DNA of 64,000 nucleotides, from the NCBI GenBank assembly GCA_951799445.1, contig OX637295.1, positions 26,350,001 through 26,414,000 of the forward strand, in the 5' to 3' direction. Source of the stretch: Pseudisothecium myosuroides (taxonomy: Eukaryota > Streptophyta > Bryopsida > Hypnales > Lembophyllaceae). The translations under genes were made by a program, and so were the position numbers. Of the stretch, positions 1-64,000 are shown in pieces (positions within the stretch are counted from its first letter, which is position 1; every line of letters begins with the position of its first letter). The notes beneath the pieces were generated by a model that did no database searches, had not been told where the DNA came from, and was given only the letters and a program-made list of their open reading frames with translations.

Positions 1-190
1 TACAAGTAAATTTTTTTTTTTTTTTTTTTTAAATTCTTAAAAAAATTATTTAAAATTTTAAAAAATAAAAAAATAGCGATTTCTGACCGTTCACTGTGGG
101 ACTGTTTTGGAATGGTAGGCCAAGCTGTGAAATAGCTTGGCTTGTCACTCCGGAGCAGCCCTCCGGAGGGCTGATATTTCTTCTAATGCC
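1..190 (+). repeat. End of a dispersed repeat (family R1), first copy
   Basis: The segment starts TACAAGTAAA, runs through a T-rich tract, and reaches a GC-richer core with two short palindromes (CCAAGCT..AGCTTGG around 120-141 and AGCCCTCCGGAGGGCT around 157-172). The same order of motifs is seen in reverse complement at 60663-60880 and in part, same orientation, at 60969-61028. The palindromic core suggests the end of a non-autonomous transposon, but the element runs off the window so its type cannot be named. Confidence 0.65.
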
Positions 191-3100
191 TTTGTTCAAA
201 GGCCTCTTGTAGGTGACCATAGTTTTGTACATGGTAGAACTATTTTATTTTATTATTTTCATATGTTTGATTGCCCTACAACCTCGCTTGGGTGTATACA
301 GGGAGCATTTTGTTCTCCATTTGGATGAGGGAGGTAGTCCCCTATTTAATTGTTTTTGGTAGGTGAGGAGATTTGTTTGTTCGTATTTGTATTGGAGGGT
401 AATGATGGTTCTATTTTTGTGAGAAGCAAATAAAACTTCTTTTGTAAAAGTGAGCAATTTCAATTCACGTTTTTAGAACAAAAGGGCTTGCAAAAGGGAT
501 ATAGGTGTTTTAATTTCATAGGAACTATAAGTTAAACTTGTTTATTTGCATAGGTTTGAATAAAATCTTGGCAATGACACTCATGGACGATAAATGGAAG
601 GTCAATGGATGAAGTATGCTACAATCAAGACAAAAAAGGGTCACTGTAAATTTGATCAATTGTCATCCATTTTAAAAGACCAACAATCTTGGATCTAACT
701 TGTATAATTTCTAATGGTGATTGCTATAATAGAAAGGACTTTGGAGTTTGTAGAACCAAAAATTCCCTCAAAAGTTTGTGCAAGGTTGGAATAGCACATA
801 AATACGTAATGTAGAAGGTGAAGAAGTTGGAATTCAATCATTTGCAACAATAATAGAGACATTCAAGGTTCCAAGGGGTGTAGGAATAGTGCAGATGTTG
901 TATTGTGGAGTAGAATTCATGTTTGTATTGGAAATTTATGAACCTATATGTTGAAAGTTTTCAACTTATAAATTGAATTTTATATAGATTGTAATCCTAG
1001 TTATTCAATACTAAATAATGTAATGAGTCATATATTAGCACCTTTTTGTTATTTCTATGGAATTATAAGTACTATTGGAGTTGGTGGTTAATCATGGAGA
1101 CTGCTAAAATATTAATGGAAGTGATATTTGTATTGTAATGGCATACCATTGTCCACGTTTGGCAATTGTTGATAATATGTAATTGCTAGTTGGTTTGAAA
1201 ATGTAGAAACAAGCCCATTGCTAGACCCTAATTACAAGGTTTCGTTTTCTTATGCATGCTAGTGCAATCGAGTCATGACAAGGAGGACCTTAGCAATCAT
1301 AAAAGACCATTTTTACATAAATCAAAGTCTTATTGTACAATTTAGAACATGAGTAGTGCACTTGGCAAAATACAAAAATGCTTAATTTAATGTTATTAGT
1401 GGTAATTTGCTCAAAAAAAATCCACATGTCTTTGAAATGTAGGGTCAAAGATAGCTCACATGATAAAAAAGAACCTAGATGGGCCAGTTATGCAAACAAA
1501 TCAAGATTGGTGCAATTTCTTTAGGGAAAAATCCATGCTTCAAAAATCTTTTGTAGACTTACATTATAGGATTGTTGTAAGAAACAATGACCATTTTTGT
1601 CTCAAAACGACTTATTTGAATGAATATTGTGACCTCTGAAATATTTTTTTTTAAATAAAATAAAATATGGATAATATATAAAGCATTGAAAATAGTGTGA
1701 CTCTAAAATTCAGACCTAAAAAAAAATTCTCTAAAAGTTATGCACAAAAAAAAAACGACAAAAAATGCCATAAAAATGGACACTTTGATTTTAAGAAAAT
1801 TTAAAAAAAAAAAAAATTAAAAATTCATTTTTACTAACTTGAAGGTGCTCCTTCTTAATCATTTTCATCTTTAGAGAAAAAATGGTGTTTACTGCACTTA
1901 CGCAAAGGAAATGCACTTCAAGCACATGTGAAAAGTGGACAATTTATTATTTTTAGAAATCTCTTCATGGATTTTTGTAACTTTAGTAGAAGTCCTTGTC
2001 TCCCAATTTTGAACTTAAAATTTTCATTTTTGGGTCATCAATAGTACTAAACCCCTCGAAAATGGCTAAGGTAGACATGCAATTGGGAGATGTTTAAAAA
2101 CATTTAAGACATTTTTTTTAAATGCAAAAATCACTCAATGTCTACAACTATCATATGTACCTTCATTTCAAATTTTATGTAAAATCGACATACGACTCAA
2201 AAGTTTTGAGCAAAAAACCACCTTCCGAAGATCAAGGGGACAAAGAAAAGGACAAGTGTTTCTTGCAATCACCCCTTAAGTGTTCAAAATGCAGCATGGG
2301 AAATGGAAGGTCCAACCATATATGTATATGAGGTCATTTGATAGATATTTTTAAAACATGACTAATATCAAAATCATGTGCGACCAAAAAATGGTTGCAA
2401 AGATTGAACAATCTAGGGTGAGTTTGTAAACCAACAAGCACATGAGTGATGTATCCAATAATTATGCTTATTTATCAATATTGGATAGATATACAACATA
2501 AACAATTTTTACAAAGTTGTAAAAGTAATTTTTTCTTATAAATATATTAGTAGTTTCACATTGGCTAGGAAAAATCTTCAAACTTGACTTCCAAGTGTAC
2601 AAGGCATGGGCGGTCCTATTGCAATCTATTCAATTGGTCTATTCTTCAAATGTTGGAGAGGAGAAATTCACTAAATATTTTACGAGGATAAAAACATGAA
2701 GCATTTATTGATTTTGTTACATTTGAATGTAGTACTCATAGTACTACAAGATTTTGGAAAAAAAAATTTAAGTGAAATAAAATATGGATGATTACTTGAA
2801 TATAAAAGATAATGTATTCTAAAAAAAAATCTAAAAAAAGAATCTCTTTGTGTTTAACTTTTTGTCCCAAAGAACTCTTCAACAATCATCCTATTTAACA
2901 ATTTCTTAATTAATAAAAATCGTTTAAGAGAAAATCCCTAAATTATCAACATAAAACATTTTAAATTTGAATTTATAATGCTATGGTTTTAAGCTAAGAA
3001 GATTTCCAATCTGGTAATCTAATCATAGAAGGTGCAAAAAAACTTGTTTTCCTTACTATAAACACAAATATGTTGAAATCTACATCATCAAAGTTTCTAA

Positions 3101-3840
3101 ATTTCTTCTAAATGTTTTTATATTAATCTAATGCAATATCCTGAGGTTAGATATGCAAATAAAATTACTTTTAAAGTTTTATGCTCTTTGCAATAGAAAT
3201 GGCAGTTTTGAGTGTTCTTCAATGGAAAAAAAAAGCCTTGAGACTTTAGATGTTTAATGGCACTATTTTTGAAAAATGGCACAAGACAATCTACTTATTT
3301 ATTTAGTTAAGCGCAAAAGCTGAAATTTTTTTGCCATGGACGATTTTGTTTGCAAAACCAAACTCCCCTGCTTGTACCTTTACCCCACCCCACTTCACCC
3401 CCCCAAAAGAGAATGTTTATGACACTTCTTTTGGCATTTTTTTGACACTAAGATTTCCAAAACTATGCCCCCCCAAAATATCAACAATAGTGTTCAAAAC
3501 GGGGTTGAAAACAACAACCGTTTTTTGGAATACTATCTGTTTATTTTTTCGTCTTGTTTTTTTTACTGAATCCTGTATATGACTCCAGATGCATACCCTT
3601 TTTGGGTACTGTAAAAAAACCCTTTCTTTTAGTATACTAGTTACATTTGCTTCTAGAGTTGTATTGTCAATTCAATATATGACTCTATTTGCAGTCAGAG
3701 GAGCCAACTCATTGTTTCCCTGTGGTTTGCAGTTGCTGTACTGTACAGTACTTTGTTTTAGTTGGTGTCTCACACCAACCTTAGATCAACACAATTACAA
3801 GATTGAGACTCATCTTCTTGAAAAAGATATAGAGAAATCC
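191..3840. other. AT-rich gene-poor stretch
   Basis: I see no supported gene here. Open frames are short, contain A/T runs and have no recognisable protein. The part at about 1570-2060 belongs to a dispersed repeat (separate entry). A perfect 14-bp palindrome GTACTGTACAGTAC lies near 3737 and recurs inside the DHAR gene near 4207. The last few hundred bases are probably the DHAR 3' flank. Confidence 0.6.
1570..2060 (+). repeat. Dispersed repeat family A, copy 1
   Basis: The stretch from the GTAAGAAACAATGACC region through CTTGAAGGTGCTCCTTCTT and AGTAGAAGTCCT is found in reverse complement at about 21600-22140, with the same landmarks in mirrored order (GGACTTCTACTACAG, AAGAAGGAGCACCTTCAAG, TGTTTCTTGCAATGACC). 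No protein is encoded. It looks like decayed transposon DNA. Confidence 0.6.
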
Positions 3841-5559
<1,719 letters not shown>

Positions 5560-6640
5560 GAGCAGATTTCTGCGTAAGATTCAATATCACGAACTCATCG
5601 TATACAAATGATTCAATTGAAAGACAAATCAATGATTTCGGAGGATTCGAAGAGGCGGAGTAGTTGGCCAAGAGACCGGACAGAGTTCCTTCGATCTCCA
5701 GGATTGTCAGTTTCAGCCAATTTCCTGGAGCCAGCTGCAATGACATACACTGAGGAAACGCTGGGTGCTACATTGCTCACCGACTTTCTAGCATATTACA
5801 ACGTTACAACTCTTCAAAGCTCCTCCTGTATCCCTCACATTCCTAGTTGCCCATTAGAGGTCAAAGGTTCACACATACAAAACGCTTTGCACACAACAGG
5901 TTCCCTATACAGCAAAAGGTAGACACTAAAATATCCCATACCTTCGTCGACAGTGTTTAACACAAAGGAAATCACAATGCCAAAAATAGAGAAAACAATT
6001 ATGTGGATAGGCAAAGGATCTTTCCTTGTATGTCATTTCATAAACATCGACTCTTTTCTAGTCTATGGAGATTCACACTTCTCATTGATCAGCAATCTAT
6101 AAAGCTCCTTTCAAAATCCTCTCATCGTTTGCCGCACGACAATTTCATTGGCTGTCAGACGTCAGACCTGGGCGTCATCCCAAGTCTTTAGCGTATCAAA
6201 GGCAGAAGTTTAGACTAGGTTTACACTCGTGGGAGCGTCTTTCTTGGAGTATGACGCTCTTTACACTTGGAGTTGGCTGATGACAAATTATGAAGACGTC
6301 TTCGAGGCCTTAAAACCATTTGATTGTCAAATATGCGTGGAACATCAGCAAAATAAACTGTCAGTTCCAGAACTCCACAGCCTTCAAAGATGCAGTTCCC
6401 ACGCAAGGAACTTTTACTCCAGAGTGAAGGGAGTTTTACTCCAAGACATCAATATCTAAGATCACCGCCTGATACCTCCATGGCGATCCCTTCGATTCAT
6501 TACTGATGTCAATCGCCGCATAACCAAATGTTTCCAGTGCCAGGCGACTCCAGCGAGTAGAAACAGTAGACCCTTGTCCATTGATTATGTTGTCCAGAGT
6601 CAAAAACTCTGAAACCTTGCCTTTGGCTGAGTACTCCATT
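5560..6640. other. Spacer between DHAR and the coiled-coil gene
   Basis: About 1.1 kb of moderate GC. It should hold the DHAR 5' leader and promoter (upstream on the minus strand) and the 3' UTR of the coiled-coil gene. A 67-codon open frame at 6436-6639 starts two bases past that gene's stop and resembles no protein I know, so I treat it as UTR. No promoter motif is clear enough to name. Confidence 0.5.
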
Positions 6641-7781
6641 TCAGGAATGTCTCTTCCCAGGCCTATCTTGACGCAACGTGTCGATGATGGCTTTCAGAAC
6701 CTGGATCTCGTCTTTCTTCTTCTCTAGCTCACCCTGTTTTGTCCTTAGTTCCTCAGTGTGCAGCTTGAAAACTACTGCAACAACATGCACGCAAAGACAT
6801 CCGCATGTCACTAGACTTGCAGTCAGATTAGGTTACCCTCCGGTACAGATTTGGATTAAGGAAATTTGATCATCATGAATCACCCTTTATAATTTAAATT
6901 CTGAATAAAAGGATCCTGGGCAGTATCCCACGATAAGGGGAAAGCCAGGTACAGCTTCTATAGACCCTGCTGGGCACACATCATCATGTACGAGATTTTG
7001 CTGAATCCTACAGCCCTATACCTAGTCTCTTCGTATGCATAATCCGTTATGCACCAATATATGAATAAATTACGACAAACTCCCACTGAACGATGTGCAC
7101 TTATAAAGACTTAATTGCAGCGCAGAACAGGGTCGGCATCAACAGAGTGCCCGTTTTCTCAATAGCTTCATCACAACTGCACGAGTGTCAATATAAGAAA
7201 CTGTACCATTCAATCCTAGTTGAGATTGGCTTTACCAGTTGTATCTTCTAATTCCCGCAGAACCTCTTGCGTGCGCGCTTCAGCTGCGCGTTGCCCTGCC
7301 TCAGCTTGTTTCTTCTCAGCCCGCGCATGACCAGCAGCTGCAATGGCCGCGTCCAGTTCCCTCTCAAGCGCTTTTATTCTCCGTTCTTGTGCCTGGCTAT
7401 CCCGACACCAAATTAGCATACCCCAACCGCACAGAAAATGCGAGAGGAAAATTCACCTTGAAGAGTTTTCCAAAAACTTACAAAATGTTCAAAATATCCT
7501 CAAATCTTCACCCTAAATTGCTAGGTACAAACCTTCACCGTCCGATTCTGTTTCGAGACTGCAGTTGCATTCGCAAAGGCGTCTTCATCTACGTAAACTG
7601 CCTTCCCGAGCATATGCTGCAAAGATTCTAATGATTGCCCCATCTCCGTCACATTTGCTAACGCGGCAGTAAATCGCTCTGACGCCAAACTTTCGCTCCT
7701 CACAGGGACCGGCCCTGCATGTCCATCCACCGCGGCCATGCTCGGGGGCGGGGGCTTCGCTGGAAGATCCTCTTTATACAA
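6641..7781 (-). CDS. Conserved small plant coiled-coil protein, three exons
   Basis: Exons on the minus strand are 7533-7781, 7236-7392 and 6641-6774. Junctions are GT-AG and in phase, encoding 179 residues; a second ATG at 7739 would give 165. The N-terminus is proline-rich (AKPPPPS), followed by a helical part with KAVYVDEDAF. The second half is a continuous coiled coil: ERRIKALERELDAAIAAAGH, then HARAEKKQAEAGQRAAEART, then VFKLHTEELRTKQGELEKKK, ending KAIIDTLRQDRPGKRHS. I recall closely similar unnamed plant proteins with the same HARAEK..QAEA..RAAEAR and FKLHMEEL blocks, but cannot name the family or its function. No signal peptide or membrane segment is present. It lies 1.1 kb upstream of DHAR on the same strand and is a separate transcription unit. 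Confidence 0.85.
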
Positions 7782-8590
7782 ATACTGCGAATATCGAGGG
7801 CGATTCAGAAAACCCGAAGAATTCAGCTACGCAACAGTCCAACAAAACCCTATCCCCCGAAAACCCTAAAGACTGCATCTAGACAGGCCAAATAGACAGC
7901 CCCGGCAATGAGTCGGTAAATAGTTGGAGATAGTCTCTTCATTTGACAAGGGTAGATACGCCGAACATTGAAACCCTGACTCGTTTCATCCAGCGGCATG
8001 CCGACCTGGATCGGAGGGAACAGGCACCGAAATCAAGCAGGCAACAGGTGAAAAGCTCGGCCCAACAAGGGACGAGGGCGTGGTCCGCAGGGAACGAAGC
8101 CATGGTAGCAATTGTGGCAGCCCAGATGTCCAACAGAAGCAAAGGTAGGAAGCGAAGCGATGGCAAGGGAGATGAGTGGTAGGAGCCGAGGGACGAGAGC
8201 TGACCTTGAAGGCGGGATCATCAATGCGGTAGGCCATGCTTGCAACTCCGACACAATCAACGAGCTGGAGTCATCTCGCAGAAGCCAGGCAGCTCATCAA
8301 TCTGCGGTCTGTTCGCGCTCATGTTGAGTAATTCATTTCCTGGACAAAGGACCGGCGTCCGAAGAAGAAGAAGTCCGACCAGTTTCGAGACCGACGTCGG
8401 AAGGAGACCACAGAGCACCAACGAAGGTTGAAGGGAAAGGAAACGTAGCTTCCAAGCCAGACAGACAGAGCCCCGAACGCAGAGCTGCAGACGGTGCGGC
8501 GCAGAAAAGCTCCGAGGCAGGCATAATACTACGCCAAGAAAAAGGAAAAGGCATGGTCCGATGCATGACTTCACTGCCACAGCCAAAGTA
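7782..8590. other. GC-rich stretch with overlapping open frames, unassigned
   Basis: This is clearly GC-richer than the DNA downstream and has open frames on both strands (for example + 7943-8182 and - 7986-8237), as expected by chance in GC-rich DNA. It should include the promoter and 5' UTR of the coiled-coil gene. A short minus-strand reading MAYRIDDPAFK followed by GTCAGC near 8237-8205 could be a first exon, but I see no matching downstream exon. No product can be assigned. Confidence 0.4.
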
Positions 8591-8639
8591 AAAGTAAAAG
8601 TAATTTTCTAATTTTCTAATTCATAAAATAAATTTTTTA

Positions 8640-10060
8640 AATTTCAGTATCTTTCTTCCGTGAGTCGGAATGTCACAAAACAAAGTCCATGCATCCCTCC
8701 TTGTTGAGGGCTTTCCAATGGTACTAAGAACACGACCTGGGGATGCATTGTCTAGGAGATCTCATTGTAACAAATAAATAAATAACCTCATTTAAGGTTA
8801 CTAGTATGCCTTGTGTAAAATCAAAATCAAAATCAAAATAATTTTCTAATATTTTAGTTCATAAGAAAAAATTGAAATTCAATAACTTTCACACGGTGAG
8901 TCGAAATGCCACGAAACAAAGCCCGTGCATCCCTCCTTGCTAAGCGCTTTCTGACTGTACCAAGCATGCGATCAAGGGACGCACAATCCAAGAGATCTCA
9001 ATGTAATAAAACAAAACAAAGCGCCAAACTTAAAGTATGTTAATAAGAGATAGTATGCCCTTGGCCGTTACCTCAACCAAAATAAAAGTAAAAATATTTT
9101 CTTAATTTTTTAACTTTTATAACTCCATACCTTAAGTTAGGTTGTTTCTTTGTTTTGTTTTGTTCATTCATTTGTTACGGTGAGATCTCCCAAATTATAC
9201 ATCTCCTAGTCATGTTTTTAATACCATTGGAAAGCTCTCTGCAAGGAAGGTGCACGGGGTTTATTTCATGGCATTTGGACCTATAGTGTGAAAGTTATTG
9301 AATTTCAAAAAAATTATGAATTCAATAATTCAAAAATTATTTTTATTTTTATTTTGACTATGGCAATGGCATAGGGCCCACTAATAATTTTGAAATTCAA
9401 TATTTATTGTGCATGAAGGAATCCAAGGGCTTTGTTTTGTGGCGTTTGGACATGTGATCTGAAAGTTATGGTTTTTTCAAAACAAAACATAATTTAATTC
9501 AATTTTCCAAATTCAATAACTTTCACATCATAGGTCCAAATGCCACAAAACAAAGTCTATTCACCCTTTCTTGTGAAGAGCTTTCCAACAATAATAAGAT
9601 AGCCCCCAGAAGATTCACAATTTCTTAGATCTCAACATATCAAACAACCAAAATAAAACAAAATAAAAGTAAAAATAAATTTTTAATGTTTTAATTTATT
9701 AAAAAAATGAAATGCAATATCTTTTATATGCAATTGCAAGGACTTTGTTGCAATGTAAGAGGTTGTTTTCATGATACAAATAGAAAGCTTTATGAATGAA
9801 AGAGAGCAAAGGCTTTGTTTCATGGCATTTGGACATACAATGTGAAAGTTATAGATTTTCCAAAACAAAAGATAATTTAATTCAATTTTTTAATTTAAAA
9901 ATAATTCGAAATTTATAACTTTCACACCATAGGTTCAAAATAATGCCATGAAACAAGGTTTGCGCATGAAGAATTTTCCAACGGTACCAAGAATGCGATT
10001 GGAGGACTCACATTTTTTTAGATCTCAATGTATCAAACAAACAAATAAACAAAATAAAAC
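8640..10060. repeat. Cluster of about seven diverged repeats in mixed orientation
   Basis: A unit of about 150 bp reads AATAACTTTCACAC..GTGAGTCG, then ATGCCACGAAACAAAG, then GCTTTCC..GTACCAAG, then AGATCTCAATGTA, ending in A/C-rich AAACAAA. Recognisable copies lie at about 8640-8790 (+), 8876-9020 (+), 9170-9310 (-), 9405-9490 (-, partial), 9510-9650 (+), 9770-9860 (-, partial) and 9910-10050 (+). Copies are clearly diverged, and A/T-rich linkers separate them. No coding potential is seen. Confidence 0.8.
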
Positions 10061-11149
10061 AAGAAAACAATCTAATGTTTCAAAATGATTCTTTTGATAA
10101 AAAAATCCATAATGAAATTACAGCATTTTTGAGATTTTTTCTTATTTAAGTATCTGGTAAAGATTATTGAAAAAGAGAATGCACCTATTGGTCCAATAAT
10201 TGGAAAATTTTGGTGACTACCTTGGTCACAGGGGGCTTGTCCTTACAAGATTAATCTTTAAATATGTTTGGAGCTACAAAGTGGCCTCTGGTTATTTCAT
10301 AATGCAAAATTTTGGATGAAAAGATAGCATTTTACATCCATATAGTCCTTTAGAGTTCTTTGAATGGATATACAGTGGATGGTGACAAAACCTCCTCATT
10401 GAGATATTAATTTCTAAAAGATAGGTTGGTCTCTTTGAAAATGAAAGATTTCATCATTGTGTGCATTATAAGCAAAAAAAAAATTGGAATCATTCATTGG
10501 AGGTCAACCTATTGTAGAAGACCATCTCTTTTCTACACAAATTCCAAGAATGAAAGATTTTCTTTCTCTTCCAAATAGATATATGCTTTGTCATTCATCA
10601 GACATTAAGTGTCTTCAACATCCCTTATGAATTAATGACCTCTCTACATAAGAAGATGCTAAAAAAATGGATGACAAAAGATGCTTTCTTAGTATATCTT
10701 GACATCTTGTATATTCTTTCTTTTGATCTAAATATTAGACATAAAAATGATCATTTTTGAATTTGAGCCCACATTAGATGTTTTATGGAAGCATTGGAGG
10801 GCCGTTTCAAGCCTATTTTCTATGCTGTGAAACAGCCATTGTCGGCTAGAATAAAAAATAATAATAAAAATTCAGAAATTCAGAAATTCAGAAATTTTTA
10901 TAAAATAAAATTTAAATTAAAAAAATTACAAATATTATTATCTGATGTGGGAGTCTGTTGACCACGTCAGACTGCTAATTTGGCGTAGTTCCTCCATTCC
11001 CAACAATTCGGGAACTCACGGCCTTTTAAACCTCCAAAATTCCATCTTATGACTATTGAAATGAAGCTAATTAAGTTAGTTTCTATTCCAATTTAAAATT
11101 TTGTAAAATCCCAAAATTCATACTGTAAAGAAGTTTGAACTTTGAGCCT

Positions 11150-11905
11150 ATAACTATATTGAGAGAATTTGCAACTCCATTCATTAAAAATGTTATTTAA
11201 GCTACTTAAAACAAATTGGATGAAAAAACATTTTTTTCGATCCTATAGACTTAGATAAAGTCATCCAAAAGACATTTTGCATCGTCCATTGTTTGAAGTG
11301 AATTCTAGAAGGATTTAGCCCCCTACAATCAAGGTAATTACCATTTCTTCACTATTTATGAATGAATCTTTCTATTTTTATTTTTTAGAGAATAGAATCA
11401 CATGTCTAAAATATATCATAAAATTTTCAAATTTCTTTGTGGAATTTCAAATTACCATGAATTTTTGAAAAAAACAAGAAAAAAATTCATATCAAATGCA
11501 AAACATGGTAAAAGAATTTCAAAATTTTTAGAACAAAAGTGCACCATAGTGTAGAAAATTATGAAATAATTTTTTTAGGTCACTCTATATTTAGAAATAT
11601 GGTTATAGACCCTCAATTTCAAACTTCAATGACATGCTTGTTTTAAAGATTTTTTCAAAAATTCTAAACAAAATAGAAAATGCGCTTGAGAAACTTCAAT
11701 TTGTTAGATTTTCTCCCAAGCCCAAGAAATAATTTTGAATGTCAAATTCAAATTTTAACCCTTAAAAAATGTTGCAAATGTTTTTTATCCTTCAAATGAT
11801 AATACCTAAGTCTATAGGATGGAAGCAAACGTTTTTTCATCCAATTTGTTTTTTAAAAGTTGCTTGAGTATATTTTCAATGAATGGAGTTGCAAATTCCC
11901 TCATT
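11150..11905. repeat. Inverted repeat pair around a 530-bp core
   Basis: The left arm (about 11160-11265) reads TTTGCAACTCCATTCATT, then AAACAAATTGGATGAAAAAA, then CCTATAGACTTAG. The right arm (about 11800-11905) is its reverse complement, with CTAAGTCTATAGGATGG, TTTTTTCATCCAATTTGTTT and AATGAATGGAGTTGCAAA. The core is AT-rich without a protein. This could be a MITE or a rearranged repeat; ends and target duplications are not clear. Confidence 0.65.
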
Positions 11906-12755
11906 ATTGAATTGTTAATTTTTTTAAAGAACAAAATGCCTATACTACATATTACTTTTCTAGTGTATTTTTGTGCTCTTTACTCTTGATGTGAATTTTA
12001 GTCACAGAAATGATATTTTTTGAATATAAGTCTAACTATTGAAATGAAGCTTATCAAGTCTAGTTTCTAATCCAATTTGAAAATTTTGAAAAGTTAATAA
12101 ATTCCAATATTTTATAGCTTTGGATCTATAACTATGGTTGGTTGATTGTCTAATTTTAGAATGATATGATAATTTTGGTTCATACTATCATATTAAGTAC
12201 TATAATATATATCTAAAGTGAAAGTTTTACATTTTTTGAATATATTTAAAACTTGAAGTGAACTTTTTTCATTTTTCCCTTAAGAAAATCATGGTAGTTT
12301 CCAATTTTTCCAAAAAAATTGAAAATTTTATAACTTGTAGCAAACATATGACTTCATCTTTGAAAAAAAAATATAAAAAAATTCTTTCATATGTAGTTGT
12401 AAAATGGTAGAAAACAAAATGATGGGCATTGAAGCTTGAAATCACTAGTCATGGGCTAACCTTGTCCTTTAAGGGTTAAGATAAAAAAAACTCAAAATAT
12501 TGAAATGCATTGTATGGTATACCATTTTTTTTAACAAACTATTGCCTATAAAATATATAAAAACTTATTAAAATGTCTTAAATTTAAATCAATGATGTGA
12601 ATATAGCATCAAAAAAGTTGCAGACAAAAAAACTAATGAAAATCATTCATTTTTTTAATATGCGTAAAATTTATTTGACCACCCAAAGGACACAAAATGT
12701 CTTCAATAAACAAGACCTATCACCAAGGTACTTTGCCACCATGATCTAAATTTTG

Positions 12756-12801
12756 ACCAATAGGTGCATTCTTTGTAGAAACAAAGAATGCACCTATTGG
12801 T
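12756..12801. repeat. Perfect 21-bp inverted repeat with 4-base loop
   Basis: Arms at 12756-12776 and 12781-12801 are exact reverse complements (ACCAATAGGTGCATTCTTTG plus T), separated by AGAA. It forms at the join of two inverted copies of a local repeat, so it is most simply a rearrangement junction; a transcribed hairpin is possible but unsupported. Confidence 0.85.
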
Positions 12802-13724
12802 TCAATAATTAGAGTATTTTGGTGACTACTTTGATTAAAAGGGCCTACATCCTTCCAGGGTTAAAAATGATCCATTGGACACTTTTGGGCCTCAACATCC
12901 TTGTAGATCTAAAGCCTGACTAGGAATGCTTGGTATACATGTCACTTGAACATTTGCACTTAGGACACCCCTATTCTACACTTGACAAAAAGGCCCTACA
13001 TGAAAATGGTGGAACAAGTTACAAACCACACATTAAACCAAATTCAATGGAATATCCACCACTACATTTAGGTAGAAAAAACCCACAATTGAACACATAA
13101 AATGGCAAATAATAAAAAAACAAAACAATCTAGAGTTAAAAATCACTTTCACAAAAATGAAGGGCTATTTCAAATAAAATGGAGGTGACATCTTCAAAAA
13201 AGGACAAATTCTATTAAAAGCTCCTTTTACTACAAGCTCTAACTTAAGGGATGTCTTGATCATATCAATCTCTTTCCTATGTGCTCATCTTATGGATTTC
13301 GAATTCACCTAAATTATATTGACAACTTCCTACAACCTTTGAAAAGCTAAAACTACATTGTGCCTTGAAAATGTATGTCATTACTTGCATTTTGTTTCAT
13401 ACACATTTGCAGCTAAATTTGCATTTAAAATTTCTTCATCATATTTTTTGTATACCCACAATGTTACAAAGTGCAAAGGGTTAGTTTTAATTATAATAAC
13501 ATTAAGGCTTAAGGTCATCAAATAGATCATATGGCCGACAAAAATAATATTGTATTCAAAATTCCAAAATAATCTAAGACCAATAAATCTATGCTATGCA
13601 TTGGCTAGTACCATCGAGGGTAAACTCCTATGTTGTGTCGGAATCATAAATGAATTTACAAGTTTTTTAGTGCTAAAATTGCCTTTGTTGTATTTGATAA
13701 TGCTTTCATTTGTATGTGAGGGAC

Positions 13725-14290
13725 GCTTTACACCTAGAGGTTGGGCGAATTCCTCTTGAGGCTGATTGCACAATATTTAACCCCTTTTAGGCTTAAGGCC
13801 ATCCTCAACCACTCATTAAAATAAGATTTTAACAAGGGTCAATTCTCCCACATGTAAAGGCTTGGAGGCAAAGAAGTTGGTCTGATTCAATAAAATCTAG
13901 AAAATATCTACTCCCCTCTTTTTTTTTTTTTTGAGGTTGCTTTATATCTAGAGGCCGAGCCAATTCCCCTTGAGGCTAATTGCACAAAATCCAATGGATT
14001 TGATTTGTTGAAAAAAATAATATTTTATAAATAAAGTTTTAATTTGGAATTTAACATTGGCTCCAAGGCCAAGAATTGGTCTCCCATTCTTGGTGCACCC
14101 AATTCATTGAGCTTGGTCATATCAAATCATGTCTTTTTTGAATAAAAAATTCATTCCACCAAATTGGCCCGGCCTCTAAGTGTAAAGAGATTTGGATTGA
14201 TTTTAGCCTTTTGTCCAATTACAGTAAGGATTTTGGGCCTCTTCCACAACAAATTGGCTTGGCTTCTAAGTGCCTCTAGGTGCAAGGTGG
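13725..14290. repeat. Small cluster of direct and inverted repeats
   Basis: A segment reading CTAGAGGYYGRGCVAATTCC followed by CTTGAGGCTRATTGCACAA occurs at about 13732 and again at about 13950. Related text in the opposite sense (CAAATTGGCYYGGCYTCTAA) occurs at about 14160 and 14250. It is decayed repeat DNA with no supported ORF. Confidence 0.55.
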
Positions 14291-14359
14291 CCCTGAGTAG
14301 GGTGAAACTACATTTTAGGAGTAGCTTTTCCTTGTTGTCAAAGAAGTGCTGAAGCAACC

Positions 14360-15168
14360 CAAAAATTCAAGTCCATCGTATAAAACAGTTTTCCAGAAAT
14401 AGAAAACTTGCCTCCCTGTTTTTCATGATCCTCCCAAGGAAATTTTGGTGGCCAACAATTCCGATTCTTGCTTTTGTGTGCATGGATGTCCGCCTTAGAG
14501 GCAACAACCTTGTGCGTGTGGTACTCTGCAATCCTGCAATCAAGTTTGTGAGGCTGCAATTCCCGGATGTTTGAATGGGGAAATGCCCCACAAACGTCAA
14601 CCGGTCATGCCAACACAAGCTAATGCAGCTGCGTCGTTGATCGGTCTGTCAGTCATGGTTGTTTCATATAAGCCTCATTCTGCTACATTCAATCACGAGG
14701 CCCTTATTAGATCAACAACCACAGCGTGAATTCAAAACAAAAATAAATAGAATCATGTTGAATCTGATGTCCCTGATCAAAATTTCAAATTTCCTCACGA
14801 TCTTCAAGTTGACACACAAGGTTAGGCGGGCCATCGTCATCAAATCATGCACCACACTCTCACCGAGTGGCTACCTCGATTCCTCCCGCAATGCATGAGC
14901 ATCTGGGGTGCAAAGCTTCACTTACACAAACCAAGAGACGCTGCATTGTGCTCTACACATTGCTTGAATCTCTCAAGTACAAAGCTGCAAATCTATTCCA
15001 TTTCACATCCTTCTTGCACAATCTCACGCTACTAGGGATGTCCAACACTACATTACTGGCTGAAATTGCAGATACGAAAGTAGTCATGCTCAAGAATTAC
15101 GCTCACACGCGCGTCTAAAAGTATCGTGATGCTGTTATTGAATATTCAAAATATGGGGCTGCGAGAAG
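14360..15168. other. Intergenic stretch downstream of the RIQ-like gene
   Basis: Moderate GC with overlapping short frames on both strands (for example - 14338-14559, - 14367-14618, + 14867-15118). None reads as a known protein. The part nearest 15168 is presumably the 3' UTR of the RIQ-like gene. No terminal repeats were noticed. Confidence 0.45.
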
Positions 15169-15771
15169 CTATTCTTCTTGCAAGCCGGTCAACACTATGC
15201 TTCCTATGAACAAAGCCCCGGCGCCCGCCAAGCAAAGCAAACTCACGGCATTCTGCAGCACCAAGAGGGCAGTGGAATCGTCGGGGACGAAGACGGGGAT
15301 GGCGATGGCCAACACAATGAGAGGGAGCGAAAGGGAAGCCAACGCGGCAGGACTAGCGGTCGCGAAATTCTCAGCAAGACTGAGCAAGCCGAGGTCCTCC
15401 GCCTTGGACAAGAGACCGAGCTTCTCAATTTGCGATAGGCTAATGCCGAGGCTCTCGGCTTTGCTGAGGAGACCCGCCTTCTCCACTTGCGACAACAACT
15501 TCTTCTTCTCCAGCTTCCTCACGATGTTTATGGGCTCCGTCTCGGTGTTCTCCGCGAAAATGCCCGCCCCGAACCACTGCTTGCTCCACCCGTCATCGTA
15601 CGCGTTCACCTTCTTCTTGGGCGCCATGGCTCGCACCTGGACTGGCTTCCGAGCGGGCGGACACATCTTCTTGTCGCGCACCAAGCCATCGCCCAGCTTC
15701 TGCATGGAGCTGCAATTCGCCGAGAAGCCCAGCGCCTGAATTCCGACTGCAGTTTGAGCCATGGCCGCCAT
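15169..15771 (-). CDS. RIQ: RIQ-like (DUF1118) chloroplast thylakoid membrane protein
   Basis: A single-exon gene of 200 residues. Arabidopsis RIQ1 and RIQ2, the known DUF1118 proteins, affect LHCII organisation, grana stacking and induction of non-photochemical quenching. Residues 1-48 are rich in Ala, Ser, Lys and Arg, as in a chloroplast transit peptide, ending near KPVQVRA. The central part has a repeated amphipathic motif: KLLSQVEKAGLLSKAESLG (91-109) and QIEKLGLLSKAEDLGLLSLA (114-133). Two hydrophobic segments follow, about 142-163 and 167-195, so the mature protein likely spans the thylakoid membrane twice. The start is the first ATG; a second ATG lies four codons on. Codons are GC-rich compared with the flanks. 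Antisense frames over the same bases are shadows. The family call is from memory of the LLSKAE repeats. Confidence 0.88.
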   Translation of the reverse strand: MAAMAQTAVGIQALGFSANCSSMQKLGDGLVRDKKMCPPARKPVQVRAMAPKKKVNAYDDGWSKQWFGAGIFAENTETEPINIVRKLEKKKLLSQVEKAGLLSKAESLGISLSQIEKLGLLSKAEDLGLLSLAENFATASPAALASLSLPLIVLAIAIPVFVPDDSTALLVLQNAVSLLCLAGAGALFIGSIVLTGLQEE

Positions 15772-16140
15772 AGCCGTGGTCTGTCAGCCTTGGAAAAAAA
15801 AATCAAACAGCCCCTCAGAATTCCACGGCAATCCACATCTATCTCCAACAGAGACGCCGAAGTTGGCACACACAAGCACACTCCGAATCTGCACAACCAG
15901 TAGTCGCCCGCTCGCACTGACCACCAGGATAATGATTTGCTCCCTATTTCCGTCGTCGTCAAATTTCTTGTGGTTGGATTCAAGTCTCCTTGCGAATGGG
16001 TAGGATTCCAAGGCGCAGGCCACCCGGCCAAGAAATTCGATTCGATATCCGAATCCTTATCAGGTCCTCAACCGGGTCCTCATCCAAGTCCTCAATCAGG
16101 GAGCGGTCCATCAAGACCGAACGCCCAGGAACCCTAAGGG
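15772..16140 (-). promoter_or_regulatory. Upstream region of the RIQ-like gene
   Basis: GC-rich DNA immediately 5' of the RIQ-like start on the minus strand, expected to hold its 5' UTR and promoter. No TATA box or light-response motif is convincing. Near 16060-16105 the words GGTCCTC(A)..AAGTCCTCAATCAGG recur as a short degenerate tandem. Confidence 0.35.
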
Positions 16141-17211
16141 ACAGCTGGCATTAGATTGGCCACTGGGGGGGAGCTGGACCTCAGATTGGCTTCAACTGGT
16201 ACTTCAACTGAAGCATAACTTAAGGTGGGAGCATCCATAACCGTCCGTTTAATCCATGGGGAGCAGACCATAAGAAAATAAATAGATACAAAAGAACCTC
16301 TCTAAACCGATCGGTCCTGGACTGGTCTGACAAGATTACATTAGGGAGGATTATTGGCTTCTGGAGGGTCATTTTTAGTCACAACCTTTCTGAAGTGGCC
16401 CAGTCCGGGACCGGTCTGATAAGATTGGTTTATAGAGGTTTATTAGCTTATGGAGGATAGACTTAGGGAGGTTCTACTGTAGAAAGGAAGGCAAATGGGA
16501 GAGTGTAAGATAAATAAATAAAACTCTTTAATCTAAAAAATGTCCTAAAGAAATCTTGGTCAAAGTGTAAAAAGGAAAAGCACCCTAAACCAATGCTTAG
16601 TGGCCTCATTTCCAAACACAAATCATAGAAAATCCAACGGCCACAAAACCACTTGATGTTTGGAGTTTGGACACCTAATGGGCAGATTAGGGGGTAGTCA
16701 AAGGGAACGGGTTCTGGTACATAGGGGGAAATGGGTGCTCCTACCTCACATCCTACCTTAAAGATACTTGTAGCAACTCCTATAGCCAGACCTTTTACAT
16801 TTTCCATAATGATGAATTTAGTGTCATCTCACTGTTGAATATAAGCTTATTACCATTTGTTTGGTTGTGCATGGGGGCCTTACAACTTGCAAAGAATGTG
16901 TATAGGGTCTTCAAATGATCACATTACATTTGGTAGGCACAGTGCTAGTTTAGAAGAAACTTGGCCTTTGAACCAAGTAGAATGAGAAGTTCGTAGTATT
17001 TCATATCCACTCCACAATAAAAATTAATCAACTTTTAACCATTAACTTTTCATAAATATTATGGGCCAAAAATTAGAGGGTAAGTCAATCAAATTACAAC
17101 ATCTTCAAGATGAAATTATAGACTTGCAATAACATTACAAAATTTGCCTTAGAAATTGTCAGAAGGCACTTCTAATTTTCTATACAATTGTCATCCACAG
17201 CAAATACTTCT
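16141..17211. other. Intergenic stretch with an inverted repeat
   Basis: No gene is supported. At about 16300-16445 the words AACCTCTCTAAACCGATCGG..GACTGGTCTGACAAGATT and, in mirrored order, CCAGTCC..GGTCTGATAAGATT..TATAGAGGTT form an imperfect inverted repeat, perhaps a small foldback element. A 114-codon minus-strand frame at 16463-16807 has no protein-like character. Confidence 0.45.
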
Positions 17212-17575
17212 TCATTGACGAGGAGGACCTTGTACTAGCAATTGCCCCAATAGTGCCATTGCATTTGCCATAGATTGAAGAGCTTCAACCAAAGCTTGAG
17301 AGGTTCCTCTATTGGCCTCTATTTTCTCTCCCTCCATGTCTACAATTTCCCTATGTCTCGCATCCTCCCTATTTTGAATTCTATCAAGAACTTCTACAAG
17401 CTTCTCCTTATTCAAGACAAGTGCATCCCATAGAGCTTTTGAAGAGCGGGGCAATGTCCTTTTTCTTGTTGTAGTATTTGATTGAGATTCTATTTGTTTT
17501 ACATCATCGTCACTATCATCTCCATGCTCAGATGCATCTTATCCCCCTTATTCTGACCCTAAACACATTATACAT
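17212..17575 (-). pseudogene. Degraded transposon-type ORF, C-terminal helical part
   Basis: The minus-strand reading is protein-like: an acidic stretch EHGDDSDDDVKQIESQ, a basic turn TTTRKRTLPRSSKALWDAL, then helix-forming text with SQALVEALQSMANAMALLGQ and a stop. This resembles the C-terminal coiled part of Myb/SANT-like or NAM-associated proteins of plant PIF/Harbinger-type elements, by style rather than by a definite match. Upstream of the first ATG (17454) coding character continues, but two TAA codons lie in frame between about 17540 and 17560. Further minus-strand reading at 18041-18338 may be more of the same unit. I infer a dead transposon-derived gene. Confidence 0.45.
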
Positions 17576-18580
17576 TGTAATATCATTAGAAAACACTCAG
17601 GTGAAAAGGGGCTTTATAAGTTCTCTTAATTAACAAGGCATTTCATAGTATACTTTTGGTACAAAATAATTTTTAAATTTTTTTAAAAACATCAAATAAA
17701 GGTTATCTATTTAAAAAATAAAATCAAAGGTACAATACATATTAGAAGAAATGATACAGCTCATATATTGGATGGGTTCTTATAAAATGTTGTAGCATCC
17801 AAAACATGATCTGGTTGTACGTCACAAGATGCTCTAGACAACCAATAAATTATGTAATGATATACTTTTCTTTTTATGATGGTTTTTAATTTAAACAATC
17901 TCTTCACATTATTTTCGGAATAAGACCAAAAAGACAATCATCTACCAAACACGTCTTTTATATATAATCATATACATTTTTAAAGTTGGCCCTTGTTTGA
18001 TCCCATTTGTAATTGCATTGATTTGGACTCCTATTGATCTCTAATTGGAAATACCTTTCTGACAAACTTTTCCCTTTTTGAGTAGAAGTTTGATGTAAGA
18101 GGTGTCAATTGGTACTACTTGGCCCACTCGTTTCAGACCACTACTCTTGGTAGGTTGTACACAGGATCCACAATTCATCATTGATCCATAGTACACCAGC
18201 AAAGGTGCGACCGAGATGCATCCCTTGCACATCTCTCTGTTGCACCTTTTTATCTTTGTAGTGTAAATTCAAGTCATTTGCTTGAATTCGTGCTCTTACT
18301 AATCCTTTGAGAGGCGACAATAATGCTTGATTTTCCACTGTTTAATACCAAAGTGCCAAGAAAAATTACAAGATGAAAATATATAATATAAACTTAGATG
18401 AAAAAAAACTTAAATTCTGAAGACACACAACTAAAGACTAAAATAATTTCTTGAATCAATATATAACTAATGGCCTTTGTGTTCCTTCCCCTAGTTGTTT
18501 CATAGTAGAGTGGAGAAATAAAACATGAAATAGCACAAGAAATAGAGATAAAAATAACCCTCTAAAAAATTTAGAAAATG
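17576..18580. other. AT-rich stretch, possibly more of the decayed transposon ORF
   Basis: Two overlapping minus-strand frames (18041-18232 and 18141-18338) contain some protein-like text (LVRARIQANDLNLHYKDKK, SSGLKRVGQVVPIDTSY) that could belong to the degraded ORF at 17212. The remainder shows nothing recognisable. Confidence 0.35.
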
Positions 18581-18887
18581 AAAGAATATTAAAAATAAAA
18601 CAATTGTAGGCTATATTTATTACTCTTTGAATTAATGACTTTGTATTGACATTGTAATAAATAGAAGCCCTACAAATGCACTCTATAAATGGATTTATTT
18701 TGAACTTACGAAGTAAAAGAATATTAAAAATAATACAATTGCAAGCTATATTTATTACTCTTTGAATTGGTGACTTTGTACTGACATTGTAATAAATAGA
18801 AGCCTTTCAAATGCACTCTATAAATGGATTTATTTTGAACTTATGAAGTAAAAGAATATTAAAAATAATACAATTGCAAGCTATTTT
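18581..18887 (+). repeat. 135-bp tandem repeat, 2.3 copies
   Basis: The word AAAGAATATTAAAAATAA begins at 18581, 18716 and 18851, an exact spacing of 135 bases. Copies one and two are nearly identical across their length (ACTCTTTGAATT..GACTTTGTA.TGACATTG..TAAATAGAAGCC). The third is cut after about 36 bases. It looks like a recent local duplication. Confidence 0.9.
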
Positions 18888-19015
18888 AACCGGGCTCATA
18901 ACCGTGGAAATCATCTGTTTCGTCACCATGTGGATTGTTGGATTAAAGTAATGCAAAAGCACTCAGTGGAAGTCAAACTACTGTAGATGATCTTCCCTTT
19001 CCCCACAAAATTTGG

Positions 19016-19354
19016 ATGATAAATAGTTGCACTTCTTTCTTATTTAGGAGATTCTCTTGTCATTCATCGGCCGCAAAACATCTGCCTCGACGTTTAAGGG
19101 TTAACCAAGCTTCAAAGAAGGCCGTCAAGAGGGGCAAGCATGCAGCACATCTCAGGCCCTCTGTCACTTTAGTGTTTTTTGGGGTCTGCGGATTGCTTGT
19201 CGCCATGCCGAAACCGGTATATGCGAAGACCCTGACGGGCAAGATTGTCGATATCAGCGATCAACTGAAGATTATGGACAAGGAGCGGTTGATCTTGATG
19301 ACGCCCTTAGCTCGCAAATACCGTCTATTGATGAGTTTTCGTTTGTGCTGCTGA
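19016..19354 (+). CDS. Possible first exon of a plastid-targeted protein, uncertain
   Basis: An open frame of 112 codons in a local GC rise. The N-terminus is rich in Ser, Arg and Lys without acids (FRRFSCHSSAAKHLPRRLRV) like a transit peptide. It is followed by a hydrophobic segment VTLVFFGVCGLLVAMPKPVY and an Ala-Lys site, then a soluble part KTLTGKIVDISDQLKIMDKE. That arrangement suits a thylakoid or envelope protein. The last 15 codons look non-coding, so an intron probably begins after about 19320. An overlapping frame (DLDDALSSQIPSIDE) could alternatively carry on. I do not recognise the protein and could not find downstream exons. Confidence 0.35.
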   Translation: MINSCTSFLFRRFSCHSSAAKHLPRRLRVNQASKKAVKRGKHAAHLRPSVTLVFFGVCGLLVAMPKPVYAKTLTGKIVDISDQLKIMDKERLILMTPLARKYRLLMSFRLCC

Positions 19355-25547
<6,193 letters not shown>

Positions 25548-26985
25548 CCACTTTAGACTATGGTGGAGAAGTGCACCGGTCGGTCAAGAAGCTTTGGCCA
25601 AGACATGGTTATTTGAGGCAACCAGGGGGATGTTGGACAAGATGGAAAGACTATAAAATAATGCCTTAAGAAGCCTCGACCGGTCGTAGTGTAAACAACA
25701 ATTGGATAAGTTTTCCAACAACTTCACAAATTGAAGTTCATCGGACAACAATTTCCATGGACATATTTTGTACGTTTGGGGTTGCAATGAATTTTGAGAA
25801 GCTATAACTTTTGCATCCGGTGCTCAAATTCAATAAAACTTATTAGAAAAAATATGCAAATATGCAAATATGCAAATTCAATAAAACTTATTTGGAAAAA
25901 TATGCCTAATTGTCATATTTGTGTGGTAATATTTGACATCAATCTATTAGGTATCAAATTTGAAATAATCATTTAAGTACATGGGGTTCAATTTTGGTTC
26001 ACCAATTATAGTTCTTTCACATTGCTTCACAAGCCTTTTCATTATTTTTCCATAAAGATGAGTAAACAAGCTCCTTATACAAGTAGGGTGGTAGGAGGTA
26101 AATAATCCCTGTGGGATATATAAATAATGATTAGTAGGAGCTGAACCACTCATAGTGAAGTCAAAAACAAAGATTGTGTTTGAAGTAGAATTTCAAACCT
26201 AATTTAGGCTTAGTAGATTATTATTTATTTTTAACTTTAAACTAATTTTTTAGGAAAATAAGTCTTAATTTCATATCCAAAAATCCAATTAAGATTTTTA
26301 GCCTCCTATGAAAAGTTACACCCAAATTTTAGAGAGGGGTTGAAAGGAACATTTTCTTTGACATTTTCAAATGTCCTCTGTGAATTTTGTCCATAAATTT
26401 TGATTGAAGTTTCAAACTTAGAAATGGATTTTTAAAGATGGAATTTAGCTTAATTTATTAGTTTTTCTTAGTTCAAAAGGTTTTTGAAAATAGTTATTCT
26501 ACTATGTTTAAATGAGGTCTGAAATTCTACTTCTGATGGTGAATTTGTAAATTTCAAATAGAATTTGTAAATGTCAGAGTTTCTTGTGATGGTGAATTTG
26601 TAACTCATAGCAGAGTACTAGTTCTCAGTTACAAATCACGAGGGTTGTGCATGGCATGAGAGAGCAACAAGAAAGAGAGTCTATCCAATAAGATTAGTCA
26701 CAAAAAATAATAATTTAGTGATGTGGGAGTTCTCTGGAGGCAAATTTATAGTGGAATGGTTCAGGCTGGCTGAGAAACTTAACCTCCGGAGAACTTCCAT
26801 TACAGAAAGTGTTGCCATGTAGGCATCTATGTCATCTTTTCATCCATGCTTAAGGTTCTCCAACATACAAGTCTTGGCCGTAGTGTAAACCCAATCTAGT
26901 GAAGAACAAAATTTGCTCCAATCATATTGCTCCATTTCCCTACAATTCTTGACCAGTGCACTTCTCCACTGTAGTGTAAAATTGC
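25548..26985. mobile_element. Segment bounded by inverted repeats, probable DNA transposon
   Basis: The left end reads GGGCCACTTTAGACTATGG then TGGAGAAGTGCACCGGTC. The right end, on the opposite strand, reads GGGCAATTTTACACTACAG then TGGAGAAGTGCACTGGTC. The pair encloses about 1.4 kb with no ORF. The words GTAGTGTAAAC recur inside near 25690 and 26880. Target duplications are not convincing, so the superfamily is open. The interior contains repeat family C. Confidence 0.55.
26065..26400 (+). repeat. Dispersed repeat family C, copy 1
   Basis: The stretch from GGGTGGTAGGAGG through TTTAGGCTTAGTAGATTA to AAATGTCC..TTTTGTCCAT is repeated in the same orientation at about 48735-49015, inside the large CACTA element. 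The following part (about 26440-26540, TTAGCTTAATTT..CATTCTACTATG type) is seen again at about 56743-56830. Confidence 0.6.
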
Positions 26986-27599
26986 CCTAAATGTGTAGCA
27001 TGCTTCATTTTTAACCCTCCTCTGAAGTACTTTCTAATTTTGAACCCAAATATGAACTTCTTTCCAATTAAATTTCCCCCCGGGGTTTTATTTTATTTTT
27101 GAAATGTATTCTATATTAAACAAAATGACAACATTGTACTAAGTTGTATCAAATTTTCTTCTTTGTAAACATACTATCCAAACTAGATATGTGAGAGGTT
27201 ACCTATGGAAAGAAATAACAACTATATCAATTATGGATTGATACATTGTAATGTTTAATAATGGAGGTAGTGAAAAATTGATAATGTACTTGGATGTCTT
27301 TCAATTATGCCTGCTTTGTCGAAATTCCAAATTTCTTCGCACAAGAATTTGGAATTGTAGTATATAACATTCATAATATCTATTTATTGAAGGCTTCTCA
27401 CGAATTTTTCTATAGAATTATAAAATAAAATCATTACGAGAATTTTTTTTTCAATGTTCATGTATTTGTGTTTTGTTTTCCAAAACTATGAATAGGAATG
27501 AAAGTGAAGATTGCAATTAACTCCCTTGCATACAATTTTGGAAGTAAACATCATAATCATTCATAGAATCAAAATTATCTTTTTCAATATTTAAGAAGA

Positions 27600-28830
27600 A
27601 TTTGACTGAGCTTTTTCCAAGAAAATAAAGTACTGAAAGGAGCAAAGAATTTTATTTTTGTAAACTTTAACCCCTAAAGGACCAAACTTTTTATTTTGGC
27701 AATATAGAAATTTCAGGCAAGTGAATGTAACTAGAAATTTCTATATTTTTGGCTAAAATTGTAAAAGAAAGTGAGAATGAGGAATAGCTTTAGAATTTAC
27801 CAAATTTAATGACATTTGGAAATCAGATTCAAAAGTTATAGCTTAATATGTTAATTTTTTTTATAAGTGTGTAGTTGGTGCGGAATGGCAGATTATAAAA
27901 AAACTTTTTTTAGAAGAAACAAAAGTTTCTGTAATGTTTTTTTTTTTTTTTTTTTTTTGGAAACATACGACCTTCAAGGTCCGCAATTGGACTAACACGA
28001 CACATCCAAGGCAATCTAGCTTTACAAATTCCAGAAATTACACACCTTAAGTATCCCCGTTAGGAACAAGTGGAGGGACAAATCCCTTCCTCCACGCGAG
28101 CAATACAACATGGGGAGTTGAACCGGGGACCTCATGGATCCCAACGGAAGTCCCTACCACCCGTCCATCACTCGGGGTAGTTTAAGGTCGTTGCGGGCCA
28201 ATAATTGGTTTTTAAAGGTTATATATACATGGAAAGCTTTGAATCATTCCATATTTGTCAGTGAATCAAAAGTCATGAGGATTTTCTGCTAGAGGGCAAT
28301 TATGGATTCCATACTTAAAAAAATAAACTTCGAAATTCTTTATCTTATTCAATTTTCAATGTTTAAAAAAAATCATAGGATGTAGATTGTTAATTACAAC
28401 ATTTCAGCCATTAGTATTTGCATTTTTCAATTCCATGATTTAATTCTTAATAATTTAATATTTTGAATTATTTTCTACTATGTACTTACAATTTTTTCCT
28501 CTATGTTGTACAATTCCAAGTGGTATTAAATCTTTTAAGCATGTAGCCAACTTATCTAGGAAAATAATCCAAAGAAGCACCATCAATTTGGACATTTCTT
28601 CATAGAAAACTAAGCTTATGAAGTGGAGCTGCCTTGGTTTTTGCAAGGCAGAAAATATGATTGTAGTGAATTTGAATGCTTATATCTTGCAATGCATGCT
28701 GTACAAATATCTGAAATGTTTACCAATTTTTTATCATACTACATACTAAAAGATCAAAAGGTCTGTCCTCGAAGAATTTTCTCACTAAAAGATCATATGG
28801 TTACATATTTTTAAAACCAAAATTAAGATC
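27600..28830 (+). repeat. Dispersed repeat family B, copy 1 (carries a SINE)
   Basis: It shares order and text with about 57850-58720 in the same orientation: CATGGAAAGCTTTGAATCAT, ATAGGATGTAGATTGTT, AGCATGTAG.TAACTT, CAAAGAAGCAC, CTTGCAAT. The block 27937-28195 is missing from the other copy and is annotated as a SINE. Confidence 0.7.
27937..28195 (-). mobile_element. tRNA-derived SINE
   Basis: Read on the minus strand, the element starts near 28195 in GC-rich DNA and ends in a run of 22 A (the T run at 27937-27958). An internal promoter B box GGTTCAACTCC (consensus GGTTCRANYCC) lies at 28115-28125, and an A-box-like GGACGGGTGG lies about 35 bases 5' of it. This promoter, the length of about 250 bp, the poly(A) tail and lack of ORF fit a tRNA-derived SINE mobilised by a LINE. 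It sits inside repeat family B, whose relative at about 58100-58150 lacks it. Target duplications were not identified. Confidence 0.75.
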
Positions 28831-29737
28831 ATATGGTACTTGTACTTAAAATGGCAATGAAGATGACGGGATGATGGTGTTAGTGTTTGTATTAAAATAG
28901 TTCTAGTACTTCATGTAGTCCACCTTTTGTCAGTGTTCCTACCATGTGAGTTTTCACACTTGCAGGTATACGTGGACTACTTATCGAAAGGTGAGAGGCA
29001 GGAAGAGCAGTGGCCTTAGCAACTTCCTGCCGGTCCATGATGTGAAAAGGTCCTTACTACAGTGTTCTAGCCTTGTAGATACAAACGGACCATAGCAAAT
29101 TGCTCCACTTTTCCTTGAAGCCAGCAATGATACCTGGGCCCTAGAAACGGATCTTAGAATACTGTTTGGGGGTAAATGACATGGAAGACCAATTCTTGTG
29201 CGTTGCGACTTAGTTCTGTGAACTACAGTAGGACTTTTACAATAATACACTGTCTTCGCCTTTGATAGTGCTTGGCTGAATGGCTTTGTAATCGGTACTA
29301 AGTTAGTCCTACTGAAATCGTAATGCACGTCATCTGTGTGTGCATTAGTGATAGTGAAAGAGTTGTAGTTATAGCTGAAATCGAAGACGTTCAAAAAGAG
29401 GCCTGAGGATGTATACCGCTGCATAGCTGTTGCATCAGTTTACAAGAAATGAAGTAAGTTCTCAAGAAGGACAGTACTCCATCTTCTAATCTTTTTTTAA
29501 ATCAGAAAAGAATTTTGGAATGTGTTCAGTTTTTTCTTTTAAGTAACAGGATCCTTTGAAATGGACGTTATAGCTTTAAACCTCCTTTGCATACCCAATG
29601 AGGACTGGAAACGTTGAATTTCATTTCAATTATAGACGACGTGTGAATCGAATGTCGAGTCCATGTTTAATTTGTAATTCTTGTGTCCGTGACTTTGCAG
29701 TACTGTCTACTTATCATGTCCACTTATCATATGGCAG

Positions 29738-30588
29738 GTACAGAAATGTCACTATTGCGGGGAGCATGCTCTCCGTCTACAACGCATGGTCCGTCTTGCA
29801 AACCAAAAACTTTTCATTGACAAACACGATCATGTGTTGGTAAGTTCTATAGAGGCAAGTTCACGTTGAAGCGGAAAAGGAGGATTACGTCAATTGTTCA
29901 TTTCTTTTTATTGTCAAGCTAATCACGGGTTCTGCAGCAAGAAGTTTACCTGTAATGTAGCAATGCGATTGCTGAAATGAGCAGCTCTTATTCATGAGGA
30001 ATTTGATTATTGACCTCAAATGAAATCCATCTGCATCACAGGTAATTACTCACACTAAAACTTTTTTTTTCCCCTTGAACTGTAAATGGCAGATAAAATC
30101 CGCAAACTTTTTGGAGCTCCATTAAATGCTTACAATGTCGATGGTCGAAGCACAATCAAATGTCTGAGCACTGGCGGGAACACAATATATTAGTACAACC
30201 TTATGATTTGATTTTATCCAGACGCGAGTCCGTTGCTGAAAACAATCCGAATGCTGAGACAACTTAGGAAATTGTGGAATCCAATGGAAGTTCAATGGAC
30301 ATGAGCCTCAAAGATTTTTTGATTTCAGAAGAGAATTATTTGGAGAAATTGGCAGCCCTGCATGAGGAGCACACCTGCTTATGTAGGAACGATTTAATCG
30401 GTGGTTCTAAATTTTGGCAAACGACGTTAGAAGACGTGTATAAAGAAAATATTTATACCATGTCATGTTTCTACCACGGTGATTACCCTCGTGACAAGTG
30501 GGAAGAAGAATATGATTTCTATCTTTACCAGCAAGTTTGTATTCAAGAAGAAGACCTTTATTTGCCATTGCCCAACGTATTGGGTTGA
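29738..30588 (+). CDS. Unrecognised gene, at least two exons
   Basis: Exon 29738-29839 is preceded by GGCAG and followed by an ideal donor GTAAGT. It encodes 34 residues with no stop (QKCHYCGEHALRLQRMVRLA, then NQKLFIDKHDHVL), including a CxxC that may bind metal. A second exon, 30268-30588, follows an acceptor ending ACTTAG and keeps phase 0. It encodes an acidic, helical, tyrosine-rich tail (MDMSLKDFLISEENYLEKLA at its start, LYLPLPNVLG at its end) and stops with TGA. Joining assumes the exons are adjacent; a short extra exon could lie near 30087. Upstream exons are not identified. I do not recognise the family; host gene or transposon cargo are both possible. Confidence 0.5.
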
Positions 30589-32070
30589 AGCTTCATTCAT
30601 GTGAGATGAAGACTGAGTTAGGTCTAAGGTAATTAGAAGGAGTTATGTTGTTCCCTTTCTTGCTTCCTGTGAAACCAAGAATGATATAAAGTATTGGAGT
30701 AGTGGTCATGAACGCATAGAGCAGCATACCATTTATTGAATTTTATGTGTTTAATCGTAGTACAGTTCAGTAGTCATTCTCGATCTCTCTAAGGACATTC
30801 AGCAACCACATGTTAACCTGTGAGTTTGATTGCAAGGTCAACTGAACAGCACTTTTGGGAATTTGTAGAAGATAACTTGTATGATCACTTGTAATCACAA
30901 TTCACCTGTAGAAGACAGTCTTATTTTCAATTGCATCTGGTCAAGCTTCAAACAAAAGTAAAGGTTACAATAGTTTTGTAAACAGATGTGTCCTGGTAGG
31001 AGGTTAGTGTGTTAAGACTTAAAAGAATTGTAGCAACAAAAATAATTTATATTGAACGTGCACGTACATGTGGTAGTTCTATGAACTTACAAATTGCAAA
31101 TCTTAATTTTTTTTTGTTGTTCTGTACGTGAAATACCGAAGAGTGTTGGCCGTGTCTTATTAAGAAACTGGTCTGAAATCTGCATATTGGCTAGGATAAA
31201 ATGTTGAACATTTCTGCACTCTAGGACTTAAGAAGAGTTAGCCTTTGGGACTGCAAAGATGCAACACCGCGCATAAGAACTAGTGGCATTATGAAGAATT
31301 TGAAGAAACTAGGGGTTCGTTCTTCCGTTTCTGCTTGTTCGTGAAATGCAAGACTGGAATCCTTAGCATGCAAAAGCATTTACAATTACATATGTTGTTG
31401 TCTGTGGTCGCTGGTCAGTAAAAGATTTAGTTTCCTCTCTGTGTGCTAGGTCTTTTTGGTTTGTTTGCAACATAGATAAGGTGTAGGCATTTTGTAGTGT
31501 GAACGGACATCATTCCAGCATTAAATAAATCATATAATACATACAACAAAGATGTATGATATACTGGTTCGCAATGAATGCGCATAGGAACCATATATTG
31601 TTTTATTTATTAATTTATTTTATATTTTATATATAATTTTCGAGCACAGGAAGTTATATCCTATTGCTCATAAACTTGTAGTGTACCTTTATTTTCGCAC
31701 TTTTTTGGTTGAATGAGGAGGATAGCTAAATGTCAGAACTTGTTTGAAGATGGTACCTTTGTGGAAGTTGTCAGTGTGTATTCTCACAGGGTCAAAAAGG
31801 TGGGAATCCCATGATTTTGGAATGGCCAGTCTAAGACAGGGCAAATAGGACATTTCTAATGTTAGTGTCATGAGAATGACAGTAGAATGACACACTTTAG
31901 TTTTGGTAAGAAATAAAGGCAGTGTACGTTTAAAACGGCTTCTAATGCATTATAGAAAAAATTTCGTTTTTGTAGAAACGTACGTTGAGGTTCTTTGGAC
32001 TTGTATAGAGGAGCATTGTAACATGGATTTCCACGGTCAGCAAAGGTTGCCATTGGATCACCCCGATTGA
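30589..32070. other. Intergenic stretch between the unrecognised gene and the transposase remnant
   Basis: The first few hundred bases are likely 3' UTR of the preceding gene. No gene, terminal repeat or RNA is recognised in the rest. Confidence 0.5.
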
Positions 32071-34220
32071 ATCCGAGCAAGAGGCCTAAAATTCTATTGG
32101 AGAGATGAAGAAAGAGTTGCTAGAAATGGAATCCACATGTACAGGTGTCCATGTAATTTGTGCAGTGGTCGACAACAACCGTGCAATAGGCGAACAATTC
32201 TACGACATTTCGAAAGTAGAGGAAGACATGGTGCTCTTCGGGGGTGGACTGAGGTAGAGCACGTTTGTAAAATGGCCTAGCATGAATTTGAATAATAATA
32301 AAAAGTTGAAGTTTGTAATTGTGAATGTGAAAAACATTGGTCAATAAATGGATATACAAGAAAGGCATTCATTTGTAAAACAAGAAATCTCAAAATCCAT
32401 TCATGTCTATGATTAGTTATATTCATTTGGTTTTCTCAAAATTAAATTATTTTTGAAATTTAGGCACTTCTTTATTAATATTACATAGTGTATATAATTT
32501 GAGAGTGCATTTCTTTATACGTACATGAATGAATTAGGATTACATGTTCAAGGTACAAGGTTTAGAATACAAGTTGAAACATGAAGTATGATTATAGGTT
32601 TTATAGTAATATTCAAATAGGAGAAGGGAAAGTAAATATAAATTCCATATTGGAGAACTCTTAAAAAAATTTAAACCCTAATGAATAGGGGTCTATCAAG
32701 TGTCTTCTCAATTGACATAAATTTAAAGATGTTGAATTCATTTGATGCATGCTTGTTAAAGAAGGACTGATATTTTACTATCATTTTCACTCATTAATAA
32801 CATCATGAAGTTTACAGAATTCAATATATTTTGTAATTCTAATAAATCAAGTCCATGTGATATTCATTGTAGGTCAATAGAAAGGTTCATTCATAGTAAT
32901 TTGAATGTAAGTGTAAGTAAAGAAAAAAGGAACAACATAGTAATATGGACTTGTAAATTATACATTTTCTTTTATTAGTTGGTGCCGCTGTCTTTTTAAT
33001 CTTTAGTGTTGTAAATGATTTATTTTGTTGCACAAGTACGTATGTAATTTATTGAACTAATATACAACATTTACAAAGTAAAATAATAGAGGATTTTTTC
33101 TTAGGTGGACCAAAGCAAAGCATGTTTGTAGAAGGGGAGTGCATGAATTTAAATAATATAAACAAAATTTAGATTTGTAATTTTTAAAAAGTAAAACAAT
33201 GGTCTAGAAATAGACTTGACATAAATGCGTTAATTAGGAAACATAAATCTTTGAATCTTGTCATCTCTAAAGGTGATGGTCTTCATTATATTTTTGCCTA
33301 ATAAATGGTTTTTTCAAATGAATTTTCTTCATTCTTTGTACTAAAGTATATCTACAATTTGAGAGTGCAGTTTTTAATACTGACATGAATGAAATAGGAT
33401 TATATGCTTAAGGGTATAGAGTTTTGGATACATGTTGAAGCATAAATTATGTTTATGTGTTTATAGTGTTAAAAATAAAAATTAGAATAAAATATAAATG
33501 TTATATTGTAAATAACATTGAACAAAATTAAATTAAAATCAATAGGGGTCTATCACGAGTCTTTTCAAATGGCATTCATTAAGAATGTTGAATATTATTT
33601 GAATGCATACTTGTTAAAGAAGGATTCATATTTTACCATCATTTTTACTCATTCATAGCATCATTGGTTTACTTAATTCAATATATTTTTTAATTTAAAG
33701 AAGATGGCCCATTTGGTCTTTATTATAGTTCAATAGATAGGTTTTCTCATAGGAAATTGTATGTAAATGTAAGTAAAGAACTTTTGTTGCTAAATAAAAG
33801 CATTCGTAAGTGAAGCCAACACTTTTTCTAAATTTGAAATTTTTCATAGTGAATGCATTACTATAAGTCATCTCAATGTTATCCGCCTATCATCTAAACT
33901 ATATAATTAAAATGTAGTTGACCATTGTAGTAATAATTTGTAAAATTATGAATTTCTATAATAAATTTTGTTCTAAGACCATTGTTTTATTGCCTTTCAA
34001 CAGGGAGACGAGTATGACTCATCAGATGATGAATGGGAAAACAACATTGGTAGAAATGCACGGGCATTTTTGGATTTGGAAGAACCTATTTAGGAAATTC
34101 CATTGGACGGCAGACTCGGTGTTCAAAGGATGGTCCGAGATGCTCTACAAAGAGCGGATGAAATACATGATGCGGCAATGGATAGTGTAGACAATGTTCC
34201 AATTGGCCATAACCAGGCAA
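32071..34220 (+). pseudogene. Remnant of a CACTA-type (TNP2-like) transposase gene
   Basis: An exon ending at 32253 (donor GAG|GTAGAG) reads GLKFYWRDEERVARNG, then IHMYRCPCNLCSG, then RRTILRHFESRGRHG and GWTE. The Cys-rich RCPC..C motif, followed by a basic helix with histidines, is the hallmark of the transposase-associated domain at the N-terminus of plant TNP2 transposases. An exon from 34004 (acceptor CAACAG) continues in phase: GDEYDSSDDEWENN, then, after a stop, RMVRDALQRADEIHDAAMDS, like the acidic linker that follows in these proteins. A TAG at 34091-34093 interrupts the second exon, and the catalytic region is absent. It is a dead 5' fragment; the intron between (32254-34003) is AT-rich. 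Confidence 0.6.
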
Positions 34221-34846
34221 TTTTTTTTTCTTATACAGTTTTATGAAGGTTATTTTTGTTATGTACTACAAGCATGATCAATAATATTTTTTATTTAGGA
34301 GGCTAATTTTAAAGAAATTGTGATTACAAGTGATCCATGTGGATAAAATGCATTTTTTTTAAATTTCAAAAGCATCAAATTAGCACTCAGTGACAGAAGA
34401 GGCCGTTGAGACTGGGTGTAAGCTTTCATACTGTCCCCTTTAAGCAAATGGACAAATGAACATTCTCGAACGACTGAGGAATGGACAACCCCTGACAAAC
34501 AAACCTCCCGCTTTCGGACAACCAGAGTTCTTGTCGTGAGTCGCGCCCAAAGGAGCGTGTCTTTGCGACGAAGCTCTATGCGTGAGATTCAATCACACTA
34601 CCAGTTCTCGTGTCCTAATCGAGAGAACACGATTAGCAGTGGCCCCAGACGCCATGAATCCATTCCTTGAAGAAACCCAGTTCCACTTCGCTTTCAATCC
34701 CGCAAGAAATTTCGACATTCTTCTGTGGACGAACTGGATTGAACGAGAGTTCGATTGGCGGTGTGAATTGCCGACGGAAACTGATGTTGCGGGCGTAGTA
34801 GCCGCTCCTAGTGAATTCTGGCAAAGCTTGAAAGTGGACGGGAGCC

Positions 34847-37800
34847 ATGGCGATGGTAGGAGCTTGTTTTCAAAGCAAGAGCGTCACGCAGGTTGCTGGC
34901 AAGAATCGAAGTGATGAACATTGGTGAAGATAGATTTCGGGGTGGACCATTATTGTAGTAGAGTCCTAAGAAGTGGAATGCCGGTGAGCAAAGCCTCATT
35001 TATAGCCATAAGTGCAAAATTCTCTCCTCTATTGTTGCCACTGTTGTTGCTCTTCACTGTGAATTCCTAAATAAATTTGATGTGAAAGGAGCTGGATGTG
35101 AATGTCGGATTTATGATTTCCACGATGATTCAATCACGTTTTGGGCATTATCATGGATTCTTTAATGAATGTGTTGCTTTGAATGTTGCAGGGATGTGTC
35201 GGGCCCAAGGCTCGGAGGCGGATGGGAAGAAGAGAGTGCTGGTAATGGGAGGAACTAGACGAGTGGGAGGTTCTACTCTTTGTGCTTTGGCTAGAGAAGG
35301 CGACCTTCATTTACTTATTGGTGGCCGCAACATGTATTGTACACATGCCATTGACTGCACGCCCTTGATTTAATCTTAAACCTTTGACGAGAATGCGGAT
35401 CAATAGTTGTGTATATCTTGTAATTTATGATGAATTTAGTGTTAATGTCCAAAATTTCATTGAAACCAATTCCTACTCTTTCACCACACATGTTTTTTGT
35501 CACTTGCGTAGAGAGAATAAATGTCAGTTACAGAAGATTATTTCTTGCAATTTTAGAAACGTTGATTATGTAAATGGAGTCCACAAGAAAGAAACCAACT
35601 TTCTTACAATCTGAAAGAAAATCTTGCAATCATTCTGCGTAGTTGGTGTGGGATTAATATGTGGTCAATGGCAATTTTATCCTACTACAAAGACCTCTTT
35701 GTTGCATTTCTGTTGGATATCATTGTATGTGCTTTCAAAAAATGTTTTGTCAATCTCAATGCTGTGCGCTTCAGGGAGAAAGGAGAAGCTATGGCTCGTG
35801 AGCTAGGTGGCAGCGTGGAGTTTTCGAGCTTCGACATGGACGATGCATCAGCCCTAAGAACCGCCATTGATGGTCTGGATTTTTGACTAACTTGGATACT
35901 TCATCATGATCATTTCAAGGTTTTACTGTGAAATTAATTCAATTTTTCAATCACAACGATGGGGTCTCCTTCATGACATACCAACTTTCAATGTGCAGAG
36001 GTAGATTTGGTGGTGCATGCTGCAAGTCCTTTCCAGCAACGATCGGAGTGCGCAGTCCTAGAGGCAACAATAGATACTAAAGTAACCCTCCTACTGATAA
36101 AACCTTCTTGTGAATGTTTTCAGAAACCGGTGGCATTAGATTTATTATACATTTTGCAGATGTCGCAGCATAGAGTAAGCGAATTCCCTGTTATACTCCC
36201 AAAAACCACTTTAAAGCATAACAAAATGACTCTAAAGATCGAACCCACGAGATTCTGTGAAGTGTCTAGCATTATTTCCAACTTAAGCTCAGCCAGTATC
36301 CAATTCCTACATTCCGGTCCTAGATCTAAAACCGGGAACAACAACACACCGAAAACAACGACCAGACCTCTCTCTATTTCTTCCGGTCTGTCAAGCTATT
36401 CGGTCCCGTAAAACTTCCACAACCCAGGATCCTAACACTTTTGATCCTGGAACTCCTCTGGACCGATCCGATCCGGTCCTCACACACGTACTCTCACTCC
36501 ACTCCGGTTTAGTTTAGCCTCTGTTTCACCATCAGAGGGTTCGCCGCTTGCTTTTGAGAGTGGCAGGCCCGCCACTCCTTTCGTGACTTATAGTGGCTGA
36601 AGACCCACTTCTCTAATCCACTACTTCCTACACTAGCGCGGATTCGGTTTGATCTCTCACAGCCACCCGGACAGCGAACCGGTTTGCAGGTCACACAAAG
36701 ACCCCCCGTATGATCCTCTCATACTACAACGACCTTGATGCCAAGTTCCCTCCGTGCGGAGTTAGGTGGTTACAAGTGAACTCGTCCGTTCCAACATCAA
36801 CTAAAGTTCTTCCGTTTACCAACTAGGGCAGCGAGACCTTACGGGAGATCGGGCACTCAACCGGATTTCCTATCCAGGAGTTCTAGCGCGTTTAAGGACT
36901 CCTTCCCTATCCGCCTAGCCTAACAACGGTTTTCTCACCCGGAATTGTGAACTGTAGAGGCGCTGAGGAACTGAAATCCGCTCCCAACACTTAGAAAACC
37001 CACTCACATGCACATAAGAGCAAAACAAACACACCAAGGGGAGAAATCTCTCTAGAATCTGCATACATTTTCCTAACTCCTCACCAAAACAGCCCTGCCA
37101 CGCGCGGGAGAGACGTACAACAAGAAATCAATAGAAAATGCATGAAAACTCAAGGGAAAAGACTCCCAGTCTCCTTTGCAGAGACTGACTATATACATTT
37201 TAAAACTCAAAAAGTCAACATAAAGCGGCCCGGAAAGTCCGCGCGGAACTTTCGGTCCTTGTCGAGCCGGCCAGACCGGAAAACATCCGATCCAGACCAG
37301 GCACATCCGGATCAAATCCGGTCTGGTCCTAACTAACAAATATTTACAACTAAAATCCTAACTACCCTACCATAACCGGATCTACTCCTTGATCCGTTCC
37401 TTCGTCCATGACTTCGTCTTCGCCTTGGTGCACGCTCTGTTCTTGATCCTCACCCTGATCTGGGGTCAGATCCATACTTTGATCTTTCCCCGGGTTCAGT
37501 GTGGGACTTCTAGGCGGGTCCGTTCCAAGCTGCTCGAAAACGTCCGTCAGGTTCCGGTTCCGCTCCCCTGTTTCACGTTCTGGGAGATCCGGTGACGAAT
37601 CCAGGTTGATGGTGTGCGCGAGTTTCCTCCCACTCTTCTTGGACTGGGGAGTCCGATCCTTTCCTTCCGTTGGAATGCCCACGTTCGGAAAAGATCCGGG
37701 CATTGAAAGGTCGGACAGATGGAACGACCGTGACAACGTCACTCCGTTCAGCTTCCTGCTGCTCTCCTCCATCCGGTTTGCAGCCTCTCGCGCGTCCATC

Positions 37801-40800
37801 ATGACTAACTCCACCTTTTCGGAGTAGTCTGTCAAAATCCGGACCAACCTGGTCCCGGATATCTTATTCTCCTTGAGGACTCCCTCATCAAACAACTTTG
37901 ACTTGGTGATGGCCTCTCCGGTTGCTCCGAATGTGGCCTTCACGTCCTCCGCTACTTTCCGGGTAGCCTCTGCCATCTCCCGGGTGGTAGCCATGTCCTC
38001 CTTGAGGAGCAACATTTCCGTCTTCAACGACTCGTTCTCCTCCTGGAGTCGTCGGATCTCCGCCTCTTGCTTCCGGATCTCATCCGGGCTGGAGATAAAA
38101 TCTGCAACCACTCCCGCCAGGTTGCTGTTTACTGGTGCTCCCACCAGCTCGCTGATCTGATTCAGAATCAACTTCTTCACCGTCCAGTCTGCTCGCACAT
38201 CACTCAGGATGTTGACCAGCTGGTTGAACGGATCCGTCGGATCCGATCCGGAAGGACCCGGTTCTTCAGAAACCGGTTTCTTCCCTGGGCTGGAGGTCTC
38301 AACCGGAGGGGTTGGGGTTCCTCTCCGGTTAGGAGGCGTCGTCTTCTGCCGCTTGTGCTGCGGCCGGTGTAGCTCCTCCTCTTCCTCTTCTTCCTCCTCG
38401 GAACCGGATACTTCTTCCTGTTCTTCTTCTTCCGATTCCGATTCCCCATATTTCAGGAGTGACTCATGCATCTTCCACTCCTTCTCCTCCGTATCCGTGA
38501 GGAGTTGATTGTGCTTGTACAGATGGACGAGGTAGGGACTCAACGGAGTCGGTCTACTTCCTCCGATCTTCGGAATTAGCCGGTTGACCAGGTCGAACAA
38601 AATCCTGGCCCAGTCCACTTTCCGTTCCCCGCTCAGGGCTCCGAAAATGAGGTTCCCGATGGCGATGGTCACCCTTGTCGGCTTCTCCGGGTGGATGATC
38701 GGAACCAGGAACTGGAGAAGGTTCCGATGCCGGTCGTCCAGACAATCTGCCACCGCGTGCCCATCCTTGGAGTCCACGTTGCACCGGAATTTCCCCCGAG
38801 TGTAACCCTCCTTCGAGGAGGCCATCCCTCGACCTCCAGACTGGAATTCATACACGGCCTTCCACATCTCCTCCGTCCAGTTGCCCGGACTTCCGCGGAG
38901 AGTTCTCTCAAACTGGTTGGAGAGCTTTCCGAGTAACTCTCGAATCATCTGCTCCTCCCTAAACCCCCAGGGTTTATCGATCAGTCCTCCGCAGCCCATT
39001 TTGGCCAAATCCTCCATCAGGTTGTCCTTTTCCTTCTCGTCCGTTGGAATAACCGGACACACCTTCCGGAGTTTTACTTCTGCTGCGGAGGAACTGGACG
39101 GCCCTACTCTACTCTTACGGAGCTGAGGCATGGACACGAACTGTGCTAACCGGATCCTGACTGTGGCTACCTTTCCCTCTCCTAGCCGCACGTCCCGTTT
39201 CTCACCTTCGCTCTTCCGATCTCAACCGGAATACCTCTAAACCTGCAACGCACACTAAAGCGCTGCGCGCCCTAACACACTAACACGCACACACAAACCA
39301 ACTCAAAATAAGAAAGCAAAACGCTGGGAAGAGAGGCTAAGTACGCGCTGGAGCGAGATTTCCGCAAATGAAGATTGAAAAAGAGTGGCCACTGGATTGG
39401 TCAGCCCATATATAGTCTAATCTGTCATCATGACCAAATCCATTCTTGACCCATTCCGATCCAACTCAGATCCGTTCTAACTCTAATCCGGTTCAGATTC
39501 AGATCAAATCCGGATTGTCATCTATTCTGTTCCATTAGTTAATTTCCGGTTATCGGTTACCTCCTACTTGAATCCGGATCCCAGATCACGGTTTCCGTTC
39601 CAAGATTTAGATAACTTACAAAAAACCAAAAATTTACCTTGCGACAGCAGATGTTTCATTTGTTGAATTGTGGAATGCGCAAGTTTTAAGCTTTGTAATG
39701 GTTCATAGGAAGACAATGCTACACAATGAATGTTGTTCTTGTAATCATGGCTATGCAGACACCGTATATTGATGTGTATGACGACCAAGAGTATTCAGTG
39801 CGTGCCAAAACTTACCATGAGAGAGCCATGGCAGCACAAGTTCTAGCCATTACAACTGCGGGAATCTACCCCGAAGTCAGTAACCAAATGGGTCCTTTCA
39901 ACAGACCGATTACTCATTTCCGCTTATTCTAATGGTTACTGGTCATATTCTGTTAGGAATTCAAGTACATACAAAAACATAAATATCACTCTTTGTTATT
40001 TCAGCTTTGTCCAGACTCATTCCATGAACCCTTGCTTGAACTAAAATAGAAACCCCCTTTTTAAAATCATAATAAATAATATTAACTCTTCCAAATTTTC
40101 TATGCTACTCAATAATATGGAGCATTTTTTCTTCTTTCTATTGCTATTCTTCTTGCTCATACTCTTTCTAAATGATTACCAACTAATAATCTGGGTTTTT
40201 CAAATCAATGGGAGCCTTTTACGGGTTGATGTAATCGGTGTCTTGTCTGCACAGAGGTAAGTGTTACATACTTACAACTTTGATTTGGATTGTTCAGTCA
40301 TGGCTGCAGAGTTGGTGTGCTTGATTGGAAAACCGAAACAAATCCGATAGGCTGCCTCCCTCTCTCTGTGCAACCTTTTTGGAATCTGATTATTGAAACT
40401 AGCATCAGAATCCGCGTGAAGTCGTAGCTTCAAGTTGTCAAGCATAAATATTTGAGGAGAATCGTCATTACAAGAACGTATATGGGTCAAAATGAAGTAT
40501 TAGGAGCCAACTTGGACTGTAACCAGTGCTTTGTTTGAACCATTATTGATTGTGTAGCTCAAAATTATTAGATCTCTCCAAAATAAATATGCTTCATGTT
40601 TCATAAGTATTATAGTGTCATGTTACACTATTATTTAGTCTATGATGTCATCATTTCATCTTAATTAAGTACAAAAAACCTCATGTAACCAGTACTTTTT
40701 ACTCTGTTGAATTTTAAATTAGATGATTTAGAAACTTTTCCATTGAAATTGATGATATTTTGGATAGAAGTTGTCATTGTGGACAACTTTGAACAATTTT

Positions 40801-43788
40801 TAAAACTAATTTCGATGAAATTGATATACTTTTTGAATAAAAGATTTCCAAAGGAACTCCAAAAGGAACTCCAAAAGGAACCTCTTCCATATCCTTGGTG
40901 GCTCCTAATACCTCACTTTGACCCATATGAAGTTGCCCTTCGTTTACATATTTGCGGATGTTCGGCTGAAGTTTTTGTGGTTGAAGATCAGAATTAGCAT
41001 TCGGTTGGATGTGGTATGCAGGATTAGACAGGCTATAGTTGTGAAAATTATTGTTTGGAACATTTGGAAATAGACATGAAGTTGACTTGTATTTTGTCGT
41101 TGTTGCCCGGTTCACCTCTCTCATGCTGCATGTTTTCTCCTTCAATATTGTACAAGTATTCATATTACACAGCAGGGTCGGGTGGGGCTGGACCAACTAT
41201 TCTCACCACCAGTTTTTTGCTACTGGGTGAAGAGGCCATAGTTTATGTAGACGGTAAAGTTTCTCTTATTGTTTCTTGAGAGGTTTTGTTCTATCTCTCA
41301 TGTCTCGTGTTGGGTGTACTTGGCGATGTATGCAAGGGTTTTAACCTAATGCCTGAACTAAAATGGGATGTTTACTTAAAGCTCGTAAGTAAATTTTGTA
41401 ACTTTCAAAACCTTTTTCTATTGTTAAATAATATAGGTCATGGTTCTTCTATTTAGTCATTCTTTCCATTGGTATCCTTTGCTATTTTCGTTGAGAATTC
41501 TTAAATAAGTCGTTGTATAACTTCTAGAGATATAGAAGCAGTTACTTTGGGGCTTGGGCAATTTAATCACTTAGAGATAATGATGTTAATACACTCAGGC
41601 AAAATTGAGAGGCTTAAAGCCTACAGTGCTAGAAGAGACGTGGACTTTGGAAAAGGAATCGGTAAAAAGCCCGCGTATCTCCTGTACGTCCTTCCTTCAC
41701 TTTCTTATCTTGGACCCCATGTTGGCACTGAAGGGATACCAATATCCAGTTTGCAAGTCTAGATAGAGGGGTCTTGCACATGCATCACTTTGAAGTTAGG
41801 TCTATTTTCTTAATCTGGGTAGATAGATTGCTTTGGTGCACAAGGATTTCAGATTGGTTAGTTTTTTTTGACAGTGGAACCACATTTTATGCACAATCTG
41901 CAACCAGCACTTTGGTCACTTTACATCGCTATTCGCTAAACATTTTGAAGGTGATATTAGCTTGATGTCCTAGGTATCTGGCATATATTGAATGTCTAGA
42001 AAACTATTTGTGGTGGATTCATGAATTTGCCAGAGGTGAAAAGTATACATAAGGTTTAGAAGGTACCGAGTGTGAGCGCGCGATTTGGCACGTATCCTCA
42101 AATTTGGAACATTGCAATGGAAATGGTTGCCACATTGGTACCTAAGGTAATTTTATACCTTATGGAAGTCTTGATGAAGGGGCACGTGGTGGTACAGAAT
42201 ATCTTGCACGCCGGTGCGTGTCTAGAATGAGTGCTTCACTGGTGTAGTGTTGGACATATATGTTGAAGCTTTTTTAGCATTTGAAAAATGTACTGAGACT
42301 TGAAATTGAAGGTTGCAGGACCTTACTCCCATTCTATGTCTCAAAATACTCTGACCATTATAACTTTTAGGTTTTCCTTTAAATCGTGTACCACCAGGAT
42401 TTTTCAATAGAATTGAGGATCCTTCTTTTTCTCCCTCATATTGGAATTAGATTAAGCAACGTATAAACTTTACTGAAATTGAAACACTTGCATATAATAG
42501 GAGATCTTGCAAGATCAGCAGAAGGTGCAAAGCTTGGTGCGGTGGTCGGACATTGCAATGCGGGCAGTGGACGGCTTTGTAGGAGAACGTGTTTCCATGC
42601 GGGTCAGTAAGAATTTGTGTCACAATCATATCGACAAGATTGGCTTATTATGCGACTCTATTTCACTTTAGTCTTAATATATGTGTGCGCTTCAGTTTAA
42701 GAACTTGATTCAAATTGGTTTGTTTCTAGGTTGATTTGGAGTGTGAGGATGGAAAGAAAGCAATTGGCATCTTTAGCCACAAAATACTTTTTGTGTAAGT
42801 AAGCTTTATACTTTTCAGTTGTGCATTTTTCTTTGATTCTGCATGATCATTCTGCTATCGATTTGCCTATTTTAATAATGATGCAATTAGCAAACTTTTG
42901 TAATATGTCATGCTATTCTGAGTACTGGCTCAAAGTATTGGAATGCACTCCCAGAAATTGCCGCACCTGAATTTATGATTGGTCGTAGTCTTCCTCAGAT
43001 CTATTTTCTGGAGTTTGGTCCTGTCTCTTACAAAACTGCTTGCAATATTGAACTTTTGACACATAAATCACCTTTGTTGGACTGCAGATGTAGGATTTTC
43101 AATGGCTGCATTTGCCAGAGCAGTGTTAGAAGGTTCCACTCAACCTGCCAGGGTGTGGTATCCGGAGGAGGTATGGTCGAAATCATAACGAGGGTTCCCG
43201 CTATCTCTACTGCTTATTCCTAGCTAAATCCTTGATCTCAATTACCTGGTCTTGATTGCACTAGTGGAAATTAGGATTTGTTCCAACCATGAAGTCAACC
43301 CAATTTTTCTAGAATTCGTCGTTAGTTTCAACCAACAAGTTTGTTACCTCGGCTGGTTCCTTGGCTGGACCAATTCTTTAATTCCCTCTAGTGTTTGTTG
43401 CTTCAATTCCTGTTTTGAGGTGTTTCTTTTGGGACACAACTGTAGGAGGGAGGAATTGTTGAATCAGCAAGGTGGAAGTTGTTGGAGCGTGCAACAAAAG
43501 GCACTTTTAACTTTGTCATGAACAAGTATGTATCATCCTTCTTTTTCTCTCTTTTCCACAGAACCTTTTTCTTTGAAGATAAAGCTCCTGAAATGCTCAC
43601 CTACACCTAAAATGGAATAGCATTTTTGCTTTTCATATTATTACCAATTATTGCCTCATTGCACTCTTGACTTTATTCCTTGAATTTCTTGCCTGATTGC
43701 ACTGTTACTGCTATTGCACATTGAATTCAGGTCATCGTGGATGACAGATAGAGACCCCAAAGAAGTGGGCTTTGGAATCTACTTATAA
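34847..43788 (+). CDS. Saccharopine-dehydrogenase-like NAD(P)-binding protein (At1g50450 type), possibly decaying
   Basis: Exons: 35192-35333, 35775-35872, 35999-36081, 39759-39891, 40298-40347, 41157-41253, 41599-41683, about 42000-42146, 42501-42602, 42730-42794, 43088-43170, 43446-43525 and 43731-43788. A candidate transit-peptide exon starts at ATG 34847. The Rossmann fold shows KKRVLVMGGTRRVGGS (GxGGTxxVG type) and GGRN; then VDLVVHAASPFQQ, AITTAGIYPEVSN, YTAGSGGAGPTILTTSFLLL, DGFVGERVSMR and GTFNFVMNK. The order matches what I remember of Arabidopsis At1g50450, a predicted plastid oxidoreductase of unknown substrate. Most junctions are GT-AG and in phase. Problems: a TAG at 42057-42059 in frame; no canonical donor at 40347; a phase clash at 42794/43088; and the first-exon junction is unresolved (a GC donor at 34899 would fit). 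A 3.7-kb intron (36082-39758) holds inserted DNA. Confidence 0.8.
36180..39600 (-). mobile_element. GC-rich transposable-element-like insertion in an intron
   Basis: Within intron 36082-39758 composition jumps to GC-rich text full of CCGG and TCCGGA words, unlike the AT-rich intron ends. A single long minus-strand ORF (37362-39191) occupies the middle, with about 1.2 kb of non-coding GC-rich DNA on its 3' side and 0.4 kb on its 5' side, where a TATATATGGG word (minus strand, near 39410) could be a promoter. I looked for long terminal repeats between the two flanks and saw none, and no target duplication is clear, so the limits are approximate. A non-autonomous retroelement without pol, or a truncated one, is the likeliest reading. 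Confidence 0.6.
37362..39191 (-). CDS. 609-residue transposable-element ORF, plant-mobile-domain or gag-like
   Basis: An uninterrupted 609-codon ORF inside the intronic insertion. The N-terminal third is globular and reminiscent of plant transposon proteins of the plant-mobile-domain or gag-like sort (HRNLLQFLVPIIHPEKPTR, VDWARILFDLVNRLIPKIGG, SPYLVHLYKHNQLL). A strongly acidic run (EEEEEEEEEL) follows near residue 270, then a basic Pro/Thr-rich part (KRQKTTPPNRRGTPTPP). A coiled coil lies near residues 370-420 (EIRRLQEENESLKTEMLLLK). The C-terminal tail is Asp/Gln-rich with repeated DQGxD words. I see no zinc knuckle, protease, reverse transcriptase or integrase motif. Codons are far GC-richer than the host gene's. 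Its intact length suggests a recent insertion. Confidence 0.65.
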   Translation of the reverse strand: MRLGEGKVATVRIRLAQFVSMPQLRKSRVGPSSSSAAEVKLRKVCPVIPTDEKEKDNLMEDLAKMGCGGLIDKPWGFREEQMIRELLGKLSNQFERTLRGSPGNWTEEMWKAVYEFQSGGRGMASSKEGYTRGKFRCNVDSKDGHAVADCLDDRHRNLLQFLVPIIHPEKPTRVTIAIGNLIFGALSGERKVDWARILFDLVNRLIPKIGGSRPTPLSPYLVHLYKHNQLLTDTEEKEWKMHESLLKYGESESEEEEQEEVSGSEEEEEEEEELHRPQHKRQKTTPPNRRGTPTPPVETSSPGKKPVSEEPGPSGSDPTDPFNQLVNILSDVRADWTVKKLILNQISELVGAPVNSNLAGVVADFISSPDEIRKQEAEIRRLQEENESLKTEMLLLKEDMATTREMAEATRKVAEDVKATFGATGEAITKSKLFDEGVLKENKISGTRLVRILTDYSEKVELVMMDAREAANRMEESSRKLNGVTLSRSFHLSDLSMPGSFPNVGIPTEGKDRTPQSKKSGRKLAHTINLDSSPDLPERETGERNRNLTDVFEQLGTDPPRSPTLNPGKDQSMDLTPDQGEDQEQSVHQGEDEVMDEGTDQGVDPVMVG

Positions 43789-44794
43789 CGTTTCGTTATA
43801 ACGCAACAACAAAATTGCGATACCCCGTTCTCAACACAATCTTTGAGGTAATTTTTGACAGCATTTGAGGCCTAGTGGCAGCTTCTCTTAGTGCAAGTTC
43901 AAGCATATAGTATTTATATCAATTAGTATTTATGAAGTAATTGATTTCAAATGTACACATTCTGAGATGGACAAGCTTTTCATACTTTGTACCAATGGAG
44001 CAGTGGCAGCATATCGGTCATTACTTTCACGTGTATGGGCAGCTACTGCTATCACCCAAACGTAAGCACCTGGGATCCATAGCAGTTTAATTTCTTGTTC
44101 AACTACTGACAGGTAGTTGGCAATTTATGTGTATCTACATTATCATACCATACTCTGGAAACGTTTATATCATAGTAGTGAATAAGTTAGTACAAAGGAA
44201 TGATGGACAAATGAAAAATAAGACTTGCAATTCTTTGCTTGTATGAGTGAGGCTGCAAAAATTGTCCGAAAAACATCTTTAATATTGTTAGTATGACGAG
44301 CAGGTCATGGTTTCGAAGACAATTGTCAATTTCATGCTCATTGGCGATGACGCGGAGAACACTATCATCACTATCAATAGGAGCGTTGCCAAAATCCAAA
44401 ACATGACTACATTTGCCTCGACTTTGCTCGGTAAGTCACTTCTCCTGTCAAATTTACACCCTTGGAGGTCCCTGGAGTACTGCACAATACAGTGTGCATA
44501 CAATTATTATGAATTGTAGATCAAATCCAGTTCATGAGCGCCACTTTTATAACTCAATACTTTTCCAGTTTTGCAAAGCAAAGGTTTCATAGGAAAGCCT
44601 TCACAGCACGTAACACGGCAAGTGCTGAAGGCCACCAAGTAGAGCGAGTGAGTGCAGACCTCGCAGCATTATACCAGTGCACCTTCGACAGCTTCCAATC
44701 TCTTGTAGTGGCTAAACACCCATGGGAAACAAACTAAAGATAGGACTCATGATGACGGGCAAAAGAATCCTATTCTCGAAATCAATTGTAAGCC
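43789..44794. other. Intergenic stretch
   Basis: The first part is likely the 3' UTR of the saccharopine-dehydrogenase-like gene. The remainder has overlapping short frames (44187-44503 minus, 44307-44519 plus, 44534-44737 plus) without recognisable product. Confidence 0.45.
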
Positions 44795-46005
44795 CTAGCT
44801 TTTGAAGGCCACCAATGCCCAAAAGTACATGTAGAACTCTACAATTGCGCTCCAAAGGGCTAAATTCCTCACCATCAAAGTTTCACAAGGTACATTTGGA
44901 TTCCACTGTAGAGTAATCTTGTTAAAATCTGCATCAACACACGAAACCGTGCCCGTGCCTACACCCCATGCATCTCCTCGTAAGCCAGCAAAAGCCTCCA
45001 ACGATTCGTCGTCTTCATCACAAACCTCTCCAGCTTTGGGTGAGGGGGTGAGGTCGGCCCGCTTATACACAGTGGTACCATCTTCATGTAACCATAGTTG
45101 TCACATTAGACGGACTGTCCGCCCAAGCCGTCCGATTTGCCCGTCTACCTAGGACGTCCAATGACCCTAATCTGCCCAATGTAATTACTTTGAGGTAGTT
45201 ACATTAACCGTCCGGTCCGTCTAAACCGTCCAATGTGTCCGCCCGTCTAAGACGTCTGGTGATCCTAACTCGCCCAACGTGACAACAATGCATGTAACAG
45301 GCACACTTGGATCGGCCTATAGAAAATCATATCGGTTCGGTAGTCGCCCCAACCCAAGACACTGGCTTTCTTCTCCTCCTCCAATTGCAACTGCAAGGCC
45401 TTCCTTCTAGAAATGACTAACTCAAGGTGGCACGCCGAATCGATCACCAACTCTGCCGGGATTCGAATGATAGGTTTCACTCTATCATTCACAATCCAAG
45501 ATCTGCAACTAAGGAACTTGGGCTTCCCTTTCTCCTCAACTACAAGACAAAAGGAAAACCCACCTCCTCTCTGAGGGAAGACCATGAACTCATAATTTCC
45601 AGGTTGAAGCAATTTCATATTCTTCATAGAGTGCTTGGTCCCTTACTCAAAAATACATCCAAAGGCGCATTTCATTAATGCGCAGACCTCTTCATAGGCA
45701 ACATCAAATGAAACACTCTTGGCATATGAAACAATCAATGGTGGGGGATGCTCCTCTGTATCCATGGCATAAATGTATACCCCCTTTTCGTGCCGTTGTC
45801 GCTTGGATGGATCTCCAACAGAATTAGCTGAAAGGGCCTTTCGCTCAAGATGTTTTTTTGCAATCTTGTCCCACTCCTTCTTCCATTGAGCCCGCACTTC
45901 GTCCTCTTCTTCTACCTCTCCATTGGCCCCTTCAACCTCCACCACCTCTGACTTGACTTCTTCACCAACTTTGACTTGCACAACGACAACATCATTTGGT
46001 GCCAT
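44795..46005 (-). pseudogene. Unrecognised intronless ORF broken by a stop and a MITE
   Basis: Reading starts at ATG 46005 (MAPNDVVVVQVKVGEEVKSE), with an acidic region and a basic helix (WKKEWDKIAKKHLERKALSA), then GVYIYAMDTEEHPPPLIVSY. A TAA at 45643-45645 interrupts, after which the same frame resumes with MKLLQPGNYEFMVFPQRGGG and a long protein-like stretch to LEEEKKASVLGWGDYRTDM. At 45291 the frame is cut by a 198-bp MITE plus its 8-bp target duplication (206 bases). Past it the coding text continues (EDGTTVYKRADLTPSPKAGE) and runs to a stop at 44795. Removing 206 bases leaves exactly the same frame. The protein, about 330 codons, is unknown to me. Lack of introns may mean a retrocopy or a transposon-carried gene. 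Confidence 0.6.
45093..45290. mobile_element. 198-bp hAT-type MITE with 8-bp target duplication
   Basis: The element begins CATAGTTGTCAC and ends with the inverse GTGACAACAATG. On both sides stands CATGTAAC (45085-45092 and 45291-45298), an exact 8-bp target duplication as produced by hAT transposases. The interior has no ORF and many GTCCG/CCGTC words that can pair with each other. It lies inside a coding frame of the pseudogene 44795-46005. Confidence 0.88.
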
Positions 46006-47309
46006 CCTTTTTGTCCTTCACCTCCCGTCTATCAAATAATGCATAAGAAAAGTTAATTAGTCTCCAATTTATAGTCCAATTTATAGTTCAAAGGTAAAAA
46101 GAAAACATTCCAAAATGTAAAAGTTTAAAAAGACGAGGACTTATAGTCCAAGTCATTCTTGTCCACTCCTCGCAGAGGCCACGAAAAAAGGAACAAGTCA
46201 ATCCTTGCAGAGAATAACAGAAAGATCCATCAAATGTAGACTTGAAGCAAACAATTCAATCTCAAAATAATTAATCAAACCCTAAAAATAAACAAAAAGC
46301 TTGCAAACCATAAGCATGTTTCTCCAACCCCCAAAACCAACCAAATACACCTCTTCTCGATCACCTAAAACCCCTAAATCACTAAACTGTCTCAATACTC
46401 TACAACACCATGTGGAGTACTCTATATTAGTTGGCGCATGCGTATTCAGATGCTACACTCTATGTAAAGTTATATACAGCGTCCTAGACACATAGAAGCT
46501 CACACAATCGGTCAAAATAAAATTGGTCACAATTGATATAGAGCAGCACAGATTACGAGCTAACTGACTAGCATCAAAACAGACATCGGTAGTAAATTTG
46601 AGGAGGTAGACCATTTTAGAGCCCTATCCAATTTCAGCTTCAAAATTCCATGACTAATTCCACAAAGTTCCAAAGAACATGAAATAACCTGGATTAGATG
46701 CCAATTCCTCTTGCATTTCAAGGAACATTTACTGAAAAACATTTCAAGAACTTTCACCTCTCCCAAATTCAGTTTCAGCCCTTAGATGGTTCATTCGTAA
46801 GCCTTTTACCTTATCCTTTGCTTGAACCTCTAGAACTTGTGTTTATTGGAATGGCTCTAGCTTTGTCAACGCGTTGCAGGTCTTGCAAATGGAAGGGAAG
46901 AGGGTGCGTGTACTTACCAGGAAAAACTCCCCGAACTCAACTTGTTGTCCTTGTGAAAACCACAAGTGGCCTTCTTGAGCTCCTTGGAGGTGAACAAATT
47001 GGTTGCTATCAATGCCTTGGCAAAATTTGAACAAAGAAAAACGCACCACCAAACCCTAATTAGAACCGGTTCCCTTTTTCCTCAATACTATTAGAATTAA
47101 CCATAAGTATGTCACATAAGAATATACGCCCAGCCCATTTAGGGTTTTCCAAAAAAGGACGCAATCATGAACAACGAAAGATGACAGACCTGAAAACTAA
47201 CACAGCAAGACTTCAACATAACTCTCACCTTTGTGAATTGCAAAGAGGGCCAAATTCAGTGAAGCGCAAAAGCCAACTAACACATAGAGCCCTCAAGAGT
47301 TGCCATACG
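46006..47309. other. Intergenic stretch
   Basis: Upstream of the pseudogene at 44795-46005. Short frames on both strands overlap (46560-46766 minus, 46698-47030 plus, 46843-47052 minus), and none resembles a known protein. No repeats were noticed apart from the start of the tandem duplication near 47310. Confidence 0.45.
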
Positions 47310-47930
47310 TACTAAATCTTAGAAATAAATCGCGTAACCAACACGGTTGTTCCACATCCTCTAAAGCTGTGGCATCCATAGTGCTCTCAACCTCAAATTT
47401 CATCAACCTTCAAGTAGAAATCCAAATGGCTATAAACTTTGCTCAAATGCAATTTCAAGATAAAGAAAACAACAAAACCAAACCCTCTCAATCAAAATAC
47501 TCCAGACAGTCCTCACCTCTTGAAACACTCAATCACGCAACCCGCACAAAAACGAAACATCACTCCACACAACCTCTCCAAGCGCAAGCCAAATTTGGTG
47601 GTGCAAAGTATGTCCACAGAACACAAAAAACTCTCGCCTAAACTAACCCTCACGAATAGACGTGTAACCGATGAGGCTTTTCCACGTCCCAAAGGTTATA
47701 ACATCAAGAACGCTCTCAACCTCGAATTTCATCAACCTTCATGAAAATCCAAATGACCACAAACTCTGCTCAAATGCTCTCCACGATAAAATAAAGCAAA
47801 GCCAGGTCATCTCAATCAAATACTCCAACACTCCTCACCTCCTCAACCACTCAATCACGCAACTTGCACCAGAAGCAAAACCGCAATCCGCACGAACTCT
47901 TCAAAAGAAACGACAATGCGGCCACACCGT
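47310..47930 (+). repeat. 330-bp tandem duplication, second copy cut by the CACTA element
   Basis: The word GTAACC followed by TTCCAC, CTCTCAACCTC, AATTTCATCAACCTTCA, CTCAATCACGCAAC begins at 47334 and again at 47664, a spacing of 330 bases. The second copy ends at the CACTA insertion point (47930). Short open frames run through both copies in the plus sense but look non-coding. Confidence 0.75.
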
Positions 47931-48734
47931 CACTACAAAAAAATGACCACATAAATGACTTCAAACAATGACTGCAAAACAATCATTGTGGACAGAGACA
48001 ACTGCAAAATGACTCGGGGGTCCTGAAGTCATTGTGGACAAGTCATTGCGGACAATGACTGCGGGGCTATTATCACCATCCATTTCTGCCTTGGATGTAG
48101 AAATGGATGAAAAAAAAAATTGGTCAAGTGATAAAGAAAGTTGGAGGCTTAAGGAAATGTCTATGGAGCTGCCATGTGGAAAGCGGGACCCTTGGAACAT
48201 CTGACGTGGACATCCACGTGGCCAATCATTCTTTAGTCATTCTGAAGTAATGACTGACCCATGATGAATCTGACATGGACGGCCTTGTAGGAAGTTGTTC
48301 TAGAGTGATTTAGAAGTCATTTTGAAGTTGTTTTGGAGTAAAACCTGTTTAGGATTTAGGTGACGTGGCTGATGCTGTCTCTAGTCATTTCCAAGTCATT
48401 TTAAAGTTAACATGATGTCTGCAAAAAGGAATGTGTGGCCAATTATTCAAGGAATAGTTATTATATAGTTGCTTAGGAGTGCATTTATAATTGCAATTAA
48501 GGAATTGAATTTCACTCAATTAGGAGTGTAATGACAATTGTACAGTCACATATTAATAAATTCAAAGTTTCACAACAATACACCATACACAATACACCAT
48601 ATATAATACAACATATACAATACATCATACACCATACATTGTATACCATACACCATATTTGTCATATGTGTAGCATTGCTTCCAAAGCCACATAGTCTGT
48701 GAGTATGAAGAGACGAAATGGCAAGCCTTTTATA

Positions 48735-49015
48735 CAAATGGGGTGGTAGGAGGCAAGACAAACCATGTGGGATATGTGAAACGCAGGAATTGTGTTATAA
48801 GTAATATTTTAAACCTCATTTAGGCATAGTAGATTAATTTTTTTCAAAAATCTTTGAACTTAAGAAAGTTGGGAAATCAACCTCACTTTCATCTCCAATA
48901 ATCCATTTTAGGTTTTGAGCCTCAAATCAAAAGTTATGGACAAATTTGAGAAAGGGATTGGAAAGGATATTTTCTTTTGAAATTTTCTAACATCCTTTCT
49001 AAATTTTGTCCATCC
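48735..49015 (+). repeat. Dispersed repeat family C, copy 2, inside the CACTA element
   Basis: Same order of words as 26065-26400 (GGGTGGTAGGAGG, TGTGGGATAT, TTTAGGC.TAGTAGATTA, ATTTTGTCCAT). Its position inside the transposon suggests that the CACTA element captured a fragment of older repeat DNA. Confidence 0.6.
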
Positions 49016-49549
49016 TCGTTGTATATGACCTATGATGAAAATCTGCTATAGATGCAATGAAGTGTGATCAAGGTATGCAAGATGATTAGAAATCATACAA
49101 TCCATCAGAAAGCACAAGGCACCGAAGTAGTAGTTGATAAGTTGAATAGCTGCACAGTAGTTTGAGACATTTTTAACTCATTTTGCAATCTCAAGAAGTC
49201 ATTCTGTAGTCTTAGGAAGTCATTCTGCAGTCGCAAGAAGTCATTTTACAATGGCACTAGAGAGGCAACATTATTGTCGATATAAGGGGGATATAGGACT
49301 TAATGATTGCCTCTCAAACTATGAAAATATCTTTTAGCCTTTATGTTGGGACCTTTGAAATGTCCATTTTGAATCATATGAAATGTTCGGAAGTATTGTG
49401 AAGTTACCGATGCAAATGGACCAAAATCATAGTTGTTGTTTTAGTAGGAGTGTAAATGAATCCTAAAGTGGACCCCGACTAAGAAAACATTAGACCCCAA
49501 CAAAGCAAAAAGGCCACCGGGAATGAATTATAAGAGAAAGAACGTAGAA

Positions 49550-50400
49550 TTTTTTCTTTTTAAAGAAGATTGAAGAAATAAACTTAAGAAGGTAAACAAA
49601 GAGTAGTGAAAAGAGAAAGTTAAAAAAAAGATTTAAAAAAAGGAAGAACTAAAAAAAAAGAAAAAAATAGAATAAAGAAAAAAAATTACAAGGAATATGA
49701 AATAGGAAAAAAAATTAAAGAAATGAAAATTACTAGAAAGAAAAAAATAATTCTGTTGGTTTTCAAAAAAATTCAGGAATGACAACAAATGAAATTGATA
49801 ACTGAAAAAATAAAAAATCAACAATATATAAAAGGAGAAAAAGGGAAAAAAAAAGTATAAAAGATTAAAATAAATTTTAAAAAGAGAATACACAAGAAAT
49901 AAAGAAGAAGACAAAAAATGACGGAGAAGGAAGAAGCCTTTTTGTATGCATCATTTTCTAAAGCTTGGACGAATGAATTCAAATCATTTGATTCCAATGA
50001 ACAAAAATTGAAATATAAACAAAGAGTAGATCAAATTGGAAGGATAAAAAAAAATGAAGATAGAGTTCAAGAATTAGGAAGATAAAAAAATAAAAAATAT
50101 AAACGAAGACTAGAGAAACTAGAAAGATAAAGAAAGATTTGAGATGCCAAAGAATTGCAAAGAAGAGGGAAAAAGGAAAAGAAAATGCAAGACGTAAACA
50201 ACAAAAAAGAAGTTAAAAAACTAAAAATTACAAGAAAGAGAGAATTAATTTTCTCCTCTAAGAATAAGTAGAAGAAAATTACAATTCATAAAACTGATAA
50301 GTGAAGAATTAAAAAAAAATAGACACAAGAAAAGAAAAGGGAGACAAAGAGAAAGGAAGATAAAAAAAATTAAATGAAGAAGTGAAAAAGATAACATAAA
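49550..50400. repeat. Purine-rich low-complexity tract
   Basis: The plus strand is almost wholly A and G for about 800 bases (AAAGAAAAAAG-like words without a fixed period). The long frame seen on the minus strand (49633-49914), made almost only of Phe, Ser, Leu and Tyr, is a by-product of the composition. Confidence 0.8.
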
Positions 50401-50808
50401 ATGTCCCAGAAAGAAGAAGGCTTTGTTTTTCCATCACTTTTTGTAGCCCTGACAAATGACTTCAAATGACTTGATTGTAGTGATGCGGAAGTCATTACAT
50501 AGTCGCTCTGAAGTGTCGCGCAGTCACTACATATGGCAAGGTTTACTCTGTTTCGACTGGGGCCTCCATAGGAGAATTGATAGAGTCCACGTCGGAATTT
50601 CGACGACGCAGTTAATGAAAACCTGCGGATGAAGCTTGGACACCATGAACTCCTCATCCCAGAGTCGTGCTGGTGACTGTAGTATAACTCAGACACTATG
50701 CAGTATTCATCAATGGTGCAATTAGGGAGCCCGAGTCATTCTTTAGTCATTCCGGACAAGAAGTCATTCTTTTGCAGTCACATATGTGGCCATTTTCTTG
50801 TAGTGCGT

Positions 50809-51331
50809 CCTCCGCTCTTTTCAGCACCATTTCGCCCTCAACAGCATCATATCCGTCACCGCAAGGGCCCGGAAACGAGTCCAAGAGCCCCAAATCCCTC
50901 ACGAAAAGATGTCAAATCTGGTGGAAACAAACACGATCGAATAACCTGTGGGCATCAATGCATAATAGAGATGAATTGTTTGACTGCAACAGTCTTAAGA
51001 ACAGGATCTGGTGAAACAAGCAGAGCGCCGACGGATCAGGCAGAAGGGAAGGAAGGTAATGAAGTCCTTGCTTGGGTGCGGGTCAATAGTAGGTTCGGCT
51101 CAGACCTACCCAGGTTAGATTTGCGACCCCACTGAGCTCTGCGACCCGCATGGCAGGTGTTACCACATGGGACGTACATGCCTTTTATTTTTTTATCCTT
51201 CCAGTTCTGTAAGAGCTCGCCTCGTGTCATAACCTTCTATACCGGTAGTATCTTTCCCATTTTTTAAAATTTTATTTACAATTTAACAACCTTGTGCCGG
51301 TAGGTGCTTGCCATGGCAACAACCAAAAGTA
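50809..51331. other. DNA flanking the CACTA element
   Basis: Moderate GC, with overlapping plus-strand frames (to about 51135) and a minus-strand frame (51036-51230) that do not resemble known proteins. It should be continuous with 47927 in the ancestral site. Confidence 0.4.
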
Positions 51332-51447
51332 ACATTTGAATACAAAAAGGTCCTTTCTTGTTGCACATTTCAACAAGGATTGTAGCATAACATCTGAATA
51401 CAAAAGGTCCTTTCTTGTTGTACAATTCAACAAGGATTGTAACAAGG
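51332..51447 (+). repeat. 58-bp tandem duplication
   Basis: ACATYTGAATACAAAA..GGTCCTTTCTTGTTG..CAACAAGGATTGTA occurs twice, starting at 51332 and 51390. Confidence 0.85.
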
Positions 51448-51674
51448 ATTTAGCCCTAAAAAAATTTCATGTTTAGAGGTCCAAAGTTGCTTCTAAATAT
51501 TAGTATTCGATTTGAGGTCAAAATCTTCATTGATATTTATTTTTTAACAAGTTCAACTATAGGATCCTTTGTTGAATTTGGTTAATTTGTTGAAGTACAT
51601 TGTCCCAAAGTTTCAAAGTGAATATCCCTACCGATTCCAAGTTTATAAAGTCTTTTATTATTTTTTTTCCACCC

Positions 51675-51915
51675 TTAAAGGTAATATGGTGAGTGCATTG
51701 TAAACACTCTTGGTTTCAAAGCATTCCCACATCTTTAAAGGTAATATGGTGAGTGCATTGTGAACACTCTTGGTTCCAAAGCATTCCCACATCTTTAAAG
51801 GTAATATGGTAAGTGTATTGTGAACACTGTTGGTTCCAAAGCATTCCCATATCTTCGGAGGTAATATAGTAAGTGCATTGTGAACACTCTTGGTTCCAAA
51901 GCATTCCCGTATCTA
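51675..51915 (+). repeat. 60-bp tandem repeat, four copies
   Basis: The unit CTTTAAAGGTAATATGGTGA (then GTGCATTGTGAACACTCTTG and GTTCCAAAGCATTCCCACAT) repeats with an exact period of 60 bases four times, drifting slightly. A degenerate fifth part lies near 51975-52035. Copies abut with no spacers. The period is a multiple of three, so an open frame with a 20-residue repeat appears on the minus strand; nothing suggests it is expressed. Confidence 0.92.
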
Positions 51916-52156
51916 TAGAGGATATATGAATTTTTATATAATCTTATAGTTTAGGATTCTCCTTTCTTTTTAAGAATGTAAATTGTGCATTGGGAACTAT
52001 TGGTTTCAAAGCATCACCACATACTTGGAGGTTACAAGAAGGTTTTGATTTTTAATATTAATTATTATTATTTTTTCTTTAAAATTTCTTAGTAATAAAA
52101 AAATTCCAAAACATTTGAAATATGTACTACATTGTGAAGCTTTCAATAACTCATAC
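51916..52156. other. AT-rich spacer
   Basis: It holds the degenerate tail of the tandem repeat. No exon continuing the minus-strand gene to its right was found. Confidence 0.4.
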
Positions 52157-54580
52157 CGTGGTGTTTGGGTCTATGGCCGAAGTCAAATGCACTCGATTCA
52201 TGCCCATCCACTCTTTCTTCTTCACCATTACAGGATATCCAACACATAGTCCTGCAATGGTGCTTTTGGCATCCACGCTCCACGAATGGAATACCACAAT
52301 GCAACCATGGTCTTGCAAATGTTGTTCTGCAAAGAAAAATGCTTCACAAATCATGTTGTACTTTGGGTCCGAGTTCCAAGAAGGCAAGTGAGTATCTATA
52401 GACGACACTCCGTGCACCGGCAAATTCTCTTGGCAGTCAAAGAGCATGAGGTCGAATCCCGGCCACTGATTCACCACTCCATCATACACCTTGTTCTTCC
52501 CTACCCCCACCTACAAGTACAAATTGTCAATTGATAAGTTCTTGTCACAAGGAAGGCATAACTATGTACTTTTGAAATCAAAGGGAAGGATTGAAAAAAC
52601 ATGTACTTTACCTTCTTAAGAAAATCCAGAACTTCGGTGTAGCAATTGGGGCCCTCCGTTATTTCATTTACAACAACCTCTTCAATGGAGACGTTGAGCA
52701 CCAACTGCTCTGAGGTCACGTTGTCATAGTCACCAATGTCAATTACATCTATTCCTTGTGTCACAACATTTTTTGTGAACTCCGGCAACACGGCCTTCCT
52801 CTTCATCCCAGCGTGAACTCCACCTTCCATCTGCGAGCTCTGATCCACCGTTGATGATGTTGGAACAATGTCTCCATCTTCGTCCTTTTTCTTCCCTTTT
52901 GCCTTGGCCTTCTCCTCCTTTTCCTTCTCCTTTTCCTTCTCCTTCTCTAGCAACTTGGCCATACGCTCCGCCTCCTTCTTCTCTTTGTTGTCCAGAGCCA
53001 GTTGGAGACGAGCTGCTTTCTTCCTATCATTGTTTTCCCTCCTGGCAATGGCCCTCTCTCTCTCTGCCTATCATTGAGCCCTACAAACTCGTCCATGTCA
53101 ATAGTCCCAAATCCATCCAAAGACAGCTGCAATTGTACCTCTGATGGATGTGTGTAGGCAATGGGGCAATCAATGTACCATTCACCGCCACTGAGGTGAG
53201 CCGTAGTGTATGTCCGCAGTTGGTTTGGCGTGTACATGCAATCCGCGGAAGTACAGTCCAGAAAATTTGAGAGAAATGGAGGCAAGTCCTTTTTCTCAAT
53301 TGCCCCTTTTGCCTCTAGCTCATGCTTGAAGTATCTACCAAACAAAAAATACAATGTTTATTAGAGATCAATAACAACATGCCAAGAAAAGGCCAAAATC
53401 CCATTTCAAATTCATGTAGTACTACATGAATATAGAACTTTTAATATTCCAAAACAAATTGAAATGATCCAAACAATTTCATTTAAGAACGGATTGGTAA
53501 CAAAACTAGGGGGTCCAGCAAGTACTACTCCAAGCACCATCGGATCTGATGGTGGTCTTACAAGTACCTCAAAGACCCTCTACTTTTGAACCTCCCCTAT
53601 GTTTCCAATAATTAATTCAAAATAAATACATCCAACAAATATAAAGACATTGCATAATTAAAAATGCTCTCATATTATATACCAAATTTGCATAAAATAA
53701 TTGAGACATACCGGAAAAGAACCCTTTGCACTACTTGCTTCTCACCCTCATAAGTCATGAAGTTGTCACTTTTCTTGAAGTAGTTAGTTCCTCTCAAGTG
53801 AGCCATAAAGCCTTGATCCCAGATCTTCCTCCTCCAACCTTCTAGATAATCCGACAAGGTCTCGGGTTCCAATGGAGTGTCCATGTCCATGTTGATGTTG
53901 TCCTCCTTCACCACTTTCTCAAAGTATTCAACGGCTGCATCTTCAATCTGTAAGAACTAAAAATTAGTCCATTCCAAAAAACATTTTTTGTGCTACAAGA
54001 TGTTATTTTGCATGCTTAGTTTCAATTAATACAAACTTAAGGGTTCTTATAATCATAACAATTTCAAAGGAAACACTTACCCCATCATACCACACGCATC
54101 TGTTCAAGAATGGGCCCAATAGTGTCTCCAATACGGGCTTTGGTGGAAGCCGCCTAGCATCATGTGACGGCATGGAGGAAATCCACCACTTCAAGACCTT
54201 GGTCTTCTGGAAAGGTATGGTGTTACAAGTGGCCACCAATTGAAGTTTCTCAAGGGTCATCTCCGGGACCTCATTTGCACTCCAATGTTTCTCCACCTAA
54301 TTACAAAGTATCCACAATGTAAATCTTAATTTCAAATCCATCCAAACTTATTGCCATCCAATGAAAATGTGTGTATGAAACATACCTCTCCTAGAAATTC
54401 CGGCTTCAGAGCCAGATTGGCGACTGTGACCAACTTCGTCATCTTCACATTCAATTTCCCTGTCTTTTTCTTTGCTCCAGCTCTCATGGCATGCGTCAGT
54501 TCCTCAGGAGTCTTCTCCTCTTCTGGTGTGATCTCATTGTATCTTCGAACTGCAGCATCCATTGCTTGGGATATCTCTTG
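52157..54580 (-). pseudogene. Unrecognised five-exon gene with a GA-tract frameshift
   Basis: Exons on the minus strand are 54386-54580, 54081-54296, 53712-53947, 52612-53334 and 52157-52510. All junctions are GT-AG and phases agree. The reading is rich in charged helices: YNEITPEEEKTPEELTHAMR; LLGPFLNRCVWYDG; NYFKKSDNFMTYEGEKQVVQ; a Lys/Glu run (LLEKEKEKEKEKEEKAKAKG); and a C-terminal part with FDLMLFDCQENLPVHGV and HLQDHGCIVVFHSW that vaguely recalls a methyltransferase core. In the fourth exon, frame changes at the GA tract near 53060: upstream text ends FVGLNDRQRE, and text one frame over resumes as AIARRENNDRKKAARLQLAL. One extra GA unit would explain it. The last exon ends at a donor (ACG|GTATGA) with no following exon found, and the first begins at an acceptor, so both ends are missing. 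Function unknown. Confidence 0.6.
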
Positions 54581-55407
54581 CTACACAAATCCAATGTCAA
54601 TAAGAAATTTAGGTAATTAGCATTCCAAAAGTGGAAATCTAATAGTGAAAGCTTAATCAAATCATAGTCACAATGTTGTGGAATAACCATATTTAAATAG
54701 AAGCTAAAATGAATTGACATATGCCCCTCCTTCAATGAACCATATTAGAAAATTACATAATGATAGGGTGCAAAAATAAACAATAGACAAAAAATAATAC
54801 CCCCCTATAAAATACCTAGTGTTCGCACCTATATCCTTATTTTTTTCAAAGACTGCACCCTCCAAGAAACTACAATGAAAGTTAATGGTGGCAATTCAAC
54901 AAACAATAATTATTCCTCCTTAATATGGCCCCCCCCAAAAGATAAGGAAGATTAGATTGTCAATCTACATTGTCCTACCAACATATTACACAATATTTGG
55001 GATGTTGTTTGTCGCATATAGATCACCCCAATCCCTATACAATGGGAGCTCTGGAAGTGTTGTGGTGTTGGATGAATAGGCATGCGTTGTTTATAAGTTA
55101 TTTTTAGTGCAGATTCATAAAATTTGGTCTTTTAATGTTGAGACGCATCTAGAGTAATGCTCTAGGGCTATTAAGCTATTTTAGTGTTTACAAGCTTTAT
55201 TTGGAATTTGTCTAGATTTTGTAAATTTGCTTTGTGCAATAACTTGTTGAATCTAATTACAATAAAAAATATCTATTTCACAATATTTGGCCATTGTCAC
55301 TTCAACATTGAAATCTCTATAGAGGGAATTTTGAAATTTTTTTGGAGATGATTGTTGAAGCATATGGATGCTTCCTACATATATATGCAATCAAATTAAA
55401 GTATTCA
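54581..55407. other. AT-rich spacer
   Basis: It may contain earlier exons of the minus-strand gene, but I could not identify any. Otherwise nothing is seen. Confidence 0.4.
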
Positions 55408-55550
55408 CACTAGTAGAAAACAGGGTCCTAAATGACTTGTCCGCAATGACTGTAGCAGTCATTTTTTGTCCACAATGACTACAAAATGATTGCAAAGTGA
55501 CTTCTGCAGTCATTGTGGACAAGTTATTTAGAGCCTATTTTCTACTAGTG
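55408..55550. mobile_element. 143-bp CACTA-type MITE
   Basis: It begins CACTAGTAGAAAACAGG and ends with the inverse CCTATTTTCTACTAGTG. The flanks are TCA on both sides (55405-55407 and 55551-55553), a 3-bp target duplication. Inside are the words AATGACTTGTCC, GTCCACAATGACT and AGTCATTGTGGAC, shared with the subterminal array of the 2.9-kb CACTA element at 47931. Confidence 0.9.
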
Positions 55551-55643
55551 TCATCACCAATGTTTTTCAATCAATTATCAACAAAATCATGAATATTAAA
55601 TGAAACAATTCACTGAAAAAAAGTTTTGCTTTCTTGAAATTTA

Positions 55644-56734
55644 TCAATGGTGCTATTTTGTGAGCGTGCGAGCATGAGCCTATGAACGTTGAGCGGGGAT
55701 TATGTGAGCGTTGAGCTCAAAAATTTGAAGAAGCACTAGAAAACTTAATAATATTTCTAAAAGTAGATTCCATCTAAAACTTTTGGTCAAAATTTACAAT
55801 TTTTAGTAAATTTTAGTACCTATTACTATGGACCTATTTTTGTGGACCTATTACTATAGTTATGTAGAATTCAGATGAAAATTATAATTTCAGTGTTGTC
55901 TAAAATATTAGTAGTATACATTATAAAAAATGATGAATTCAATTGATATGAAAGATGAATAGAAATGGAAATAAGTTTGTCTAGAATATTGGTTGATCAT
56001 TGTCTTATAGCAGCGTGAGTTATCTCAGGGCTGATGGGAGGATACCAATAATTTTCTCTTGATGCATTATTGTTAGAAAAGAAATTCGTTGATAAGAATT
56101 ATTTTTATATCTAATGATCTTTGTCATAATTAATTTTATTTTGGTTGATCATTGTCTTATAGCACCATGGATCTTCTCAGGGGCAATAGGAGGATGCCAA
56201 CACTTCGTTCTTGATTTGCAGGTTGATGGACTTGTTTAGACTTTTTTTTTTAGATTTGTTGATAAGAATTCATTATGTGTGGAAAGAACTTAGATCACTA
56301 GATTTTAAGAAGAAAAAAATTTGGTTATTAATAGGATTTGTTTGAAATCGACTAAGGTTGTTCTATTGAAATTAGAATCACTCCCTCTTAGTGTTGGTCT
56401 CCCCTCGGCAAGCCCCTCAGCGCCAAGGGGAGCCCCCTAGCCACAAAAGAAAGATTTTTTTTTTTTTTTAAATTAATTTTTTTTTTGTGGCTAGGAGGCT
56501 CCCCTCAGCACCGAGAGGTAACCAACAAGAGGGCAGTGATCATAAACATCAAAATATCAGTGGAACAACCTCAAGCGATTTTAAGGTTGTTCAAGGGACC
56601 ACGGTTTAGGTCCATAATAATAGGTATTAAAATTTATCAAAAATAATAAATTTTGACCAAAACTTTAAATGGAATCTCTAAATAATTATATGCTCACGCT
56701 CTCACGCTCTCACGCTCACAAAATAGCAACCCTG
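55644..56734. mobile_element. 1.1-kb element with long inverted ends, hAT-like
   Basis: The left end TCAATGGTGCTATTTTGTGA and the right end (inverse) CAGGGTTGCTATTTTGTGAG are followed inward by further mirrored blocks for about 190 bp: GAGCGTG words, GATTCCAT..AA.TTTTGGTCAAA and ACCTATTA.TATGGACC. The flanks GAAATTTA (55636-55643) and AAAATTTA (56735-56742) match at seven of eight bases, like a worn hAT duplication. There is no transposase. The interior holds a 152-bp direct duplication (from 55991 and 56143, landmark GGTTGATCATTGTCTTATAG) and a nested foldback at 56345-56585. Confidence 0.75.
56345..56585. repeat. Foldback element nested in the hAT-like element
   Basis: The left arm AGGTTGTTCTATTG..CACTCCCTCTTAGTGTTGGT..CCTAGCCACAAAA and the right arm (its imperfect inverse) TTTTGTGGCTAGGAGGCTCC..ACCAACAAGAGGGCAGTGAT..GGAACAACCT can pair over about 100 bases around a T/A-rich loop at 56456-56483. 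Confidence 0.75.
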
Positions 56735-57849
56735 AAAATTTAGCTTAATTTTTCAACTTTTTTTAGATTAATATATTTTGTAAAAAGTCATTCTACTATG
56801 CTAAAATGAAATTTGAAATTCTACTTTGGACACAAATCCTTCGTTTTGACAATAAGTTGCCAAGCTCTCATCTTCAAATTATCTTCAAATTATCCTATAT
56901 CTTTCGAGGATTCATGATGGACAATGGATTTTATTATAAAAACAACCTCTCCATTGATCATTTTCACTAAATGTCAATGAAGCAATTCTTTCATTTTGCC
57001 ATCAAAAATTTCTTTATGGTAGATGGTCAAATGATAGATTTGTATTTGACTGAATGGATGTTCTGATTTTTTGACAAACCATCTTTACACTTATTTGTAG
57101 ATTTAATTGTCTGGTCCTAGAATTAGCAAAAAAAATTGGCAATTCTTTTAATTAGTTTAAGTTGAACTTCTTATTTAGATATTGTATTCCTATGCCTCTG
57201 GTCCACCAATTGCCAGATAATGTCTGCTTTTTGCCATGAATCTAAATTTGCACTCGCTACCTCCTTTACGCAGTATTCTATGTCCATTCCAATAGTCTTA
57301 GTGAAAGACGTTGAGATTCAACATGCTTGTGTTGCCTTTTCTCTTCCATTTTCTAAAGAAATGGTTGTAACTTGTCAATTGTGAGTTGAATTTGAAAATG
57401 AATTATCTATGCACAAAGCTCTTGACACCCAATCTCTACAAAAAGTTTCCAAAAATCATACCAGAAATTGAGATTATAGGTACGTACCGAAACCTTCAAA
57501 AGACCCCCAAGAGCATTGTTCACACTTTGGAGGTAAAATGATTTTATTGGAAATTTAGCCCAAAAAATATAAAATAATTGCAATAATTACTATTCAATTT
57601 TGTAGCATTTGGACTAGTAATCACTTTTTGGAAAAAAAATCTAAAGATAAAATAAGATATGAATAATTAGTATAACACTAAAAATAATATATCACCAAAA
57701 TTTGAGAATTAAAAAAAGTGTAGGTAAGAAGATATTCACAAAATAGAGTGACAATTTTTTTCAAAAAAATAGGTACTTTGATTTTTAAATTATTAGAAAA
57801 TAGTAGAAACATTCCAAAAAAACTAAAAAAATTTATTTTGCAAAAATTT

Positions 57850-58720
57850 GATGATAATGAAATTTCATTAACCGCTAAAAGACCAAGCTAAGTTTTTTTT
57901 GGCAATATACCAATTTTGAATAGCTCACTATAAATGAAATTTTTAATTTTATTTTTTGAAATTTTCACACAACATGGGGACGAGGTTTTTCTTTAAGGCC
58001 CTACAATTTTCACAACTTTTGACTACACAATTAAAAAGTTATTATATGATATGAAATTTTTTTCCTCAGCCAAGTAGTCTCAACAATTAAGAATAAATCA
58101 CTTTTTCTAAAAAGAAAAATTTGAATTTTTCTTTTCAGATTTTTATATCCATGGAAAGCTTTGAATCATTCCATTCTGATTAATGAAATGAAAGTTATAA
58201 GGAGTTTTTGCTTGCAGATAGTTATGGATTGTCTACTCCAAAACAAATTTTGAAGTCCTCAATTTTCAATATTTTTTGAAAAAATTAAAATCATAGGATG
58301 TAGATTGTTTATTACAAGATTGCAATCATTGGGATTGGCAATTTTCAATTCCATAACAAAATTCTTAACAACTTTGTATTTTGTATTGTTTTCTACTTCT
58401 CTCTACTTACTATTTTTTTCTATATGTTGTACAAATCCAAATGGTAAAAAAATTTCAAGCATGTAGCTAACTTTTTTTATAAAATGAATCCAAAGAAGCA
58501 CTACCAACATGGGCATTTTTCATTCAAATGTGACCTTGTAAAATGCAGCTGCCCTTTTTTTCTTAGGGCCAAAAGCAGGATTTTTGTCAAATCAAAAGCT
58601 AATATCTTGCAATCCACACCGTGGAAATTTCTAAAATAATTTCCATATCTTCTCAAACCAATGTACTACAAGATCCTATGGTTAAATGTATCCAAAAATA
58701 TATTTTTCTAAAATTTGGTA
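57850..58720 (+). repeat. Dispersed repeat family B, copy 2 (no SINE)
   Basis: It is the same-orientation relative of 27600-28830. Around 58100-58150 the text runs directly into TTTATATCCATGGAAAGC, whereas copy 1 has the 259-bp SINE just before the matching TATATACATGGAAAGC. It supplies the unoccupied site. Confidence 0.7.
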
Positions 58721-60662
58721 CTTGTACTAGAAATGACAAGTTTGGAGCATTTTGGGTGAAAACATAGTCAAGGAACTTCAGGGATTAAAAGAATGAGCTT
58801 GAAGCCATCTCCAATATTCTAAACTGGGTACACTAGGAACCCTATTTGTACAAACATGGAGGCTATAAAATAATCTATTTGTATATACCTATCATGACCT
58901 TTGCCATGACCTTTGATGGATGAATGCTTTGATGGGTGAAAAAATTCATGATGAAATGTCACCAGTGGACAAGCAAAGGATTGCCTAAAGATAGATATCT
59001 CTAGGTGGTGGATTTGTGTACTAGACAACTCCACTTGGATGAATAGTGTATTAGAATTAGAGAACTTCCATATAAAGACAAGTGTGTCGGAACTTGGAGT
59101 TAGATAATTCCAAACAAAAGATCAAGATTTAGATAAGAGTTGATTTGGAGAAATATAACTAAGACTTTTATTTTAGTAGATGGTTCTAGATAGAACCAAA
59201 GATAGAAAGCTAAAGGTAGAAAAGAAGTCCTAGTTTATCTTAAAGACTCATGGTTTGTATTGATAGTGTCTCTATTATATAAGATGAAGCTTGGAGGTGA
59301 AGGGACTCTATTTGGAGATTGATCTCTCTCTATGGTCAGGTGATTTGAGCTCTTTGTAAAAGCATTCTTGTTACTAAGTATATTTTTGTGTTCTTAATTG
59401 GAGTCAATAGTGTGAGGTTTATAACAATGCCCCTCATATGGGATATGCCAATCAACTATGAAAATAGACCACATAAATTTCCGCTCGAAATCATTAATTT
59501 GGATAGTCTTCATTATCCAAAACCATTAAATTTGAAAGTATACTACTCCAATAAAAAATTCAAGATTTTTAGTTTTTTGCTTCTACAAGTTATGCTATGT
59601 GTGACATGACTAAAGACTAGTGTTTCTTGCAAGTACCGTGCTATGAAGCTTATTAAGTGTAATTTCTAGTCAAATTTGGAATCTTTTAAAATCTCTAAAA
59701 TTGAATATGTAAAGGCTTTTGAACCTTTTCCTTTTATCGTAGATCTCTTGATTTTTCTAATTATAAAATGGTACTAAATTTTAGTTTATACCATGATGTT
59801 TTGAATTCTAATATGTGGAATGGGTGACCTTTTTAGAATCTTTAAGCCCTTTTGTATTTGATAAAAAAATTCATTCCTTTACATTTCTAAGCAAAATATC
59901 TAAGACTTTCAAATTTACATCATAAATTTTGAAGATTTGAAGAAATGAAGAGGTCCATCATAGGGGATTCACCTTTGTCCTTTATAGTTTCTTGCATTCT
60001 ATTTATTTGGAAGAAAATCTTGAAATTCAAGTCTACGCATTCAATCAAATCAGAGGGAAAAATGATTGATGCCTTGTTAAAAAAAAACTAACTTATACAC
60101 GACTTTCCAACTATAATGGCTCCTCTAAAGTCACCTCATCAAACCACCAAACAAGATTTCGCACAACCACACGAGCATTAGGCCAAACTTATTATCAAAT
60201 CCATAAAGATTATAAATATGCACAAATTCTTCTAAATCTTCTCACAAGAATGATGCCAACTTACAAACAATGAATACTACTACTAAATAATTCAAAAAAA
60301 TATGAACACACCCCTTAAAAAATTCAAAAAATACATCTACCGCTATTTGCAAAAATAATCTATAAAATCAATGAAATGTTGTCCAAAATATAAACATATT
60401 AATTGCTTTATCAAGCTCAAGTTTAATCAGGTATAGACTATATAACTATAGCTTAATAATAAGCCTACAATCATAAAACGCCATACAAATTTTATTTTGT
60501 CTAAACTTACTGCACCATTATAGCTATCGCCTCTAAAATAGACAATTATAAATATACAACTAACTTATAATACATATAAAAGAAATAATTCACAAAAATA
60601 ACCGCCATTACAACTATCATAAGTAGAAATATTTTGACTTATTATTGCCACAAGTACTCTCA
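58721..60662. other. AT-rich gene-poor stretch
   Basis: No gene, RNA or clear repeat is seen; frames such as 58819-59034 (minus) and 59388-59609 (plus) are short and not protein-like. Confidence 0.5.
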
Positions 60663-60880
60663 CATTAGAAGAATTTTTAGCCCTCCAGAGGGCTACTCTG
60701 GAGTGACAAACCAAGCTATTAAAAAGCTTGGTCTGTCACTCTAACTGACTGCCACAGTGAGCAATCAACTTGGCTGACTGCTCACCAGAACAGTCAATTT
60801 TCAGGATTTTTTTAAAAATTTTTTTTTAAGAATAACTTTCTTAAGATTTAAAATAAATAAATAAATAAATTTTACTCGTA
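60663..60880 (-). repeat. Repeat family R1, inverted copy
   Basis: Read on the minus strand, this copy runs TACGAGTAAAAT, an A/T-rich part, GACTGTTCTGGTGAGCAGTC, then CCAAGCTTTTTAATAGCTTGG, GTCACTCCAGAGTAGCCCTC and TCTTCTAATG, matching 1-190 in the same order. It contains an additional mirrored pair GAGCAGTCAGCC / TGCTCACTG. Confidence 0.7.
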
Positions 60881-60968
60881 AAACTCGGTTCCTGTGCCAC
60901 TGCCACTACAGATTCAGGTAGGCGGGAATAGGAAAAAAACAAAATTTTCAACAAAAAAAACAAATTTC

Positions 60969-61028
60969 AGAGTACCCCGGAGGACTGTGGAGCAGCCCTC
61001 TGGAGGCCTGAAATTTTCTCTAATGACT
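60969..61028 (+). repeat. Repeat family R1, partial direct copy
   Basis: ACCCCGGAGGACTGTGGAGCAGCCCTCTGGAGGCCTGAAATTTTCTCTAATG-like text matches the core of 1-190 in the same orientation. With 60663-60880 it makes a head-to-head pair 90 bases apart. Confidence 0.6.
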
Positions 61029-62450
61029 AGAGCTTCATACAAGAAGCGATCTTCCAACAATTTGATCTTTAGACCACTTTGTTACCATGCATACAACATC
61101 AGAAGGTTAATGTCACTCTAAACCAATAATATTGCAAAATGACAACCAACAAGTACTATCAAAAACCTTTTCTAAAATAAAAGATTATATATATGAACCT
61201 ATGTTTCTTATATTCTCCAAAAATACATAAATATTGAATATACATAACCACATAATACTACAAAAATTAATCAAAACAATAAAATTTAATGTAATATAGT
61301 GTCTATCTTCTAATAGAAGTATATAATTCTTGTATCACATATATTGCCTAGTGAACATTATGGTGGGACCTTGAACAAATAGACTCTTAAAATATTTTGG
61401 TTCCAAATAAAAAGCTGAAGTTATTTTTCTCTCTTTGAAAATAGAAACCTTTTTAGATTCATAAAATTTAGTTTGATCCATGCAGTGCACAAATACGTGC
61501 ATCATGCCAAGATCATATCATGCCAACATGTGACAAGCATATATAAACAACAATAATGGTGAAAATGTGACTTTGTTAGTGCCTAAACTCAATCATTGTT
61601 ACATCCAAACCCATGAATGAGGTGAAATTCACCTTTAGTCAACACCACTATAATGAGCTGAAAAATATACCTGGCACGGAACTCCATTGAGTATTTGGCA
61701 AGCCAATGGACAAACCTTATTGCAACTAGAGGCCTAACAATGGCCACAATTCAAATCTATGCCACAACCTAATAGCTTTTGACTCACGTTGGACATTGTG
61801 AGGCATTGGAATTGCACTAGGTGGCTAGTGGTACTTGTCACAACCACCAAGTGATTGGAAAAGCAATGACACAAATGCAAAAATCACCTATATTAGTATA
61901 ATCACTTGACATTGATAACATCTATAGCAATGAAAGGAAATAAATGCCCACATATGACATATACATAGATGTAATAAGCAGCATAACAATTCTTGTTTAT
62001 TAATAATATAGAAGAAGAACTCAAACATAAGCTCAAAAATCTTTTCAAACTCACAAGTCAAGCCTACACCATTTGTAAAGAATGTATGTATGTTTGGATG
62101 AAGCTACGGGTAGTGCCCCATACTCTATCGCATGGGAGACTCAACTTTGAAAAAATGAGTTTGCCAACACAATCATGTGTTGAAGGTATGGGCTTTGGAG
62201 GCTCAAACCAGGTGCCAAAAGACATTATGGCACGTCCCTCTAAGCTTCTTCCACACTCCAAGCCTTCCAAACTAACTCTTTGTCTCTACATACTCGTAGT
62301 CAATGGCAAATAACATCCTCATGTGCCACACATGACATATTTGACATGAAATTCATTTCCTAATTTTTCCAAACCAAATTCTTCATAATTTCGAGTTTTC
62401 ATCCTAAATTTTGAAGATTTGAGAAAATGTAGAGGACGTGAGCTGCGGGT
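61029..62450. other. AT-rich stretch upstream of LHCA2
   Basis: No supported gene. A 106-codon frame at 61993-62313 is not protein-like. GC rises from about 62430, near the LHCA2 promoter. Confidence 0.5.
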
Positions 62451-62740
62451 GGGGGAATTTGGGGACCTGGAAGGGGGGGCCAATGGGCGAGGCAGGGGGC
62501 AGATAGAGGGCGAAGCGCAGCACCCAATCACAGTGCCTCGCCCTTATCCCTTGGCTTGCAGCCCGACGATCTGCGGCCCCCCTGCGCGGTCCTTACTACA
62601 ATTTGCTTCAGCGCCTGCTCTTCCAGGTACCCTCGATTCCTCCTCCGTGCAGCACTCGCGCCTGCTGTTGCTGTTGTTGTTGCTGCTGCATCCCCGCCGG
62701 CTTTCCCCTGTCGTGCAGCTCTCTCCGCGTTGCTGCAGCT
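62451..62740 (+). promoter_or_regulatory. Probable promoter and 5' UTR of LHCA2
   Basis: A GC-rich stretch just upstream of the start codon. A CTGTTG trinucleotide-like tract at about 62658-62690 probably lies in the 5' UTR. No TATA box or transcription start can be placed with certainty. Confidence 0.45.
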
Positions 62741-64000
62741 ATGGCGTCCGCCGTGAGCGCCTCTTCCAGCGTGGCCACTGCCGTCGCCGCCCCGTCCACC
62801 AGGTTTGTCTTCGTCCTATTTCCCTTGCCTTGCCTTTAGGACTTGCGTTCTAGACTGTCTGTCCGCTCGGGAGGTGCGCGGAGGCGGCCTCAGGGCGTCG
62901 CACGGGCTCGCGTCCCGCTCCTTTCTGTGGGCCGGCGGGGAATGCCACGGTCCGTGGGCTCGCTAATTGGTGGACCGAAGCGAGTCGCGCAGCCCTGGGC
63001 CAATGGGAAATCCTCGTCGTCGTCCTCTTCGTCGTCGTTGCGAGAGATGTCATGGGACTGCTGTGGGGACGGACGGATGGCTGGACTGACTGGAGCTGTT
63101 CAGAGCTGGGTGTGCTAGAATTCGTAAGAAGAGACTGTGCACATTGTGGTCCGTGTGGGTGGATTTGTAGACCGTGTCCACCTCTCGCATTGGAGCCATA
63201 GCTGGACTGAAAGCGGGGGCCCCAATGCATGCTTGCAATTCATGCCTGTGTCGATCAACTAGGCATCCAACTGCGTGTGTTGGGTGACATGGATCGCTGA
63301 ATTGGAAGGCACCGGGGGGAAGCTAGCACGGATTAGAAGTGTCCGAGTCGGCGGGTCTTGCCGCCGCTGGAGCGTCACCCATCTCTGCGATGGGATCGGA
63401 TCCAGGTGTGCTGGAGAGCAGACGATCTAAGAGAGTTGGGGAGGGGTGGCAGGGTCAGTCGGAGTTTCATTCTTAGAGCGTCTCTACGTGACGAGCCCAA
63501 TGCAGGAGTCTCTACCATTCATTCCTTGATCCGGGTTTCGTCTGAGGGTTTTCCCTGTCTTGTTCTGCGTCTTGCAGCAAGGTGGTGAGCAATGCGGGGT
63601 CCGCCAGGAGCGCTTTCTTGGGCGGGCGACGTCTGCGCATGACCAAGGTCGCTGCCGCAGCCACGGGCGACCTGACGGTGTCCGCCGCGGTGGCCGGAGG
63701 CCAGAGCGACCGGCCATTGTGGCTTCCCGGAAGCAAAGCCCCGGCTTGGCTGGACGGCAGCCTTCCCGGAGACTACGGCTTCGACCCCCTGGAGCTCGGT
63801 AGGCTTGGCACTGAACTGAATTGCCTGATTGTTTGTTGACATTTGCGTGGATGCGGTAATGAAGCGAATTGGATAGATCGTGTGTTGTCCCATACGTGTG
63901 CGAGGACCGAGGGGAGCTCGCAGGGGACCTACCCAGCTGCCTGCCAGGAGCACAGGTCGGGTCGGGTTGGGTCGCGTCTGATTGGGGCCTGTCTGATGTG
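62741..64000 (+). CDS. LHCA2: Photosystem I antenna protein, Lhca2 type, 5' part only
   Basis: A light-harvesting chlorophyll a/b protein of photosystem I. Exon 1 is 62741-62802 ([20 protein letters not shown]) and exon 2 is 63578-63798, joined in phase across a 775-base GT-AG intron. A third exon is expected beyond 64000, since the donor CTCG|GTAGGC closes exon 2 and no stop is reached. The first 50 residues are a transit peptide; [11 protein letters not shown] corresponds to the SFLGGKKLRL of Arabidopsis Lhca2. The mature start [20 protein letters not shown], then [12 protein letters not shown], is the typical Lhc N-terminal segment, and the DRPxWx[13 protein letters not shown] form points to Lhca2 rather than Lhca1, 3 or 4. 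The final LELG differs from the usual LGLG. The three membrane helices are not in view, so the call rests on the N-terminus. Confidence 0.85.

What the first reader, a model, noticed from the sequence alone, without database searches (positions are those of the whole stretch)
45085..45298. A hAT-type MITE sits in a coding frame, and removing it with one target copy restores the frame exactly
The 198-bp element with CATRGTTGTCAC-type inverted ends and an exact CATGTAAC duplication interrupts a protein-like minus-strand reading. On one side the text ends IQVCLLH; on the other it resumes EDGTTVYKRAD. The insertion adds 206 bases (198 + 8), and both flanking frames are identical once these are subtracted. 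The exact 8-bp duplication suggests a fairly young insertion, so alleles without it may exist.
Basis: seen in the sequence. Interest (0 to 1): 0.75.

Follow-up and report, generated by a model that had tools for sequence, protein, structure and literature searches.

The report
Small DNA transposon inside a pseudogene
A 198-base jumping-gene remnant with hAT-like features has landed in a gene copy of unknown function, probably of a plant; the insertion is real, but the gene copy is also broken in two other places, so this is ordinary transposon biology.

Summary
A 198-bp element (45093-45290) has 12-bp inverted ends with one mismatch and an exact 8-bp duplication, CATGTAAC: the only such structure in the window, none in 100 shuffles. 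It carries seven GACGG motifs; 6342 other sampled 198-bp stretches have at most two. This fits a non-autonomous hAT-type element (MITE).

An independent intact protein, P0002 (362 aa), matches both flanks and runs straight across the empty site, so removing the element plus one duplicate does give the ancestral frame there. No GT-AG intron fits.

The copy also has a premature TAA at codon 121 and a frameshift near 44858-44870 relative to P0002. It is a pseudogene with at least three lesions, whose order is unknown.

Copy number, a mobilising transposase and empty alleles were not testable: the genome search did not complete, and no hAT domain was found among 108 window ORFs. The gene family is almost unsampled (two relatives) and has no credible Pfam, NCBIfam or PDB-sequence match. 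Verdict: a new member of a known kind, of low interest.

The parts
45085..45092 (.). left copy of the 8-bp target-site duplication CATGTAAC
45093..45290 (.). 198-bp non-autonomous element (hAT-type MITE), ends CATAGTTGTCAC / CATTGTTGTCAC, imperfect fold-back, no ORF of 60 aa or more wholly inside
45093..45104 (+). left terminal inverted repeat CATAGTTGTCAC
45279..45290 (-). right terminal inverted repeat CATTGTTGTCAC (1 mismatch to the left one)
45291..45298 (.). right copy of the target-site duplication CATGTAAC
45299..46005 (-). 5' part of the interrupted gene copy (starts MAPNDV), with a premature TAA at 45643-45645 (codon 121)
44858..45092 (-). middle part of the interrupted gene copy, resumes LHEDGTTVYKRAD
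44712..44870 (-). 3' part of the gene copy in another frame (EFSPLERN...SLFPMGV, stop at 44712-44714); the frameshift relative to P0002 lies near 44858-44870

Best explanation
A non-autonomous cut-and-paste DNA transposon of hAT type (MITE, 198 bp) inserted at CATGTAAC within a gene copy read on the minus strand, duplicating 8 bp. A hAT transposase encoded elsewhere would have recognised the CATWGTTGTCAC ends and the repeated GACGG sites and integrated the element with an 8-bp stagger. The insertion adds 206 bp, shifts the frame and brings in a stop. The gene copy belongs to a little-sampled protein family of unknown function and is a pseudogene: it also has a premature TAA and a separate frameshift. 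Shown: structure, duplication, colinearity of the empty site with an intact relative, the other two lesions. Inferred: hAT membership, the trans-acting transposase, binding to the GACGG sites. Unknown: the order of the lesions.
For: Exact 8-bp duplication plus 11/12 inverted ends, the only such place in the window at that stringency and absent from 100 shuffles. Seven GACGG, both strands counted, versus at most 2 in 6342 other sampled 198-bp windows and at most 3 in 1000 letter shuffles of the element. Element halves are inversely similar beyond the 12-bp ends (score 3.0; 0 of 500 letter shuffles reach it), and the single strand folds better than most shuffles (z -2.24; 5 of 200 as good). The intact relative P0002 matches both flanks and crosses the empty site without a gap: E 2.2e-177; 271 of 313 aligned residues identical; 74 of 80 around the junction. 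No GT-AG register. hAT transposons have short ends and 8-bp duplications (PMC3942097 and PMC10741241, passages); Ac/Ds carry subterminal AAACGG repeats, and Ac transposase binds the hexamer (PMC3260210, passages).
Against: No second copy of the element was seen: the window holds none, and the genome search did not complete. No hAT domain among 108 window ORFs (short exons would be missed). The ends differ from the Ac end C/TAGGGATGAAA (PMC3260210). CATGTAAC does not match the Buster duplication consensus nnnTAnnn (PMC3517528). The GACGG motifs are not mirrored at the two ends: six of seven lie on one strand. Bare CGG is not unusual: 161 of 6342 other windows have as many. One of the nine removal registers has AT...AC ends.
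Confidence: 0.85

Rival explanations
1. The element is a miniature transposon of another superfamily that also makes 8-bp duplications (P-type is the main one I recall), not hAT. The insertion story is otherwise the same.
For: The ends begin CAT rather than the CAG/TAG of the hAT ends seen in papers here (PMC3260210; PMC3517528). No transposase was available to decide.
Against: Short 12-bp ends and repeated ACGG-type motifs resemble Ac/Ds (PMC3260210 passages). Mutator-type elements have longer duplications and ends (recalled).
Confidence: 0.12
2. The interval is an intron of a working gene (for example an AT-AC intron) rather than a disruptive insertion.
For: Removal gives the sequence of a relative. 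One register has AT...AC ends.
Against: 0 of 9 registers has GT...AG, and no TTCCTTRAY-like branch site lies in the last 68 bases. The exact 8-bp duplication and inverted ends are unexplained by an intron. The copy has two further lesions.
Confidence: 0.03
3. Chance: an 8-bp repeat and an inverted 12-mer fell together by accident in a region whose two readings happen to be open.
For: The end pattern alone with one mismatch is near chance level: 15 of 100 shuffles have at least 2 matches. With 2 mismatches allowed, 35 of 200 shuffles contain a similar structure.
Against: At the observed stringency the combined structure is absent from 100 shuffles, and P0002 independently shows the uninterrupted sequence.
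Confidence: 0.01

Closest known systems
hAT-type MITEs and Ds1-like non-autonomous elements of plants
   Same: Short length, 11-12-bp inverted ends, 8-bp target duplication, ACGG-type repeats (AAACGG in Ac/Ds per PMC3260210 passages; GACGG here).
   Different: End sequence differs (CATWGTTGTCAC versus C/TAGGGATGAAA). The GACGG motifs are mostly on one strand. No autonomous partner or second copy could be looked for outside the window.
Mar, a hAT (Buster) MITE of Drosophila (PMC3517528, passages)
   Same: 11-bp ends, 8-bp duplication; the short canonical Mar has no coding capacity.
   Different: Mar ends are CAG(G/A)GGTAGGC and its duplication consensus is nnnTAnnn; neither fits here.
P0002, intact 362-aa protein of unknown function
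   Same: Same family as the interrupted gene: 271 of 313 aligned residues identical, colinear across the empty site.
   Different: Uninterrupted, no premature stop, no frameshift. About 13% different in protein, so more likely a paralogue or an orthologue in another species than an allele.

Membership tests
hAT-type MITE | 8-bp target-site duplication | tested here: met
   CATGTAAC exact, 45085-45092 and 45291-45298
hAT-type MITE | short terminal inverted repeats (5-27 bp per PMC10741241) | tested here: met
   12 bp, 11 of 12 matching
hAT-type MITE | end sequence of a known hAT family | tested here: inconclusive
   CATWGTTGTCAC is not the Ac or Mar end; 5 short strings from the ends hit 6 papers, none about such an element judging by the listing; no repeat library was available
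hAT-type MITE | repeated subterminal transposase-binding-type motifs | tested here: inconclusive
   7 GACGG against at most 2 in 6342 other sampled windows, but six of seven on one strand and binding not testable here
hAT-type MITE | no coding capacity, short (MITEs mostly under 500 bp per PMC10741241) | tested here: met
   198 bp; no ORF of 60 aa or more wholly inside; stops in all three minus-strand frames
hAT-type MITE | many copies in the genome | not tested
   own-genome search did not complete; no other copy in the window
hAT-type MITE | mobilising hAT transposase with the same ends | not tested
   genome not searchable; in the window no hAT domain among 108 ORFs
spliced intron | GT...AG ends in a register that keeps the protein | tested here: not met
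   0 of 9 registers; one register AT...AC without a TTCCTTRAY-like branch site

The most novel reading that the evidence does not exclude
The element represents an undescribed hAT lineage with CATWGTTGTCAC ends and GACGG sites that is still active in this host, and the insertion is a recent, segregating one in a lineage-restricted gene family whose decay is under way.
Probability: 0.15. Interest if true: 0.3.

Novelty: new member of a known kind. Interest (0 to 1): 0.15.

Why it matters
It is a clean, relative-supported case of a MITE insertion in coding sequence with its empty site. It is useful for annotation, since a gene finder could split or mis-splice this locus, and it gives a defined set of ends and repeated motifs with which to look for the mobilising transposase. 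It does not challenge any known mechanism.

Tried and rejected
Copy number in the own genome: the genome search did not answer in any of eleven tries. Copies elsewhere in the window: only one 14-bp and one 13-bp match. The end pattern in viral contigs matched 9 stretches; BLAST of the element against them gave only 11-19-bp matches, so I take these as chance. P0002 relatives in viral and prokaryote contigs: none of 6 and none of 66 pattern stretches was confirmed.

Naming the interrupted protein: Pfam gave only matches below cut-off (best E 0.048 for a window piece; 0.078 for P0002); NCBIfam gave none for P0002 at E up to 1; PDB sequences gave none at E up to 10. By eye the stretch IPAELVIDSACHLELVI...LLGIGGLQKLGLTIDF recalls a retropepsin-like protease, but that is recall only, and a Pfam scan of that region found nothing at E up to 5. 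The structure model of P0002 is useless (mean pLDDT 32.6), so no fold search was made. No close direct-repeat pair of LTR type brackets the gene copy in the self-comparison of the window; one far pair that brackets it is 26173-26394 with 48789-49013, 75% identical and over 22 kb apart. Rfam: no match in the window. Paper searches: one gave nothing; the rest gave the listings, from which five papers were read in passages only.

Full report
What is there. The stretch CATGTAAC occurs at 45085-45092 and 45291-45298, with 198 bp between. The inner ends are CATAGTTGTCAC and, on the other strand, CATTGTTGTCAC: 11 of 12 positions agree. The base outside each copy of the repeat differs between the two sides, so the duplication is exactly 8 bp (read).

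Chance. The end pattern alone, with one mismatch, is not remarkable: 15 of 100 shuffled windows have two or more matches. The combination is. An exact 8-bp repeat flanking 12-bp inverted ends with at most one mismatch, 50-1500 bp apart, occurs once in the window and in none of 100 dinucleotide shuffles (repeats with fewer than three different bases were left out). If two mismatches are allowed, the window has three such places and 35 of 200 shuffles have at least one, so the rule must be kept strict. The repeat finder at default settings saw no inverted pair in 44900-45450; the longest exact run shared by the two ends is 8 bp.

Anatomy of the element. The two halves are inversely similar also inside the 12-bp ends (score 3.0; 0 of 500 letter shuffles reach it). 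The single strand folds somewhat better than shuffles (z -2.24; 5 of 200 as good). GACGG occurs seven times, both strands counted; among 6342 other sampled 198-bp windows the largest count is 2, and in 1000 letter shuffles of the element it is 3. Six of the seven are on the minus strand and one on the plus strand, so they are not mirrored at the two ends. Bare CGG is not unusual: 161 of 6342 other windows reach the element's 12. No ORF of 60 aa or more lies wholly inside. The window has no second copy.

The interrupted reading. Removing 206 bases joins the two minus-strand readings in one frame. This no longer rests on open frames alone. A protein search with the joined reading (premature stop as X) returned one protein at E up to 1 among 1211 candidates: P0002, 362 aa, E 2.2e-177, 85% identity over 94% of the query, known from 8 contigs of at most 4619 bases. 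An earlier search with the 5' piece alone gave one protein among 4 candidates: P0001, a 79-aa piece from a 578898-base contig, 81% identical over 47% of the query. P0002 aligns to the window in three consecutive pieces, 45930-45292, 45091-44858 and 44870-44715; a fourth match at 43077-42934 has E 0.25 and is taken as chance. Its first residues also align with the window's MAPNDV start. Around the junction 74 of 80 residues are identical and there is no gap. Over the part in one frame 271 of 313 aligned residues agree.

A pseudogene with three lesions. Relative to P0002 the window copy has a TAA at 45643-45645 where both relatives read Q, the insertion, and a frameshift near 44858-44870. The copy runs from 46005 to a stop at 44712-44714, and the comparison with P0002 calls for no intron. 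Which lesion came first cannot be told here. P0002 is about 13% different, so it is probably not an allele; it shows the uninterrupted form of the site, not that empty alleles segregate.

Not an ordinary intron. Because of the duplication there are nine registers in which 206 bases can be removed to give the same joined sequence. None has GT...AG ends. One has AT...AC, but its start does not look like the U12-type site that I recall, and no TTCCTTRAY-like branch site is present in the last 68 bases. No RNA data were available.

What the element is. Papers read in passages give hAT elements short inverted ends and 8-bp duplications (PMC3942097; PMC10741241) and Ac/Ds elements subterminal AAACGG hexamers, which the Ac transposase binds (PMC3260210). 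For four hAT-encoded CGG-binding-type proteins, binding motifs match the subterminal regions of their elements (PMC8097297, passages). The element here fits that pattern, with GACGG in place of AAACGG, but its end sequence is not that of Ac or of the MITE Mar (PMC3517528). The hAT label is therefore likely but unproven. P-type elements, which by recall also duplicate 8 bp, are the main alternative.

What could not be tested. The own-genome search did not complete (eleven calls), so copy number and transposase are open. No hAT domain was found among 108 window ORFs of 76 aa or more at E up to 0.01 (108 of the 163 stretches listed were given, and short exons would be missed). The gene family has no match above cut-off in Pfam, none in NCBIfam for P0002 and none among PDB sequences. 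A third protein search with a two-row profile found only P0002 again (7992 candidates scored, the list being capped). The host is probably a plant: a window ORF at 15172-15783 matches DUF1118 at E 6.7e-46, which I recall as a chloroplast protein family of plants; the species is unknown.

Noticed in passing
window 15172-15783 (-): 204-aa ORF matching PF06549 DUF1118 (E 6.7e-46), by recall a plant chloroplast protein family; the best clue to the host.
   Followed up: no
window 37362-39221 (-): 619-aa open frame with no Pfam or NCBIfam match above cut-off; by eye it could be a retroelement gag-like ORF.
   Followed up: partly
window 9512-9856 and 8764-9181: Two weaker candidates for elements with exact 8-bp flanking repeats (TTTCCAAA; GAGATCTC) and 12-bp ends with 2 mismatches. 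Shuffles give such structures too (35 of 200), but the first has a 12-bp exact inverted match just inside its ends. Both lie in a repeat-rich stretch.
   Followed up: partly
window 1575-2273 and 21401-22134: Inverted repeat pair of about 750 bp at 74% identity, probably two copies of a dispersed repeat.
   Followed up: no
window 51675-51908: Tandem array of a 60-bp unit, 3.9 copies, 93% matches.
   Followed up: no
window 4115-4447 (-): 111-aa ORF with a weak glutathione S-transferase C-terminal match (PF16865, E 0.00022, below cut-off), perhaps one exon.
   Followed up: no
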